DNA of 43,040 nucleotides from Dehalococcoidia bacterium. Its GTDB lineage: Bacteria; Chloroflexota; Dehalococcoidia; Tepidiformales; Tepidiformaceae. The stretch covers positions 1-43,040 of the forward strand of contig JAGQGZ010000005.1 in assembly GCA_020432105.1 (NCBI GenBank). The letters run 5' to 3'. The notes beneath the pieces were generated by a model. That model was not told where the DNA came from, made no database searches, and saw only the letters and a list, made by a program, of their open reading frames with translations. The position numbers and the translations under genes were made by a program. Shown in pieces: positions 1 through 43,040 of the stretch; positions within the stretch are counted from its first letter, which is position 1; each line of letters begins with the position of its first letter.

Positions 1-531
1 ATCCAGGCGATCTTTGATATCGCAGGGTCGCTGATCCAGATCGGCTCTCTCGGCGGCACCGTCGACACACTGCTGAAACCCCTCTATGAGGACACCATCC
101 TGGCGTGGTGGAGCGTGAAATCACCTCAGCGGGCGCAGAACTCGGGATGGTCGCGCCTCTTCGAATACTTCCAGCAAGGCTCCGACAGGGCATACACGCT
201 CGCCGCGCTGATGGTGCTGCGGGCCGGCTTCTGGGCGACGAAAACACAGATCAGCTGGAAGATTCAGGTCGACTCCGGCAGGCCGTTCATGGTCGGAGAC
301 CGCGGCGTCGGGCACTTCTTCCTCGACGACCGGGTCGGGTTGCGGCTCAAAGGTTCCCCGGAGATTCACATGGATCGTTGCCGAAAAATTGATCTGGCGT
401 GGGACGCCGACAACCCGCCGGAGTGGCAGCTCACCATCGGCGACGACCGGATCTTCCAAGACCCCGCGCAGCGCGCCTGGGGCAAGATCGAGCAACTCAT
501 CTCGGGGCTAAGGGATTTGGGGGTGTACTAG
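1..531 (+). CDS. Minor tail protein, Gp37-like, C-terminal part (5' end outside window)
   Basis: The reading frame is open from base 1 to a TAG at 529-531, so only the last 176 residues are present. The sequence has the features of the actinophage Gp37-like minor tail family (ReqiPepy6 Gp37-like): an ILAW segment followed by the KSPQRAQNSGWSRLFEYF block, then a conserved AYTLAALMVLRAGFWATKT stretch. These proteins belong to the baseplate/tail-tip assembly encoded after the tape measure gene. The next gene starts immediately after the stop codon, which fits a tail operon. Family assignment is from recognised motif blocks. The exact position in the tail tip is inferred. Confidence 0.85.
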   Translation: MQAIFDIAGSLIQIGSLGGTVDTLLKPLYEDTILAWWSVKSPQRAQNSGWSRLFEYFQQGSDRAYTLAALMVLRAGFWATKTQISWKIQVDSGRPFMVGDRGVGHFFLDDRVGLRLKGSPEIHMDRCRKIDLAWDADNPPEWQLTIGDDRIFQDPAQRAWGKIEQLISGLRDLGVY

Positions 532-903
532 GTGGACACGCCACCGAAGTTCAAAGGATTCCCAACCAGGGAGAACTGCGACCCCAACAACCCGTATCAG
601 GCTTTTCTGTGGATGCTGGTCGCGTTCCCCTACCAGACCGGTGCGCAGCTGGTGATGCCCGTCGACTACCTGCAACTCATCTCAAAACGCTTGTGGGACT
701 GCGGTGCCCGCCCGACCGCGGAGCCGACCGTCAAGTATCGGCCGCCGACCGGTTCGGAGCCTAACTGGATGACCGCCCCGGGCAGGTGGGTGGATGTGAA
801 TGTGCCGGACCCGCAGCCGAATCCGGTTCGGCAGGCGCTGAAGGGGTTGACGATGCAGCAGCGCGCCGAGTTGCTCGCCGAGTTGCAGGGCGACGATGCC
901 TGA
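532..903 (+). CDS. Tail-cluster protein, phage gene 29 / DUF2744-like
   Basis: This 123-residue protein starts at a GTG that directly follows the TAG of the upstream minor tail gene, with no gap. It contains NCDPNNPYQAFLW near the N-terminus, then LWDCGA, a KYRPP segment and a C-terminal QQRAELLAELQ helix. That arrangement resembles the small 'phage gene 29' (DUF2744) proteins placed between minor tail genes in L5-like mycobacteriophages. Its molecular role is not known. The gene overlaps the next one by 8 bases, suggesting translational coupling inside the tail operon. The family call is moderately certain. Confidence 0.75.
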   Translation: MDTPPKFKGFPTRENCDPNNPYQAFLWMLVAFPYQTGAQLVMPVDYLQLISKRLWDCGARPTAEPTVKYRPPTGSEPNWMTAPGRWVDVNVPDPQPNPVRQALKGLTMQQRAELLAELQGDDA

Positions 904-3229
904 AGGCGCGTCGGGGGCGTCGGGGTGGGAGCCGACCGTCTACCCGCCGAACCCGCCGGTGTTCGGCGGCCCGGACGGGGCGGTCATATCCCAGGAGTTC
1001 GTTTACGCTGACGGCTCGACAGGCTATGTGGCGTTGTCGCAGACCGGCTTGGCTGATCTGGCCGCACGCACCACAGCCGACTGGGAAGAGGATCTGTTCT
1101 TCTCCACGACGGCGAAGCTGGATCCGTTAGCTCAACTGTTCGCGTTGGTCACCGAAACATTCCTCGATGTCGTCGGCAGCATTGTGGAGGTTTTCTCCAA
1201 CTTCATCGACCTGCCCAAAGCGGTGCAGACGTTCTCCGACATCCTCGGGTTCTTCTACAACCTGATCGACATGTCCGGGTTCATGGTGCTGTTCGAGGCG
1301 GTCATGGATTTCATGGGCTGGCTGTGGGGCCTGTTCGGTGATGCCATCGAGTCGCTGCTGAAGCCGATCTTCGAGTTCCTTTACTGGCTGTTCGACCTGT
1401 TCGGGGACGCTATCGCCACCGTGCTGATGCCGGTGATGGAATGGGTTAAGCGGGCGTGGGATTGGATTTCCGACGCGACGGGCGGGGTCGTCGAGGACGT
1501 GCTGGATGCCATCGCGCAGGGCATCGGGTGGGTGTGGGAGAACATCGGCGTCCCCGTCATCAAGGCGATTGGCTCCATCACTCGTTGGCTGGCCGACCTC
1601 ATCGACATTGATGTGTTGCAGGAGAACCTTGACCGGGTTGTGTCCGCCCTGGGTCGGGTGTTCTCGGCGAGTGACTTTTTCGACATGGTGGAGAAGGCGT
1701 TTCAGTTCTTCGCCACCCTGGTGCCGGACGTGTCGAAGTTCAATCTTGATGACCTGATCGGGCAGCTGCCGCTCATCTCCACCATCGTCGCGGTGATCAC
1801 CGGGAAAACCCCGGCCGATGGTGAGGCGCTCGGGTTGGGGACGTTGCGGGAGTGGGCGCGCGGCGTCGAGAAGGGGATGCGGGACACCTCCCAGATTTTG
1901 GAGGAGATGGGCCGCAAACTCCTGGGCGGCCTGTTCCCGGTGTCGCAGATCAACTTCTCCGAACCGAACCTGTTGTCGCAGGGCGACTTCCGGTCACTGG
2001 AGACGGTAGACGGGGCTGACGGGTGGGAGTGGGATTCCTCCATCACGGCCACGGGGTCGGGCGGGTGTGCCATGCACACCTCCACCGGCACGCTGGGGGA
2101 GCTGTTCTCCAAGCAGTCCATCCGGGTGGCCGAGGGCGACAAGCTGACGCTGTCGGCGCAGGTGCGGACGACCGGTTTCACGTCGGGGTCGATGGTGTTG
2201 ACGCTGATCCCCTGGTCGGGCACCTCGCGCTGGACCGATTCGGGTCCGTCGAGCGCCTACCGCAAGACGATGGCGACCAGGACGACTGCGTCGTCGGGGG
2301 CGTGGGCGACACTGTCTGGCTCGTGGACGATACCGGCCGGGGTCACGTCGGTGCAGGTGTCGCTGCGGTCTGATGTCAACTCAGGGTGCGTGGTCCGGTT
2401 CGACGACATCTATCTGCGCAAGACCGGTGCGCTGGGGCAAACCCTGGTGGACAACCTGATTCAGACGTGGCGTTCCATCGTGCAGAACATCACCGGCGTG
2501 TCAGCGGACATATTCTGGGACGCGGTCGGGGATGCCATCGGCTTCCTCACCGGCACAGCGAACGACGCCGAGGACGCCATCGGCGCGGCGAACACCATCC
2601 TGTTCGGAGACCCGGACGGCGGCACCGAAGTGGTTCTGGGTGCGCTACCCACCCAGGAGATCGGGGCGACGATCAACCCGGGGGCAGGTTCCGGTGCGCT
2701 GCTGATCCGTTCCGCGTCGGATCCGGTGGCGCCGAACTGGGGCCGAAACGTCACCCCAAACGGGTTCTTCACCAGCCTGAGCGTCGGATCGTCGGATATC
2801 GACTGCCTCAAGACCGACGGCACTCCCGGAACCGGCACCCGCGGGGACTATGCGGGCGCGTTCCGGGTGGGCATGGACGGCTGGTACATGGTGGAGCTGT
2901 CGATCCGCCTCAACGTCGGGTTCGGCACGGGCGCGTTCTCCTGCTGCCCGGTGCTGTACAAGGGCACCAGCTTGGCCGGGTGCACCGCCTACAAGGTCGG
3001 CACCGACGTTCAATACAACTGGCTGGGTGCGACCAGCGTGCAGCACAGGTTCGTGCAGAACACCTGGATCGTCTACCTCGCCGAGGATGACATAGTCCGC
3101 GCCGGCGCTGACACCGCCTACGCGGGCCTGGACTCAAGCTCCGCCGCGCTCGGCGGCGAATCATCCTCCGGCACATCAGGTGTCGAAACGTACTTCTCGA
3201 TTTCGTTGCTGAACAGATCATTCGAGTAG
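896..3229 (+). CDS. Minor tail protein with carbohydrate-binding-like jelly-roll domain
   Basis: This 777-residue protein starts at ATG 896, 8 bases inside the preceding gene. The N-terminal 70 residues are tail-protein-like and rich in Pro and Gly (YPPNPPVFGGPDG). Residues about 75-340 form a series of hydrophobic or amphipathic helices with many Trp and Phe. Residues about 352-512 run from FSEPNLLSQGDF to VRFDDIYLRKTG. This is the pattern of a CBM/galactose-binding-like beta-sandwich that often ends in a V-x-F-D-D-I/V strand. The C-terminal 190 residues look like a second beta-rich domain. Role as a tail-tip host-recognition protein is inferred from position and the CBM-like domain. Confidence 0.8.
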   Translation: MPEGASGASGWEPTVYPPNPPVFGGPDGAVISQEFVYADGSTGYVALSQTGLADLAARTTADWEEDLFFSTTAKLDPLAQLFALVTETFLDVVGSIVEVFSNFIDLPKAVQTFSDILGFFYNLIDMSGFMVLFEAVMDFMGWLWGLFGDAIESLLKPIFEFLYWLFDLFGDAIATVLMPVMEWVKRAWDWISDATGGVVEDVLDAIAQGIGWVWENIGVPVIKAIGSITRWLADLIDIDVLQENLDRVVSALGRVFSASDFFDMVEKAFQFFATLVPDVSKFNLDDLIGQLPLISTIVAVITGKTPADGEALGLGTLREWARGVEKGMRDTSQILEEMGRKLLGGLFPVSQINFSEPNLLSQGDFRSLETVDGADGWEWDSSITATGSGGCAMHTSTGTLGELFSKQSIRVAEGDKLTLSAQVRTTGFTSGSMVLTLIPWSGTSRWTDSGPSSAYRKTMATRTTASSGAWATLSGSWTIPAGVTSVQVSLRSDVNSGCVVRFDDIYLRKTGALGQTLVDNLIQTWRSIVQNITGVSADIFWDAVGDAIGFLTGTANDAEDAIGAANTILFGDPDGGTEVVLGALPTQEIGATINPGAGSGALLIRSASDPVAPNWGRNVTPNGFFTSLSVGSSDIDCLKTDGTPGTGTRGDYAGAFRVGMDGWYMVELSIRLNVGFGTGAFSCCPVLYKGTSLAGCTAYKVGTDVQYNWLGATSVQHRFVQNTWIVYLAEDDIVRAGADTAYAGLDSSSAALGGESSSGTSGVETYFSISLLNRSFE

Positions 3230-3237
3230 GAGTCCCA

Positions 3238-3450
3238 GTGCCAGACAAAGGTCACGTCAAACGCAACACGGCCACCGGGGCGGTGGCGGTACGCACCCAG
3301 CATCCCGCCGACGACCCGATCCTCGGTAAGCGGGCGTGGCAGGTGGCGACGGTGAACATCGGGGCGAAAGTGCTCACCGACAGCGAGATTCAGGCCGATC
3401 CGGACTGGGCGGATCTGTTCATCCCCGAACCTGAGGAGTCCGGTTCGTGA
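3238..3450 (+). CDS. Small tail-operon protein, unknown function
   Basis: The product has 70 residues. The GTG start is supported by a TAGGAG Shine-Dalgarno at 3227-3232, which overlaps the stop of the upstream minor tail gene. The C-terminal half (KVLTDSEIQADPDWADLF) is acidic and probably helical. There is no membrane segment or Cys cluster. The stop overlaps the GTG of the esterase gene by 4 bases. Its position points to a small tail-tip accessory protein, but no function can be assigned. Confidence 0.7.
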   Translation: MPDKGHVKRNTATGAVAVRTQHPADDPILGKRAWQVATVNIGAKVLTDSEIQADPDWADLFIPEPEESGS

Positions 3451-4592
3451 AACCCGCGTTCTTCTATGCGGCTGGGACCGCGTATTTGGCGAACATGATG
3501 ATCCCCGTTCTTGAGGGGCTCAATGTGTTCTCGCTCAGCTTGGACGGGCAGTTCCGCGTCGGCGGCGTGGTGCTAGTAAGCCCACCGCCGGCCAAAACGG
3601 GCACCGTCCTCGGCGTGAATGGCCGCAACGCATCGTGGACGCTGGAACCGTCGGGCGACCCGTTCCCGTCGATGCTCGACCCGGAGCTGTGGGACCGGCG
3701 GGAGATCATCTCCTACCCGGCGGCGTTCCTGCACATCGGGGCGTGCATCGACTATGGCTGCGCCCGGATGATCGAGAAGGTGCAATCCCTAAAGCCGGGG
3801 CAACACTGGGCCTGCGGCGGCTATAGCCAGGGCGCAGCGGTGTGTTCAGCGCTGTGGAACAACTACGGGCTGAAACCCGGCACGTCCGGGCCGCTGGCCG
3901 ACTACCGCGACCGGTGGCTGGGCTTTGTTGGGTTCGGGAACCCGGCCCGGCAGATCAACCACCGCGGCGTGGACGGAGATTTCGGCACCTGGTCGGGCAG
4001 TTGGTTCGACACCGACATTCACACTGGCTGCGGCGGGGCGTTCCCCGCGACCGGGCCGCACCGCAGACTCACCGACTGCCCCGATGAGTGGGTGGAGTTC
4101 ACCAACCCGGGCGACGTGTTCTCATCGCACGGCAACTCGACGACCGAGCAGAACTGGACCCAGGCCATCGACTTCGCACTGGGCAGTTTCGATGCCGTCG
4201 AGTTCGCCACTGCCGTTTTGAACAACTCGCTGGTCCCGACCGTTGAGGTCGCGGCGCGAATGTTGTTCGCCGACAAAGTCGGACTGGACCCGTTCGAGGC
4301 GGTCGGAAACAACTATTTCGTCGACGGCAACGGGATGTGTTTCCCCTTCCCTGGCGGCGGCCACACCACCTACCCGATGTGGCCACCGTGCGACGCCGAC
4401 GGTGTCGTCCCGGTCATCGAAGTGGACGGCGGCGACGGATTCAATTACTACGCCCCGGACGGAAAGACGTGTTACCAGTTGGCGATTGAGTTCCTGGACG
4501 GCCTGGCGAAGCCGTTCCAGACCGCCCCGATTGTGTTGCCGCCCACGCAGTCGGTGGGCTGGTCGACCACCCTTGTCCCACCCGCAGCCTAG
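3447..4592 (+). CDS. Serine esterase / LysB-like cutinase-fold protein in the tail gene cluster
   Basis: This 381-residue alpha/beta-hydrolase-type protein carries the nucleophile-elbow motif GYSQGA with Ser127, as in cutinases and mycobacteriophage LysB (mycolylarabinogalactan esterase). NPGDVFSSH (Asp223) and GGGHTTYP (His306) are candidates for the rest of the catalytic triad. Cys pairs around residues 99-104, 123-133 and 195-211 could form disulfides. LysB normally lies next to lysin A, but here the gene is between minor tail genes and no other LysB candidate lies near the endolysin. It may be a tail-borne enzyme that opens the mycolate layer at entry, may serve as the lysis esterase, or both. 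Enzyme class is well supported; substrate is inferred. Confidence 0.8.
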   Translation: MKPAFFYAAGTAYLANMMIPVLEGLNVFSLSLDGQFRVGGVVLVSPPPAKTGTVLGVNGRNASWTLEPSGDPFPSMLDPELWDRREIISYPAAFLHIGACIDYGCARMIEKVQSLKPGQHWACGGYSQGAAVCSALWNNYGLKPGTSGPLADYRDRWLGFVGFGNPARQINHRGVDGDFGTWSGSWFDTDIHTGCGGAFPATGPHRRLTDCPDEWVEFTNPGDVFSSHGNSTTEQNWTQAIDFALGSFDAVEFATAVLNNSLVPTVEVAARMLFADKVGLDPFEAVGNNYFVDGNGMCFPFPGGGHTTYPMWPPCDADGVVPVIEVDGGDGFNYYAPDGKTCYQLAIEFLDGLAKPFQTAPIVLPPTQSVGWSTTLVPPAA

Positions 4593-4601
4593 GAGTTTTT
4601 G

Positions 4602-4832
4602 GTGAATCGTTTGGAAATCCTGATCGACGGTGTGGCCTGGTATTGCGGTGATGTCGCCGACATCCAGTTGAGCAAGAACGAGGTCCAGGTGCAGGTGGTC
4701 GGTAAGCAGCGCCGCCAGCAATCATCGGCCGGGTCGGCGGTGTCGGGTTTGGGCGACATGTTGGCCAAGGCCCGTCACGCGCAGACCGCGAAAATCGCTG
4801 AGCAGAAACGGCAGGAGGCCGCCGGTGAGTAG
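4602..4832 (+). CDS. Small tail-operon protein, unknown function
   Basis: The product has 76 residues. I chose GTG 4602 because AGGAG at 4591-4595 is 6 bases upstream; the in-frame TTG at 4599 would be too close. The N-terminus (RLEILIDGVAWYCGDVADIQL) is beta-like. The C-terminal 40 residues are charged and helical (SGLGDMLAKARHAQTAKIAEQKRQEA). The stop overlaps the following tail fibre gene by 8 bases. A structural or assembly accessory role for the tail fibre is possible from position only. Confidence 0.65.
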   Translation: MNRLEILIDGVAWYCGDVADIQLSKNEVQVQVVGKQRRQQSSAGSAVSGLGDMLAKARHAQTAKIAEQKRQEAAGE

Positions 4833-7800
4833 CCCAACCTATTTCACCGTTGTCGGTGATTTCAAGGCGATCATCGCTGACAGTGAGGACGCCGGCGCCG
4901 ACCCCGATCATCTACCGCTGCTGGGGACGGTGACGTTCACCCCGTTGATCAATGCGGGTGATCTGATTCTGGCTACGCAGGCTTCGCCGCGGCCCGTTGG
5001 ATTCTTGGGCACTCCTATCTCTGGATACATCGACACTGACGGCGTCTTGAAGATGCGGTCAACCGCTTTCGGTGACTACGGGTATACGCCGGTGCGACTT
5101 TTGGCGGACACGGCGCTGCTGGAGCTCGACGGCGATCTGTGGTACGCGGTGAGCTTCTCGAACATGTCCTATGGGGGCAAGTTCGTCACGATCAACGGGT
5201 TTAACTTTCAGGCCCCCACAAGTGACACTGCGGTCAACCTGATCACGGTCGCTCCAGGCCCAGGGTTCCGCGCGTCGGGCGTGAACAGGATCGCGCCCGG
5301 GGCTGTGCGCCTCGACGGCGGCGAATTGATCTTCTCTTTCGGTGGCGTTGACATTCCCGATCCGGTGGCATTGGAGCCGACGTTCCTGTCTACGGAGATC
5401 ACCGATTCGACGTCGGTGGGTCGGGCCGTGGTCACCGCCGTTGACGAGGCTGCCGCGCGTACCGCCATCGGGGCGGAGTCGGCTGCGATGAAGGGCGCGT
5501 CGGGTGGTTACGCACCTCTCGACGAGACCGGACTTATCGACGCCGCCTACCTGCCGTCTTATGTCGATGATGTGCTTTCGTATGCGGATCTGGCGGCGTT
5601 CCCCGAGTCCGGTTCCGCGGGGAAGATTTATGTCGCCGTCGACACCGGGGACGCCTACCGCTGGTCGGGGTCGGCTTATGTGCGGATCTCGGATCGGGTC
5701 ACTGCGTCGGGTATCACCGATTCGACGGCGACTGGTCGCGCGGTGGTCACCGCAGCCAGCGCTACGGCGGCCCGTGACGCCATCAGCGCGGTTGGCAAGG
5801 GTGAACTGGTCGTCAACTTCGCCGACTACGGGGCTTGCGACGGGGTGACCAATGATCGGGCGGCGTTCAGCACCGCACTTTCGGTGCTGTCTTCAGCCGG
5901 TGGCGGGACACTGCTACTGCCGCCGACCGACATCGCCATCACCCTGAATGCGCTACCGACATTCAACGTGCCGGCGAACACCCGAATTGTGGGCACCCCG
6001 GGGGCGACGACGCTGCTGCTGTCGAGCAGCAACAACGCGGCGTATGTGGCGTTCGGCGGTTCGGCGGGCAACAACGTCACCTTTGAGGGGTTGCGGTTGG
6101 TGCGCAACACCGACTGCACGCTGATGTTCTTCGAGCCGGGTCCGCATAGCGGTTTCCATATCCGCAACTGCATTCTGGATGGTCAGCGTTCGACGTTGCC
6201 GACATACGACGTGCATGGGGTGTCGTTCAACAACAACAGCGGCGCGAAGTCGAATTTCACGATGCGGGGATGCACCGTGACAGGGGTGAAGTGGGGCCTG
6301 TTGCAGGCCAATTCGATCACCGCAGACTATGACAACATCCTGATCGACGATTGCACGTTCACCGCGAACTATGCCGACGACCTAGGGTTCAATGCGCCCG
6401 AGTCGGACATGACCAATGTAACGGTGAGTAACTGCCGGTTCGTCAACAACATGGCGGCCGCAACACCAGCCGGCTATGGGGTCGGGTTAGCGCACGTCGT
6501 CAATGCGGTAGTGCGCGACTGCTATTTCGAGAACTACTACAACGAGGCCATCCACCTGGAGGATTGGTGCGCCAATGTGGTGGTGTCGGGGAATCGGATC
6601 GTGACGTGCGGCACCGATCCGAGTACCGCCACTTACACCGACCGGGATCGTGGCGGGATCGTGATCACCTCGGGCTGCTCGGATGTGGTGGTGTCGGGTA
6701 ACACCCTCGACCACAGCGCCAATACGAACTCGCTGCACGGGATCGTCGTCAAGGAGTTGCCAGCGGCGACGACCCCCGGGGGTAGATCCGACATTCCGCC
6801 GTTCCGCGTGACGATCAGCGACAACATCATCCAGTGCGGGTCGGACTATCAAGGCATGTGGATCACCAAGCTTGAGGATGGGGTGGTCCGCGGTAACACC
6901 ATTGTCGGTGACGGTTCGGTCACGGGCGGGGCGTATTCGGGCAACGACGGGTTCGGGATGAAGATCTCGGGCGGCTCGTGTGTGATCGACGCGAACAATG
7001 TGTCGGGCTTCCGGTACGGCATTTCGGCGCCGTTCATCGACATCCACAACGACGACGCGGGCTCTTGGGTCGGTAAGCAGGGCCTCGCGAACCGGGGGGT
7101 GGTCGGCGGGAATCTGCTGTCGGACTGCTACATCGGTGTGGTTGCGGTTCCGTCGGGGCGGTTGAACATTTCCGGTAACACGATGGCGAACTGTGTGCGC
7201 CCGATGGTGGTCGGTGAGAACAACTACATCGCCGAGCCGTGCACTGTGGTGGGCAACTTCGCCGCAGGCTGCACGTTCCCGTTCGAGGTGGGGCCGGCTC
7301 TGGTGGTGGAGGTTCCCTCCGGTGCCTCAACGGTGACCACTGGGTCGGGCAAGTCTGTGACCGTCATTGACCATATGCGGAAGATGCCGATTGGCACGGT
7401 CATCCAGTTCTCCGGTGGTGGGGTTTTGACTCTCACTTCGGCGGCGACGAAATCAAAGCTGTCCATCGAGTCGGGTTCCCCGTACACGTTGACCGGTGAT
7501 GTTTCCGGCGCGTCGATCACCGCCGGGGAGTGGGGTATCACCACCAATCTGGCGCATTCGACAACCGCGGCGATGAATCAGATCAGGATCACGTCGAACA
7601 CCGACGCCGAGTCGAACGGTGACTTCCGGGCGGTCACCGACACCACCGTGGCGACACTGGTCAACAAGACATTGACGGCGCCGACGTTGACTGCGCCGGT
7701 TCTCGGCACCCCAGCATCGGGGACCTTGACGAACTGCACGGGCCTGCCCATATCGGGTTTGGCCGCGTCGACCTCCACGGCTGTCGGGGTGGGGTCGGTT

Positions 7801-9219
7801 GAGTTGGGGCATGCCTCGGACACGACGTTGACCAGGTCGGCCGCTGGGAAGTTGGCCGTCGAGGGGGTGGACGTGCTCCTCAATGGCGGTGCGCTCGGCA
7901 CCCCGGCGTCGGGCACGCTCACCAACTGCACGATTCCCGTATCGGGCATTGCTGCCTCGACATCGACGGCACTCGGGGTCGGCTCGGTGGAACTCGGCCA
8001 CGCCTCCGACACGACGTTGTCGAGAAGCGCAGCCGGGAAACTCGCCGTCGAAGGCGTGGACGTTGTCCTCGCAACCGGGCAGCAAACCGTCGCCGACAAA
8101 ACACTCACCGCCCCGAAAATCGTCGACGGCGGCTACATCGCCGACGCGAACGGTGTCAGCGCACTGACCTTCTACACCACTGCCAGTGCGGTCAACTACC
8201 TGTATGTGTCGAACGCCGCTGCGGGCGGCTACCCCACCATCGGCGTCGGCGGCTCGGACAGTGACATCGGCTACTCCTTCACCCCTAAAGGCAACGGGGC
8301 CGTCCAGATCTACGAGAACGCCGGGCAATCTGTTGCCACGCTAGCCGCGAACGGCACCGCCGACGACGTAGACCTGGACCTGACATCGAAAGGCGACGGC
8401 ACAGTCACCGCCAACGGCGACACCGTCCTCACCGAAACCGCAACAGCGACAATCACCGGGAAAACGATCTCCGGCGCGGACAACACGCTCACCAACATCC
8501 CGCTGGCGTCGTTGGATTCCGACGACTACGCCGACACGGCCACCGCCTCCACGCTCGCAGTTCGGGACGCGAACGCGAATCTGCACGCCGACAACTTCAT
8601 GCGCGGCGCGGAGTCAACCGCCACCTCGGCCGGAACGAAGTCGTTGACCATCGACTCGCCCGGCGTGCAGATATTTACCGGGTCGACAACCCACACAGTG
8701 CAGCTGCCCACTACCGGGGTGAAAGCCGGGATGCAGTGGTTCATCACGAACCAGTCATCCGGGGTGCTGACGATCCAATCGTCCAGTGGGGGCAACCTAT
8801 GGACATTCGGGACCAACAGGACGGGCACCTTCACCGCACTTGTTGACACGCCGACCGCGGCCACCGACTGGTCGGCCATCTCCGGCTCTGCGGGCAAGAA
8901 CCCCATCATCGGCGCGTCACTGTTCTTCACCGGCACCGACTTCACCAGTTTCACGTTCCCATCCAGTTCGGGCACTGTGGTGTGCCAGGGCGGTTCCACA
9001 ATCGAGGTCGGGCACGCCTCCGATACCACCCTCTCCCGTTCCGCTGCAGGCGTTTTGGCGGTGGAAGGCAACCCGGTCAGTGTCCGCGTGTCCGTGCCGT
9101 CGACATCAGCGACGGCAGGTAAGCCCGGCTACTGGGCGGCTGACGCCAGCTACATCTACACCTACACCGGGGACGGCTCCACCCATACCTGGGTACGGGC
9201 GGCGGCGGCTTCATGGTGA
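4825..9219 (+). CDS. Tail fibre / tailspike with pectate-lyase-like right-handed beta-helix
   Basis: This 1464-residue protein is the largest complete gene in the window; it starts with GTG inside the previous gene. Residues 1-180 form a tail-attachment-like region. Two copies of an ITDST-GRAVVTA-AAAR-AI module follow, flanking a GGYAPLDETGLIDAAYLPSYV linker commonly seen in phage fibres. From about residue 329 (NFADYGACDGVTNDRAAF) to about 840 lies a pectate-lyase-superfamily parallel beta-helix, with repeating coils of the VVSGNRI / VTISDNII type. The C-terminal third holds internal repeats (GTPASGTLTNCT, ELGHASDTTL) and ends in a beta-rich tip with TWVRAAAASW. A polysaccharide-binding or -degrading role at the host surface is inferred. 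Confidence 0.88.
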   Translation: MSSPTYFTVVGDFKAIIADSEDAGADPDHLPLLGTVTFTPLINAGDLILATQASPRPVGFLGTPISGYIDTDGVLKMRSTAFGDYGYTPVRLLADTALLELDGDLWYAVSFSNMSYGGKFVTINGFNFQAPTSDTAVNLITVAPGPGFRASGVNRIAPGAVRLDGGELIFSFGGVDIPDPVALEPTFLSTEITDSTSVGRAVVTAVDEAAARTAIGAESAAMKGASGGYAPLDETGLIDAAYLPSYVDDVLSYADLAAFPESGSAGKIYVAVDTGDAYRWSGSAYVRISDRVTASGITDSTATGRAVVTAASATAARDAISAVGKGELVVNFADYGACDGVTNDRAAFSTALSVLSSAGGGTLLLPPTDIAITLNALPTFNVPANTRIVGTPGATTLLLSSSNNAAYVAFGGSAGNNVTFEGLRLVRNTDCTLMFFEPGPHSGFHIRNCILDGQRSTLPTYDVHGVSFNNNSGAKSNFTMRGCTVTGVKWGLLQANSITADYDNILIDDCTFTANYADDLGFNAPESDMTNVTVSNCRFVNNMAAATPAGYGVGLAHVVNAVVRDCYFENYYNEAIHLEDWCANVVVSGNRIVTCGTDPSTATYTDRDRGGIVITSGCSDVVVSGNTLDHSANTNSLHGIVVKELPAATTPGGRSDIPPFRVTISDNIIQCGSDYQGMWITKLEDGVVRGNTIVGDGSVTGGAYSGNDGFGMKISGGSCVIDANNVSGFRYGISAPFIDIHNDDAGSWVGKQGLANRGVVGGNLLSDCYIGVVAVPSGRLNISGNTMANCVRPMVVGENNYIAEPCTVVGNFAAGCTFPFEVGPALVVEVPSGASTVTTGSGKSVTVIDHMRKMPIGTVIQFSGGGVLTLTSAATKSKLSIESGSPYTLTGDVSGASITAGEWGITTNLAHSTTAAMNQIRITSNTDAESNGDFRAVTDTTVATLVNKTLTAPTLTAPVLGTPASGTLTNCTGLPISGLAASTSTAVGVGSVELGHASDTTLTRSAAGKLAVEGVDVLLNGGALGTPASGTLTNCTIPVSGIAASTSTALGVGSVELGHASDTTLSRSAAGKLAVEGVDVVLATGQQTVADKTLTAPKIVDGGYIADANGVSALTFYTTASAVNYLYVSNAAAGGYPTIGVGGSDSDIGYSFTPKGNGAVQIYENAGQSVATLAANGTADDVDLDLTSKGDGTVTANGDTVLTETATATITGKTISGADNTLTNIPLASLDSDDYADTATASTLAVRDANANLHADNFMRGAESTATSAGTKSLTIDSPGVQIFTGSTTHTVQLPTTGVKAGMQWFITNQSSGVLTIQSSSGGNLWTFGTNRTGTFTALVDTPTAATDWSAISGSAGKNPIIGASLFFTGTDFTSFTFPSSSGTVVCQGGSTIEVGHASDTTLSRSAAGVLAVEGNPVSVRVSVPSTSATAGKPGYWAADASYIYTYTGDGSTHTWVRAAAASW
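7702..8070 (+). repeat. Two 192-bp repeat units coding tail-fibre shaft repeats
   Basis: Two units offset by exactly 192 bases (64 residues), starting at 7702 and 7894, encode near-identical blocks: LGTPASGTLTNCT, then an IS-G-AAST-STA-GVGSVELGHASDTTL block, then SAAGKLAVEGVDV. The DNA is diverged at third positions while the protein is conserved, so the repeat is under protein-level selection. A third partial unit (HASDTTLSRSAAG) is at about 9007-9070 near the C-terminus. Confidence 0.8.
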
Positions 9220-9320
9220 GAGCACTGCTCGCCGTCGGGATCATCGCCGCCGTCCTCGTCGGAGGCCTCGCCATCGGCATGATCCACGCCTTCTCCGAGG
9301 AGATCGGACTCGACTGGTGA
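9213..9320 (+). CDS. Micro-membrane protein of the lysis cassette (35 aa)
   Basis: ATG 9213 lies inside the last codons of the tail fibre gene, and the frame runs to TGA 9318-9320. The product has 35 residues, MVRALLAVGIIAAVLVGGLA followed by IGMIHAFSEEIGLDW. This is one strong transmembrane helix (about residues 4-23) with a short acidic tail. The next small gene starts in the GTGA overlap. Position just before the endolysin and the membrane topology suggest a lysis accessory or pinholin-like role. That role is inference; existence of the gene rests on the tight overlaps. Confidence 0.6.
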   Translation: MVRALLAVGIIAAVLVGGLAIGMIHAFSEEIGLDW

Positions 9321-9409
9321 ACGACGCACTGACCGCGCTGCTCATGTACTGGGGCTGCGCCGGGGCGCTCGGGGCTGCTGCCTGGTACGTCCTTCGGTGG
9401 CCGAAATGA
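9317..9409 (+). CDS. Micro-membrane protein of the lysis cassette (30 aa)
   Basis: GTG 9317 overlaps the stop of the preceding micro-gene (GTGA), and TGA 9407-9409 overlaps the endolysin ATG (ATGA). The 30-residue product has a single hydrophobic segment (TALLMYWGCAGALGAAAWYV) and a basic end (LRWPK). Chained 4-base overlaps on both sides argue that it is translated. Function is unknown; a membrane role in lysis timing is only suggested by context. Confidence 0.55.
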   Translation: MNDALTALLMYWGCAGALGAAAWYVLRWPK

Positions 9410-10842
9410 CTGCTGTCATCACCCGCCAACGCGCGCAAGAAGTCCACGACCTGGCCCGCGCCCGCGCTGGCCTGCCCTACAGCTACGGCGGTGCGTTCAC
9501 CCGCGACCCCCGCGTGTCGACCGACTGCTCAGGGCTGGTGCTGCAAACCGCCGCCTGGTACATGGGGCGCTCGGATTGGCCCGGGAACCGTTACGGCTCA
9601 ACCGAATCCTTCAGGCTCAACCACCGCATCGTGTTCGACCTCGGATTCAAACGGCTGCCCAAGGGCGGCATCACCGAGCTCGGATTCACCCCCGTCATGC
9701 TCGTCGGGCTGCAACACGGCGGCGGCGGCGTCTACAGCCACACCGCGTGCACGCTGATGACGATGGACATCCCAGGCGGCCCGGTCACCGTGTCCAAGCG
9801 GGGCGTGGACTGGGAATCTCAGGGCAACGGCGTCTTCCTCTATGACGGCGCGCGCGCCTGGAACGACCCACTGTTCCACGACTTCTGGTACCTCGACGCC
9901 AAACTGGAGGACGCACCCGTCACCAGCCAGGACGTGACACTGCTGTCCACCGTCATGGGTGCGGCGGTGCCGATGGACCGCTACCGCGCCCTAGCGCCGG
10001 CGGTCGCCGAGTGCCTGCGGCAGTGCAACGCCACCACCGAAGCGCGAATCGCCATGTGGTGCGCCCAGATCGGGCACGAGTCCGGCGGGCTGCGGTGGAT
10101 GGAGGAGATCGCCGACGGCTCCGCCTATGAGGGCCGCGCCGATCTGGGTAACACCCAACCGGGCGACGGTAGACGGTTCAAGGGCCGCGGCCCCATCCAG
10201 GTCACAGGCCGCTCGAACTACGCCCGACTGTCGCAGTGGGCGCACGGCAAGGGCCTGGTTCCGACGCCGACGTTCTTCATCGACCAACCCGAGCAGTTGG
10301 CATCCGACCGCTACGGATTCACCGGCGTCACCTGGTACTGGACCGCCGCCCGCAACATGAACACCTACGCCGACAGCCGCGACATCGTCGGCGCCACCCG
10401 CGCAGTCAACGGCGGCACCAACGGCCTCGACGACCGCACCGCGCGCTACAACCGCGCCATCCAACTGGGCTCCCGGCTACTCGCCCTGCTGGACGCAACA
10501 CCGACGACAGGAGACGACATGGCCGCAGTGCCGCAAGACCAGTGGGACCGCGTGTATCGGGAACTCACCCAGCGGCTCCCGTCGCGCTCCATCTACCGCA
10601 CCCCCGGCGAAGGCCCAGTCGACACAGTCGGCGGCATGGTGCTCAACCTCGACGCCATGACGCACGCCGACTTCATCGAACGGCTCGCCAAGCTGGGCGA
10701 CCCTGACGCCATCGGCCGCATCGCCAGGGTCGCCGCCGGCCAGGGCGCGGTTCGCGACCAGTGGGTTATCGCCCATGCCAAAGCCGTCCTGGCCGAGATT
10801 CCCGAGCAGTTCCTCACCAGCTATCTAGGAGCGCAGCGATGA
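9406..10842 (+). CDS. Endolysin (lysin A): NlpC/P60-like peptidase plus GH19-like muramidase
   Basis: This 478-residue peptidoglycan hydrolase starts at ATG 9406 (ATGA overlap); GTG 9397 is an alternative. The N-terminal domain (about 10-165) has AGLPYSYGG followed by TDCSGLVLQ with Cys41 and YSHTA with His112, the pattern of an NlpC/P60-type cysteine peptidase. The central domain (about 195-350) is GH19-like: WCAQIGHESGG with Glu225 as likely catalytic acid, and FKGRGPIQVTGRSNY typical of GH19. The C-terminal 110 residues are a probable cell-wall-binding region. Together they would cut peptide stems and glycan strands. It is followed directly by the holin gene. Confidence 0.9.
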   Translation: MTAVITRQRAQEVHDLARARAGLPYSYGGAFTRDPRVSTDCSGLVLQTAAWYMGRSDWPGNRYGSTESFRLNHRIVFDLGFKRLPKGGITELGFTPVMLVGLQHGGGGVYSHTACTLMTMDIPGGPVTVSKRGVDWESQGNGVFLYDGARAWNDPLFHDFWYLDAKLEDAPVTSQDVTLLSTVMGAAVPMDRYRALAPAVAECLRQCNATTEARIAMWCAQIGHESGGLRWMEEIADGSAYEGRADLGNTQPGDGRRFKGRGPIQVTGRSNYARLSQWAHGKGLVPTPTFFIDQPEQLASDRYGFTGVTWYWTAARNMNTYADSRDIVGATRAVNGGTNGLDDRTARYNRAIQLGSRLLALLDATPTTGDDMAAVPQDQWDRVYRELTQRLPSRSIYRTPGEGPVDTVGGMVLNLDAMTHADFIERLAKLGDPDAIGRIARVAAGQGAVRDQWVIAHAKAVLAEIPEQFLTSYLGAQR

Positions 10843-11237
10843 CACCGCAGATCCGCCGCACCATATACCAGTTGGGCACCGTCGCCTCTGGTGTGCTCGG
10901 CATCGCCCTGATCTGGGGCGGCATCTCGCAGGGCACCGCCGACCACATCAACACCGTGCTGGCCGGTTTGGTGGCGCTGCTGTCCGGTGGGGCGCCGGCC
11001 GTCGCGGCCCGCACCGTCAAGGAGCAGGCCAAGGGCGGCGTGTTCGACAGTGTGCCGGTGGCCGAGCAGGCCATCACCGCGATTCAGGCCACCATCGAGC
11101 AGGCCATCACCGCCCAGGCCGACGTGCAGCGGGTCGCCGAGGCGGTCACCAGCGCCGTGTCCGGCACCCCTGCCGGGCCTGTCGTCGCGGCCGCCGGGGA
11201 TGTGGTGGAGCAGGTGATCCGGGCCGCGACCCGGTGA
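10839..11237 (+). CDS. Holin
   Basis: This 132-residue protein starts at ATG 10839, preceded by AGGAGCG at 10828-10834 and overlapping the endolysin stop. It begins TPQIRRTIYQLGTVASGVLG, the recognisable N-terminus of mycobacteriophage holins. Two hydrophobic segments follow (about residues 10-30 and 38-58). The C-terminal half is a long Ala-rich amphipathic helix. A holin permeabilises the inner membrane to release the endolysin. Position after lysin A fits. Confidence 0.85.
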   Translation: MTPQIRRTIYQLGTVASGVLGIALIWGGISQGTADHINTVLAGLVALLSGGAPAVAARTVKEQAKGGVFDSVPVAEQAITAIQATIEQAITAQADVQRVAEAVTSAVSGTPAGPVVAAAGDVVEQVIRAATR

Positions 11238-11629
11238 ACACCATCCCCAACCCCGACAGCTGGGCCGATGTCATCACCATCGTCATCGTGACCCTCATCG
11301 TGGCGGGGCCGACGTGGATCGCCGCACGCACCCAGCAGAAGATCCGCGAGGTGCATCAGACCGTCGCCGTGGTCAAGGAGCAGGTGGTTTCAACGGCCAC
11401 AGCAAGCCCGCTGCGGTCTGACGTGGACGAGATGCGCACCGCCCTGTCCAGCCTCCGCGACGAAGTACGGGGCGGATTCTCCAGCCTGCGCGCCGACCTC
11501 GCCGAGGAACGCTCAGCGCGCCGCGACGGCGACGTGCAGCTCCGCGAGGAAGTCGAACGCGTCGAACGCCGGGCGGGAGACGACCACCTCCGCGACGACA
11601 TCCACCGGATGCGCGATGAAACCCGCTGA
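11234..11629 (+). CDS. DUF2746-like membrane protein with coiled coil (second lysis membrane protein)
   Basis: The product has 131 residues and a GTG start in a GTGA overlap with the holin. One transmembrane helix lies at about residues 10-30 (DVITIVIVTLIVAGPTWIAA). It is followed by a long charged heptad-rich coiled coil (VDEMRTALSSLRDEVRGGF to the C-terminus). This is the layout of the DUF2746 family found next to actinophage holins. It may act as a second holin or regulate holin assembly. That function is inferred from family context. Confidence 0.75.
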   Translation: MNTIPNPDSWADVITIVIVTLIVAGPTWIAARTQQKIREVHQTVAVVKEQVVSTATASPLRSDVDEMRTALSSLRDEVRGGFSSLRADLAEERSARRDGDVQLREEVERVERRAGDDHLRDDIHRMRDETR

Positions 11630-11843
11630 CCGGGCGTGGATCGCCGCCGCGATCACCGTCACCGCCTACGAAATCACCGCCGTGAAACTCCGCTGGGAGT
11701 TACTCAGCGAGGCCGTCGACCGCTACCGCCGCCAGCACCCGATAGCCACCGACTGCTGCATCGGGTTCGTCGCCCTACACCTCCTGCGACGCTGGCCACC
11801 ACGCATCGACCCCCTCGCCGCACTAGCAAACCTGTTCCGATGA
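11616..11843 (+). CDS. Small lysis-cassette protein with hydrophobic segment, unknown function
   Basis: The product has 75 residues. ATG 11616 lies 14 bases inside the DUF2746 gene. It has an ADRAWIAAAITVTAYEI hydrophobic N-terminus, then the LLSEAVDRYRRQHP block and a second moderately hydrophobic stretch (TDCCIGFVALHLLRR). This arrangement recurs in small proteins beside actinophage lysis genes. The gene overlaps the next one by 4 bases. No function is assigned. Confidence 0.7.
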   Translation: MKPADRAWIAAAITVTAYEITAVKLRWELLSEAVDRYRRQHPIATDCCIGFVALHLLRRWPPRIDPLAALANLFR

Positions 11844-12070
11844 GCGACCTCGCCGCCCAGGTCCGCGCCGCCGTCCAGAACATCCTCGACGCGGCAGGCG
11901 ACGGCTACCAGGTCACACAAATGGTCATCTGCATGGGCCTGGAACGGGTCGTCGACGGCGACATCGAATCGACCTCATGGTTCTGGACGCCACCCGGCCA
12001 ACCCGACTGGATGACCGCCGGCTTGATCGAAGCCGCGCTAGACATACGGGAATGGTCGCGGGAGGACTGA
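11840..12070 (+). CDS. Hypothetical protein, last gene of the late operon
   Basis: The 76-residue protein starts at ATG 11840 (ATGA overlap). It is acidic and soluble, with AAVQNILDAAGDGYQVTQMV and a Trp-rich centre (STSWFWTPPGQPDWM), ending in WSRED. A strong intrinsic terminator follows 25 bases downstream, so this is the end of the rightward structural/lysis transcript. The family was not recognised. Confidence 0.7.
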   Translation: MSDLAAQVRAAVQNILDAAGDGYQVTQMVICMGLERVVDGDIESTSWFWTPPGQPDWMTAGLIEAALDIREWSRED

Positions 12071-12095
12071 CCCTGCTCACTGCACGCCCAACCAC

Positions 12096-12126
12096 CCCCC
12101 ACCCTTCATCGGGTGGGGGCTTTTTT
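12096..12126 (+). terminator. Rho-independent terminator ending the late operon
   Basis: CCCCCACCC (12096-12104) pairs perfectly with GGGTGGGGG (12111-12119) around the loop TTCATC. C 12120 and six T residues (12121-12126) follow. It lies between the lysis cassette and the lysogeny module. Confidence 0.92.
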
Positions 12127-12149
12127 GCGTTAGCGTGGGAGGCGTGCGC

Positions 12150-12272
12150 GTGGACGTGACCTATGTCGGGCGCGGCCAGCTAGCGGTCATCGCCCAACTC
12201 CGCACCGAACCATCCGAGCGCGCCAAAGAAGCAATCGCGCGGGTCATCGAACGACGCAAACTCAGCCGATAA
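12150..12272 (+). CDS. Putative 40-aa protein between terminator and attP-side region
   Basis: The frame runs from GTG 12150 to TAA 12270-12272. GGAGG at 12138-12142 is 7 bases from this GTG, which favours it over the in-frame GTG 12144. The product begins MDVTYVGRGQLAVIAQ and ends in a basic helix (AKEAIARVIERRKLSR). It is isolated after the terminator and points toward the oppositely oriented integrase set, so its promoter is unclear. Small size makes the call tentative. Confidence 0.4.
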   Translation: MDVTYVGRGQLAVIAQLRTEPSERAKEAIARVIERRKLSR

Positions 12273-12370
12273 TGTTTGATTACGTCAGCCTGCGACCTGC
12301 GGAAACGATGCTCACCTGAGAGCGGCTGAGAAGTTACCTCAGCAACAATTCGCGCAGCATCGCGGTCACC
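12273..12370. other. Gene-free region next to the integrase set; candidate attP location
   Basis: This is non-coding between convergent transcripts and close to the tyrosine integrase, a usual place for attP. It contains GACCTGCGGAAACG (12294-12307), a motif found twice more near the candidate cos site, and a short inverted repeat GCTGAG (12325-12330)/CTCAGC (12338-12343). No tRNA-like core sequence was recognised, so the exact crossover site cannot be given. Confidence 0.35.
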
Positions 12371-12556
12371 TCACGGATCTGCCCGCCCGCAAGCGTCAAC
12401 TGGTCCGACCCCAACGGCAACGACAACGGCGAGGGTCTTCCAGTTCCCCGGCTTCGACCGGTGTAACGGCGGCGGCGGCGCCCATTGCCGCCCATCCCAA
12501 TAGCGTTGACCGCCGCTACCGGCAGGGTCGGGATACCAGCCAGGTGATGTCATCAT
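12371..12556 (-). CDS. DUF2510 protein, possibly truncated or frameshifted
   Basis: The 61-residue minus-strand product starts at ATG 12556 in an ATGA overlap with the integrase stop. Its N-terminus SPGWYPDPAGSGGQRYWDGR is a clear DUF2510 domain, which normally precedes a transmembrane helix. Here the hydrophobic stretch (TLAVVVAVGVG) is only about 11 residues and then turns into polar residues before a stop. A neighbouring frame continues with LGSDQLTLAGGQIREV and runs on to a TAA at about 12330, a more protein-like ending. A frameshift, natural or from sequencing, is possible. Function is unknown; it is probably a prophage-expressed membrane-associated protein. Confidence 0.6.
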   Translation of the reverse strand: MMTSPGWYPDPAGSGGQRYWDGRQWAPPPPLHRSKPGNWKTLAVVVAVGVGPVDACGRADP

Positions 12557-13353
12557 GCGGCCCCCAGCATCGCGAGCCGCATCTCGTCGTCGTCGCACTC
12601 CAGATACCGTTCGGTGATCGCCAGCGAGGAATGCCCGAGCATCCGCTGCACCGCGCGCAGGTTGCGGGTGGCCCGATAGGCGCGGGTGGCGAACCGATGC
12701 CGCAGCATGTGCAACGTGACATGCTCGCCGAGCAACTCGGAGCACATCATCCCGACCGCCTGCGGCATCAGGTGCTCACCACGCTGGGACGGGAACAGCC
12801 ACCCGTCGGCCTTGGCGATGTCGGCGGCCAGGCCGTCGTTGATCGGGATCACCCGCTCATTGGCCCCCTTGCCGTGAACCAGCAGCGAGTAGCGGCCCGG
12901 CGACCCGGTCAGGTCATCGACGTGAACCTTCGCGATCTCCGCCCTGCGCAGCCCCGCTTCGGCGGCCAGCCGCAGCATCAGCCGCTCCCGCGGGCTGGCC
13001 TTCATCAACGACTCCCGGTAGGACTGCTCCGGGCACGGCCGCGCCGACGCCCGCGGCACCCGAACCTGAGGAATCCTCGCCGCCGGGTCGACCTCGATGT
13101 GCCCGTTCTCGTGCGCCCACCCGAAGAACCCGCGCGCCGCCGCCCGCATCGACCGCCGCGTCTCCGGCTTCCACGACTGCGCCGCGAACCACCCCGTCAA
13201 CACCTCCAGCGTGACCAGCGCCGGGGCGACACCCACCGCCCGGGCGAGCTGCTCAAGCTGAGCGCGCCGCAACGCTATCGTCGTGGCCGGACGGCCAATG
13301 GCCGCCAGATAGGCCACGAAATCGGCGATCAGCATTTCCCACCCGTCCGGCAT
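12553..13353 (-). CDS. int: Tyrosine-family integrase
   Basis: This 266-residue site-specific recombinase would integrate the phage at the host attB. The N-terminal 100 residues are a SAM-like arm/core-binding domain (FVAYLAAIGRPATTI, WFAAQSWKPETRRS). The catalytic domain has Arg136 (AGLRRAEI), Lys162 (HGKGANE), His215-x-x-Arg218 (HMLRHRFATR), His241 (LGHSS) and Tyr250 (ERYLE), so all six signature residues are present. I chose the ATG at 13353 because GGGGAGG lies about 8 bases upstream on the minus strand; the frame is open to 13512 without a comparable ribosome site. It lies downstream of the putative repressor on the same strand. Confidence 0.93.
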   Translation of the reverse strand: MPDGWEMLIADFVAYLAAIGRPATTIALRRAQLEQLARAVGVAPALVTLEVLTGWFAAQSWKPETRRSMRAAARGFFGWAHENGHIEVDPAARIPQVRVPRASARPCPEQSYRESLMKASPRERLMLRLAAEAGLRRAEIAKVHVDDLTGSPGRYSLLVHGKGANERVIPINDGLAADIAKADGWLFPSQRGEHLMPQAVGMMCSELLGEHVTLHMLRHRFATRAYRATRNLRAVQRMLGHSSLAITERYLECDDDEMRLAMLGAA

Positions 13354-13432
13354 CACCGGCGCCTCCCCAGTCGCATGACCGCAGACCATAGCCGCCCTTA
13401 CGGCGGTCATGCAGGCGTTTTCGCCGGATCGG

Positions 13433-13807
13433 TCAGGCGGCGTCATGGCGGTCACGTCGATACCAACCGGTGGATTTGGCGCGACCAGACAGGCGTGATT
13501 CCCGGGCCTCACGGAGCCGTTCCGTTAGGTCGGGGATGTTGATGTAGGCAGGCACAGCGCTGTCCGGGATGCCCCACTCGTCGGGGGCCTCGCCAAGTGT
13601 GGTGAGTAGCAGCCAGGCGCGGAACAGGTCCGTGGACCGTAGCGATTCCGGGCCGTCTACCTGCGTGAGTTTCGCGAAGGTGTTGCGGACTCCGATTGAT
13701 GCGCCCATGACGCTGGCGATATCGGCGTGGGCAGCTTTGAGACCGCCGGGTGCTTCTGCGGTTGCAACCCAGAGTGCCTGCCCCCATGTGACAAGACGAG
13801 TGGTCAT
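13433..13807 (-). CDS. Putative immunity repressor / HTH-like protein
   Basis: The 124-residue protein starts at ATG 13807 with AGGAGA about 5 bases upstream on the minus strand. Residues about 27-50 (HADIASVMGASIGVRNTFAKL) look like a helix-turn-helix, followed by a FRAWLLLTTLGEAPDEWGI block seen in actinophage proteins near integrases. It is divergent from the XRE protein and separated from it by a control region with two palindromes, the position expected for a lysogeny repressor. It could also be a general prophage DNA-binding protein. Repressor function is inferred from position and the HTH-like pattern. Confidence 0.6.
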   Translation of the reverse strand: MTTRLVTWGQALWVATAEAPGGLKAAHADIASVMGASIGVRNTFAKLTQVDGPESLRSTDLFRAWLLLTTLGEAPDEWGIPDSAVPAYINIPDLTERLREARESRLSGRAKSTGWYRRDRHDAA

Positions 13808-13846
13808 AACTCTCTCCTAACTGACGGGGCCGCAATCACGTCTTGC

Positions 13847-13888
13847 GACATGTCAAAAACGGTACGCGCGGCAGACTTGACATGTCAA
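13847..13888. promoter_or_regulatory. Divergent promoter/operator region of the immunity switch
   Basis: The palindrome TTGACATGTCAA (13877-13888) and a second GACATGTC copy (13847-13854) lie 32 bases apart centre to centre, roughly three helical turns. The first contains TTGACA on both strands. On the minus strand TTGACA (13888-13883) is followed 18 bases later by TACCGT (13864-13859), a plausible promoter for the repressor and integrase. On the plus strand TTGACA (13877-13882) with a weak -10 at 13901-13906 would start transcription at about 13913, the ATG of the XRE gene. Operator function is inferred from symmetry and position. Confidence 0.65.
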
Positions 13889-13912
13889 TGGTGGCTGTGA
13901 CAGCTTTGCGAT

Positions 13913-14113
13913 ATGGCAAAACTGAGTTCTGGCACACGAGTGCGCCAGCGCCGCGAAGCGCTCGGGATCACACGCGAACAGCTCGGCCGCGCCGCCGGCG
14001 TTTCGGTCTCGACCATCGCGCGCTTGGAGCTGTCCGACAAACTCCCGACCACCGGCAACCTCCTAAAGATCGCCCGCGTCCTCGACCTTTCGCTTGACGA
14101 GGTGGCCGCATGA
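13913..14113 (+). CDS. XRE-family HTH protein, Cro-like
   Basis: The product has 66 residues. LSSGTRVRQRREALGITREQ, then LGRAAGVSVSTIARLE and a helical end form a complete HTH_3/XRE domain covering almost the whole protein, as in Cro. No Shine-Dalgarno is visible before ATG 13913, and the putative promoter would begin transcription at the ATG, so a leaderless message is possible. It overlaps the antirepressor gene by 4 bases. Cro-type or excise-like function is inferred from its divergent position opposite the repressor. Confidence 0.82.
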   Translation: MAKLSSGTRVRQRREALGITREQLGRAAGVSVSTIARLELSDKLPTTGNLLKIARVLDLSLDEVAA

Positions 14114-14886
14114 CCGCCGGGCTGGCCCGCACCGAGGGCAACGGGCTGGTGTTCGAGGGCCAGGACGGTGAGCTGTTCACCACGTCGCTGGTGATCGCCA
14201 CCGAGACCGGCAACGAGCACGCCTCCGTTATCAGGCTCGTGCGCGATAACGCCGAAGACCTGAACGAAGTCGGAAGGGTGCGATTTGAAATCCGACCCTT
14301 TGAGACCGCCGGTGGGACGCAGCGCCGCGAGGTAGCCGAGCTGGACGAGCCGGCCTCCGCGCTGTTGATGACCTACCTCCGCAACAGCCCCGTCGTGAAG
14401 GACTTCAAGAAGCGGTTGGTCGCCGGGTTCTACGCCATGCGGAAGGCGCTCACCGGACAGGCCGCGCTCTCCGAGGACGAAATCGTCCACCAGGCGCTGG
14501 CGATCACCGCCCGCCGCGTAGAAGAACTCACCGCGAAGGTCGCCGAGCTGGAGCCGAAGGCCGAGGTGGCCGACAGGCTCTTGGAATCCGAGGGTGACCT
14601 GTCCGTGGGCGATGCCGCGCAGGCGCTCACCCGCGCTGGGGTCAAGACCGGTGGCGGCCGCCTGTTCAAGGCCCTTGAGATGCGCCGATGGATCTACCGC
14701 GCCAAGGGCGACGGCCGCTGGCGTGTCATGCAGTCCGCCATCGAAGCCGGATGGATGTCCGTGCTGCCCCAATCGCACTACCACCCCAAGACCGGCGTCC
14801 TCGTCCTCGACCCACCCCAGCCGCGGGTCACGCCCAAAGGGTTGCAGCGGCTGCTGACCGACCACGGAGCGGAGGCCTCCGCGTGA
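14110..14886 (+). CDS. Phage antirepressor, Rha N-terminal and KilAC C-terminal domains
   Basis: The product has 258 residues. The N-terminal half (FTTSLVIATETGNEHASVIR, then LNEVGRVRFE) matches the Rha/pRha regulatory domain. The C-terminal part from about residue 155 (VADRLLESEGDLSVGDAAQA, GGGRLFKALEMRRWIYR, TPKGLQRLL) matches the KilAC/ANT antirepressor domain. Such proteins bind or antagonise lysogeny repressors. ATG 14110 overlaps the XRE stop (ATGA), placing it in the same early operon. Confidence 0.88.
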   Translation: MTAGLARTEGNGLVFEGQDGELFTTSLVIATETGNEHASVIRLVRDNAEDLNEVGRVRFEIRPFETAGGTQRREVAELDEPASALLMTYLRNSPVVKDFKKRLVAGFYAMRKALTGQAALSEDEIVHQALAITARRVEELTAKVAELEPKAEVADRLLESEGDLSVGDAAQALTRAGVKTGGGRLFKALEMRRWIYRAKGDGRWRVMQSAIEAGWMSVLPQSHYHPKTGVLVLDPPQPRVTPKGLQRLLTDHGAEASA

Positions 14887-15080
14887 GCGGCGAGATGGCG
14901 TTCTGGTCCGACCCGCAGGCTATCGGCGACCTGTACGTCGGCGGCGGCGATGTGGACGGCTCGGAGATGGCCGCGGTGTTCGGGGCCGGGTGGGTTTGCC
15001 TGCTGACGGCGGGCGAGGCCCGTCAGTTGGCGGCCGCGCTGGTGGACATCGCCGACGCGATCACGGGCGTCGGCGCGTGA
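14883..15080 (+). CDS. Hypothetical protein (65 aa)
   Basis: The GTG start at 14883 overlaps the antirepressor stop (GTGA). The product has FWSDPQAIGDLYVGGGDVDG and a C-terminal helix EARQLAAALVDIADAITG, typical of a small soluble phage protein. The family was not recognised. Its stop overlaps the next GTG. Confidence 0.7.
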   Translation: MSGEMAFWSDPQAIGDLYVGGGDVDGSEMAAVFGAGWVCLLTAGEARQLAAALVDIADAITGVGA

Positions 15081-15286
15081 CTCCCTTCACTCGCCCGCCC
15101 GCCCCGCCGCATCCGGCGTGTGGCCTGCCGCATCACCGTGACGGCGCCCGGGTGTGTTGGCGGCAGGGTTTCCAGTTCCGGCGCGGCACGGTGGTGGAGC
15201 ATCTGCCGGATCGCCGGTTCATCCGCATCCGCCTGGATGACGGGTCGGTGCAGTCGATGCCGTGTGGTGGGGTGGCGGCGCTGTGA
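15077..15286 (+). CDS. Hypothetical basic protein (69 aa)
   Basis: The GTG at 15077 is in a GTGA overlap. The N-terminus is Pro/His-rich (PFTRPPAPPHPACGLPHH). The second half, FQFRRGTVVEHLPDRRFIRI followed by RLDDGSVQSMP, is beta-rich and resembles a small SH3-like or tudor-like barrel. The specific family is unknown. It is part of the overlapping early operon. Confidence 0.6.
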   Translation: MTPFTRPPAPPHPACGLPHHRDGARVCWRQGFQFRRGTVVEHLPDRRFIRIRLDDGSVQSMPCGGVAAL

Positions 15287-15513
15287 ATCCTGTTGTGGGC
15301 CTGCTGTTTCTGGCCGGGGTGTTCGTGCTGGGCATCTGGTTGGGCTGGCACGCCGCGCACCTGGACATCCGCATGGACGCCGACCTCGCCGACTATCTCA
15401 CCACCGGAAGCCTGCCCGCGTTGAGTTTCGGGGACTCCGCGGGCCAGGGCGCGGCCCGCACCGACCCCCCCAGCGCTGGTGCGGGCCGCGCATCCCCAAC
15501 GGCCCCAAGTTAA
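15283..15513 (+). CDS. Small single-pass membrane protein
   Basis: The product has 76 residues, with a GTG start in a GTGA overlap. One strong N-terminal transmembrane helix (NPVVGLLFLAGVFVLGIWLG) is followed by a soluble tail with Asp-rich and Pro/Ser/Ala-rich parts. No catalytic motif is seen. Function is unknown; early-expressed phage membrane proteins sometimes mediate superinfection exclusion, but nothing here shows that. Confidence 0.65.
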   Translation: MNPVVGLLFLAGVFVLGIWLGWHAAHLDIRMDADLADYLTTGSLPALSFGDSAGQGAARTDPPSAGAGRASPTAPS

Positions 15514-15514
15514 A

Positions 15515-15544
15515 GCCCGCCGCGGAGTGCAGTCCGCGACGGGC
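15515..15544 (+). promoter_or_regulatory. Strong intergenic hairpin without U-tract
   Basis: GCCCG-C-CGCGGA (15515-15526) pairs with TCCGCG-A-CGGGC (15533-15544) around a 6-base loop, interrupted by one mismatch. It sits directly after the stop at 15513 and before the AAGGAG of the next gene at 15558-15563. Lack of a T-run argues against a standard terminator; it may stabilise the downstream message or mark a processing site. Confidence 0.5.
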
Positions 15545-15570
15545 AACCCACTAAGAAAAGGAGAAACGAA

Positions 15571-15816
15571 GTGAGCACCAAACACCCTACCGACACCTAC
15601 GAGGCGGGGCTGATCGCAGCCATGCACGCCCTCGACGCCCTGTCCGACACGTATCTCGCTGAGGCGCAGGCACTCGGCATGGCGACCGTCGGCGAAGCCA
15701 ACTACGACGCGGACGCGGACACGTTCGCCACCGGCCGCTACAGCGGCGCGGTCCGCGCATTGGGTCTCATCGCCGGGATGGTCTCCGACTACCGCTACCG
15801 CAAGGCCAGCGCATGA
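15571..15816 (+). CDS. Hypothetical helical protein (81 aa)
   Basis: GTG 15571 is preceded by AAGGAG at 15558-15563. Two long helices are likely (TYEAGLIAAMHALDALSDTY and TGRYSGAVRALGLIAGMVSD), separated by an acidic loop with DADAD. No family was recognised. It starts a fresh translation unit after the hairpin and overlaps the DUF732 gene by 4 bases. Confidence 0.65.
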   Translation: MSTKHPTDTYEAGLIAAMHALDALSDTYLAEAQALGMATVGEANYDADADTFATGRYSGAVRALGLIAGMVSDYRYRKASA

Positions 15817-16283
15817 ACAACATCCGCCCGATCTGGACGCCGCAGGACTCCATCGACACCGCGCAGGCGTTCCACCTGGAGCTGCACAACGCCGAACGTG
15901 GTGTGCCGGAACACAAATCGCGGCTGTTCTCGGTGTCCCGTGAGCGCACCGCCCGCCGGCTCGACGCGCTGGCCGTCGCGCTGCTCATGATCCTCATGGC
16001 CCTGTTCGGGTGTGTCGTGGTGATGCTGTCGCCCTCGGCGAAGGCTGACCCGGATTCGATGGTGTACGCCTACACCGCCACGTTCGGCGGGGCGGTGTGT
16101 GAAACCTTGGACGAATACCCCTCCTTTGCCGGGATTTACGGGATCGGTGACGCCATCGCCGAGGACGGGCTCACCTACCACCAGGCCGGTCAGGTCATCG
16201 CCATCAGCGTCGCCGAGATCTGCCCACAACACCTCGCCCTGGTCAAGTCCTTCGCCGCATCAGCTGCGGGGAGCTACGCGTGA
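15813..16283 (+). CDS. DUF732-family membrane-anchored/secreted protein
   Basis: The product has 156 residues. After a charged 50-residue N-terminus comes a transmembrane or signal-anchor helix (about 51-73, ending SPSAKAD). A DUF732 domain (about 85-150) follows, with the characteristic Cys96 and Cys137 pair and GLTYHQAGQVIAISVAEICP. DUF732 is largely a mycobacterial exported domain of unknown function, so this is a strong host indicator. It may act at the envelope during lysogeny or infection; that role is inference. Confidence 0.75.
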   Translation: MNNIRPIWTPQDSIDTAQAFHLELHNAERGVPEHKSRLFSVSRERTARRLDALAVALLMILMALFGCVVVMLSPSAKADPDSMVYAYTATFGGAVCETLDEYPSFAGIYGIGDAIAEDGLTYHQAGQVIAISVAEICPQHLALVKSFAASAAGSYA

Positions 16284-16441
16284 CCATCCGAATCATGTTG
16301 TGGCTGGCCATGATCGGCGGCATCATCTACGCCGCCGCCGGACTTGTCACCGCCGGCCTCGACACCACCATGCTCACCGGACTCACCATCACCGCCATCG
16401 CGTTGGGCGGGTACGGGCTCGTGGAATGGGTGGACAGGTGA
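16280..16441 (+). CDS. Small two-helix membrane protein (53 aa)
   Basis: GTG 16280 is in a GTGA overlap and the gene ends with TGA 16439-16441. Two hydrophobic helices are visible: IMLWLAMIGGIIYAAAG and TMLTGLTITAIALGGYGLV. The protein ends in EWVDR. Function is unknown. Adjacency to the DUF732 gene suggests a shared membrane context. Confidence 0.6.
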   Translation: MTIRIMLWLAMIGGIIYAAAGLVTAGLDTTMLTGLTITAIALGGYGLVEWVDR

Positions 16442-16533
16442 TGTGGCACTACGCCGTCGTGTTCGCCGTCAAACCCACACCGCCGCAACCGAAACCGCGC
16501 CGCCGCTGGTGGCACCGAAGGGGGAAGAAGTGA
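16441..16533 (+). CDS. Very small basic protein (30 aa)
   Basis: ATG 16441 shares its A with the previous TGA, and TGA 16531-16533 overlaps the next GTG. The sequence has a short hydrophobic start (WHYAVVFAVK), a Pro stretch and a basic end (KPRRRWWHRRGKK). The overlapping chain supports translation, but size and composition leave doubt. Confidence 0.4.
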   Translation: MWHYAVVFAVKPTPPQPKPRRRWWHRRGKK

Positions 16534-16775
16534 ACGACACCAGACTCATCCATCTCATCAACGGCATCGACACCCAACTGCGCCTCGCACGGGAGATCGA
16601 AGCCGAAACCGAAATCGACAGCGACGAGGAGTACCGACTCGACGCCGCCTGCCGCGCCCTGGACGAGGCCCGCTACCAGGTCGCCGAAGTCGCCAAGGGA
16701 ATGGTCTGCCACCACGACCACATGTGCCTGCTGCCCCTCGGTCACGCAGGCGACCACAGGAAGTCCACCCTCTGA
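16530..16775 (+). CDS. Hypothetical protein (81 aa)
   Basis: GTG 16530 has a GAAGGGGGA ribosome site just upstream. The first 60 residues are a charged helical hairpin (TRLIHLINGIDTQLRLAREI and RLDAACRALDEARYQVAEVA). The end is Cys/His-containing (CHHDHMCLLPLGHAGDH) and might bind zinc. No family is recognised. Confidence 0.6.
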   Translation: MNDTRLIHLINGIDTQLRLAREIEAETEIDSDEEYRLDAACRALDEARYQVAEVAKGMVCHHDHMCLLPLGHAGDHRKSTL

Positions 16776-16924
16776 TGGCCTACGAGCACGACCGCGAGGA
16801 ATGGCGAGACGCACTGCGGCACAGCAGTAACCAGCCGTGCCTGAGCCACGACATGCAACCCAACCTCCTCGGCGGCGGCACCTGCATCCACTGCGGCGAG
16901 AGTGTGGACAGGGAGGAACTGTGA
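16775..16924 (+). CDS. Small Cys/His protein (49 aa)
   Basis: ATG 16775 overlaps the preceding TGA by one base (TGATG). The C-terminal CIHCGESVD and the upstream CLSH could form a mini zinc ribbon. The stop overlaps the exonuclease GTG. Unknown function. Confidence 0.55.
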   Translation: MAYEHDREEWRDALRHSSNQPCLSHDMQPNLLGGGTCIHCGESVDREEL

Positions 16925-17835
16925 GCCGCTCCGTAACCATCCCCGACCAGGACGGCGCCTACGATGGTGTGGACGAGGAGTCCTACCACTCCGACCCGAC
17001 AAGTCTGTCGGTGTCCGGGGCGAAACTCCTGCTCCCACCGTCATGTCCGGCCAAGTTCCGGCACGCACGCGACAACCCGCAGCCACCCCGGCGGGCGTTC
17101 GATTTCGGGCACCTGGCGCACCGCATGGTGTTGGGCGCCGGTAGTGAGTTCACCGTCCTCGACCCCGCCATCCACGGCCTCAAGAAGGACGGGCAGGTAG
17201 CGGACAATCCGCGCGCAACCTCGACGTGGAAGAACGCCGAATCCGAAGCCCGCCGCGCAGGCCGCATCCCCGTATCAGTCGAGGAATGGCGCACCGCCGA
17301 ACAGATGGCCGAGAAAGTCCGCGCCCACCCACAAGCGCGGGAACTGTTCACCGACGGCCAGCCCGAACTCGCCCTCTACCACCGCGACCCCGAAACCGGT
17401 GTCCGACTGCGGGGCCGGCTCGACTGGCTACGCAACGACGGCACCATCATCGACTACAAGACGTGCCAGTCGGCTGAACCGCGCGAGATCGAGCGGGCGT
17501 TCCACAAGTTCAGCTACCACATGCAGAACGCCTGGTACGTCGATTTGGTGGACGCACTCGGGCTATCCAGTAACTCGCTCCTCTGCTTCGTGGCGCAGGA
17601 GAAAGTCCCACCCTACGAGGTGACCGTCGTGGAATACGACCAGGACGCGATAGCCGTTGGGCGGGAACGCAACCGCGAAGCCATCCGCCTCTACGCCGAA
17701 CTCATGCAGCGCGGCGAATGGCCTAGCTACACCAGCGAAACCATCACCATCAGCCTCCCCGCATGGGCGGCCAAACCCGGCATCGACACCGCAGCAGCAG
17801 ACCTCATCAACCAACTGGAAGGACTCACCGCATGA
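16921..17835 (+). CDS. RecE-like PD-(D/E)XK 5'-3' exonuclease
   Basis: This 304-residue nuclease is predicted to resect double-strand ends and load the adjacent RecT annealase. It has SVSGAKLLLPPSCPAKFRHA near the N-terminus and AFDFGHLAHRMVLG. The nuclease core has LRGRLDWL (Asp168) and IIDYKTCQSA (Asp178, Lys180), the PD-(D/E)XK pattern of RecE/DUF3799 proteins. HMQNAWYVD supplies the helix usual after the core. The GTG start overlaps the upstream stop. It forms a RecE-RecT-RusA recombination cassette. Confidence 0.87.
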   Translation: MSRSVTIPDQDGAYDGVDEESYHSDPTSLSVSGAKLLLPPSCPAKFRHARDNPQPPRRAFDFGHLAHRMVLGAGSEFTVLDPAIHGLKKDGQVADNPRATSTWKNAESEARRAGRIPVSVEEWRTAEQMAEKVRAHPQARELFTDGQPELALYHRDPETGVRLRGRLDWLRNDGTIIDYKTCQSAEPREIERAFHKFSYHMQNAWYVDLVDALGLSSNSLLCFVAQEKVPPYEVTVVEYDQDAIAVGRERNREAIRLYAELMQRGEWPSYTSETITISLPAWAAKPGIDTAAADLINQLEGLTA

Positions 17836-18761
17836 CCACCGCCAACGCCCCCGTCGTGAAGAATGAGAAGCCCACGCTCGCGCAACTCATCCAACAGATG
17901 CGCCCGGAGATCGCCCGCGCCCTGCCGAACCAGATGAACCCCGACCGCATGGCCCGCATCGCCACCACCGTCATTCGGCAGACCCCGGCCCTGGCGCGCT
18001 GCACCCCCGAGTCGTTCCTCGGCGCGCTGCTCACCGCATCACAGCTGGGATTGGAACCCGGCCCCATCGGCGAGGCGTACCTCGTCCCCTACGGCCAGGT
18101 CTGCACCTTCGTGCCCGGTTATCGCGGGCTGATCAAGCTCGCCCGCAACTCCGGCCAACTCCGCGACATCTGGGCCGAGGTCGTGTTCGCCAACGACACC
18201 TTCCGCTACTCGCTGGGCCTGCACCGCGACCTCGTGCATGAGCCGGCATCCGGGGACCGCGGCAAGCCCGTCGCCGTGTACGCAGCAGCGCAGCTGGTCG
18301 ATGGCGGAACCCCGTTCGTCGTGATGACCGTCGACGAGGTGGAGGCCATCCGCGCCCGCTCGAAAGCCGGGAAGAACGGTCCGTGGGTCACCGACTGGGC
18401 AGCGATGGCAAAGAAGACCGTCGTCAAGCAGCTGATGAAGTGGTTGCCGCTGTCGGCCGAGGTGGCCGCCGCCGCAACGCTCGACGGGTCGGTGCGCACC
18501 GACATCGGCGCCCTGCCTGACGTGCCCACATTCATCGACGGGGAGCTGGATGACACCCCGGCCATTGAGGCTGAACCGGCATCGAAAGAGCAACTCGCGC
18601 AACTGGAGTCCATCCGGCAGATGGAGAAGTACGACGCCGACGAGTGGATGGCGTTCCTGCGTGACACCGCCGGGGTGGCCGTCGACAAGCTCGCCGACCT
18701 CACCGCCGCCCAGGCCGCGCAGGTTATCGGCATGTTCCAGGGCGACGGGCAGCCCGCATGA
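17832..18761 (+). CDS. recT: RecT-family single-strand annealing protein
   Basis: The product has 309 residues and ATG 17832 is in an ATGA overlap with the exonuclease. Diagnostic RecT blocks are present: TPALARCTPESFLGALLTAS, GLEPGPIGEAYLVPYG, FVPGYRGLIKLARNSG, and an AMAKKTVVKQLMKWLPLS stretch. It would anneal single strands produced by the RecE-like exonuclease during phage recombination. The C-terminal 60 residues form an acidic tail plus a small helical region (ESIRQMEKYDADEWMAFLRD). Confidence 0.95.
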   Translation: MTTANAPVVKNEKPTLAQLIQQMRPEIARALPNQMNPDRMARIATTVIRQTPALARCTPESFLGALLTASQLGLEPGPIGEAYLVPYGQVCTFVPGYRGLIKLARNSGQLRDIWAEVVFANDTFRYSLGLHRDLVHEPASGDRGKPVAVYAAAQLVDGGTPFVVMTVDEVEAIRARSKAGKNGPWVTDWAAMAKKTVVKQLMKWLPLSAEVAAAATLDGSVRTDIGALPDVPTFIDGELDDTPAIEAEPASKEQLAQLESIRQMEKYDADEWMAFLRDTAGVAVDKLADLTAAQAAQVIGMFQGDGQPA

Positions 18762-19171
18762 CAGGCAGTGTGACGTTCTTCGTGCCGGGTGCCCCTGCGC
18801 CGCAGGGCAGCAAGCGGCACGTCGGCAACGGCGTGATGGTCGAGTCCTCGAAGGCGGTCGGGCCGTGGCGGGAACGGGTCGCCCTGGCGGCGCACCAAGC
18901 CATGCGGGCGATGGGGTGGCCGCCGCACGTCGGCGCGGTGACCGTCGCACTCGCGTTCCTTATGCCGCGCCCGAAGTCGCTGCCGAAGACGAGAACCGTT
19001 GAGGCGACCAAGCGACCCGATATCGACAAACTCGTTCGGGCCTGTTTCGACGCCATGACCGACGTGTGCTTCACCGACGACTCCCAGGTGGTCGGGATGC
19101 GCGCATCGAAACGCTACGCCCTGCCGGACGAGTCGCCGGGTGTGCAGATCACCGTCACGGAGGGGCCATGA
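18758..19171 (+). CDS. rusA: RusA-type Holliday junction resolvase
   Basis: The product has 137 residues and ATG 18758 overlaps the RecT stop. The RusA signature is clear: FFVPGAPAPQGSKR at the N-terminus, then KRPDIDKLVRACFDAMTD with Asp88 and Asp90, and CFTDDSQVV with Asp107/Asp108, the acidic residues that bind Mg2+. It resolves branched intermediates left by the recombination pair and would clear junctions before packaging. Length is normal for the family. Confidence 0.93.
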   Translation: MTGSVTFFVPGAPAPQGSKRHVGNGVMVESSKAVGPWRERVALAAHQAMRAMGWPPHVGAVTVALAFLMPRPKSLPKTRTVEATKRPDIDKLVRACFDAMTDVCFTDDSQVVGMRASKRYALPDESPGVQITVTEGP

Positions 19172-19635
19172 CCTACGATGACCTGCCCATCATCCAGCTG
19201 CCGCCCGGCCCGTCGGACGCCGAGCTGGAAGCTGAACGCGACGCCAAACATGAGGCTGAGGTTGCGCGCTGGTTCGGTGTGGACAAGCTCGCCGCCGGGC
19301 TGACGGCCGGGGCTGTCGCGTTCGTCGGGGCGCAGACTGCCGACGCGGCGCCCATCGTCGGAGCGCAGGGGCTGACCCCGAACGCGCGCGCACTGGCCGA
19401 CTACATCACCGCCACCTACCCCGGCGTGCAGTCCATCGGCGGGGTGCGCGCGTGCGACTCGGTCGGCGATCACTGCCGCGGTGTCGCCCTGGACGTGATG
19501 ATCGGCAACGACATGGCGCTGGGGGATCGGATCTGCGCCGACATCCACACGCAGACCGCACGTTTCGGGGTGCGCTACACCATGTGGCGGGTCGTCAGCC
19601 ACTTCGACCACATACACATCACCGTGGAGGGCTGA
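19168..19635 (+). CDS. Predicted M15-like peptidase with internal signal-like segment
   Basis: The product has 155 residues. A charged cytoplasm-like start (1-40) is followed by a hydrophobic signal-like stretch (41-60, LAAGLTAGAVAFVGAQTADA then AP). The C-terminal domain has GVRACDSVGDHCRGVALDVM with His102-x-x-Gly-x-Ala-x-Asp109 and FDHIHITV with His148 and His150. These are the zinc ligand motifs of M15/VanY-type peptidases and related mycobacterial domains. It sits between RusA and WhiB, far from the lysis genes. Peptidoglycan cleavage is inferred from motifs; a catalytically weak regulatory homologue is possible. Confidence 0.68.
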   Translation: MTYDDLPIIQLPPGPSDAELEAERDAKHEAEVARWFGVDKLAAGLTAGAVAFVGAQTADAAPIVGAQGLTPNARALADYITATYPGVQSIGGVRACDSVGDHCRGVALDVMIGNDMALGDRICADIHTQTARFGVRYTMWRVVSHFDHIHITVEG

Positions 19636-19761
19636 ATGATGAACGAACCGAAAACCATCCCCGAGCAGTTGGACGCCGCCCAGACTGGCGAGGAGTTCAA
19701 GGACGTGCTTCTCGGCTGGCTCGGCGCGCTCGGCAAGGCCAAGCACGAGGCCGACGAGTGA
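19636..19761 (+). CDS. Small acidic protein (41 aa)
   Basis: ATG 19636 directly follows the previous stop; TGA 19759-19761 overlaps the WhiB GTG. The product is a single helical hairpin (TIPEQLDAAQTGEEFKDVLL, GWLGALGKAKHEADE). Unknown function; it is probably co-translated with the downstream WhiB gene. Confidence 0.55.
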   Translation: MMNEPKTIPEQLDAAQTGEEFKDVLLGWLGALGKAKHEADE

Positions 19762-20108
19762 CCGGCCTCGACTGGATGGACGCCGCCGCCTGCAAGGGCT
19801 CCGCCACCAGCCAGTGGTTCCCCTCCAGCGGGAAACTGTCGGCACGCAACCTGGACGCCATCCTGCTGTGCCGCACCTGCCCGGTCAAAACCCACTGCCT
19901 CCAGCACGCACTGGAGCACGCCGAGGTCGGCATCTGGGGCGGGCTCACCGACGAGCAACGCCAGGCCATGCGCACCCGCACACCACGCCAGCCCTCGCCG
20001 TGCGGAACATCGGGGGCTTACCGTCGCCACAACCGCGCAGGGGAGACGTGCGACATGTGCCGGGCCGCCGAATCACGCCGCCGCCGCCAGCATCGGGTCA
20101 CCTCATGA
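19758..20108 (+). CDS. WhiB-family transcription factor (first copy)
   Basis: The product has 116 residues. The four iron-sulfur cysteines are Cys12 (AACKG), Cys38, Cys41 and Cys47 (CRTCPVKTHC), followed by the WhiB turn GIWGG and a basic C-terminus. A second Cys pair (CDMC) lies near the end. Phage WhiB proteins can bind host sigma factor and alter host WhiB regulation, as known for WhiBTM4. Here it is in the early operon, so expression soon after infection or induction is likely. Confidence 0.9.
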   Translation: MTGLDWMDAAACKGSATSQWFPSSGKLSARNLDAILLCRTCPVKTHCLQHALEHAEVGIWGGLTDEQRQAMRTRTPRQPSPCGTSGAYRRHNRAGETCDMCRAAESRRRRQHRVTS

Positions 20109-20254
20109 AGGGGGATCAACTCTGGCCGTCGCGGTGCCGACGGTGCGCGAACTGGTGGGTGCACACCTGCTGGCCCGCTGAGCGTTTCGACGTGATCGCC
20201 CGGATCTGCCCGACCTGCATCGCCAGGTTCGCACCCGTGTGGGGTGCGGCGTGA
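20105..20254 (+). CDS. Small zinc-ribbon-like protein (49 aa)
   Basis: ATG 20105 is in an ATGA overlap with WhiB. CRRCANWWVHTC and CPTC give two CxxC-type pairs 20 residues apart, a probable zinc ribbon. Unknown role. The stop overlaps the GTG of the next gene. Confidence 0.6.
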   Translation: MKGDQLWPSRCRRCANWWVHTCWPAERFDVIARICPTCIARFAPVWGAA

Positions 20255-21096
20255 GCGCTTCGCTGTGCAGCAAGGGATGTGGCCGCCGAGCGGTCAGGCG
20301 CGGCTGGTGCTCATCGCACTACAACCAGCAACGCGAACGGATGATCGCCTACGGCCGATGGGAGGTCGTCTACGTCGACGCCGAACCCGTGCGCGCCCAT
20401 GTTCGCCAGTTGCAGTCGGCCGGACTCGGGCTGCGGCGCATCGCCGAACTCGCATCGGTGAACCGCTCCCAGCTGCACACCCTGCTCAATGGGAGGCGGG
20501 AACGCGGAACCGGACCATCCCGCCGGGTGAGCCGCAACATTGCCGCGAAACTCCTCGCGGTCGCCATCCCCGACGCCCCGCACCGGTTCGCGGCCGACCG
20601 CCGCGTCATACCCGCGGTCGGCACAGCGCGCCGACTTCAGGCGCTGGTGGCCATCGGGCACACCCAGTCCTATCTGTGCTCACGGATCGGCGTCACCGCC
20701 CCGAACGGCACCCACCTGTTCGCGGGAAGCCGGCCAGTCACCGCCGCCACCGCGCGACGGGTGGCCGCCCTGTTCGATGAGTTGCAGCTGACCCCAGGCG
20801 ATTCCGCCCGGTCCCGCCATCGCGCCGCCTCCAAAGGCTGGGCGCCGCCGCTGGCGTGGGACGAGGACAGCATCGACGACCCGGCTGCGACACCGAACCT
20901 CGGAGCGGACCTCAAGGGCGGCTTCCTGGACAGGTACGAGGAACTGGTCGACATGGGGCTCACACAGGTTGAGTGCGTAGCCCGAATGGGTGTCGCGCCG
21001 GAGTCGCTTGTGCGGCAGCTCGACCGGTACGGAATCGCGGTATCGGCAGGGCTTCGCAACCTTGAGCGCGAACACCGGAAGCGGATCGCCTCATGA
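20251..21096 (+). CDS. Helix-turn-helix DNA-binding protein with N-terminal Cys motif
   Basis: The product has 281 residues; GTG 20251 in the GTGA overlap is preferred over the upstream in-frame GTG at 20239. The N-terminus CSKGCGRRAVRRGWCSSHY is a Cys4-type motif found in actinophage HTH proteins. HTH-like segments follow: AGLGLRRIAELASVNRSQLH, VTAATARRVAALFDEL, and MGLTQVECVARMGVAPESLV. Repeated HTH units suggest a DNA-binding regulator or replication accessory. The specific target is unknown. Confidence 0.75.
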   Translation: MSASLCSKGCGRRAVRRGWCSSHYNQQRERMIAYGRWEVVYVDAEPVRAHVRQLQSAGLGLRRIAELASVNRSQLHTLLNGRRERGTGPSRRVSRNIAAKLLAVAIPDAPHRFAADRRVIPAVGTARRLQALVAIGHTQSYLCSRIGVTAPNGTHLFAGSRPVTAATARRVAALFDELQLTPGDSARSRHRAASKGWAPPLAWDEDSIDDPAATPNLGADLKGGFLDRYEELVDMGLTQVECVARMGVAPESLVRQLDRYGIAVSAGLRNLEREHRKRIAS

Positions 21097-21263
21097 CCTG
21101 CGCTCTCCCCGGCTGCCGCAACCCCGCCACCGAGGCGGGGGAGATGTGCGCGGCATGCGGGCATTGGCTGCGGTCCGCCACGACTCGGCTGACCGCCGAC
21201 GACATCCGCGCGAGAGACGAATACGTCCAACGGGCATACCAGCAACAAAGGAGCAAGCGATGA
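21093..21263 (+). CDS. Small Cys-rich protein (56 aa)
   Basis: ATG 21093 is in an ATGA overlap. TCALPGCRNPATEAGEMCAA followed by CGHW gives four Cys in a compact zinc-binding pattern. A helical basic end (ARDEYVQRAYQQQRSKR) follows. An AAAGGAG ribosome site for the next gene lies in its 3' end (about 21247-21253). Confidence 0.6.
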   Translation: MTCALPGCRNPATEAGEMCAACGHWLRSATTRLTADDIRARDEYVQRAYQQQRSKR

Positions 21264-21778
21264 GTGAGGAACTGCTCGACCGGATCGCGAATGTCATGGC
21301 CGATACAGCGCAAGCCATGTGCGAATCGTGGGACCGCACCGGCGTCCCACCGTGGCAGGGGGAGTGCGACTTCGGGCCTATCGCCGACGCGGCGCTCCGT
21401 GAACTGGGCCTGTCTCACGCTGGGAGCCAAACGACGAATACCGAACTGAGCGCCCGGATCGCGGCGGTTATGGAAGCGCACGACGTTAACAGCGACTGCC
21501 AGTGCCACGACTACATCACCAACTGGTTTGACCACATGGCCGACGCGATCCTCGCCATGCCCGGTATCGCCGTGGTCGAACTGCCTGAACCGGTCTACGG
21601 GCCAGATGGCGGCGGTCAGTTCGGTTGGGATACCGCCATTTCAACGGTCACGGCAACACCCGACGAGGACGGCTACTGGTCAGTTTGGGATCAGGACTTC
21701 CAGATGGAACCTCACGAGGCCCGTGACCTCGCCGCCGCTCTCCTGGCTGCAGCCGAGTACGCGGAGCGTGACCAGTGA
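21260..21778 (+). CDS. Hypothetical protein, DRIA-paralogue family (copy 1, extended)
   Basis: The product has 172 residues. It starts SEELLDRIANVMADTAQAMC and has a second internal half (SARIAAVMEAHDVNSDCQCH) that repeats the same layout. It ends with ILAMPGIAVVELPEPVYG and AARDLAAALLAAAEYAERDQ-like elements shared with the next gene at DNA level. It looks like the result of tandem duplication of a small domain. Unknown function. Confidence 0.65.
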   Translation: MSEELLDRIANVMADTAQAMCESWDRTGVPPWQGECDFGPIADAALRELGLSHAGSQTTNTELSARIAAVMEAHDVNSDCQCHDYITNWFDHMADAILAMPGIAVVELPEPVYGPDGGGQFGWDTAISTVTATPDEDGYWSVWDQDFQMEPHEARDLAAALLAAAEYAERDQ

Positions 21779-22101
21779 CTGACACCCTGCGCGACCGGAT
21801 CGCGGACATCGTGGCCCACGAGGACCTACCTGGCGCATGGGACACCGCGCTGGCTGCCGCCGACGCGATCCTCGCCCTGCCCGGTATCGCCGTGGTCGAA
21901 CTACCGGAACCGGATCACCATGAGCCTGCCGCCGACGATGTGAACGGCTATGTCGAGTGGCACTACCCGCACGGGAGCATCGCCGTCACTGATGACGGGA
22001 CGATCATGTGGGAGCGCTGGCATATCCACGACCCATCTAGGGTTCGCGCCGCCGCTGCCGCTCTCCTGGCTGCCGCCGACTACGCGGAGCGTGAGCAGTG
22101 A
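21548..22101 (+). repeat. Tandem-duplicated gene segments in paralogous small genes
   Basis: The segment from 21548 (coding ILAMPGIAVVELPEP) recurs at about 21869 (ILALPGIAVVELPEP). The segment at 21737-21778 recurs at 22060-22101 with only a few substitutions, ending in GCGGAGCGTGA(C/G)CAGTGA. The two copies lie in adjacent overlapping genes. The pattern indicates gene duplication in place. Confidence 0.8.
21775..22101 (+). CDS. Hypothetical protein, DRIA-paralogue family (copy 2)
   Basis: The product has 108 residues and GTG 21775 is in a GTGA overlap. It begins TDTLRDRIADIVAHEDLPGA and ends AAAALLAAADYAEREQ. It is a clear paralogue of the preceding protein and of the one at 26101 (SDTLRDRIATVI). 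The central part is rich in Trp, Asp and His (VEWHYPHGSIAVTDDGTIMW), suggestive of a small beta-sheet. Unknown function. Confidence 0.65.
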   Translation: MTDTLRDRIADIVAHEDLPGAWDTALAAADAILALPGIAVVELPEPDHHEPAADDVNGYVEWHYPHGSIAVTDDGTIMWERWHIHDPSRVRAAAAALLAAADYAEREQ

Positions 22102-22295
22102 GCGAGTGCAAGCACTGTGGCCGTGCGATTCACACTGGATCGCCTGATCGCGGCTATGTCCATCGGGGTGATTGGGGCGGTGCGAGTAAGAGCCGCTGCG
22201 ATCCTGATGAGAGCGGCCTCCCGTATGGGTACAACGCCGCTCCTGTTGGGGAGCCGTGCCAGTGGCCGTGCATCGGCGCGGAGCGTGACCAGTGA
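22098..22295 (+). CDS. Small Cys-rich protein (65 aa)
   Basis: GTG 22098 is in a GTGA overlap. SECKHCGRAIHTGS gives a CxxC knuckle, with further Cys at RCDPDE and CQWPC. It ends GAERDQ using the same 3' DNA module as its neighbours. Probably a zinc-binding mini-protein; function unknown. Confidence 0.6.
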   Translation: MSECKHCGRAIHTGSPDRGYVHRGDWGGASKSRCDPDESGLPYGYNAAPVGEPCQWPCIGAERDQ

Positions 22296-22432
22296 ACTAC
22301 ACGCGCATGAATATGTGGATTCGGACCAATTCCGGTGAGGACAAGTGCGTTCAGTGGTGCCGCGATTGCGGCGCGCTGGTCGTGGACAGGGCCAGGCACG
22401 ACGAGTGGCACGAAGCGGAGCGTGAGCAGTGA
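22292..22432 (+). CDS. Small Cys-rich protein (46 aa)
   Basis: GTG 22292 is in a GTGA overlap and the stop is TGA 22430-22432. It contains CVQWCRDCGALVVD, three closely spaced Cys plus a following His, a possible zinc ribbon. It ends EAEREQ, encoded by the recurrent junction module. Unknown function. Confidence 0.5.
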   Translation: MNYTRMNMWIRTNSGEDKCVQWCRDCGALVVDRARHDEWHEAEREQ

Positions 22433-22653
22433 CCGCGTTCACCACCGACGACATTGCTCTCGGTATCGAGATCCCCGGCGTGTACGACGGGACTGCCTGC
22501 TGGCTACTGAAGGACGGAACCCTCGTCAACAGGTTCGCGGGCCAGGACGGTTGGGGCAGCAGGGCGCAACGCGTCGATGAGTGGATCGCCAAGCACGGCG
22601 ACCAACTCCGCGCGGACAACCAAGACCTACTCGAACCAAGGCGTGAGCAGTGA
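22429..22653 (+). CDS. Hypothetical protein (74 aa)
   Basis: GTG 22429 is in a GTGA overlap. The beta-like first half TTDDIALGIEIPGVYDGTAC WLL-type segment is followed by GQDGWGSRAQRVDEWIAKHG and a charged end RREQ. The family was not recognised. The stop again lies in a GTGAGCAGTGA junction. Confidence 0.55.
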   Translation: MTAFTTDDIALGIEIPGVYDGTACWLLKDGTLVNRFAGQDGWGSRAQRVDEWIAKHGDQLRADNQDLLEPRREQ

Positions 22654-22793
22654 CCCTCGCCCAGTCCCCGTCGCCAGTCTGCCTGTGCGGGCACCCCTTC
22701 CACGCGGGGACGTGCAACTGGCGCCCAAGTGCAGACACGCACGGAGTCCTCTACTGCCACTGCCCCGACGGCGAACTGGACGGAGACCGATGA
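22650..22793 (+). CDS. Small Cys/His protein (47 aa)
   Basis: GTG 22650 is in a GTGA overlap; TGA 22791-22793 overlaps the next ATG. CLCGHPFHAGTC and CHCPDG form two Cys pairs plus His residues, a plausible zinc mini-domain. Unknown function. Confidence 0.5.
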   Translation: MTLAQSPSPVCLCGHPFHAGTCNWRPSADTHGVLYCHCPDGELDGDR

Positions 22794-22981
22794 CCACTTA
22801 TTTCTACGCACAGTTTCGCGTCGTTCCTTGCTCATATTGCGGCGCTCAAATCGGAGAACACTGCCGCAACCGCAAAAAGCCTCAACTGTGGGCGCAGCCG
22901 CACGCGGACCGAATCAGGGTCGCCGCGATGGAGCTGAGGCGAGCAAGCCAAATCCGACCACGACGGGACGGCGACCGATGA
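22790..22981 (+). CDS. Zinc-finger-like protein (63 aa)
   Basis: ATG 22790 is in an ATGA overlap. VPCSYCGAQIGEHCRNRKK followed by an H-A-D-R-I helix matches the common actinophage C-x2-C-G-A-x2-G-x2-C zinc finger with a downstream His. DNA- or RNA-binding is possible from the basic C-terminus. Confidence 0.6.
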   Translation: MTTYFYAQFRVVPCSYCGAQIGEHCRNRKKPQLWAQPHADRIRVAAMELRRASQIRPRRDGDR

Positions 22982-23127
22982 TGTGCTGGCACCGCTGGGG
23001 GCTATGGAAAGTGATCAGGGAAGTCTCGTACGAGGACACCAAGAGGATCACCTTCTTGCAGCAGCGTGATTGCACGAAGTGCGGACGGAGACAGGTGAGT
23101 TGGGCAAAGAGGGGTGGAAAACAGTGA
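22978..23127 (+). CDS. Small zinc-ribbon-like protein (49 aa)
   Basis: ATG 22978 overlaps the previous stop. CWHRWGLWKV and CTKCGRRQVSW supply Cys-x2-Cys and an upstream Cys/His pair, a layout seen in many small phage zinc ribbons. The basic end RGGKQ overlaps the next GTG. Confidence 0.6.
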   Translation: MMCWHRWGLWKVIREVSYEDTKRITFLQQRDCTKCGRRQVSWAKRGGKQ

Positions 23128-23381
23128 CTGATCCTGCCGTCGAAGCAGCGCAACGAGCGTGGGATGCAGGATTCCCCGGGTATCCAAGAGACTCCGGTCT
23201 CATTGCCGCTGCCCGCGAGGCGTTGGCTCCGTTGCGGGAACTGCACCGACCGTTCGACCGCCGAGCGTCGATCTATCCGATCCCCAACGATCCACACACC
23301 GTCGTGTGCAACCACTGCCTTGGGCCCATCGATTGGCCTTGTCCGACAGCCAGACTCATCTACCGAGAGGACGAACTGTGA
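23124..23381 (+). CDS. Hypothetical protein with C-terminal CxxC (85 aa)
   Basis: GTG 23124 is in a GTGA overlap. The N-terminal helix EAAQRAWDAGFPGYPRDSG resembles short phage proteins with an AAxxAxRExLAPLRELH helix. VVCNHC and CPTARL may bind metal. A 16-base gap precedes the next gene. Confidence 0.6.
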   Translation: MTDPAVEAAQRAWDAGFPGYPRDSGLIAAAREALAPLRELHRPFDRRASIYPIPNDPHTVVCNHCLGPIDWPCPTARLIYREDEL

Positions 23382-23397
23382 GCGAGGAACGCCCCGC

Positions 23398-24018
23398 ATG
23401 ACGCAGGACTTACCTGGCGCACTGCTGGCCCGGGACAAGCTGCTCGCAATGGCCGCCGATCCCGATCTGACTGGAGATGCCGAACTGTTCGCCTTCTGCC
23501 TGCTGGCCCACTTGACCGAGAAACGGCTGACGGGCCGGAATAACAACTGGATTGAAGCAGTCGGCGAGATGATGTCACCGGACGCCGATCACGGGGCATG
23601 GAGTTGCCGTCGGGTCATAGCAAAAGACATCCCCCGCTACGAACCACCAATCCTGAAGACCCGCGGCTGCATCGCTCTGAAATCCCGCGGCCCCAACGCC
23701 GGAAAGCCCTGCGGTAAGGGCGGGTCCACATGGTTGGACCGCGACCCAAGCACAGGGGAGGCGCGTTGGCTGAGCTACTGCCCCCGACACATGCCAGCAG
23801 GTGCGCATCAGTCGCGCCAGGACCGGCACCGCCATTGGGAGCTGAATGGAAAGCCAATGCCACCGGCGAACACGGGCGGCGTCCTAGCCAGGTACTTCAG
23901 CACTAACTGGGCGAAGATGTACGCGTGGGCCGACCCGCACACGGAGCCCTCGTCTACAGGTAAGCCTGCAACCCCGCCGAAACCGCGACTGTCCGTCATT
24001 CGCGGAGGGCTGTCGTGA
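23398..24018 (+). CDS. Hypothetical protein with central Cys/His motif (206 aa)
   Basis: ATG 23398 begins a 206-residue protein not assigned to a family. The N-terminal half is helical (LARDKLLAMAADPDLTGDAE, FAFCLLAHLTEKR). A central section has CIALKSRGPNAGKPCGKGG and LSYCPRH, four metal-ligand-like residues. The C-terminus is basic and Pro-rich (TPPKPRLSVIRGG). Position in the early operon before the second WhiB suggests a nucleic-acid-related role, unproven. Confidence 0.65.
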   Translation: MTQDLPGALLARDKLLAMAADPDLTGDAELFAFCLLAHLTEKRLTGRNNNWIEAVGEMMSPDADHGAWSCRRVIAKDIPRYEPPILKTRGCIALKSRGPNAGKPCGKGGSTWLDRDPSTGEARWLSYCPRHMPAGAHQSRQDRHRHWELNGKPMPPANTGGVLARYFSTNWAKMYAWADPHTEPSSTGKPATPPKPRLSVIRGGLS

Positions 24019-24200
24019 CATCACGACGTGTATTCAGCGCCCCTCGGCATGGTGCCGGAGTTGGCGAACCCATGACTTGCTCGGTTCGGTCGCGGATCAA
24101 CGCGGCACCTGTTTCTCACCGCAAAGACGCGACCATGATGCCGTCCTCATTCCACGGCGAGTCGCGTTCTGTCCCGGCGACCGAACCGAGCAACCAGTGA
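24015..24200 (+). CDS. Doubtful small protein (61 aa)
   Basis: GTG 24015 overlaps the previous stop (GTGA), and its TGA overlaps the next GTG, so overlaps support translation. However, the product is low in hydrophobic residues, Ser/Arg-rich, and its codons show weaker third-position GC than the neighbours. It fills the only gap between two better genes. It could be a degenerated gene. Confidence 0.35.
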   Translation: MTSRRVFSAPRHGAGVGEPMTCSVRSRINAAPVSHRKDATMMPSSFHGESRSVPATEPSNQ

Positions 24201-24511
24201 CGAAGCCCGTGGCACTCCGATTCGATGACGGCGGCCTGGTGTGGTGCAAGTGGGGCGCCGTTAAGCACGGCAACCCGCGCCCCGACCGCGGCGAGATTGG
24301 ACACCTGATGCTCATTCCCGCCAGATATCTGCGCGAGTTGCTTAAGGGGTCACGGGAATGGCCACACGGCACACACAGCGTCACCGTCGACGGGCGCCGC
24401 GTATTCGCCCACCACGACTACCACGGCCAGCGATGGACATGGGAACTGTTCCCTGCCTACTTCACCGACAACCTCGGGCCACCCATCTGCATCGGCAGGT
24501 GGCCCGATTGA
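24197..24511 (+). CDS. Hypothetical protein (104 aa)
   Basis: GTG 24197 is in a GTGA overlap. The product is beta-rich with many aromatic residues: VALRFDDGGLVWCKWGAVKH, DGRRVFAHHDYHGQRWTWEL. It has one Cys pair far apart and no clear family. It overlaps the next gene's TTG by 4 bases. Confidence 0.6.
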   Translation: MTKPVALRFDDGGLVWCKWGAVKHGNPRPDRGEIGHLMLIPARYLRELLKGSREWPHGTHSVTVDGRRVFAHHDYHGQRWTWELFPAYFTDNLGPPICIGRWPD

Positions 24512-24633
24512 CCGACCCGCGCATCCGGCTGCTGTTCACCCGCGCCCAACTCATCGCGATGCGACGGTGCCCGGACTGCGGGTGGCATCCGCCCACCCAA
24601 GGCCATCACCCCCACTGCCAAGGAGACGCGTGA
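24508..24633 (+). CDS. Small Cys/His protein (41 aa)
   Basis: TTG 24508 is in a TTGA overlap with the previous stop; TGA 24631-24633 overlaps the next GTG. An N-terminal helix FTRAQLIAMRR is followed by CPDCGWHPPTQGHHPHC, a compact zinc-finger-like motif. Function is unknown. Confidence 0.5.
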   Translation: MTDPRIRLLFTRAQLIAMRRCPDCGWHPPTQGHHPHCQGDA

Positions 24634-25031
24634 GACCCGACTGGCACCACCAGGCCGCCTGCCGCGACCACGACCCCGACCTGTGGTTCCCGCGCGCCGG
24701 CCAAAACGAACGCGTCGAACTGGCGCAGTCGATCTGCCGAGCATGCCCCGTCCTCGACCAGTGCCGCGACTGGGTCGACCGACACGACCCGCCCTACGGC
24801 GTCTGGGCCGGACTCACACAGGGCGACCGCGACACCAAACGCGGACACCGCGGCAGCTACCGCTCCGACCCGTGGATCAAAGCCGCCCTCACGCACCGCT
24901 GCGGAACAACAGCCGGCTACGCCAGGCATAGACGTAACGACGAAGAAGCCTGCCAAGCCTGCAAAACCGCCAACACCGAATACAACGCGGAACGCACACG
25001 ACGACGGAGGTCGAGGAAATCCGATGCCTAA
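24630..25031 (+). CDS. WhiB-family transcription factor (second copy)
   Basis: The product has 133 residues and GTG 24630 is in a GTGA overlap. Fe-S cysteines are Cys11 (AACRD), Cys36, Cys39 and Cys45 (CRACPVLDQC), with GVWAGLT as the WhiB turn. A C-terminal CGTTAGYARHRRNDEEACQA region followed by a Cys pair and a basic tail resembles the end of the first WhiB copy. The two are therefore paralogues within one phage, about 4.9 kb apart. Likely a transcription regulator acting on host or phage RNA polymerase. Confidence 0.9.
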   Translation: MRPDWHHQAACRDHDPDLWFPRAGQNERVELAQSICRACPVLDQCRDWVDRHDPPYGVWAGLTQGDRDTKRGHRGSYRSDPWIKAALTHRCGTTAGYARHRRNDEEACQACKTANTEYNAERTRRRRSRKSDA

Positions 25032-25857
25032 TGCCGCCGGAATGATCCGCGAGTCGATATGGCGGGACGAGGACTGGCGCAAGCTGTCGCGCGGCGCCCA
25101 GGCGCTCTACATGCAGCTGCTGTCCCAGAAGGAACTCGACTGCGCCGGACTGCTGCCGCTGCAACCGGTGAAGTGGGCCAAGGGATGTAACGGGCTCACC
25201 GTCGAGGAGGTGTGGGAGCAGCTGGAGGAGTTGCAGACGGCCAGGTTTGTGTTCTTCGACGTGGACACCGACGAGTTGTTAATCAGGACGCATATCCGCA
25301 ACTCGAACGTCATTAAGATCCCGAACTCTCGGGCGTCGGCGATGAGGGCGGCGAAACTGGCGGCTTCTGAGCGGCTTCGGGAGGTGTTGGCGGCCGAGTT
25401 GAGGGCTGCCGGGCGGGACGATTTTGCGCGTACCGCTGAGGAAATCAACCCTTCGGCAACGGTTAGCGAACCGTTAGCTAACGGTTCCGAAATCAACGGT
25501 TCGCTAACGGTTACGGAACCGTTAGCTAACCCACGGGTACTAGGAACGGGTACTAGGAACAGTCACCTTGGTAATTACTCAAGTAGGGAGGGGCGACCCT
25601 CCTGCCCGATTCATCCACAGGGCGACCCCGGCGACGTGAAGTGCCACGGGTGCCGGGCCACGCGGATCTGGGACGAGCAGCACGCCGCCGAGTTGGCCGC
25701 CGACGAGCTGGAGGCCAAGCGCCTCGAACGGGAGGCGGCGAAAGCGGTTGTCGCCGCATGCGGGCTCTGCGACGACGCCGGATGGCTCCTCGGCGCCGAC
25801 GGCCTTCCCTGCGACCCTGCGATGCGCTGCGACCACCAGGAGGCCGCTCATGCCTGA
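25024..25857 (+). CDS. Replication initiator-like protein containing an internal iteron array
   Basis: The product has 277 residues. The N-terminal domain (RESIWRDEDWRKLSRGAQAL, YMQLLSQKELDCAGLLPL) is a winged-helix-like region typical of actinophage DnaD-type/replication-initiation proteins; residues about 55-95 continue it. A flexible linker (about 140-195) is encoded by the repeat array described separately. The C-terminal part has CPIHPQGDPGDVKCHGC and CGLCDDAGW, zinc-ribbon-like Cys pairs, plus a coiled Glu/Lys-rich helix. As in lambda O, the origin may lie inside the initiator gene. Function is inferred from N-terminal similarity and the embedded repeats. Confidence 0.7.
   Translation: MPNAAGMIRESIWRDEDWRKLSRGAQALYMQLLSQKELDCAGLLPLQPVKWAKGCNGLTVEEVWEQLEELQTARFVFFDVDTDELLIRTHIRNSNVIKIPNSRASAMRAAKLAASERLREVLAAELRAAGRDDFARTAEEINPSATVSEPLANGSEINGSLTVTEPLANPRVLGTGTRNSHLGNYSSREGRPSCPIHPQGDPGDVKCHGCRATRIWDEQHAAELAADELEAKRLEREAAKAVVAACGLCDDAGWLLGADGLPCDPAMRCDHQEAAHA
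25458..25523 (+). repeat. Iteron-like array of six AACGGTT heptamers (putative origin)
   Basis: AACGGTT or its complement AACCGTT starts at 25458, 25469 (inverted), 25480, 25495, 25506 and 25517 (inverted). Spacing is 11, 11, 15, 11 and 11 bases, about one helical turn. AACCGTTAGCTAACGGTT (25469-25486) is a perfect 18-base palindrome. The array lies inside the replication-initiator-like gene and encodes its linker. Origin function is inferred. Confidence 0.7.
25533..25558 (+). repeat. Tandem 13-bp repeat beside the iteron array
   Basis: ACGGGTACTAGGA occurs twice head to tail (25533-25545 and 25546-25558). It is followed by an unusually AT-rich stretch for this genome, GGTAATTACTCAAGTA (25570-25585), a candidate unwinding segment. 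Confidence 0.65.
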
Positions 25858-26104
25858 CCGCTACGGAGAAACGCCCTCAGATGCCCTCAGCCCCTCCGGG
25901 GCGTACGAGGGTGCCATCGACCGGGTTTGTCCGCTCTGCGGGGCAGCCAGGGGGCAGGAATGCACCTTCCAGACGCGCGACGAGACCGGCAGAACCGTCA
26001 CACGGCGGCGGCACCACCCCTGCATCGCCAGAACCAAGACGCTGTACTGCCGCCGATGCGGCATTCCGCACGACGGCGAATGCAAACGCCAGGAGGGCAC
26101 ATGA
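25850..26104 (+). CDS. Zinc-finger-like protein (84 aa)
   Basis: ATG 25850 lies 8 bases inside the initiator gene. Two Cys motifs are present: VCPLCGAARGQECTF (C-x2-C-G-A-x4-C) with a downstream HHPCIAR, and YCRRCGIPHDGEC. The first matches the short phage zinc finger also present at 22790. Probable nucleic-acid-binding accessory; the specific role is unknown. Confidence 0.65.
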   Translation: MPDRYGETPSDALSPSGAYEGAIDRVCPLCGAARGQECTFQTRDETGRTVTRRRHHPCIARTKTLYCRRCGIPHDGECKRQEGT

Positions 26105-26439
26105 GCGACACCCTGCGTGACCGGATCGCCACCGTCATCGACTGCCACACCTACAACGAATGGCACATCACCGACGACGCGCAGTGCTCATGCGGGAACA
26201 GCGGCGACCCCTACCCGACGCACGTCGCCGACGAGGTGATGGCCGTCATCGAACCCGCCATCGCAACCCAGGCCACCGACACCCGCCTGCTCGCCATCGG
26301 CTCCTGCATCGCCCTCATCGAGCACACCACCGCACTCGCCCAACAGGCCGAAACCGCCTACAACGCCGCCGTCATCGCCGAATGGTCCAACAAGATCACC
26401 ACCGCCATGCGCATGGCATCCGCACACATCACAAGCTGA
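26101..26439 (+). CDS. Hypothetical protein, DRIA-paralogue family (copy 3)
   Basis: The product has 112 residues and ATG 26101 is in an ATGA overlap. It starts SDTLRDRIATVIDCHTYNEW, then CSCGNSGDPYPTHVADEVMA, mirroring the N-terminal design of the proteins at 21260 and 21775. The C-terminal half is a long Ala-rich helix. Scattering of this family over 5 kb suggests duplication followed by divergence. Unknown function. Confidence 0.65.
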   Translation: MSDTLRDRIATVIDCHTYNEWHITDDAQCSCGNSGDPYPTHVADEVMAVIEPAIATQATDTRLLAIGSCIALIEHTTALAQQAETAYNAAVIAEWSNKITTAMRMASAHITS

Positions 26440-26505
26440 CGACGCCAAAGCCCACAACCCACTTGGGAATCCAACATGAACAGCAACCAGAAAGGATCAC
26501 CGGAA

Positions 26506-26796
26506 ATGGACGAAGCTCGCGTGAGGGAGATTTGCCGCGAGGAGATCGCGAAAGCCGACAGGCTGCTGAGCGGAGCCTTGGGCGCCGGGATCGCAGCTGG
26601 CGCGGAAGAGGCAGCCAATGCGATCGAGATGTTGATGCTGGGATCCGGGCGCGGCGAGCAGGCGGCCGTTTTCGGCGAGTTGCTGCGGCTGGCCCGAGAC
26701 AAGGAGCGAGAGATTCGCAGTCAGTTGGGGCTCGAAATCCCCGACGACATCAGCCAGCTCGGCGACGATGACCCCGATGGCGAACCCACCAGATGA
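26506..26796 (+). CDS. Hypothetical acidic helical protein (96 aa)
   Basis: ATG 26506 is chosen because AAAGGA (26491-26496) lies 9 bases upstream; ATG 26476 is an in-frame alternative. The product is helical (DEARVREICREEIAKADRLL, EEAANAIEMLMLGSGRG) and ends in an acidic tail (GDDDPDGEPTR). It overlaps the next gene by 29 bases. A 66-base gap upstream (26440-26505) holds no recognisable gene. Confidence 0.6.
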   Translation: MDEARVREICREEIAKADRLLSGALGAGIAAGAEEAANAIEMLMLGSGRGEQAAVFGELLRLARDKEREIRSQLGLEIPDDISQLGDDDPDGEPTR

Positions 26797-27013
26797 GCGA
26801 CCCGAGAACCCGGTGAAGCGCCAGACCTTCCGCCGTGAGCGCAGTTCCGCGTCGGTGTCCTTCGGCCAGCCGGTATACGGCAACGCCAGGATCATCGCCA
26901 ACGCGACCCTCTGCGCGAACGGATTCGACGACCTCATCGAACTACTCACCGAAGCGCGCCACGCCTACCTCAACGAGAACCCGGGCGCACACATCACAGG
27001 AGGCAGCAAGTGA
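26768..27013 (+). CDS. Hypothetical protein (81 aa)
   Basis: ATG 26768 lies inside the preceding gene; ATG 26777 is an alternative. After a basic, disordered start (ERPENPVKRQTFRRERSSAS) comes GNARIIANATLCANGFDDLI and a helical end. Unknown family. It overlaps the next GTG by 4 bases. Confidence 0.6.
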   Translation: MTPMANPPDERPENPVKRQTFRRERSSASVSFGQPVYGNARIIANATLCANGFDDLIELLTEARHAYLNENPGAHITGGSK

Positions 27014-27627
27014 CCAGACCGGAACGCGTGAGCGCTGACGGGCACCTCCCCGAAGCGAAAACACGGCTCACCAACGCCATATCGGCGGTGTTCGCACCCA
27101 TCATCCAATCCCGTGACGGAACCCACCACGCAGCACCATCACTGTGGACACAACTCTGCGAATCTGTGGCAGGGCAAACCGGGGAACGATCCGGTTCGAA
27201 AGCCGGCATGCCCCTGTGGGTGGATGTGCTGGACCTCAAGAACGCCATCATCACCCAACTCGCAGACTGGGAACCCACCCGCGTCGCCACCATCAACAAA
27301 GTCGACCTCATCGAAACCCGCGGATGGCGACCGCAGGACTGCGAACGGATCCACACCATCGCAGCCACGATGGAATCGTGGGCCGTGTCCATCGAAGCCC
27401 TTCTGCGCCCGGAACGGCACTGGACTCTGCCCAACCCGTGCCCGGCTTGCGGCGTGCGAACCGTGTACCGCACGGTCGCCGGGGAGGAAGTCCGATGCCC
27501 CGCATTGCAAATCGGCGCATCCGGCTGCACCTGCATCCGCTGCCACACCGTGTGGCCGCCGCAGCAGTTCGAATGGTTAGCCCGACTGCTGGGGTATGAA
27601 CCACATACCGCGTTGACAGGCAGCTAG
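27010..27627 (+). CDS. Hypothetical protein with C-terminal zinc ribbon (205 aa)
   Basis: The product has 205 residues and GTG 27010 is in a GTGA overlap. The N-terminal 130 residues are helical (RLTNAISAVFAPIIQSRDG, WVDVLDLKNAIITQLADW). The C-terminus has CPACGVRTVYRTVAGEEVRC and CTCIRCHTVWPP, a classical two-knuckle zinc ribbon. Such a helical-plus-ribbon layout is common in actinophage early proteins of unknown role. This is the last gene of the early operon before a promoter/terminator cluster. Confidence 0.7.
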   Translation: MTRPERVSADGHLPEAKTRLTNAISAVFAPIIQSRDGTHHAAPSLWTQLCESVAGQTGERSGSKAGMPLWVDVLDLKNAIITQLADWEPTRVATINKVDLIETRGWRPQDCERIHTIAATMESWAVSIEALLRPERHWTLPNPCPACGVRTVYRTVAGEEVRCPALQIGASGCTCIRCHTVWPPQQFEWLARLLGYEPHTALTGS

Positions 27628-27638
27628 ACCGAATAGTG

Positions 27639-27667
27639 TTGCCGCTCACCCACTGTGGTGTTATCTT
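27639..27667 (+). promoter_or_regulatory. Sigma-A-type promoter with extended -10
   Basis: TTGCCG (27639-27644), a 17-base spacer, then TATCTT (27662-27667), preceded by TGT at 27659-27661, which gives an extended -10. Transcription would start near 27674. This is the clearest promoter in the right arm and points toward the glycosyltransferase cassette. Confidence 0.7.
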
Positions 27668-27694
27668 GTGGGCAGTAGCACAATTCTGCCCACA
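27667..27694. promoter_or_regulatory. Perfect inverted repeat overlapping the promoter start (operator candidate)
   Basis: TGTGGGCAG (27667-27675) and CTGCCCACA (27686-27694) form a perfect 9-base inverted repeat around a 10-base spacer. The left arm begins at the end of the -10 box and crosses the expected start site. It could bind a dimeric repressor at this promoter. As RNA it would be cut by the start site, so an operator is more likely than a hairpin. Confidence 0.6.
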
Positions 27695-27696
27695 GG

Positions 27697-27723
27697 CCCC
27701 CCGACTCGGGTGGGTCTATTTTT
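27697..27723 (+). terminator. Intrinsic terminator or attenuator upstream of the cassette
   Basis: CCCCCCG (27697-27703) pairs with CGGG-T-GGG (27707-27714), with one bulged T and a 3-base loop, followed by TCTATTTTT (27715-27723). It lies about 25 bases after the predicted start site, so it could terminate upstream transcription and also attenuate the local promoter, leaving a very short RNA. Confidence 0.65.
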
Positions 27724-27745
27724 GTGCCCAGAAAACACACAAAAA

Positions 27746-27895
27746 TTGTTGATAGCCACACTTGACGCGCGGATCGCACGCGCCCACCAACGCCTCAAAG
27801 AGGCCCGCGCCAAAGGCCACCCATCCGTGATCGCCGAACGGGAACGCCAACTCGACACCCTCCTCGAGCAGCGCCACAACCTGGTCGTTGAATGA
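27746..27895 (+). CDS. Small coiled-coil protein (49 aa)
   Basis: The frame is open from upstream; TTG 27746 (or 27749) is the likely start because the region before encodes the terminator. The product is almost entirely a charged helix (ARIARAHQRLKEARAKGHPS, IAERERQLDTLLEQRHNLVV). It overlaps the first glycosyltransferase by 4 bases (ATGA). No clear Shine-Dalgarno, so the start is uncertain. Function unknown; possibly a partner of the cassette proteins. Confidence 0.5.
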   Translation: MLIATLDARIARAHQRLKEARAKGHPSVIAERERQLDTLLEQRHNLVVE

Positions 27896-28488
27896 TCCCT
27901 CGGAGGCTTGTCCGCACCGTTCCCGCCACCACCACCCCGTTCACTGAGGAACTGTGGGACACGGCCTGCCTGATGCACCCTGACTGGGAGCATGTGACGT
28001 GGCGGGATCCCGTTCCGCGCAACCAGTTCCCGCTCACCGCGCCCTATTGGGACGAGTGCGAATCCGGCGCTCAACTGGCGGATCTGATTCGCGCTGAGGA
28101 CCTGTACCACCGCGGCGGGGTGTACATCGACTCTGATGTCGAGGTGCTCAAGCCGTTCGACGAACTGTGCATCCATGACGGGTTCGCGGGTTGGGAAGAC
28201 CACCTGCACATCCCGAACGCCGTCCTCGGGTTCACACCAGGCCATCCCGCGCTCCTCGAGGTCATCGAGCTGGCGGTAGAGCGCCGCGGCAGGGGAACTT
28301 GGCTAGCCGGTGTCGGTGTGACAACCGAGGTGTTCAAACGGCACGACATGCTGCTACTGCCACCGGGATCGTTCTACCCGGTGCATTGGCGTGACGCGCA
28401 CCGCCGGGTGGTCGACTGGGCTCAAGCCGCCAAAGACAACCCGTGGGCGTACTGCCTGCACCGGTACGCGGCGTCCTGGCACCACTGA
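27892..28488 (+). CDS. Glycosyltransferase, GT32-like (DXD)
   Basis: The product has 198 residues. The sugar-binding region of the OCH1/GT32 type is visible: LADLIRAEDLYHRGGVYIDS then DVEVLKP, with the metal-binding Asp80-x-Asp82. The N-terminal IPRRLVRTVP and DPVPRNQF fit the family start. It would transfer a hexose from a nucleotide-sugar. It is the first enzyme of a modification cassette and would be read from the promoter at 27639. The substrate (virion protein, host glycan or lipid) is unknown. Confidence 0.8.
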   Translation: MIPRRLVRTVPATTTPFTEELWDTACLMHPDWEHVTWRDPVPRNQFPLTAPYWDECESGAQLADLIRAEDLYHRGGVYIDSDVEVLKPFDELCIHDGFAGWEDHLHIPNAVLGFTPGHPALLEVIELAVERRGRGTWLAGVGVTTEVFKRHDMLLLPPGSFYPVHWRDAHRRVVDWAQAAKDNPWAYCLHRYAASWHH

Positions 28489-28489
28489 C

Positions 28490-28993
28490 ATGACCGGCGT
28501 CACCGTCCTGTCCCGGCAGCGGGCGTGCACCGTGATCCACCCGAACATCACAATCAAAAGCTTCCGCCGAGCCGAGGACGGCGACCGTGAACTGTCGTTC
28601 TACCGCCGATTCCCGTGGGCCTGCCCGCCGCTGATCTACACAGCGCCCGGCGTGATCGTCACCGAAACCAACCCGGTAGCCGGGAACAACCCCGACCAGC
28701 AGCCCGCTCATGAGCTGTTCCAGTTGCTGCAACGACTCACCGCGAAGCATGTTCACCACCGTGATGTGCACCCGGCGAACATCGTGCTCACCGAGGACGG
28801 ACCGAAGCTGATCGACTGGGAAACCGCCATCGTCGACCCCGGCCCGTCTTACGACCTGCTCGGCCCGGACGCATCCGGGATTCCGATGCCCGACGTTCAT
28901 GCCGAGTGTGGGGCGCAGTGGTGGAACTCCGACGACGAGAACTCGATCCGCAACAGATGGGGCGTCGACATCAACGATCTGATGGGGACATGA
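28490..28993 (+). CDS. Minimal protein-kinase-fold protein
   Basis: The product has 167 residues. It shows the reduced core of a kinase/aminoglycoside-phosphotransferase fold: Lys23 (NITIKSF) as the ATP lysine, Glu34 (DRELSFYRRF), the catalytic loop HHRDVHPANIVL with His90-Arg91-Asp92 and Asn97, and LIDWETA with Asp109 as metal ligand. The whole domain is much shorter than a normal Ser/Thr kinase. The substrate may be a sugar, lipid or protein. Location between glycosyltransferase genes suggests a role in glycan modification, an inference. Confidence 0.75.
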   Translation: MTGVTVLSRQRACTVIHPNITIKSFRRAEDGDRELSFYRRFPWACPPLIYTAPGVIVTETNPVAGNNPDQQPAHELFQLLQRLTAKHVHHRDVHPANIVLTEDGPKLIDWETAIVDPGPSYDLLGPDASGIPMPDVHAECGAQWWNSDDENSIRNRWGVDINDLMGT

Positions 28994-29490
28994 GATACAC
29001 CGCCGATTGGTACGCCACCGACTCGCGGTTTGACGCGATGGCATCCCGACTCGACAACCCAGCCCGGATCCTCGACTTCGGTGCGATCAACACCGACACC
29101 GCTGTAAAGCTGATCGCTAGATGGCCGGGATGTTCGGCCGTGGTGGTCGGTGACGAGATAGACAGCCTGTCCAGCACGCGAATCACGGCCATCCCGAAAC
29201 GGCTCACACCATCGCAGATCGGCAAGCTCGGGCCATTCGATGTCACATTGGCGTTGTCGGTCCTGCATCACTGCGTGCAGTGGCGGAACTATCTGAACGT
29301 GCTGCGGAACTCCGCGCCCACCCTGTTCATCGAAACGGCGCACCCCGACGAAGATCTGCCGAACGCGAAGGCGCACAGGCACACCGCGGACATGATCACC
29401 GCGGTGCAGGCTATCGGTGAACCTATCGCTTCCACGGCGGGTTACGACCCCAGGTTCCAGAGAACGCTATGGCTCGTACAGTCATCCTGA
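28990..29490 (+). CDS. SAM-dependent methyltransferase-like protein
   Basis: The product has 166 residues and ATG 28990 is in an ATGA overlap with the kinase-like gene. RILDFGAINTDTAV (about 26-39) is motif-I-like, and DVTLALSVLHHCVQWRNYLN resembles the motif IV/V region of class I methyltransferases. FIETAHPDE follows. The Gly-rich loop is weaker than usual, so cofactor binding should be tested. It probably methylates the product of the neighbouring glycosyltransferases, by context. Confidence 0.65.
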   Translation: MRYTADWYATDSRFDAMASRLDNPARILDFGAINTDTAVKLIARWPGCSAVVVGDEIDSLSSTRITAIPKRLTPSQIGKLGPFDVTLALSVLHHCVQWRNYLNVLRNSAPTLFIETAHPDEDLPNAKAHRHTADMITAVQAIGEPIASTAGYDPRFQRTLWLVQSS

Positions 29491-30161
29491 CACCCTTCCG
29501 GCCCACCGAGGGCCGTGAGGCGAACTGGAAGTTCGTGCAGCAGTGGATCGCTGAGCACTACCAGCACGACCACTACGTGTCCGACAACGCCGGCGCATTC
29601 TCCCCGGCGGCGGCCCGCAACAACGCCGCCAAAGCCGCCGGCAATTGGGATGTCGCCGTGTTCCACGACGCTGACACGATCGCCCATCCAGACGCTGTCG
29701 CCCAGGCCGTCGACATGGCCGCCACCTCGATGAAGATGGTGGTGGCCGCCGACAGCCACATGTATTGCTGCCCGACATCGTCGGAACGCATCCGAACCAC
29801 CGGTGATGCGGGGTTCGCCCGGCCGGACAGCTTCGGCCTGCACGGCATCTACGAGAACCCGTGCTCCGGGGTGTTCGCCGTATCCCGCAAACTGTGGGAC
29901 GCGGTAGGTGGATACGTCGAGCAGCTCAACGGTTGGGGCTACGAGGATCTCGTATTCCTTCAACAGTGCGGCGTTTTCGGCGATGGCAACACCTGGGTGC
30001 CCGGCCACATCACCTTGCACTTGTGGCACCCGCCCGCAGATCGGGACGCGCGCACGGAAACGAACAAGGGCGTGTGGAAGCAACTCACCCGCTACCGGCT
30101 GGCGCGGGACCGCAACGGCGCCCGACAGTATCTCGCCACACTCGGACACCTGGTGCCGTGA
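29469..30161 (+). CDS. Glycosyltransferase, GT2/GT27-like (DXD), copy A
   Basis: The product has 230 residues; ATG 29469 lies 22 bases inside the methyltransferase gene. The Rossmann-type start TVILTPFRPTEGREANW is followed by AAARNNAAKAAGNWDVAVFH and DADT (Asp67-x-Asp69). NGWGYEDLVFLQQCG matches the galactosyltransferase (GT7C-like) acceptor block with a GWGxED motif. It has a paralogue immediately downstream. Confidence 0.85.
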   Translation: MARTVILTPFRPTEGREANWKFVQQWIAEHYQHDHYVSDNAGAFSPAAARNNAAKAAGNWDVAVFHDADTIAHPDAVAQAVDMAATSMKMVVAADSHMYCCPTSSERIRTTGDAGFARPDSFGLHGIYENPCSGVFAVSRKLWDAVGGYVEQLNGWGYEDLVFLQQCGVFGDGNTWVPGHITLHLWHPPADRDARTETNKGVWKQLTRYRLARDRNGARQYLATLGHLVP

Positions 30162-30859
30162 GAACCGTCGTCCTCGTCCCCTACAGGCCCGACGGCGGTC
30201 CCCGCGACCGCATCTGGGCCTACCTGAAACAGCATGTCTGGCAGGGCAAAACCGTCCTGGTCGGCGAGCATCGTGACGGCCCGTTCAACCGGGCCAAAGC
30301 GCTCAACGAGGCCGCCGACTGCGACTGGGATGTGGCGGTCATCGCCGACGCCGACACCTGGGTTCCGGCCCGCCAGTTCGACCAGGCCGTGTACACCGCG
30401 CGGGTCACCGGGAAGCTGGTGGCCGCGTTCAACGCCGTTGTGGAGCTGGACAAACCGGCCACCACCGCCATCCTCACCGGACGGCACACGCTCACCGATT
30501 CGCACACCTGTGAGCGGATCAGGTTGCGCGACACAGAAACGCAGTCCTGCATGCTCGCCGTCACCCGCCAACTGTGGGACTGCATCGGCGGTTTCGACGA
30601 ACGATTCTGCGGCTGGGGTGCCGAAGATCAGGCGTTCTGGCATGCGGCGACCCTCCTCGGAGGTGAACCGGGCCGCATCAACGGCAACGCCTACCACCTA
30701 TGGCACCCGCCGTCACGGCAGAAGTTCCGCGGCCCCGAATACCGGCGCAACCTCCAGCTGTGGCACCGCTACCAGCAGTCCCGGACAGAACAGGAACTCC
30801 GCTGTTTGCAATCGGCGTCGTCGCCCACACCAGCAGGAACCAGCAGGCCCGGACACTGA
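30158..30859 (+). CDS. Glycosyltransferase, GT2/GT27-like (DXD), copy B
   Basis: The product has 233 residues and GTG 30158 is in a GTGA overlap. It has the same layout as the upstream enzyme: TVVLVPYRPDGGPRDRIW, FNRAKALNEAADCDWDVAVI, ADADT (Asp64-x-Asp66), and CGWGAEDQAFWHAAT near the end. The two enzymes look like diverged tandem duplicates and may add successive sugars. It overlaps the next gene by about 100 bases. Confidence 0.85.
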   Translation: MRTVVLVPYRPDGGPRDRIWAYLKQHVWQGKTVLVGEHRDGPFNRAKALNEAADCDWDVAVIADADTWVPARQFDQAVYTARVTGKLVAAFNAVVELDKPATTAILTGRHTLTDSHTCERIRLRDTETQSCMLAVTRQLWDCIGGFDERFCGWGAEDQAFWHAATLLGGEPGRINGNAYHLWHPPSRQKFRGPEYRRNLQLWHRYQQSRTEQELRCLQSASSPTPAGTSRPGH

Positions 30860-31431
30860 GCGACATCGTCAACGCCGACTGCCTATCGGTCGACGACGGC
30901 ACCCTCGGCTGTGAGGCCAACCACCACGACATACAAGCCAGCCTCGCGGACCTGCCTACAACATGGTCGGTGGTGCTCGAAGACGACGCCGAACCGATAC
31001 CCGGATTCATCGAGCAGCTACACCAAGCGCTACCTATGAGTCCATCACCCATTGTCAGCTTCTACCTCGGGCGCCGCCGCCCACCGCAGTGGCAGAACCG
31101 AATCCTCGCGGCCATTGGCGAAGCCGCCAACACCGACTCCCCGTGGATCGTCTCCACCCACCTGCTCCATGCGGTCGCCTACGCCATCCGCACAAGCCTG
31201 CTACCCGGCCTTCTAGCTCACGAATCCGCCCATCCGATAGATGAGCACATCGGCGACTGGGCCAGACGCCACGGACACACGGTGGCCTACACCGTGCCGT
31301 CGCTGGTCAACCACGCCGACCTGCCCACCATCGTCAAGCACCGCGATGGCCAGCCACGCAGGCCCGGACGCAGGGCATGGACTGTGGGCAGCCGGGAATC
31401 ATGGAGCAGTCGAGCAGTGGTGATGACATGA
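30760..31431 (+). CDS. Glycosyltransferase, GT25-like
   Basis: About 223 residues from GTG 30760. The frame is open from ATG 30700, and the conserved part begins only near 30802 (LFAIGVVAHTSRNQQAR), so the start is uncertain. NADCLSVDDGTLGCEANHHD and WSVVLEDDAEPIPGF are typical of GT25/LPS-biosynthesis-type transferases, with the acidic EDD motif. It would be a fourth sugar transferase in this cassette. The acceptor is unknown. Confidence 0.7.
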   Translation: MAPLPAVPDRTGTPLFAIGVVAHTSRNQQARTLSDIVNADCLSVDDGTLGCEANHHDIQASLADLPTTWSVVLEDDAEPIPGFIEQLHQALPMSPSPIVSFYLGRRRPPQWQNRILAAIGEAANTDSPWIVSTHLLHAVAYAIRTSLLPGLLAHESAHPIDEHIGDWARRHGHTVAYTVPSLVNHADLPTIVKHRDGQPRRPGRRAWTVGSRESWSSRAVVMT

Positions 31432-31688
31432 GGAGCACGACCCGCCGCGACCGCCATCGCAAACTGGTCGCCAAGGACGAGCCGGACTGCCACATCTGCG
31501 GCCAACCCATCAACTACCAAGCCCACTACCTCGACCCAGCCAGCTTCACCATCGACCACATCACGCCAATCAACAGAGGCGGCACCGACACCCTCGACAA
31601 CCTCGCCGCCGCGCACCGGGGTTGCAACCGAACCAAATCCGACAAAGTCGCCGCCGGCGTCGACTTCATCACCGACCGCACCTGGTAG
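31428..31688 (+). CDS. HNH endonuclease
   Basis: The product has 86 residues and ATG 31428 is in an ATGA overlap. The Cys-HNH core is complete: CHICG (Cys21, Cys24), TIDHITPINRGGTDTLDNLA with Asp43-His44 and Asn58, AAHRGCNRTKS with His63, Cys66 and Asn67. HNH proteins next to terminase genes act with terminase in cos cleavage and packaging in related phages. Its place directly before the candidate cos region fits that role. Confidence 0.9.
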   Translation: MRSTTRRDRHRKLVAKDEPDCHICGQPINYQAHYLDPASFTIDHITPINRGGTDTLDNLAAAHRGCNRTKSDKVAAGVDFITDRTW

Positions 31689-31856
31689 GCCCCTGACCTG
31701 CGGAAACGCCAAGCCACTGACCAGCGACGATGCCGAGGCCCTGACCTGCGGAAACGGGGGCGGCACCCCCCGCCCCCGGGGTTGCCTCCGCTACTCGGGG
31801 CTTAGGCGCGCCGAGGGGGAGCCCCGAAAAACGACCAAGAAAGGAGCTGACCGCTA
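31689..31856. other. Candidate cos region between HNH and terminase genes
   Basis: This is a 168-base gene-free gap. It contains the 18-base direct repeat CCCTGACCTGCGGAAACG at 31691-31708 and 31739-31756, a very GC-rich run at 31756-31782, and an inverted repeat TCGGGGCT (31795-31802)/AGCCCCGA (31820-31827) with GGCGCGCC in its loop. AAGGAG at 31841-31846 serves the terminase small subunit. Terminase-adjacent, repeat-rich DNA is where cos normally lies; the cut site itself is not visible. Confidence 0.55.
31691..31756 (+). repeat. 18-bp direct repeat near candidate cos, 14 bp shared with attP side
   Basis: CCCTGACCTGCGGAAACG occurs at 31691-31708 and 31739-31756, 48 bases apart. Its 14-base core GACCTGCGGAAACG occurs once more at 12294-12307 beside the integrase set. 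Confidence 0.8.
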
Positions 31857-32129
31857 ATGGCCGCTCGCGTCATCTCCATTCACGGGAAGGATCCGAAGGC
31901 CCCGCCGTGGAAAGAGCTCGGGTTTGAATCTGAGCGGGACATGCTCATCGACGACCTGAAGAACTTGGACCGGCGGATCAAGTCTGCGGATACTGCGGCG
32001 CACGCGATTTCGGCGCTGTCGAAGCGTAAGCAAGAGGTTTACGAGCAGATCAAACAGCTCGACAACGGATCTGACCCAGCCAACATACTGGACGATTCCG
32101 AGGACGAGGCATGGGATGCCCAAGGCTGA
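31857..32129 (+). CDS. Terminase small subunit
   Basis: The product has 90 residues; ATG 31857 follows AAGGAG (31841-31846). It is helical and charged (GFESERDMLIDDLKNLDRRI, ISALSKRKQEVYEQIKQL). The position immediately upstream of the large subunit, with a 14-base overlap, supports the call. It would recognise cos/pac DNA and recruit the ATPase. Confidence 0.75.
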   Translation: MAARVISIHGKDPKAPPWKELGFESERDMLIDDLKNLDRRIKSADTAAHAISALSKRKQEVYEQIKQLDNGSDPANILDDSEDEAWDAQG

Positions 32130-33534
32130 TGGCCTTGTCCCCGGCGCTCGCCATGTAGTCATCCCTGACGGAATCGTCTCATCGGCGTGGCCGAGAGTGA
32201 AGGGCACTTGCCGCAACATCGGGTGGGGGTTCGATCCGTGGCAGGACGCGATAGGCCGGCTAATCCTTGCGAAGAAGGATGGCGGCAAGTGGGCTTCTGA
32301 CCTGTCGATCCTTTCGATACCTCGACAGGTGGGGAAGTCGTATCTGCTTGGCTGCGTCATATTCGCGTTGGCACTTCTTGAGCCTGGCCTACGCATCATC
32401 TGGACTTCGCACCACACCGCGACGACCGAAGAGATGTATGAGTCCATGAAGGAGTTGACCTTTCATAAGAAGGTTGCTCCGCATGTAGTCAAGTGTGTTG
32501 CCCTGCAAGGTTCGCGCTGGCGTATTCAGTTCAAGAATGGTTCTCGCGTTGATTTTGGTGCCAGGTCGCAGGGTTTTGGTCGCGGCAAGGCGAAGGTTGG
32601 CGTTCTTGTTCTTGATGAGTTTCAGCACATCACGGGGCGTGCGTTGGCGAACCTTGCGCCGACGACGAACACGGCAGAGAACCCGCTGATTCTGTGCGCT
32701 GGAACGCCGCCAGGGCCGGAGGTGAGCGGAGAGGCGTTCACTATGCGTAGGACGGCGGCGCTAGAGGAAATCTCTAACGATTCGCTCTATGTCGAGTTTT
32801 CGGCGGATGAGCACGCCGACCCGAATGATCGTAGGCAGTGGGCTAAGGCGAATCCGTCGTTCCCGAAGCGGACTCCCGAGCGGGCAATCCTGCTACTAAG
32901 GAAGATCCTTGACGAGGACGACTTCCGTCGTGAGGCGTTGGGTGTCTGGGATGAGGTCAGCGCGCATAAGCCGTTGGTGACTCCGCAGCAGTGGAAGCAG
33001 ATGGCCGATGTCGGACCCGCCGATGATGTTCGCCCGGACGCGCTCGGTGTGGACATGTCCCATGGCCGGGACATTAGTGTGGCGGGTTGTTGGATTGAGG
33101 GCGAGAACGCTCATATTGAGCAGGTATGGGCTGGCTCAGACCCAGCGGCATGCCTCGAGTGGCTGGCTGGGCGGGCGGGCCGCCGGGTGCCGGTGGTGGT
33201 GGATCAGGCATCCCCTGCTGCCTCCTTCCTGCCGGAACTGAAGGCCCGTAAGTGCTCGGTAGTGTCGACCTCGGCGGCGAACATGGCGCAGGCATGCGGG
33301 TTACTGGAGAACCGGATCACGACCGACACGTTGACGCACGGTGCGCAGAAACCGGTCACTGACGCGATCCTCGGCGCCAGGCGGCGACCGATCAGGGACG
33401 CGGGAGGTTGGGCGTTGGACCGCTCGGATCCGACGAGCGCGATCTATCCGATTGTTGCGGCCGCGCTGGCCCTATTTGGGGCTACATCTAATCAGCGTTC
33501 AAAGGGTTTAGGGAAGGTGGTGGTGTTGCGGTGA
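32116..33534 (+). CDS. Terminase large subunit (ATPase-nuclease)
   Basis: The product has 472 residues. The Walker A-like motif SIPRQVGKSY is at 67-76 and Walker B LVLDEF at about 164-169. The C-terminal nuclease domain starts about residue 310 with GVDMSHGRD, and further acidic residues (VVVDQAS; PVTDAI) complete the RNase-H-like metal site. It pumps DNA into the prohead and cuts the concatemer. The region has more T/A at third positions than the early operon. The stop overlaps the portal GTG. Confidence 0.93.
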   Translation: MPKADGLVPGARHVVIPDGIVSSAWPRVKGTCRNIGWGFDPWQDAIGRLILAKKDGGKWASDLSILSIPRQVGKSYLLGCVIFALALLEPGLRIIWTSHHTATTEEMYESMKELTFHKKVAPHVVKCVALQGSRWRIQFKNGSRVDFGARSQGFGRGKAKVGVLVLDEFQHITGRALANLAPTTNTAENPLILCAGTPPGPEVSGEAFTMRRTAALEEISNDSLYVEFSADEHADPNDRRQWAKANPSFPKRTPERAILLLRKILDEDDFRREALGVWDEVSAHKPLVTPQQWKQMADVGPADDVRPDALGVDMSHGRDISVAGCWIEGENAHIEQVWAGSDPAACLEWLAGRAGRRVPVVVDQASPAASFLPELKARKCSVVSTSAANMAQACGLLENRITTDTLTHGAQKPVTDAILGARRRPIRDAGGWALDRSDPTSAIYPIVAAALALFGATSNQRSKGLGKVVVLR

Positions 33535-34955
33535 GCATCGCGAACCTGATCGCCACCACCGGCCCTATTGCCGGGCTGAGCGATGATGAGAAGGCGGCGT
33601 TCTCCGAGCTGTGGTCCGTGTGGACTTCGAAGCTGCGCCGCAACATGCTGCGGAAGCAGTATTACGAGCAGCGAAACGTCCTCAAGGACTTGGGCATCGC
33701 TATCCCGCCGCATCTAACCGACCTGGAGTTGGTGTTGGGCTGGCCGGCGAAGGCTGTTGATGTGTTGGCGCGGCGGTGCCGTGTGGATGGGTTTGTGTCG
33801 CCTGGGATGTCCGGCGATGATGACCCGTTCGGGGTGCAGGATGCCTGGCTGCGTAACGATTTGCATATCGAGATGCCGCAGACGATCCGGTCTGCGTTGA
33901 AGTACTCGTGTGCGTTTCTGTCGGTGACGCGGGGTATGGCTTCACTAGGGGAGCCAGAGGTGATGATCACGTCACACTCAGCGTTGTATGCGGCGGCGAC
34001 GTGGGATGCGGCGCGCCGCAGACTGGCAACGGCTTTGACGGTCACCGACATGGATTCGGCCGGACGGGCGACCGGGTGGGTGATGTTCCTGCCTGGTGTG
34101 ACGATCCGCGCGGTGTTCGACAACGGATGGATGATCGACCGGTTCGAGCACACGTTGGATCGGCTGCCTGTTGAGGTGATTCCGTTCGCCCCGGACCTGG
34201 ACCGTCCGTTTGGGTGTTCGCGTATCTCGCGCGCTGTGATGGGGTTGTCAGATTCGGCGCTTCGGACTCTGTTCCGCATGGAGATTCATGCGGAGTTCTT
34301 CTCGTCGCCGCAGCGGTATGCGATGGGCGCCGATGAGTCGATGTTCCAGGATGCCGACGGCAATCCAATCTCGCAGTGGCAGGCGATCATTGGGCGTGTG
34401 TGGGCTGCTGGTCGTGACCCGGACACAGGGGATGTTCCGCAGTTGGGGCAGTTCGCTGCCACGTCGCCGCAGCCGCATACGGATCAGTTGCGGACGTTGT
34501 CGGCTGCGTTTTGTGCGGAGTCTTCGATTCCTTTGTCGGAGTTGGGGATTGTGCATGATGCGAACCCGACGTCGGCCGAGGCGATTGAGGCGGCTGAGCG
34601 TCCTTTGGTGCAGATAGCGCGGGACACTCACGATAACTTCGGGCCGCGGATAGCGCGCGCGATGGTGACGGCGGTGCAGATCCGTGACGGCTTAGATGAG
34701 CCGTCACCAGAGCTGTTGAGGTTGACGACCCAGTGGCGCGACCCGGAGGAGATTCCACAGTCGTCGTCCGGCGACTTCCTGATCAAGCTGATTCAGGCTT
34801 TGCCTTGGTTGGCTGAGTCGCGGATTCCGTTGGAGCAGTTGGGGTGGAGCGCGGACACCATCGAGCGGGCTTTCGCCGACAGGCGGCGCGCGAATGTGAC
34901 TGGGCTGTTGCAGCGGATACAGCAGCCGGAGCTGAATGGCGATCTCGGCTCCTGA
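33531..34955 (+). CDS. Portal protein
   Basis: The product has 474 residues and GTG 33531 is in a GTGA overlap with terminase. It has the SPP1 gp6-type portal pattern: an N-terminal helical part with MLRKQYYEQRNVLKDLGI, RCRVDGFVSPG, IRAVFDNGWMIDRFEHTLDR, and a C-terminal segment DANPTSAEAIEAAERPLVQI. Twelve copies would form the head vertex through which DNA passes. The C-terminus overlaps the MuF gene by 20 bases. Confidence 0.9.
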   Translation: MSIANLIATTGPIAGLSDDEKAAFSELWSVWTSKLRRNMLRKQYYEQRNVLKDLGIAIPPHLTDLELVLGWPAKAVDVLARRCRVDGFVSPGMSGDDDPFGVQDAWLRNDLHIEMPQTIRSALKYSCAFLSVTRGMASLGEPEVMITSHSALYAAATWDAARRRLATALTVTDMDSAGRATGWVMFLPGVTIRAVFDNGWMIDRFEHTLDRLPVEVIPFAPDLDRPFGCSRISRAVMGLSDSALRTLFRMEIHAEFFSSPQRYAMGADESMFQDADGNPISQWQAIIGRVWAAGRDPDTGDVPQLGQFAATSPQPHTDQLRTLSAAFCAESSIPLSELGIVHDANPTSAEAIEAAERPLVQIARDTHDNFGPRIARAMVTAVQIRDGLDEPSPELLRLTTQWRDPEEIPQSSSGDFLIKLIQALPWLAESRIPLEQLGWSADTIERAFADRRRANVTGLLQRIQQPELNGDLGS

Positions 34956-35589
34956 GCGTCAGTACCTGCTGAGCCAGGTTGGCCGGCTGGCTGATTCGGA
35001 TTTGTTGCGGCTATGGAGGGCTGCCGAGTTGTCCGATGTGGACTTTTTCGCGTTCGTCGTGGATGGGTTCCCGGATTTGGTGGACCCCTACCACCAGGCG
35101 GCTGCGATGCTCGCGGCGAACTGGTTCGAGGAGTCTTTGCCTGCGTCGACTTACGTCGCGAGGGTGATTGACCCGTTGCCGGTCGAAAAGTTGGCGTCGT
35201 CGGCCCGGTGGGCGCTCGGCGGTGATGGCGAGCAGGGGTTGGCGCGGTTGCAGGGCACGTTGCAGCGGGCCGTGTTCGACGGCGCCAGGGATACGACGTT
35301 GCTGAATGTTCAGGCGACGGGGTCTGGTTGGGCTAGGTATGCGTCGGCGACTGCGTGCGAGTTCTGTCGGATGCTGGCGACCAGGGGTTCGGCGTATCGG
35401 AGCCGGGACACCGCTGCGACGAAGGTTCACGACCATTGTTCGTGTATCCCGGTCGAGGATCGCGACAACAGCTATGAGCCACCTGACTATGTCGCCAAGT
35501 GGCAGGACGAGTACATCGCAGCCCGTACCGCAGCGGGCTCCGGTGACACCAAAGAAATCTTGGCTGCCTGGCGGCAGCTGGGCGTCTAG
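34936..35589 (+). CDS. MuF-like capsid maturation / head morphogenesis protein
   Basis: The product has 217 residues and ATG 34936 lies inside the portal gene. The C-terminal TACEFCRMLATRG and VHDHCSCIPVE contain the Cys/His pattern of actinophage MuF minor head proteins. The N-terminal half is helical. MuF proteins attach near the portal and are needed for head assembly. Confidence 0.82.
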   Translation: MAISAPERQYLLSQVGRLADSDLLRLWRAAELSDVDFFAFVVDGFPDLVDPYHQAAAMLAANWFEESLPASTYVARVIDPLPVEKLASSARWALGGDGEQGLARLQGTLQRAVFDGARDTTLLNVQATGSGWARYASATACEFCRMLATRGSAYRSRDTAATKVHDHCSCIPVEDRDNSYEPPDYVAKWQDEYIAARTAAGSGDTKEILAAWRQLGV

Positions 35590-35639
35590 CCGAAACGGCA
35601 CCAGACGCGAACCCGCAACGGGAAAGTAAGGGATCAAAC

Positions 35640-36170
35640 ATGCCTGATGAGGACACGACAGCGGAAACCGCAACGGAGACCGCCGAGACACCTGAAGCAC
35701 CGAAACCCACTGAAACGGTGGAGTTTTGGAAGCAGAAGGCCCGCGAACAGGAGAAGAAGGCCAAGGAGAACGTCGCAGCCCGACTGGAGCTCGACGAACT
35801 CAAGAAGGCCCAACTATCCAACGAGGAGAAGCTCGCCGCGGAGTTGGGGGAGGCCGCGCAACGCGCCGCCCGCGCCGAGGCCGAGGCCCTGCGGTGGCGT
35901 ATCGCCGCCAGGCATGGCATCTCCGATGAGGACGCTGAGTTGTTCCTCACTGGTTCCGATGAGGAGACCCTGTCCCGGCAGGCCGAAAGGTTCCGGGAGC
36001 TTGCGGTGAAGCCGCAGAAGGGCACTCATGTGCCGGGCATCGGTAACAAGCCGAGCGCCCCGGCTTCCATCGCCGATCAAATCGCGGCTGCTGAGCAGTC
36101 TGGCGATCAGGCGTTGGCGATCCGACTGAAAGCGCAGCGGCTCGCCGAGCTGGCGCGCAACAACCACTAG
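35640..36170 (+). CDS. Scaffolding protein
   Basis: The product has 176 residues with AAGGGATC upstream of ATG 35640. It is acidic and Thr/Glu/Pro-rich at the N-terminus and forms a long coiled coil in the middle (VEFWKQKAREQEKKAKENVA, NEEKLAAELGEAAQRAARAE). The C-terminus is basic helical. This is the usual composition of actinophage capsid scaffolds located just before the capsid gene. Confidence 0.88.
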   Translation: MPDEDTTAETATETAETPEAPKPTETVEFWKQKAREQEKKAKENVAARLELDELKKAQLSNEEKLAAELGEAAQRAARAEAEALRWRIAARHGISDEDAELFLTGSDEETLSRQAERFRELAVKPQKGTHVPGIGNKPSAPASIADQIAAAEQSGDQALAIRLKAQRLAELARNNH

Positions 36171-36187
36171 CCGAAAGGTAGAAGATC

Positions 36188-37159
36188 ATGGCCGGTATCA
36201 CCGGTATGGGCACGACTTTCAATCTGCCCAACTTTGTTGGGGAGCTGTTCAATGTTTCCCCGGAGGACACCCCGTTCCTGTCCGCCATCGGCGGCCTGAC
36301 CGGTGGTGTGGCCGTCAACTCGACGGTGTTCACCTGGTCGAGCTATGACCTGCGGGACGCCGAGGATGACCGTCAGCGGCTGGAGGGCGCGGATGCGCCG
36401 ACCGCTGAGGGCCGTGTCCGTGCGGCGGGGTCGAATGTGCTGGAAATCCACCAGGAGCAGGTCGCGGTGTCCTACACCAAGCAGGCCGCCACAAATCAGT
36501 TCTCCAACGTGGACGGCGACCCGTTCATCGGCGGCGGGAACGCGGTCACCGACGAGCTCGGCTGGCAGTTGCAGCAGGAGTTCAAGCAGATCGCCCGCGA
36601 CGTGGAGAAGTCGTTCATCACCGGCACCTACGCACTGCCGGCGGACAATTCCACCGCACGGTCGACCCGCGGCCTGCTGGAGGCCATCGAGACCAACGAG
36701 GTCGACCTCTCCGATGAGGTGCTGACCGCGGAGGATGTTCTCGATCTGATGCAGGAGGTGTGGGAGAACGGCGGCATTCAGGAGTCGGAGACCCGCACCC
36801 TGCTGGTGAACGCCACCCTGAAGCGGAAGCTGACGGCCCTGTTCATCACCGGCAAGTCCTACCAGGAGCAGACCCGAAACGTCGGCGGCGTGAACCTCCA
36901 GGTGATCGAAACCGATTTCGGTCGGACGAACATCATGCTCAACCGGTACGTTCCGGCTGACACGATCATCGTCGCCTCGCTGGAGGATTGCGCCCCGGCG
37001 TTCCTGGAGATCCCCGGCAAGGGGCATTTCTTCGCTGAGCCGCTCGCCAAGACGGGTGCTTCGGAGAAGGTGCAGGTGTACGGGGAGATCGGTTTGCGTT
37101 ACGGCAACGAGCGCAAGCACGGCAAGATCGTCAACGCTGCTGCGAGCTCTGGCTCCTGA
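36188..37159 (+). CDS. Major capsid protein (HK97 fold, SU10/DUF5309-like)
   Basis: The product has 323 residues with AAAGGTAG before ATG 36188. Sequence blocks match the SU10/DUF5309 capsid group: FVGELFNVSPEDTPFLSAIG, the long helix DVEKSFITGTYALPADNSTA, GGVNLQVIETDFGRTNIMLN, and the C-terminal KVQVYGEIGLRYGNERKHGK. Forms the icosahedral shell. Confidence 0.93.
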   Translation: MAGITGMGTTFNLPNFVGELFNVSPEDTPFLSAIGGLTGGVAVNSTVFTWSSYDLRDAEDDRQRLEGADAPTAEGRVRAAGSNVLEIHQEQVAVSYTKQAATNQFSNVDGDPFIGGGNAVTDELGWQLQQEFKQIARDVEKSFITGTYALPADNSTARSTRGLLEAIETNEVDLSDEVLTAEDVLDLMQEVWENGGIQESETRTLLVNATLKRKLTALFITGKSYQEQTRNVGGVNLQVIETDFGRTNIMLNRYVPADTIIVASLEDCAPAFLEIPGKGHFFAEPLAKTGASEKVQVYGEIGLRYGNERKHGKIVNAAASSGS

Positions 37160-37161
37160 CG

Positions 37162-37554
37162 ATGGCGCTGGCTTCTGATGCTGATGTTGAGGCTGCTCTC
37201 GGGCGGGTTTTGACTGAGGCTGAGGATGTTTCGACGTTGCTGGAGACGGCATCGGATCTTGTGTGCGGCTATCTCGGCTACACGCCTGATCCGGTGCCTG
37301 ATCCGGTGGCGCGGGTGGTCGCGGACATGGTTGCTGCGGTCATGGTGAAGCCCTCTACGACGACCGCGGATTATCAGGCGTCGGGTTACAACGTGTCCCG
37401 TGAGTTCGCGAATGTTCGGGTTGGGGTGGAGTCGCAAACCTCGACGGGGCCGTGGCTGACTGCGGCGTTGCGGATGCGGTTGCGTCCGTTCCGGCGTGGC
37501 GGTCGGACGGCGTTCTCCATTGATCTCGCACCTGAGGTTGAGGAGGGGTCGTGA
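37162..37554 (+). CDS. Head-to-tail adaptor
   Basis: The product has 130 residues and starts right after the capsid gene. The helical start DADVEAALGRVLTEAEDVST and the VARVVADMVAAVMVKPST segment are typical of gp6/adaptor proteins attached below the portal. The C-terminus is a small beta region. Overlaps the next small gene by 4 bases. Confidence 0.82.
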   Translation: MALASDADVEAALGRVLTEAEDVSTLLETASDLVCGYLGYTPDPVPDPVARVVADMVAAVMVKPSTTTADYQASGYNVSREFANVRVGVESQTSTGPWLTAALRMRLRPFRRGGRTAFSIDLAPEVEEGS

Positions 37555-37718
37555 TCCGTGTTCACACCACGAAGGCGGTGCATGACTTCCCGGCCGGGAC
37601 GCGGTTCTCCACCGAGGAGGAGTACAACAACCTGTGCATTTGGGCTGGCGCCGCCGAGTTGTTGGCGGTGTTCGCCGACGGCATGTGGGTGTTAGCGGAG
37701 TTCGCTGATGGCGGTTAG
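37551..37718 (+). CDS. Small connector-region protein (55 aa)
   Basis: GTG 37551 is in a GTGA overlap; TAG 37716-37718 overlaps the following ATG region by 11 bases. The 55-residue product (IRVHTTKAVHDFPAGTRFST, then EEEYNNLCIWAGAAELLAVF) is a beta/alpha mini-domain of unknown role. Many actinophages have such a short gene between adaptor and head-closure genes. Confidence 0.68.
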   Translation: MIRVHTTKAVHDFPAGTRFSTEEEYNNLCIWAGAAELLAVFADGMWVLAEFADGG

Positions 37719-37983
37719 CGTGCGGGTGAAGTTCCGCCGCAACGGGTTCTATGAGGTGCGGCGGGCGGAGAAGGTTGTCGCGTTCCTCGAGGCCGCCGGG
37801 CAGCAACTGATGACGGACGCTAACGCCACCCTGAAGGAGGGTCGCGGCTATCGGATGTCGTCGTCGCAGGGCCGCCGGAAGCCTCAGGGCCGCTGGGCTG
37901 TCCGCGTCTACACATCGAGCAACCACGCGAAACGCTCCAACGCCAAGCGCAACACCCTGCTCCGCGTCCTGGGAAGTCAGTAA
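37708..37983 (+). CDS. Head closure / neck protein
   Basis: The product has 91 basic residues. ATG 37708 lies inside the preceding small gene. VRVKFRRNGFYEVRRAEKVV and YRMSSSQGRRKPQGRWAVRV resemble HK97 gp10-like head-closure or neck proteins; position between adaptor and tail terminator agrees. Confidence 0.72.
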   Translation: MAVSVRVKFRRNGFYEVRRAEKVVAFLEAAGQQLMTDANATLKEGRGYRMSSSQGRRKPQGRWAVRVYTSSNHAKRSNAKRNTLLRVLGSQ

Positions 37984-38391
37984 GTGTTCGTGTACCCGAC
38001 TCCGAAACCTGCCGTGCTGGTCGCCATCACCGTTCTCGCTGAGGCGTTCGGGGAGTACGCGTCGGTGTCGGCGAAGCTCCCGATCAAGCGGCCCGCCGCG
38101 TTCGTTCGGGTCTCCCGGGTTGGCGGCGGGCTGGCCAACGTCGCGTCGGACACTGCACGGATTCTGGTCGAGTGTTTCGCTCGTGATGTCGCCCAGGTGG
38201 AGTCGATGCTCAACACCGCCCGCACCGCGCTGCGGAACGCCGGCGGCACCACCATCAGCATCGGCGATGAGGAAAGTGCCTCGATCAGGGGTTGGGGGAA
38301 CGAGAACATCGTGAACGACTTCCCGCACCCCGACATCGTCGATTTCGAGCGCGGCCAACTGACCGGCGACTTGACAATAAAAGCTAACTGA
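37984..38391 (+). CDS. Tail terminator
   Basis: The product has 135 residues; GTG 37984 directly follows the previous stop. VLVAITVLAEAFGEYASVSA, FVRVSRVGGG and LVECFARDVAQVESMLNTAR follow the order of actinophage tail terminator proteins, which cap the tail tube at the head side. The major tail gene follows after a 73-base gap. Confidence 0.82.
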   Translation: MFVYPTPKPAVLVAITVLAEAFGEYASVSAKLPIKRPAAFVRVSRVGGGLANVASDTARILVECFARDVAQVESMLNTARTALRNAGGTTISIGDEESASIRGWGNENIVNDFPHPDIVDFERGQLTGDLTIKAN

Positions 38392-38464
38392 GACAACCGA
38401 ATACGAAAACTTCATAACAACCTTCCAGGCCGTCCCAGTTTGTGCCTGAAAGGGGCATTCGATC

Positions 38465-39022
38465 ATGGCCGATTCCGGAAACATCTGGGCCGCAACTATT
38501 CCTGCCGATGGGGCAGCCGTGTACGCGGCACCGCTCGGCACCGCCCTCCCCACCTCCGCTACCGCAACCCTCGACAACGCCTTCGTCGACCTGGGATGGG
38601 TGTCCGAGGATGGGGTCGTCAACTCGATTTCCCGTGACATCACCAAGCACCGCGCGTGGGGTGGCGAGGTCGTCAAGGTCACCCAGGACAACTACACCGA
38701 AACCGTCACCCTGACCCTGCTGGAGTCCTCCGCTGACGTGCTGGCCGTGGTGTACGGCGCGGACAACGTCACCGAGGCGGGTGACACCCTCGCGGTGGAG
38801 CATTCCCGGCTGATGCTGGAGCGGCAGTCGTTCGTCATCGACTTCGTTGACGGTGAGCGGGCCGGGCGGATCGTGATCCGCGAGGGCCAGGTAACCGAAC
38901 TCGGCGATGTCACCTACGTCCACAAAGAGCTGACCCGGTACGAGATCACCATCGACGTGTTCAAGCCCGAGTCCGAGGACAACGCGGTCGTCACCTACTT
39001 CGACTACTCGCCGGGCAGCTAA
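38465..39022 (+). CDS. Major tail protein
   Basis: The product has 185 residues with AAAGGGGC upstream. It has the beta-rich tube-protein layout: GWVSEDGVVNSISRDITKHR, VVKVTQDNYTETVTLTLLES, FVIDFVDGERAGRIVIREGQ and VFKPESEDNAVVTYFDYSPG. It polymerises to form the tail tube. Followed by a strong hairpin, as for many highly expressed tail genes. Confidence 0.9.
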   Translation: MADSGNIWAATIPADGAAVYAAPLGTALPTSATATLDNAFVDLGWVSEDGVVNSISRDITKHRAWGGEVVKVTQDNYTETVTLTLLESSADVLAVVYGADNVTEAGDTLAVEHSRLMLERQSFVIDFVDGERAGRIVIREGQVTELGDVTYVHKELTRYEITIDVFKPESEDNAVVTYFDYSPGS

Positions 39023-39031
39023 CCCCAATCT

Positions 39032-39073
39032 CCCCGGTGGGTGGTGCCTGGGACGGCCTGCCACCCACCGGGG
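39032..39073 (+). terminator. Very strong hairpin after the major tail gene, without T-run
   Basis: CCCCGGTGGGTGG (39032-39044) pairs perfectly with CCACCCACCGGGG (39061-39073) around a 16-base loop. No T-tract follows. It may partially terminate or protect the 3' end of the major tail message, lowering expression of the tail chaperone and tape measure genes. Confidence 0.65.
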
Positions 39074-39114
39074 CTCTCGTCAATGTCCGTCCCAATAATT
39101 GAAAGGCCATCCCA

Positions 39115-39522
39115 ATGAAACCCATCATCGGCGCTAATCATCGCGCTGCCCGCATGGAAATCGTTCTGCCGGTTGATGCTTCCGGCGAGTACGCGTTCGA
39201 TGAGGCCGGGAAGCCAATCAGAGGGCGAACCCCCTTGTCGTTCACCGTGCCCCGTTTCGACTGCATGAGCCGGGACCAGTTCAAGCAGTTGAACAAGGAG
39301 CTCGCCGACATCGACTCGCGGGTCGATGACGATGGGGAGCCGCTGAGCCCGCAGGAGCGTGGGATCGCCACTGTGGTCGCGATGGTGCGACCGTTCGTGG
39401 ACTCGGAAACCCTCGCTGTGGTCGAGGGCCTGTATCTGTTCGAGTTGGAGCAGATCGCCGAACGCATTCAGGACGCATCCAAGATCACGTTGGGGGAATT
39501 GCTGGCCTCGACCAGCTCCTAG
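39115..39522 (+). CDS. Tail assembly chaperone, unshifted product (G)
   Basis: The product has 135 residues. AAGG at about 39102-39105 precedes ATG 39115. It contains RMEIVLPVDASGEYAFDEAG, FKQLNKELADIDSRVDDDG and the helical end VEGLYLFELEQIAERIQDAS. It ends at TAG 39520-39522 if no frameshift occurs. It binds the tape measure during tail assembly, together with the frameshifted form. Confidence 0.88.
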   Translation: MKPIIGANHRAARMEIVLPVDASGEYAFDEAGKPIRGRTPLSFTVPRFDCMSRDQFKQLNKELADIDSRVDDDGEPLSPQERGIATVVAMVRPFVDSETLAVVEGLYLFELEQIAERIQDASKITLGELLASTSS

Positions 39523-39884
39523 ACGAGCATGGCGGGGCCGTCAACTACGACCTGATCTGTAAGGCGGGGATCACGCTCGCTGGTATCGGTGAGCAGTTCA
39601 CTTGGTGCGACCTTCGGGATTTCGTCGCCCACCTGCCGCCGACCGAGGATTCCGGCCTGTTCCGGGCGCAGCACCCGAAGTCGTGGTGGTGGACGCCGAA
39701 AATCGAGTTTTTGGCGGCCATTCTGAATGCCGCCCAATGGGCGAACTGGCAGCGCGGCGGCGGCAAGGGCGACAAGCCGCGCCCGGTGAAACGCCCCAAA
39801 GAAGCACCCAAAGCGGGGCCGAAAACAGCCGAAGAACTGGCGGGCCGCCGAAGCAGGGTTCGACGCAGAGCAGGAGGTGACTGA
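39115..39884 (+). CDS. Tail assembly chaperone, -1 frameshifted fusion (GT)
   Basis: Programmed -1 slippage at 39492-39498 joins 39115-39498 to 39498-39884, giving about 256 residues. The T part reads IAGLDQLLDEHGGAVNYDLI, QFTWCDLRDFVAHLPPTEDS, WWWTPKIEFLAAILNAAQWA and a basic tail. This is the usual actinophage T-domain, without its own good start codon. Both products are needed for tail assembly in this phage group. Confidence 0.85.
39492..39498 (+). promoter_or_regulatory. Slippery heptamer GGGGGAA for -1 ribosomal frameshift
   Basis: In the G frame it reads TTG-GGG-GAA, so both tRNAs can re-pair after slipping one base back. It lies 21 bases before the G stop codon. GGGGGAA is a known slippery site at this position in mycobacteriophages. 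Confidence 0.85.
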
Positions 39885-42800
39885 GTGGCCATCGAGTTGG
39901 CGACAGCATATGTGTCACTAGTCGGTGAAACCTCCAAGCTAGAGAAGTCTGTCTCCGACGCACTGAAGACCGCGGGGAAGTCCGCTGATGCGGCGGGCAA
40001 GGACATGGGTGGCCGGCTGGCCCGCACGGCGTCGAAGGCGCTGAAGGATGGGTGGCGCCCCGACCAAGACATCATGTCCGGCATCCCCAACACCCGCTTG
40101 GATCGTGTGGGCGCCCGCATTGGGCAGCTCATCGGCAAAGGTGTCGCCGGCGGGCTAAAGGCCCAGCAGCTGGGTCGGGAGTTCGGGAACAGCTTCGCCT
40201 CGGGTGCGGGGTCCATCGGTTTGGGGTCGGTGATCTCCGGGTGGCGCAGCGACCTGGCTGGACAGTCGAACAAGCTGGGTTACGTTGCGGGTAAGGCGCT
40301 TTCGGCGGGTTTGACGGCGGCTGTCGGGGTCGGTGTCGCTGGTGTCGGTTATGCGTTGAAGTCCGGTTTTGATCGGCTTGTCGCCCTGGACACCGCCCAG
40401 TACAAGCTCAGGCAGATCCTGAAGTCGTCCGGGAAGGACGAAAAGGAGTTCGACAAGATCTTCCGGTCGATCCAGTCGAGCGTCGAGGGGACGCCGTTCA
40501 GCCTGGATCAGGCGTTCGGTACCGCTGTGCAGGCCATCGGCGCCGGGTCGGAGGACATCGAACGGTTCATGAAGAACGTGGCCGACGCGGCCGGGTTCGC
40601 CGGTGTCGACCTCGAACGCATGGGTCTGGTTTTCAATCAGGTTCTCGCCAAGGGGAAGCTGACCGGCGAGGAAACCATGCAGCTGATGGAGGCGGGGCTT
40701 CCGGCGCGGTCGTGGATCCAGAAGTCCTACAACCTGACTTCCGAGCAGTTCGACAAGATGCAGGAGCAGGGCGAGATCACTCTCGACATGCTCCAGCGGT
40801 CGATTGAGGATCATGCGCCGGGGATGGCGAAAGCCCTCGGGAACACGTTGCAGGGCTCCATCGACAAAATGAAGGCCGCGTTTGCCCGCACCGGCGCGAA
40901 CCTGTTGGCGGCGATCTTCGGCGGCGAGACGGGCGACGAAACCGAGGGCGTGAAAACCGCTGTTCAGCGGATCACCGAACAGCTCAACAAACTCAACGAC
41001 TGGATCATCGCGAACAAGGATCAGATTCGCGAGTACTTCCTGACCGCGAAGGACATCGCGCTCCAGCTGGGCGGCGCGATAGGTGAGATCGCGGGTTTCC
41101 TCAAAGAGCACCCCGGTCTCATTCAGGCCGTGGTTGCCGCGTTTGTGGCGTGGAAGGCCATTGAGGGTGTCGCAGCGCTGACGACCGCGCTGAAGACGAT
41201 CAGCACTTTGCTGGGTGTGACGTTGCCGGCGTCGGCGGCGACGGGGGCGGCGTCGATGACCGCCAGTTACGGCCCGCTGCTGGCGCTGTTGGGGAAGTTG
41301 GCGTTGATCGGTCCTGCTGCCGTCCCGAACACGAGGGATGTGCGGGACTCGATGGACGACAACACCCGCCGCGCCTACGACGACGCGATGGCCCGCGGTG
41401 ACCTGGACGCGATGAACGATATTTTCAATCAAACGTTCACGGTTGATCCGATCACTGGCGAGCAGTCCATCGGCTCGTACAACATTCCCGGCGGGGGCGG
41501 CCCTAATGCTTCGCGGGAGCGTCGTGGGTTGCCGCCGATCAACGCGGCGGCGGACATTCTCGGGGGGATGTTCGGCGCGTCGGGGGGGAACGTCACCGCC
41601 GGTATGGGTGTTCCGGGTACGGCGGGGCGTGGATTCTTCAACTCGCGGCGGGCATCGGACTGGCTCGACCAGCGCACCGACGCGGCGCTCCTGTCTAACG
41701 TCCCGGCTGGCCGCTACACCCAAACCGCGGGCGCCGACCTCACCCAGGGATTGGCAGACTGCTCAAGCTCCATCGAGGATCTGATCAACATTCTCGACGG
41801 ACGGCCGACGGCCGGTAGGTCGATGTCCACCCACAATGCGGCGTCATGGTTGGCGGCCAGGGGGTTCCGGCCTGGCACGGCGCCTGGTGCGTTCAACGTG
41901 GGATTTAACTCCGGGCACATGCAGGCGACGCTGCCGGGTGGCACGAACTTCAACTGGGGATCGGACGCATCGGCGGCCAACCGTGGGATCGGCGGGTCTG
42001 GTGCCTACGATCCGGCGCTCACGCAACGCTATTACCGCTACGACACGGGCGGATGGCTGCCGCCCGGTGACACCCTGGTCAACAACGACACCGGTAAGCC
42101 GGAACTCATCCTCAATCCCGACCAGCAGCAGGCGTTGGCAGACTCCGGGGTCGATCCGAACACGATCCTGCACGGCACCGGCCAGGCCGCGAAACCCGGC
42201 CCCGACGAGGCCCCTGTCGTCGGGGCCGGTGATCCGTTGGACGCGTCCCGGTTCGGCGGCTTCGTACCTACCGCGGCAGGGAACACCGGCGTGGCCGGAA
42301 CATCCTCCGTCGCTGGGCTTCTCAACCTCGGCAACGAGGTTGTCGGCGGGCTGATCGACACCGGCGCCAGTCTCGCGCAGACAGCCATATCCGCGGCCGC
42401 TTCCGCTGGTGCCGCCGGTGGGACGATGGGCGCCGGTGCTGCTGCCGGCCCGGCTGCTGGGGCTGCCGCGTCATATGGGATCCAGGTGGCCGCGCAGGTT
42501 GGTAAGCGTCTGTCGTCCTACGGATTCCAGATGGCGTCGATTGGCGCGGATTCCCTTATCGCGCAGCTGATGCCGTTCGGTGCGCCTCGCTGGCTCGGCT
42601 ACGACTACACCCAGTTTGCACCTTCGGTGAGTGGCCTCATGGAGGCGGGCACCACGTCCATTGAGAAGCTTGGCGGGGCGGCCATTCAGGATCACTTCGC
42701 CAGACAGAATCAGCAGGCGCCAACGGATCCGTCGCAGGTGCCTGGCGCGGCTCCTGATGTGCCGCCGTCTGGCCAGGATCCGTTCGGCGGAACCGTTGGG

Positions 42801-43040
42801 GCTGTCGGCGCGCCAGCCGCCCCACCCCCGCCACTGGGAGGAACAGCGACCGCGCCGCTCCCCGTCCCGCCAGTGAACGTCTACGACACCGGCGGCGTTC
42901 TGCATCCGGGCACGTTGGCGTTCAACGCGTCCCGCCGCCCGGAGCGTGTATTGACGGATCAGCAGTGGAAGGCGCTGGAGAACACGAACACGGCCCAGTC
43001 GCAGCCACTGGTCAGTATCGGGGCGATCAACGGGTTCTCC
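39885..43040 (+). CDS. Tape measure protein with embedded NlpC/P60-like motif (3' end outside window)
   Basis: GTG 39885 follows a strong AGGAGGTGA (39872-39880); the frame is open to the last base (1052 codons). The N-terminus IELATAYVSLVGETSKLEKS starts the usual helical scaffold. Hydrophobic stretches occur near residues 138-155, 400-415 and 435-475 (LSAGLTAAVGVGVAGVGYAL; LIQAVVAAFVAWKAIEGVAA). Residues about 620-700 hold ADCSSSIEDLINILDGRPTA with Cys626 and NSGHMQATLPGG with His678, a Cys-His peptidoglycan-hydrolase-like motif known in mycobacteriophage tape measures. The C-terminus is Gly/Ala/Pro-rich. It sets tail length and may aid cell-wall penetration. Confidence 0.93.
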   Translation, partial: MAIELATAYVSLVGETSKLEKSVSDALKTAGKSADAAGKDMGGRLARTASKALKDGWRPDQDIMSGIPNTRLDRVGARIGQLIGKGVAGGLKAQQLGREFGNSFASGAGSIGLGSVISGWRSDLAGQSNKLGYVAGKALSAGLTAAVGVGVAGVGYALKSGFDRLVALDTAQYKLRQILKSSGKDEKEFDKIFRSIQSSVEGTPFSLDQAFGTAVQAIGAGSEDIERFMKNVADAAGFAGVDLERMGLVFNQVLAKGKLTGEETMQLMEAGLPARSWIQKSYNLTSEQFDKMQEQGEITLDMLQRSIEDHAPGMAKALGNTLQGSIDKMKAAFARTGANLLAAIFGGETGDETEGVKTAVQRITEQLNKLNDWIIANKDQIREYFLTAKDIALQLGGAIGEIAGFLKEHPGLIQAVVAAFVAWKAIEGVAALTTALKTISTLLGVTLPASAATGAASMTASYGPLLALLGKLALIGPAAVPNTRDVRDSMDDNTRRAYDDAMARGDLDAMNDIFNQTFTVDPITGEQSIGSYNIPGGGGPNASRERRGLPPINAAADILGGMFGASGGNVTAGMGVPGTAGRGFFNSRRASDWLDQRTDAALLSNVPAGRYTQTAGADLTQGLADCSSSIEDLINILDGRPTAGRSMSTHNAASWLAARGFRPGTAPGAFNVGFNSGHMQATLPGGTNFNWGSDASAANRGIGGSGAYDPALTQRYYRYDTGGWLPPGDTLVNNDTGKPELILNPDQQQALADSGVDPNTILHGTGQAAKPGPDEAPVVGAGDPLDASRFGGFVPTAAGNTGVAGTSSVAGLLNLGNEVVGGLIDTGASLAQTAISAAASAGAAGGTMGAGAAAGPAAGAAASYGIQVAAQVGKRLSSYGFQMASIGADSLIAQLMPFGAPRWLGYDYTQFAPSVSGLMEAGTTSIEKLGGAAIQDHFARQNQQAPTDPSQVPGAAPDVPPSGQDPFGGTVGAVGAPAAPPPPLGGTATAPLPVPPVNVYDTGGVLHPGTLAFNASRRPERVLTDQQWKALENTNTAQSQPLVSIGAINGFS

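Follow-up and report, generated by a model that had tools for sequence, protein, structure and literature searches.

Genes 67 and 68 of the mycobacteriophage Island3 have a 3′ end of about 50-60 bp in common, in both DNA and protein, and the second of the two genes is without homologues. Brujita, which like Island3 belongs to Cluster I, lacks this second gene and carries a single recombinant copy. The authors proposed recombination between the common ends, and noted that no such case had been described in mycobacteriophages before (Pope et al. 2011, PMC3029335). Short conserved boundary sequences, which are named in the same paper, have been proposed for phage mosaicism. A different kind of repeat is found in Cluster K mycobacteriophages, whose start-associated sequences (SAS) hold a ribosome site and are found at genes from various families within the non-structural arm, mostly at genes more than 50 bp from the upstream gene. 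Their consensus is GGGATAGGAGCCC, with 11-19 copies per genome, half of them with inverted repeats; here, too, the authors mention recombination (Pope et al. 2011, PMC3203893).

Here we describe an 18-bp module, GCGGAGCGTGA(C/G)CAGTGA, that ends successive small genes of a phage. As in Island3, adjacent genes, some of them unrelated, carry the same 3′ DNA. As with boundary sequences, short common DNA at gene borders would be the place of exchange, and as with SAS, a short sequence with a ribosome site is repeated.

Results

The window, that is, the whole stretch of 43,040 nucleotides that we analysed, is an entire contig of a 3.08-Mb genome bin of 399 contigs. Judged from the genes recognised in it (tyrosine integrase, KilA-C antirepressor and SPP1-type portal, together with RecT, PD-(D/E)XK nuclease and RusA, all three encoded within the window itself), it is a temperate actinophage or prophage. 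Overlaps of 4 bp, GTGA or ATGA, are the rule in this phage, and there are 31 such junctions in the window. The array is part of a series of small genes that read rightward with these overlaps, 3′ of RecT/RusA and a helix-turn-helix gene. Elsewhere in the window, ARAGORN called a tRNA-Pro (cgg) at 875-972, which overlaps the start of a 777-aa gene at 896 and is possibly spurious.

The module was first noticed in a sequence-only reading, which held that it ends four successive genes and gives each the protein tail ERDQ or EREQ, a GGAG-type ribosome site and a GTGA restart. All of this was borne out: four exact copies are present, all on the + strand (Table 1), and each of them has the tail, the ribosome site and the restart. 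No match beyond these four was found in the window with up to three mismatches allowed, nor were there further copies elsewhere in the 3.08-Mb bin. Shuffled sequences gave a mean of 0.21 matches, and 0 of 100 shuffles reached four. The same reading had a shortened form ending a fifth gene at 22653. A match is indeed found there, with the last 13 bases identical to the module, but the tail is RREQ instead of EREQ and AAGG replaces GGAG. Just beyond, genes F and G have a second junction type in common, GGACGG-GACCGATGA, identical at 16 of 18 positions and with the tail DGDR. The other GTGA/ATGA junctions of the phage differ in sequence from the module.

Table 1. Genes and shared junctions of the array (window coordinates)
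Feature	Coordinates	Strand	Description
Gene A	21260..21778	+	172 aa; DRI-type family phrog_1546/1573/2060, often labelled 'DNA methyltransferase'; ends in copy 1
Module copy 1	21761..21778	+	GCGGAGCGTGACCAGTGA; AERDQ*; GGAG; GTGA overlap
Gene B	21775..22101	+	108 aa; paralog of A (47%); core DNA 73-79% identical to mycobacteriophage genes
Module copy 2	22084..22101	+	GCGGAGCGTGAGCAGTGA; AEREQ*
Gene C	22098..22295	+	65 aa; Cys-rich; phrog_3468
Module copy 3	22278..22295	+	GCGGAGCGTGACCAGTGA; AERDQ*
Gene D	22292..22432	+	46 aa; Cys-rich (CxxC); weak relative Rhodococcus phage E3 gp39
Module copy 4	22415..22432	+	GCGGAGCGTGAGCAGTGA; AEREQ*
Gene E	22429..22653	+	74 aa; phrog_11360; Gordonia phage relatives
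Shortened module	22636..22653	+	CCAAGGCGTGAGCAGTGA; PRREQ*; 14/18
Gene F end	22776..22793	+	second shared junction type, CTGGACGGAGACCGATGA
Gene G end	22964..22981	+	CGGGACGGCGACCGATGA; gene G zinc-finger, PF24623

Each copy forms the final six codons, stop included, of one ORF (GCG GAG CGT GAC/GAG CAG TGA), and the next ORF starts within it, at the terminal GTGA. GGAG sits 8 bases 5′ of GTG in all four copies. With a stop/start overlap and a ribosome site inside the upstream gene, all four are predicted translational-coupling junctions. The single variable base alternates along the array, copies A and C having one base in common (A=C) and copies B and D the other (B=D). Similarity stops at the final A of the module, and the following genes start differently; on the 5′ side it extends further between A and B alone, as a 49-bp end that is 92% identical. 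Under position-specific base frequencies, calculated over several hundred real junctions (GTGA or ATGA) in related phages, the probability of the module pattern was 1.4e-7 per junction.

We looked for other functions of the repeat. Folding of the four junctions revealed no common RNA structure above shuffled sequences (z 0.0 to 1.3), and there was no Rfam match for them. Between 20200 and 24100, a search with simple consensus sequences detected nothing like a promoter, nor anything like a terminator on the + strand. In T4-type phages, PeSL promoter-terminator cassettes, the subject of reports by Arbiol in 2010 and Comeau in 2014, are said, by title, to mediate modular shuffling, and resemble the module in being repeated expression signals at gene borders; the lack of such sites by simple consensus led us to reject the module as a PeSL. 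An assignment to SAS was rejected as well. The SAS consensus had one match with two mismatches in the window, where 1.0 was expected, and all copies of the module lie at 4-bp overlaps instead of behind a gap of more than 50 bp.

The module had been read as 3′ DNA shared by unrelated proteins and hence as a possible recombination seam, a reading that would fall if homology of full-length genes explained the shared ends. For A and B the ends are so explained: the two are paralogs (47% identity, E 1e-12) of a DRI family (phrog_1546 and others) that is common in actinophages, and therefore their common end is ordinary homology. For C, D and E the explanation fails, since BLAST with the last ten residues removed detected no homology of these genes to A/B or to one another. 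From A to D the adjacent genes have 17-18 of 18 positions of 3′ DNA in common, stop included, with the bodies of C and D non-homologous. No Pfam domain scored over the cut-off in genes A-E. We note that the 5′ and 3′ blocks of A and B (21443-21778 and 21775-22101) are 92-95% alike while their cores have strongly diverged, as if the core had been exchanged; the core of B has up to 79% DNA identity to mycobacteriophage genes. A small gene at 26101-26439 also starts with MSDTLRDRIA like gene B and has a different body and tail, so that the DRI-type N-terminus seems to recur.

Relatives of the array genes end otherwise. Gene B relatives have the tails AEVTE or AGEEA, those of gene C (in Sneeze, EastWest, CheeseTouch and Angel) have other tails, those of gene E in Gordonia phages end in LDSTRS or LDEAFR, and E3 gp39, the weak relative of D, continues into an unrelated tail. 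The module tail is therefore local to the array of the window. Moreover, given the peptide AERDQ or AEREQ, each copy has a chance of about 0.012-0.013 of showing this codon string, and its Arg codon is always CGT, which is rare, at 9% of the Arg codons in the phage. The other tails in relatives and the rare CGT throughout indicate that the DNA was copied, and argue against both inherited family ends and convergence at the protein level. The homologue of gene C in Mycobacterium phage Sneeze is clear (75% identity; L013:1498-1731, at the genome end), and neither the Sneeze nor the Rabbs annotation has a gene over it.

In the 38 related host genomes searched, the window itself was the sole match, and single-protein searches of viral contigs returned few or no close relatives of genes B, C and E. 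No relative found carries the module array, and hence a crossover at the exact 18-bp module was not observed. The sole cellular relative found by an alignment-based scan of genome contigs was a prophage in an uncultured Mycobacterium. Its gene order is a DRI gene (tail AEESK), one gene, and then a DLPGAL gene, which is the homologue of window gene 23398-24018 as judged by reading both translations. In the window, the interval between the same landmarks holds two DRI genes and the run of small genes up to the DLPGAL gene at 23398. The junction copies are thus placed where gene content grew, or where it shrank in the other lineage.

A parallel module was found in mycobacteriophages. In Mycobacterium phage ChosenOne (MN586035.1; L016 860-2599), 6 of 7 successive genes end in GGGGAGGAAGC(A/G)TGA, with the tail GEEA. 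A 17-bp form of this module (GC added) occurs in at least 120 stretches of viral contigs, with up to three copies per stretch among the matches listed. At junction 42/41 of phage Dusk, the upstream side is identical to ChosenOne junction 1960 and the downstream side to junction 2599; the three intervening ChosenOne genes are missing, and the single differing base inside the module matches the downstream parent. Similar joins, of ChosenOne junctions 2169 and 2599, are present at Bobi 87/88 and Goku 41/40; these two are alike over the stretch compared, and a single inherited event may lie behind both. In all three phages the two parental alignments overlap by the module alone (17-18 bp), and on these alignments we firmly interpret the junctions as chimeras with the crossover inside the module. 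Recombinant single copies in relatives, the pattern of Island3 and Brujita, were accordingly found for the module of ChosenOne, Dusk, Bobi and Goku. The literature search returned no phage paper mentioning the string GGGGAGGAAGC among the matches listed, and the literature covered by the search, a part of what is published, contained no account of the serial GEEA module.

We then compared the partners of this module with those of other junctions. Of 138 distinct occurrences found, we retained only those flanked by an open frame on either side; their 61 upstream and 46 downstream contexts formed 105 combinations, with 13 four-gamete sets. By gene calling, 14/15 recurrent upstream clusters and 11/12 downstream clusters had more than one partner, versus 67/146 and 68/140, respectively, at other junctions. 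When the control was restricted to non-module junctions within 1.5 kb, several partners were seen in 25/42 upstream and 24/32 downstream clusters, and the excess at the module had p=0.02 upstream and 0.41 downstream. We do not claim a causal role of the module in exchange; the excess of reassortment shrinks in this control for hypervariable regions, which indicates that shuffling in these arrays is considerable at junctions of every kind.

Finally, we surveyed 712 junctions with 4-bp overlaps from 47 loci of actinophages and relatives, with mechanical gene calls. Non-homologous junction pairs identical at 15 or more of 18 positions made up 2.5% of neighbours and 2.4% of pairs at distance two, falling to 0.84% at 3-4 genes, 0.38% at 5-9 and 0.11% at 10 or more; between loci the figure was 0.18%. 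Permutation of junctions within loci gave p=0.001, with or without the window and ChosenOne. Because similarity falls with gene distance, sharing of junction DNA by neighbours is a general, weak trend, of which the window is a strong case.

Discussion

The 18 bp is probably a translation-coupling junction that has been copied along small early genes at gene joins. We see the module as mostly a footprint of gene shuffling, via insertion or exchange at translation-coupled junctions. The recombination seam proposed from the sequence is retained to this extent: identical DNA ends non-homologous genes whose relatives have other tails, but the end that A and B have in common is plain homology. By analogy, we infer that the array of the window was built by the same kind of events as the mycobacteriophage crossovers.

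In the scheme that we propose, a small gene would join the array by recombination ending in, or just 5′ of, an existing junction. Fused to the old 3′ end, the incoming gene would keep or acquire the same tail, and a further copy of the junction would result. The inserted gene would then have a junction on each side, the new copy could be used again, and recombination with an end in or beside a junction might add genes to the array or remove them. Breakpoints would survive there because of selection, as an operon would stay functional only where the join preserves the stop, the ribosome site and the following start. RecT and the PD-(D/E)XK nuclease, both encoded by the phage, are candidate enzymes, and annealing by RecT is a fair candidate for the reaction. 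Quoted pairing lengths are 23-27 bp for Red-beta and 31-34 bp for RecA (PMC3945230). Since 18 bp is shorter than the Red-beta length, rare but selected short-homology events, or illegitimate joins, are possible. This shortfall against both lengths, the absence of the array from the relatives found, the reassortment of non-module junctions and the mechanical gene calls of the control were all counted against the seam, and with them included we still consider it the probable explanation.

Could the same end have been remade without copying, by selection for good coupling with a ribosome site at a fixed distance from GTGA? A plausible role in the stop, GGAG or start can be given to every base, the phage is one in which such overlaps are the rule, and six unrelated viral contigs hold one exact copy of the module each, in unrelated contexts and several at plausible gene ends. 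Nevertheless, the remaining GTGA/ATGA junctions of this phage are different in sequence, base frequencies specific to junctions leave the pattern at 1.4e-7 per junction, the spacer bases and the rare CGT are identical in all copies, and the copies are adjacent rather than scattered, which together make convergence very unlikely. A repeat that binds a phage factor, an idea put forward for SAS, or a tail ERDQ/EREQ that affects protein stability, would account for a repeated sequence that carries a ribosome site where genes begin, as with SAS (PMC3203893). We regard such a regulatory or protein element as most improbable, given that the junctions have no common RNA structure, Rfam match or promoter-like site, that the one variable base changes D to E in the tail, and that gene E has RREQ.

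Tandem duplication of the DRI gene is closer to the explanation that we prefer. A and B would be full duplicates, and C and D would have replaced the bodies of further duplicates, leaving the 3′ end. The A/B blocks, about 95% identical, with a 49-bp 3′ end at 92% and a diverged core, agree with this, and the C/G alternation (A=C, B=D) fits a duplicated unit of two junctions. However, neither C nor D retains a trace of DRI sequence 5′ of the 18 bp, and the alternation concerns one base and may be chance. Duplication as the origin of the array is thus quite unlikely; it would still require exchange at the junction, and is therefore a version of copying at gene joins.

How phages gain many small genes without breaking their operons is an old question. 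Since boundary sequences are seldom observed, the usual answer is random illegitimate recombination followed by selection. Serial copies of a junction would be a readable footprint of gene gain, one that is countable in thousands of sequenced actinophages, both as junction similarity against gene distance and as crossovers inside the module. The GEEA module of mycobacteriophages, with isolates that form clean before-and-after pairs, is well suited for a direct test. More tentatively, and with the odds rather against it, actinophage coupling junctions might be self-propagating insertion seams, in which each join duplicates the junction and the array grows as a hot spot with a lineage-specific sequence.

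Among the described systems, the common ends of Island3 and Brujita are the nearest precedent for the module. Those are two copies of 50-60 bp, whereas the window has four copies of 18 bp and a partial fifth. Unlike in Island3, the stop, the ribosome site and the overlapping start all lie inside the module, which takes a serial form. From boundary sequences it differs in that it codes for the gene end and the next ribosome site and is serial within one genome. The module therefore resembles the Island3-type common 3′ ends, which were known; what is new here is a shared junction that is serial and bears the ribosome site.

What the first reader, a model, noticed from the sequence alone, without database searches (positions are those of the whole stretch)
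25458..25585. Putative replication origin embedded in the initiator gene: phased heptamer array, tandem 13-mer and AT-rich tract
Six AACGGTT/AACCGTT heptamers start at 25458, 25469, 25480, 25495, 25506 and 25517, nearly all one helical turn (11 bp) apart, with an 18-bp perfect palindrome at 25469-25486. A head-to-tail 13-mer (25533-25558) and an AT-rich tract (25570-25585) follow. The array encodes only a linker of the replication-initiator-like protein. This is the architecture of lambda ori inside gene O, and it differs from the surrounding GC-rich codon pattern. It may be an undescribed actinophage origin.
Basis: partly seen in the sequence, partly recalled or inferred. Interest (0 to 1): 0.9.

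Follow-up and report, generated by a model that had tools for sequence, protein, structure and literature searches.

The report
Phage replication origin inside initiator gene
A bacteriophage of actinobacteria hides what is very probably its start site for DNA copying inside the gene for the protein that starts the copying, and the same short repeats, one per turn of the DNA helix, recur at the same place in many related phages, apparently unreported.

Summary
The gene 25024-25857 is a phage replication-initiation protein (phrog_3171, E 1e-56). Relatives in hundreds of actinophages carry AACCCTT or AACCGTT heptamers at the same place, just after the N-terminal winged-helix domain, spaced 11, 12 or 8 bp, in all three codon phases. 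In 60 non-redundant homologues there are 198 such heptamers; shuffling synonymous codons gives 54 +/- 7 (spacing 11: 49 seen, 0.8 expected). In Arthrobacter phage Mufasa8 and relatives the gene stops early and the array lies beyond it. So selection acts on the DNA. Most likely this is an origin bound by the encoded initiator, organised like lambda ori in gene O, SPP1 oriL in gene 38 and pSK41 ori in rep. About half the homologues lack a clear exact-heptamer array, and no binding or replication was tested. The principle is known; this family's origin architecture was not found described: a new variant of a known kind.

The parts
25024..25857 (+). replication initiator gene (277 aa): N-terminal winged-helix domain (aa 10-141), linker (about aa 142-190), C-terminal zinc-finger/long-helix region
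   Evidence: phrog_3171 replication initiation protein E 1.2e-56; AF2 pLDDT >90 for most of aa 10-141, <50 for aa 154-188; homologues annotated RepA-like replication initiator
25458..25523 (+). heptamer units 2-7: AACGGTT 25458, AACCGTT 25469, AACGGTT 25480, AACGGTT 25495, AACGGTT 25506, AACCGTT 25517
   Evidence: above all synonymous shuffles
25528..25534 (+). degenerate eighth unit AACCCAC, 11 bp after unit 7; AACCCACGGGT also follows the array in closest relative L037
   Evidence: inference
25469..25486 (.). 18-bp perfect palindrome formed by two heptamers
25498..25531 (.). 34-bp imperfect palindrome (30/34)
25533..25558 (+). tandem 13-mer ACGGGTACTAGGA x2, equivalent of the short-period, usually G-rich tract of relatives
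   Evidence: same DNA in different codon phases; only copy in window

Best explanation
25447-25591 is the phage's replication origin, embedded in the initiator gene. The protein's N-terminal winged-helix domain binds the heptamers. Because they lie 11 bp apart, its copies line up on one face of the helix and build an ordered nucleoprotein array. This opens the neighbouring low-GC segment (25533-25591: short-period tract plus conserved element), and the C-terminal region recruits the host replisome. Shown here: the array and element exist, recur in the family, and are maintained as DNA rather than as protein. Inferred: binding by the encoded protein, unwinding at the downstream element, replisome recruitment.
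For: Initiator assignment (homologues in 82-300 phage records; 153 IMG/VR relatives). Pooled over 60 non-redundant homologues: 198 AASSSTT in the genes vs 53.7 +/- 6.7 after synonymous shuffling; spacing 11: 49 vs 0.83, 12: 46 vs 3.7, 8: 13 vs 0.26; codon phases 81/66/51; density 3.43/kb vs 0.28/kb elsewhere. In 31 of 60, no synonymous shuffle (of 60) reaches the observed clustering of any one heptamer. In Mufasa8 the gene stops at +487 and 12 heptamers follow it, mostly at 12-bp steps; King2 and LeeroyJ have arrays of other words beyond their stop codons. The downstream element occurs in 8 homologues (E 7e-14 to 1e-8, model built partly on them; L079, L076 and L032 were found with E 8e-7 to 6e-3 before inclusion), always just after the array and in three codon phases. 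N-domain fold matches phage replisome organizers (BFVD E 1e-4 to 9e-4). No helicase, primase or polymerase among the ORFs scanned, so the host replisome is probably used.
Against: No binding or replication data. Cumulative GC skew has its minimum at 31.8 kb, not 25.5 kb. About half the homologues lack a clear exact-heptamer array; in one clade (L106-L113, L116) repeats are weak or absent by these criteria. Homologues share ancestry, so counts are not independent. PDB fold matches are weak (best E 0.075). The second element is only moderately AT-rich (56%).
Confidence: 0.85

Rival explanations
1. The array is an operator: the winged-helix protein (or another phage regulator) binds it to control transcription of this early operon, and the origin is elsewhere.
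For: Phased heptamers also suit a regulator; a WhiB-like gene lies immediately upstream; GC-skew minimum is elsewhere.
Against: The array lies about 420-500 bp inside the gene in the window and typically 420-600 bp in relatives, downstream of any promoter of that gene; it is followed by a second conserved element; the gene family is annotated as replication initiators. Origin and autoregulation are not exclusive.
Confidence: 0.08
2. The repeats merely encode a repetitive disordered linker (NPSxT, EPL, GEGEG) and are a by-product of protein-level repeats or slippage.
For: Linkers are repetitive; 12-bp spacing is a multiple of 3; some arrays (Eyre, P1312) look like local duplications.
Against: 11- and 8-bp spacings shift the codon phase, so the same DNA is read in all three frames; counts far exceed synonymous shuffles; arrays persist beyond the stop codon in Arthrobacter phages.
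Confidence: 0.04
3. The array is a partition (parS-like) or incompatibility site of an extrachromosomal prophage rather than the origin itself.
For: RepA-bearing phages such as Miko have a parS locus of direct repeats next to repA (PMC7157519).
Against: No ParA/ParB among the ORFs scanned; the array is inside the initiator gene and recurs with it in phages of several host genera.
Confidence: 0.03

Closest known systems
phage lambda ori in gene O (and other lambdoid phages)
   Same: Iterons in the middle of the initiator gene with an adjacent AT-rich region (PMC7466680).
   Different: Lambda iterons are 4 imperfect inverted repeats of about 19 bp; here 7-bp units one helical turn apart, mixed orientation, no strong AT tract. 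No lambda O homology found.
RepA_N plasmid pSK41 ori in rep
   Same: N-terminal winged-helix domain binds Rep boxes centrally within rep; the ori-encoded middle is a linker; C-terminal domain contacts the host primase (PMC5703833). RepA_N-type structures 4pt7, 5kbj, 4pql appear among the weak PDB fold matches.
   Different: No Pfam RepA_N hit; box sequence and spacing differ; different hosts.
Bacillus phage SPP1 oriL in gene 38
   Same: Replisome organizer gene holds the direct repeats it binds, next to an AT-rich unwinding element (PMC6316719).
   Different: No sequence similarity shown; SPP1 has a second origin (oriR) and encodes its own helicase and loader, neither seen here.
Mycobacteriophage RepA replicons (Miko, Jeeves)
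   Same: Actinophage RepA-dependent replication; authors suggested the origin may lie upstream of or within repA, as in lambda (PMC7157519).
   Different: They identified no repeated motifs in the region examined; homology of Miko RepA to this family was not tested here.

Membership tests
phrog_3171 actinophage replication initiators (RepA-like) | full-length profile match | tested here: met
   E 1.2e-56, aa 1-274
phrog_3171 actinophage replication initiators (RepA-like) | N-terminal winged-helix domain | tested here: met
   AF2 mean pLDDT 93.5, helix/strand order of a winged helix; replisome-organizer matches
origin-in-initiator-gene replicons (lambda, SPP1, pSK41 type) | repeated sites inside the initiator gene, conserved as DNA | tested here: met
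origin-in-initiator-gene replicons (lambda, SPP1, pSK41 type) | adjacent AT-rich unwinding region | tested here: inconclusive
   adjacent conserved element, only 56% AT
origin-in-initiator-gene replicons (lambda, SPP1, pSK41 type) | initiator binds the repeats and the segment replicates autonomously | not testable with these tools
   needs bench work
lambda O family | sequence homology to lambda O | tested here: not met
   no Pfam family matched; lambda O itself was not compared directly
RepA_N family (PF06970) | Pfam RepA_N match | tested here: not met
   no match; only weak structural resemblance

The most novel reading that the evidence does not exclude
This is a distinct, widespread origin class of actinophages: short heptamers placed one per helical turn regardless of orientation, so that winged-helix initiators form a continuous one-faced filament that runs into a strand-asymmetric short-period tract and a conserved loading element whose orientation flips together with the tract's strand bias in different lineages, setting which strand is opened. 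Heptamer specificity (AACCCTT vs AACCGTT) would be set by a few initiator residues (position 99 is Ile/Tyr vs mostly Gln/Ser).
Probability: 0.25. Interest if true: 0.75.

Novelty: new variant of a known kind. Interest (0 to 1): 0.62.

Why it matters
To my knowledge the origins of most actinophages are unmapped. A recognisable origin signature in a family found in hundreds of sequenced phages of Mycobacterium, Gordonia, Rhodococcus, Arthrobacter and others would make many of their origins predictable from sequence, offer testable small replicons, and give a natural series of initiator/site pairs for studying how binding specificity evolves when the site lies inside the gene for its own binder.

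Tried and rejected
Close-relative scans with the single protein found nothing in viral or genome contigs; an alignment query was needed. No plasmid relatives, no Rfam match. GC skew did not point to 25.5 kb. In 196 genomes related to the host, only the window's own contig gave a full-length match; three others gave partial, weak ones. PDB sequence searches empty; Foldseek on the full-length model uninformative, on the N domain informative mainly in the viral library. A DnaA-trio reading of the short-period tract (from memory) was considered but not pursued: Mufasa8, King2 and LeeroyJ do not keep a 3-nt period by eye. Literature checked is limited to the open-access library searched.

Full report
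What is there. The window is a phage-like contig (terminase, portal, capsid, tail, lysis, RecE/RecT genes), contig C355 of a draft genome. Six AACSGTT heptamers lie at the stated coordinates. A seventh unit, AACCCTT, precedes them by 11 bp at 25447, and a degenerate AACCCAC follows at 25528. The seven fall in codon phases 0,2,1,0,0,2,1. The same peptide could be coded without them: free synonymous re-coding gives 0.32 AACSGTT on average, max 4 in 20,000.

The gene. 25024-25857 matches phrog_3171, 'replication initiation protein', over its length (E 1.2e-56). AF2 predicts a confident domain at aa 10-141 (winged-helix order of helices and strands), a stretch at aa 154-188 with pLDDT below 50, and a C-terminal region with a long helix. 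The heptamer units fall at about aa 142-168 and the tract and element at about aa 170-190, so the candidate origin covers the linker. In the viral structure library the N domain matches proteins named replisome organizer (E 1e-4 to 9e-4); in the PDB only weakly RepA_N-type (4pt7, 5kbj, 4pql) and DnaD (2v79).

Family-wide test. tblastn finds 82 phage records with the window protein and 300 with the Mufasa8 homologue as query; an alignment query finds 153 relatives in IMG/VR, of which 80 were kept. 108 loci were reduced to 60 at 90% identity. Heptamers of class AASSSTT, 150 of them AACCCTT and 39 AACCGTT (either strand), number 198 in these genes; codon-permuted versions give 53.7 +/- 6.7 (max 74 in 200). 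Gaps of 11, 12 and 8 bp dominate (49, 46, 13; expected 0.83, 3.7, 0.26). Density is 12 times that of neighbouring DNA. By the stricter criterion of one exact heptamer clustering within 160 bp, 31 of 60 exceed all their shuffles. Some relatives use other words at the same place and pitch: GGGGTCA in Eyre, GATACCC in L115 and JonJames, AGACCCT in King2. A clade around L106-L113 shows little. These counts share ancestry and are not independent events.

Natural control. In Arthrobacter phage Mufasa8 the initiator gene stops at +487; 12 heptamers follow between +490 and +760 (base-shuffled DNA gives 0.08 on average), mostly 12 bp apart. King2 and LeeroyJ have arrays of their own words beyond the stop codon. 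An annotated low-complexity gene 50 overlaps the Mufasa8 array, so 'non-coding' rests on doubting that annotation; in any case the array there does not encode the initiator's linker.

Second element. A model from four sequences found it in L079, L076 and L032 as well, immediately after the array (E 8e-7 to 6e-3), and after iteration in eight. It is read in phase 2 in the window, phase 1 in six relatives and phase 0 in ZiggyZoo, giving different peptides. In the Whack/Kimberlium lineage a similar sequence appears inverted (GGTTACGTAAGTACGGAAGGTCACC), by eye only; there the encoded GYVS is also conserved, so DNA-level selection is less certain. Between array and element most relatives with arrays have a short-period tract, often G-rich with period 6; the window's tandem 13-mer occupies this place.

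Mechanism. By analogy with lambda, SPP1 and pSK41, the N domain would bind the array, the adjacent low-GC segment would open, and the C-terminal region would bring in the host replisome. No phage helicase, primase or polymerase was seen among ORFs scanned. Binding, opening and recruitment are inferred.

Novelty. Wetzel et al. 2020 (PMC7157519) suggested an origin upstream of or inside repA for a few mycobacteriophages but identified no repeats in the region they examined. No paper describing these arrays was found in the open-access library; subscription journals are not covered. The kind (origin inside initiator gene) is known; the site class, helical-turn spacing and second element appear new.

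Noticed in passing
window 28391-31431: Run of genes matching kinase (phrog_3297), methyltransferase/glycosyltransferase (phrog_9361/22332), galactosyl- (phrog_1721) and glucosyltransferase (phrog_854) families: possible DNA or surface modification cassette.
   Followed up: no
window 20990-22101: Two adjacent ORFs both match the same DNA-methyltransferase-like families (phrog_1546, 1573, 2060): a tandem duplication or a split gene.
   Followed up: no
window 7875 and 31796: Cumulative GC skew peaks at 7.9 kb and bottoms at 31.8 kb, near the start of the terminase/capsid genes, not at the proposed origin.
   Followed up: partly
window 24567-25031: WhiB-like gene overlaps the start of the initiator gene; the same neighbour is annotated in Mycobacterium phage Argie and relatives.
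   Followed up: partly
window 25024-25857, codon 99 (initiator residue 99): Ile/Tyr in six AACCGTT users (two lineages) against mostly Gln/Ser in 25 AACCCTT users; post hoc, few events.
   Followed up: partly
L011 3466-3726: Mufasa8 carries two separate heptamer arrays (5 and 7 units at 12-bp steps) about 140 bp apart beyond the initiator stop codon.
   Followed up: partly
window 1-900 and 42400-43040: Tail genes near the contig ends suggest a circularly permuted, nearly complete phage genome; no terminal overlap found.
   Followed up: no
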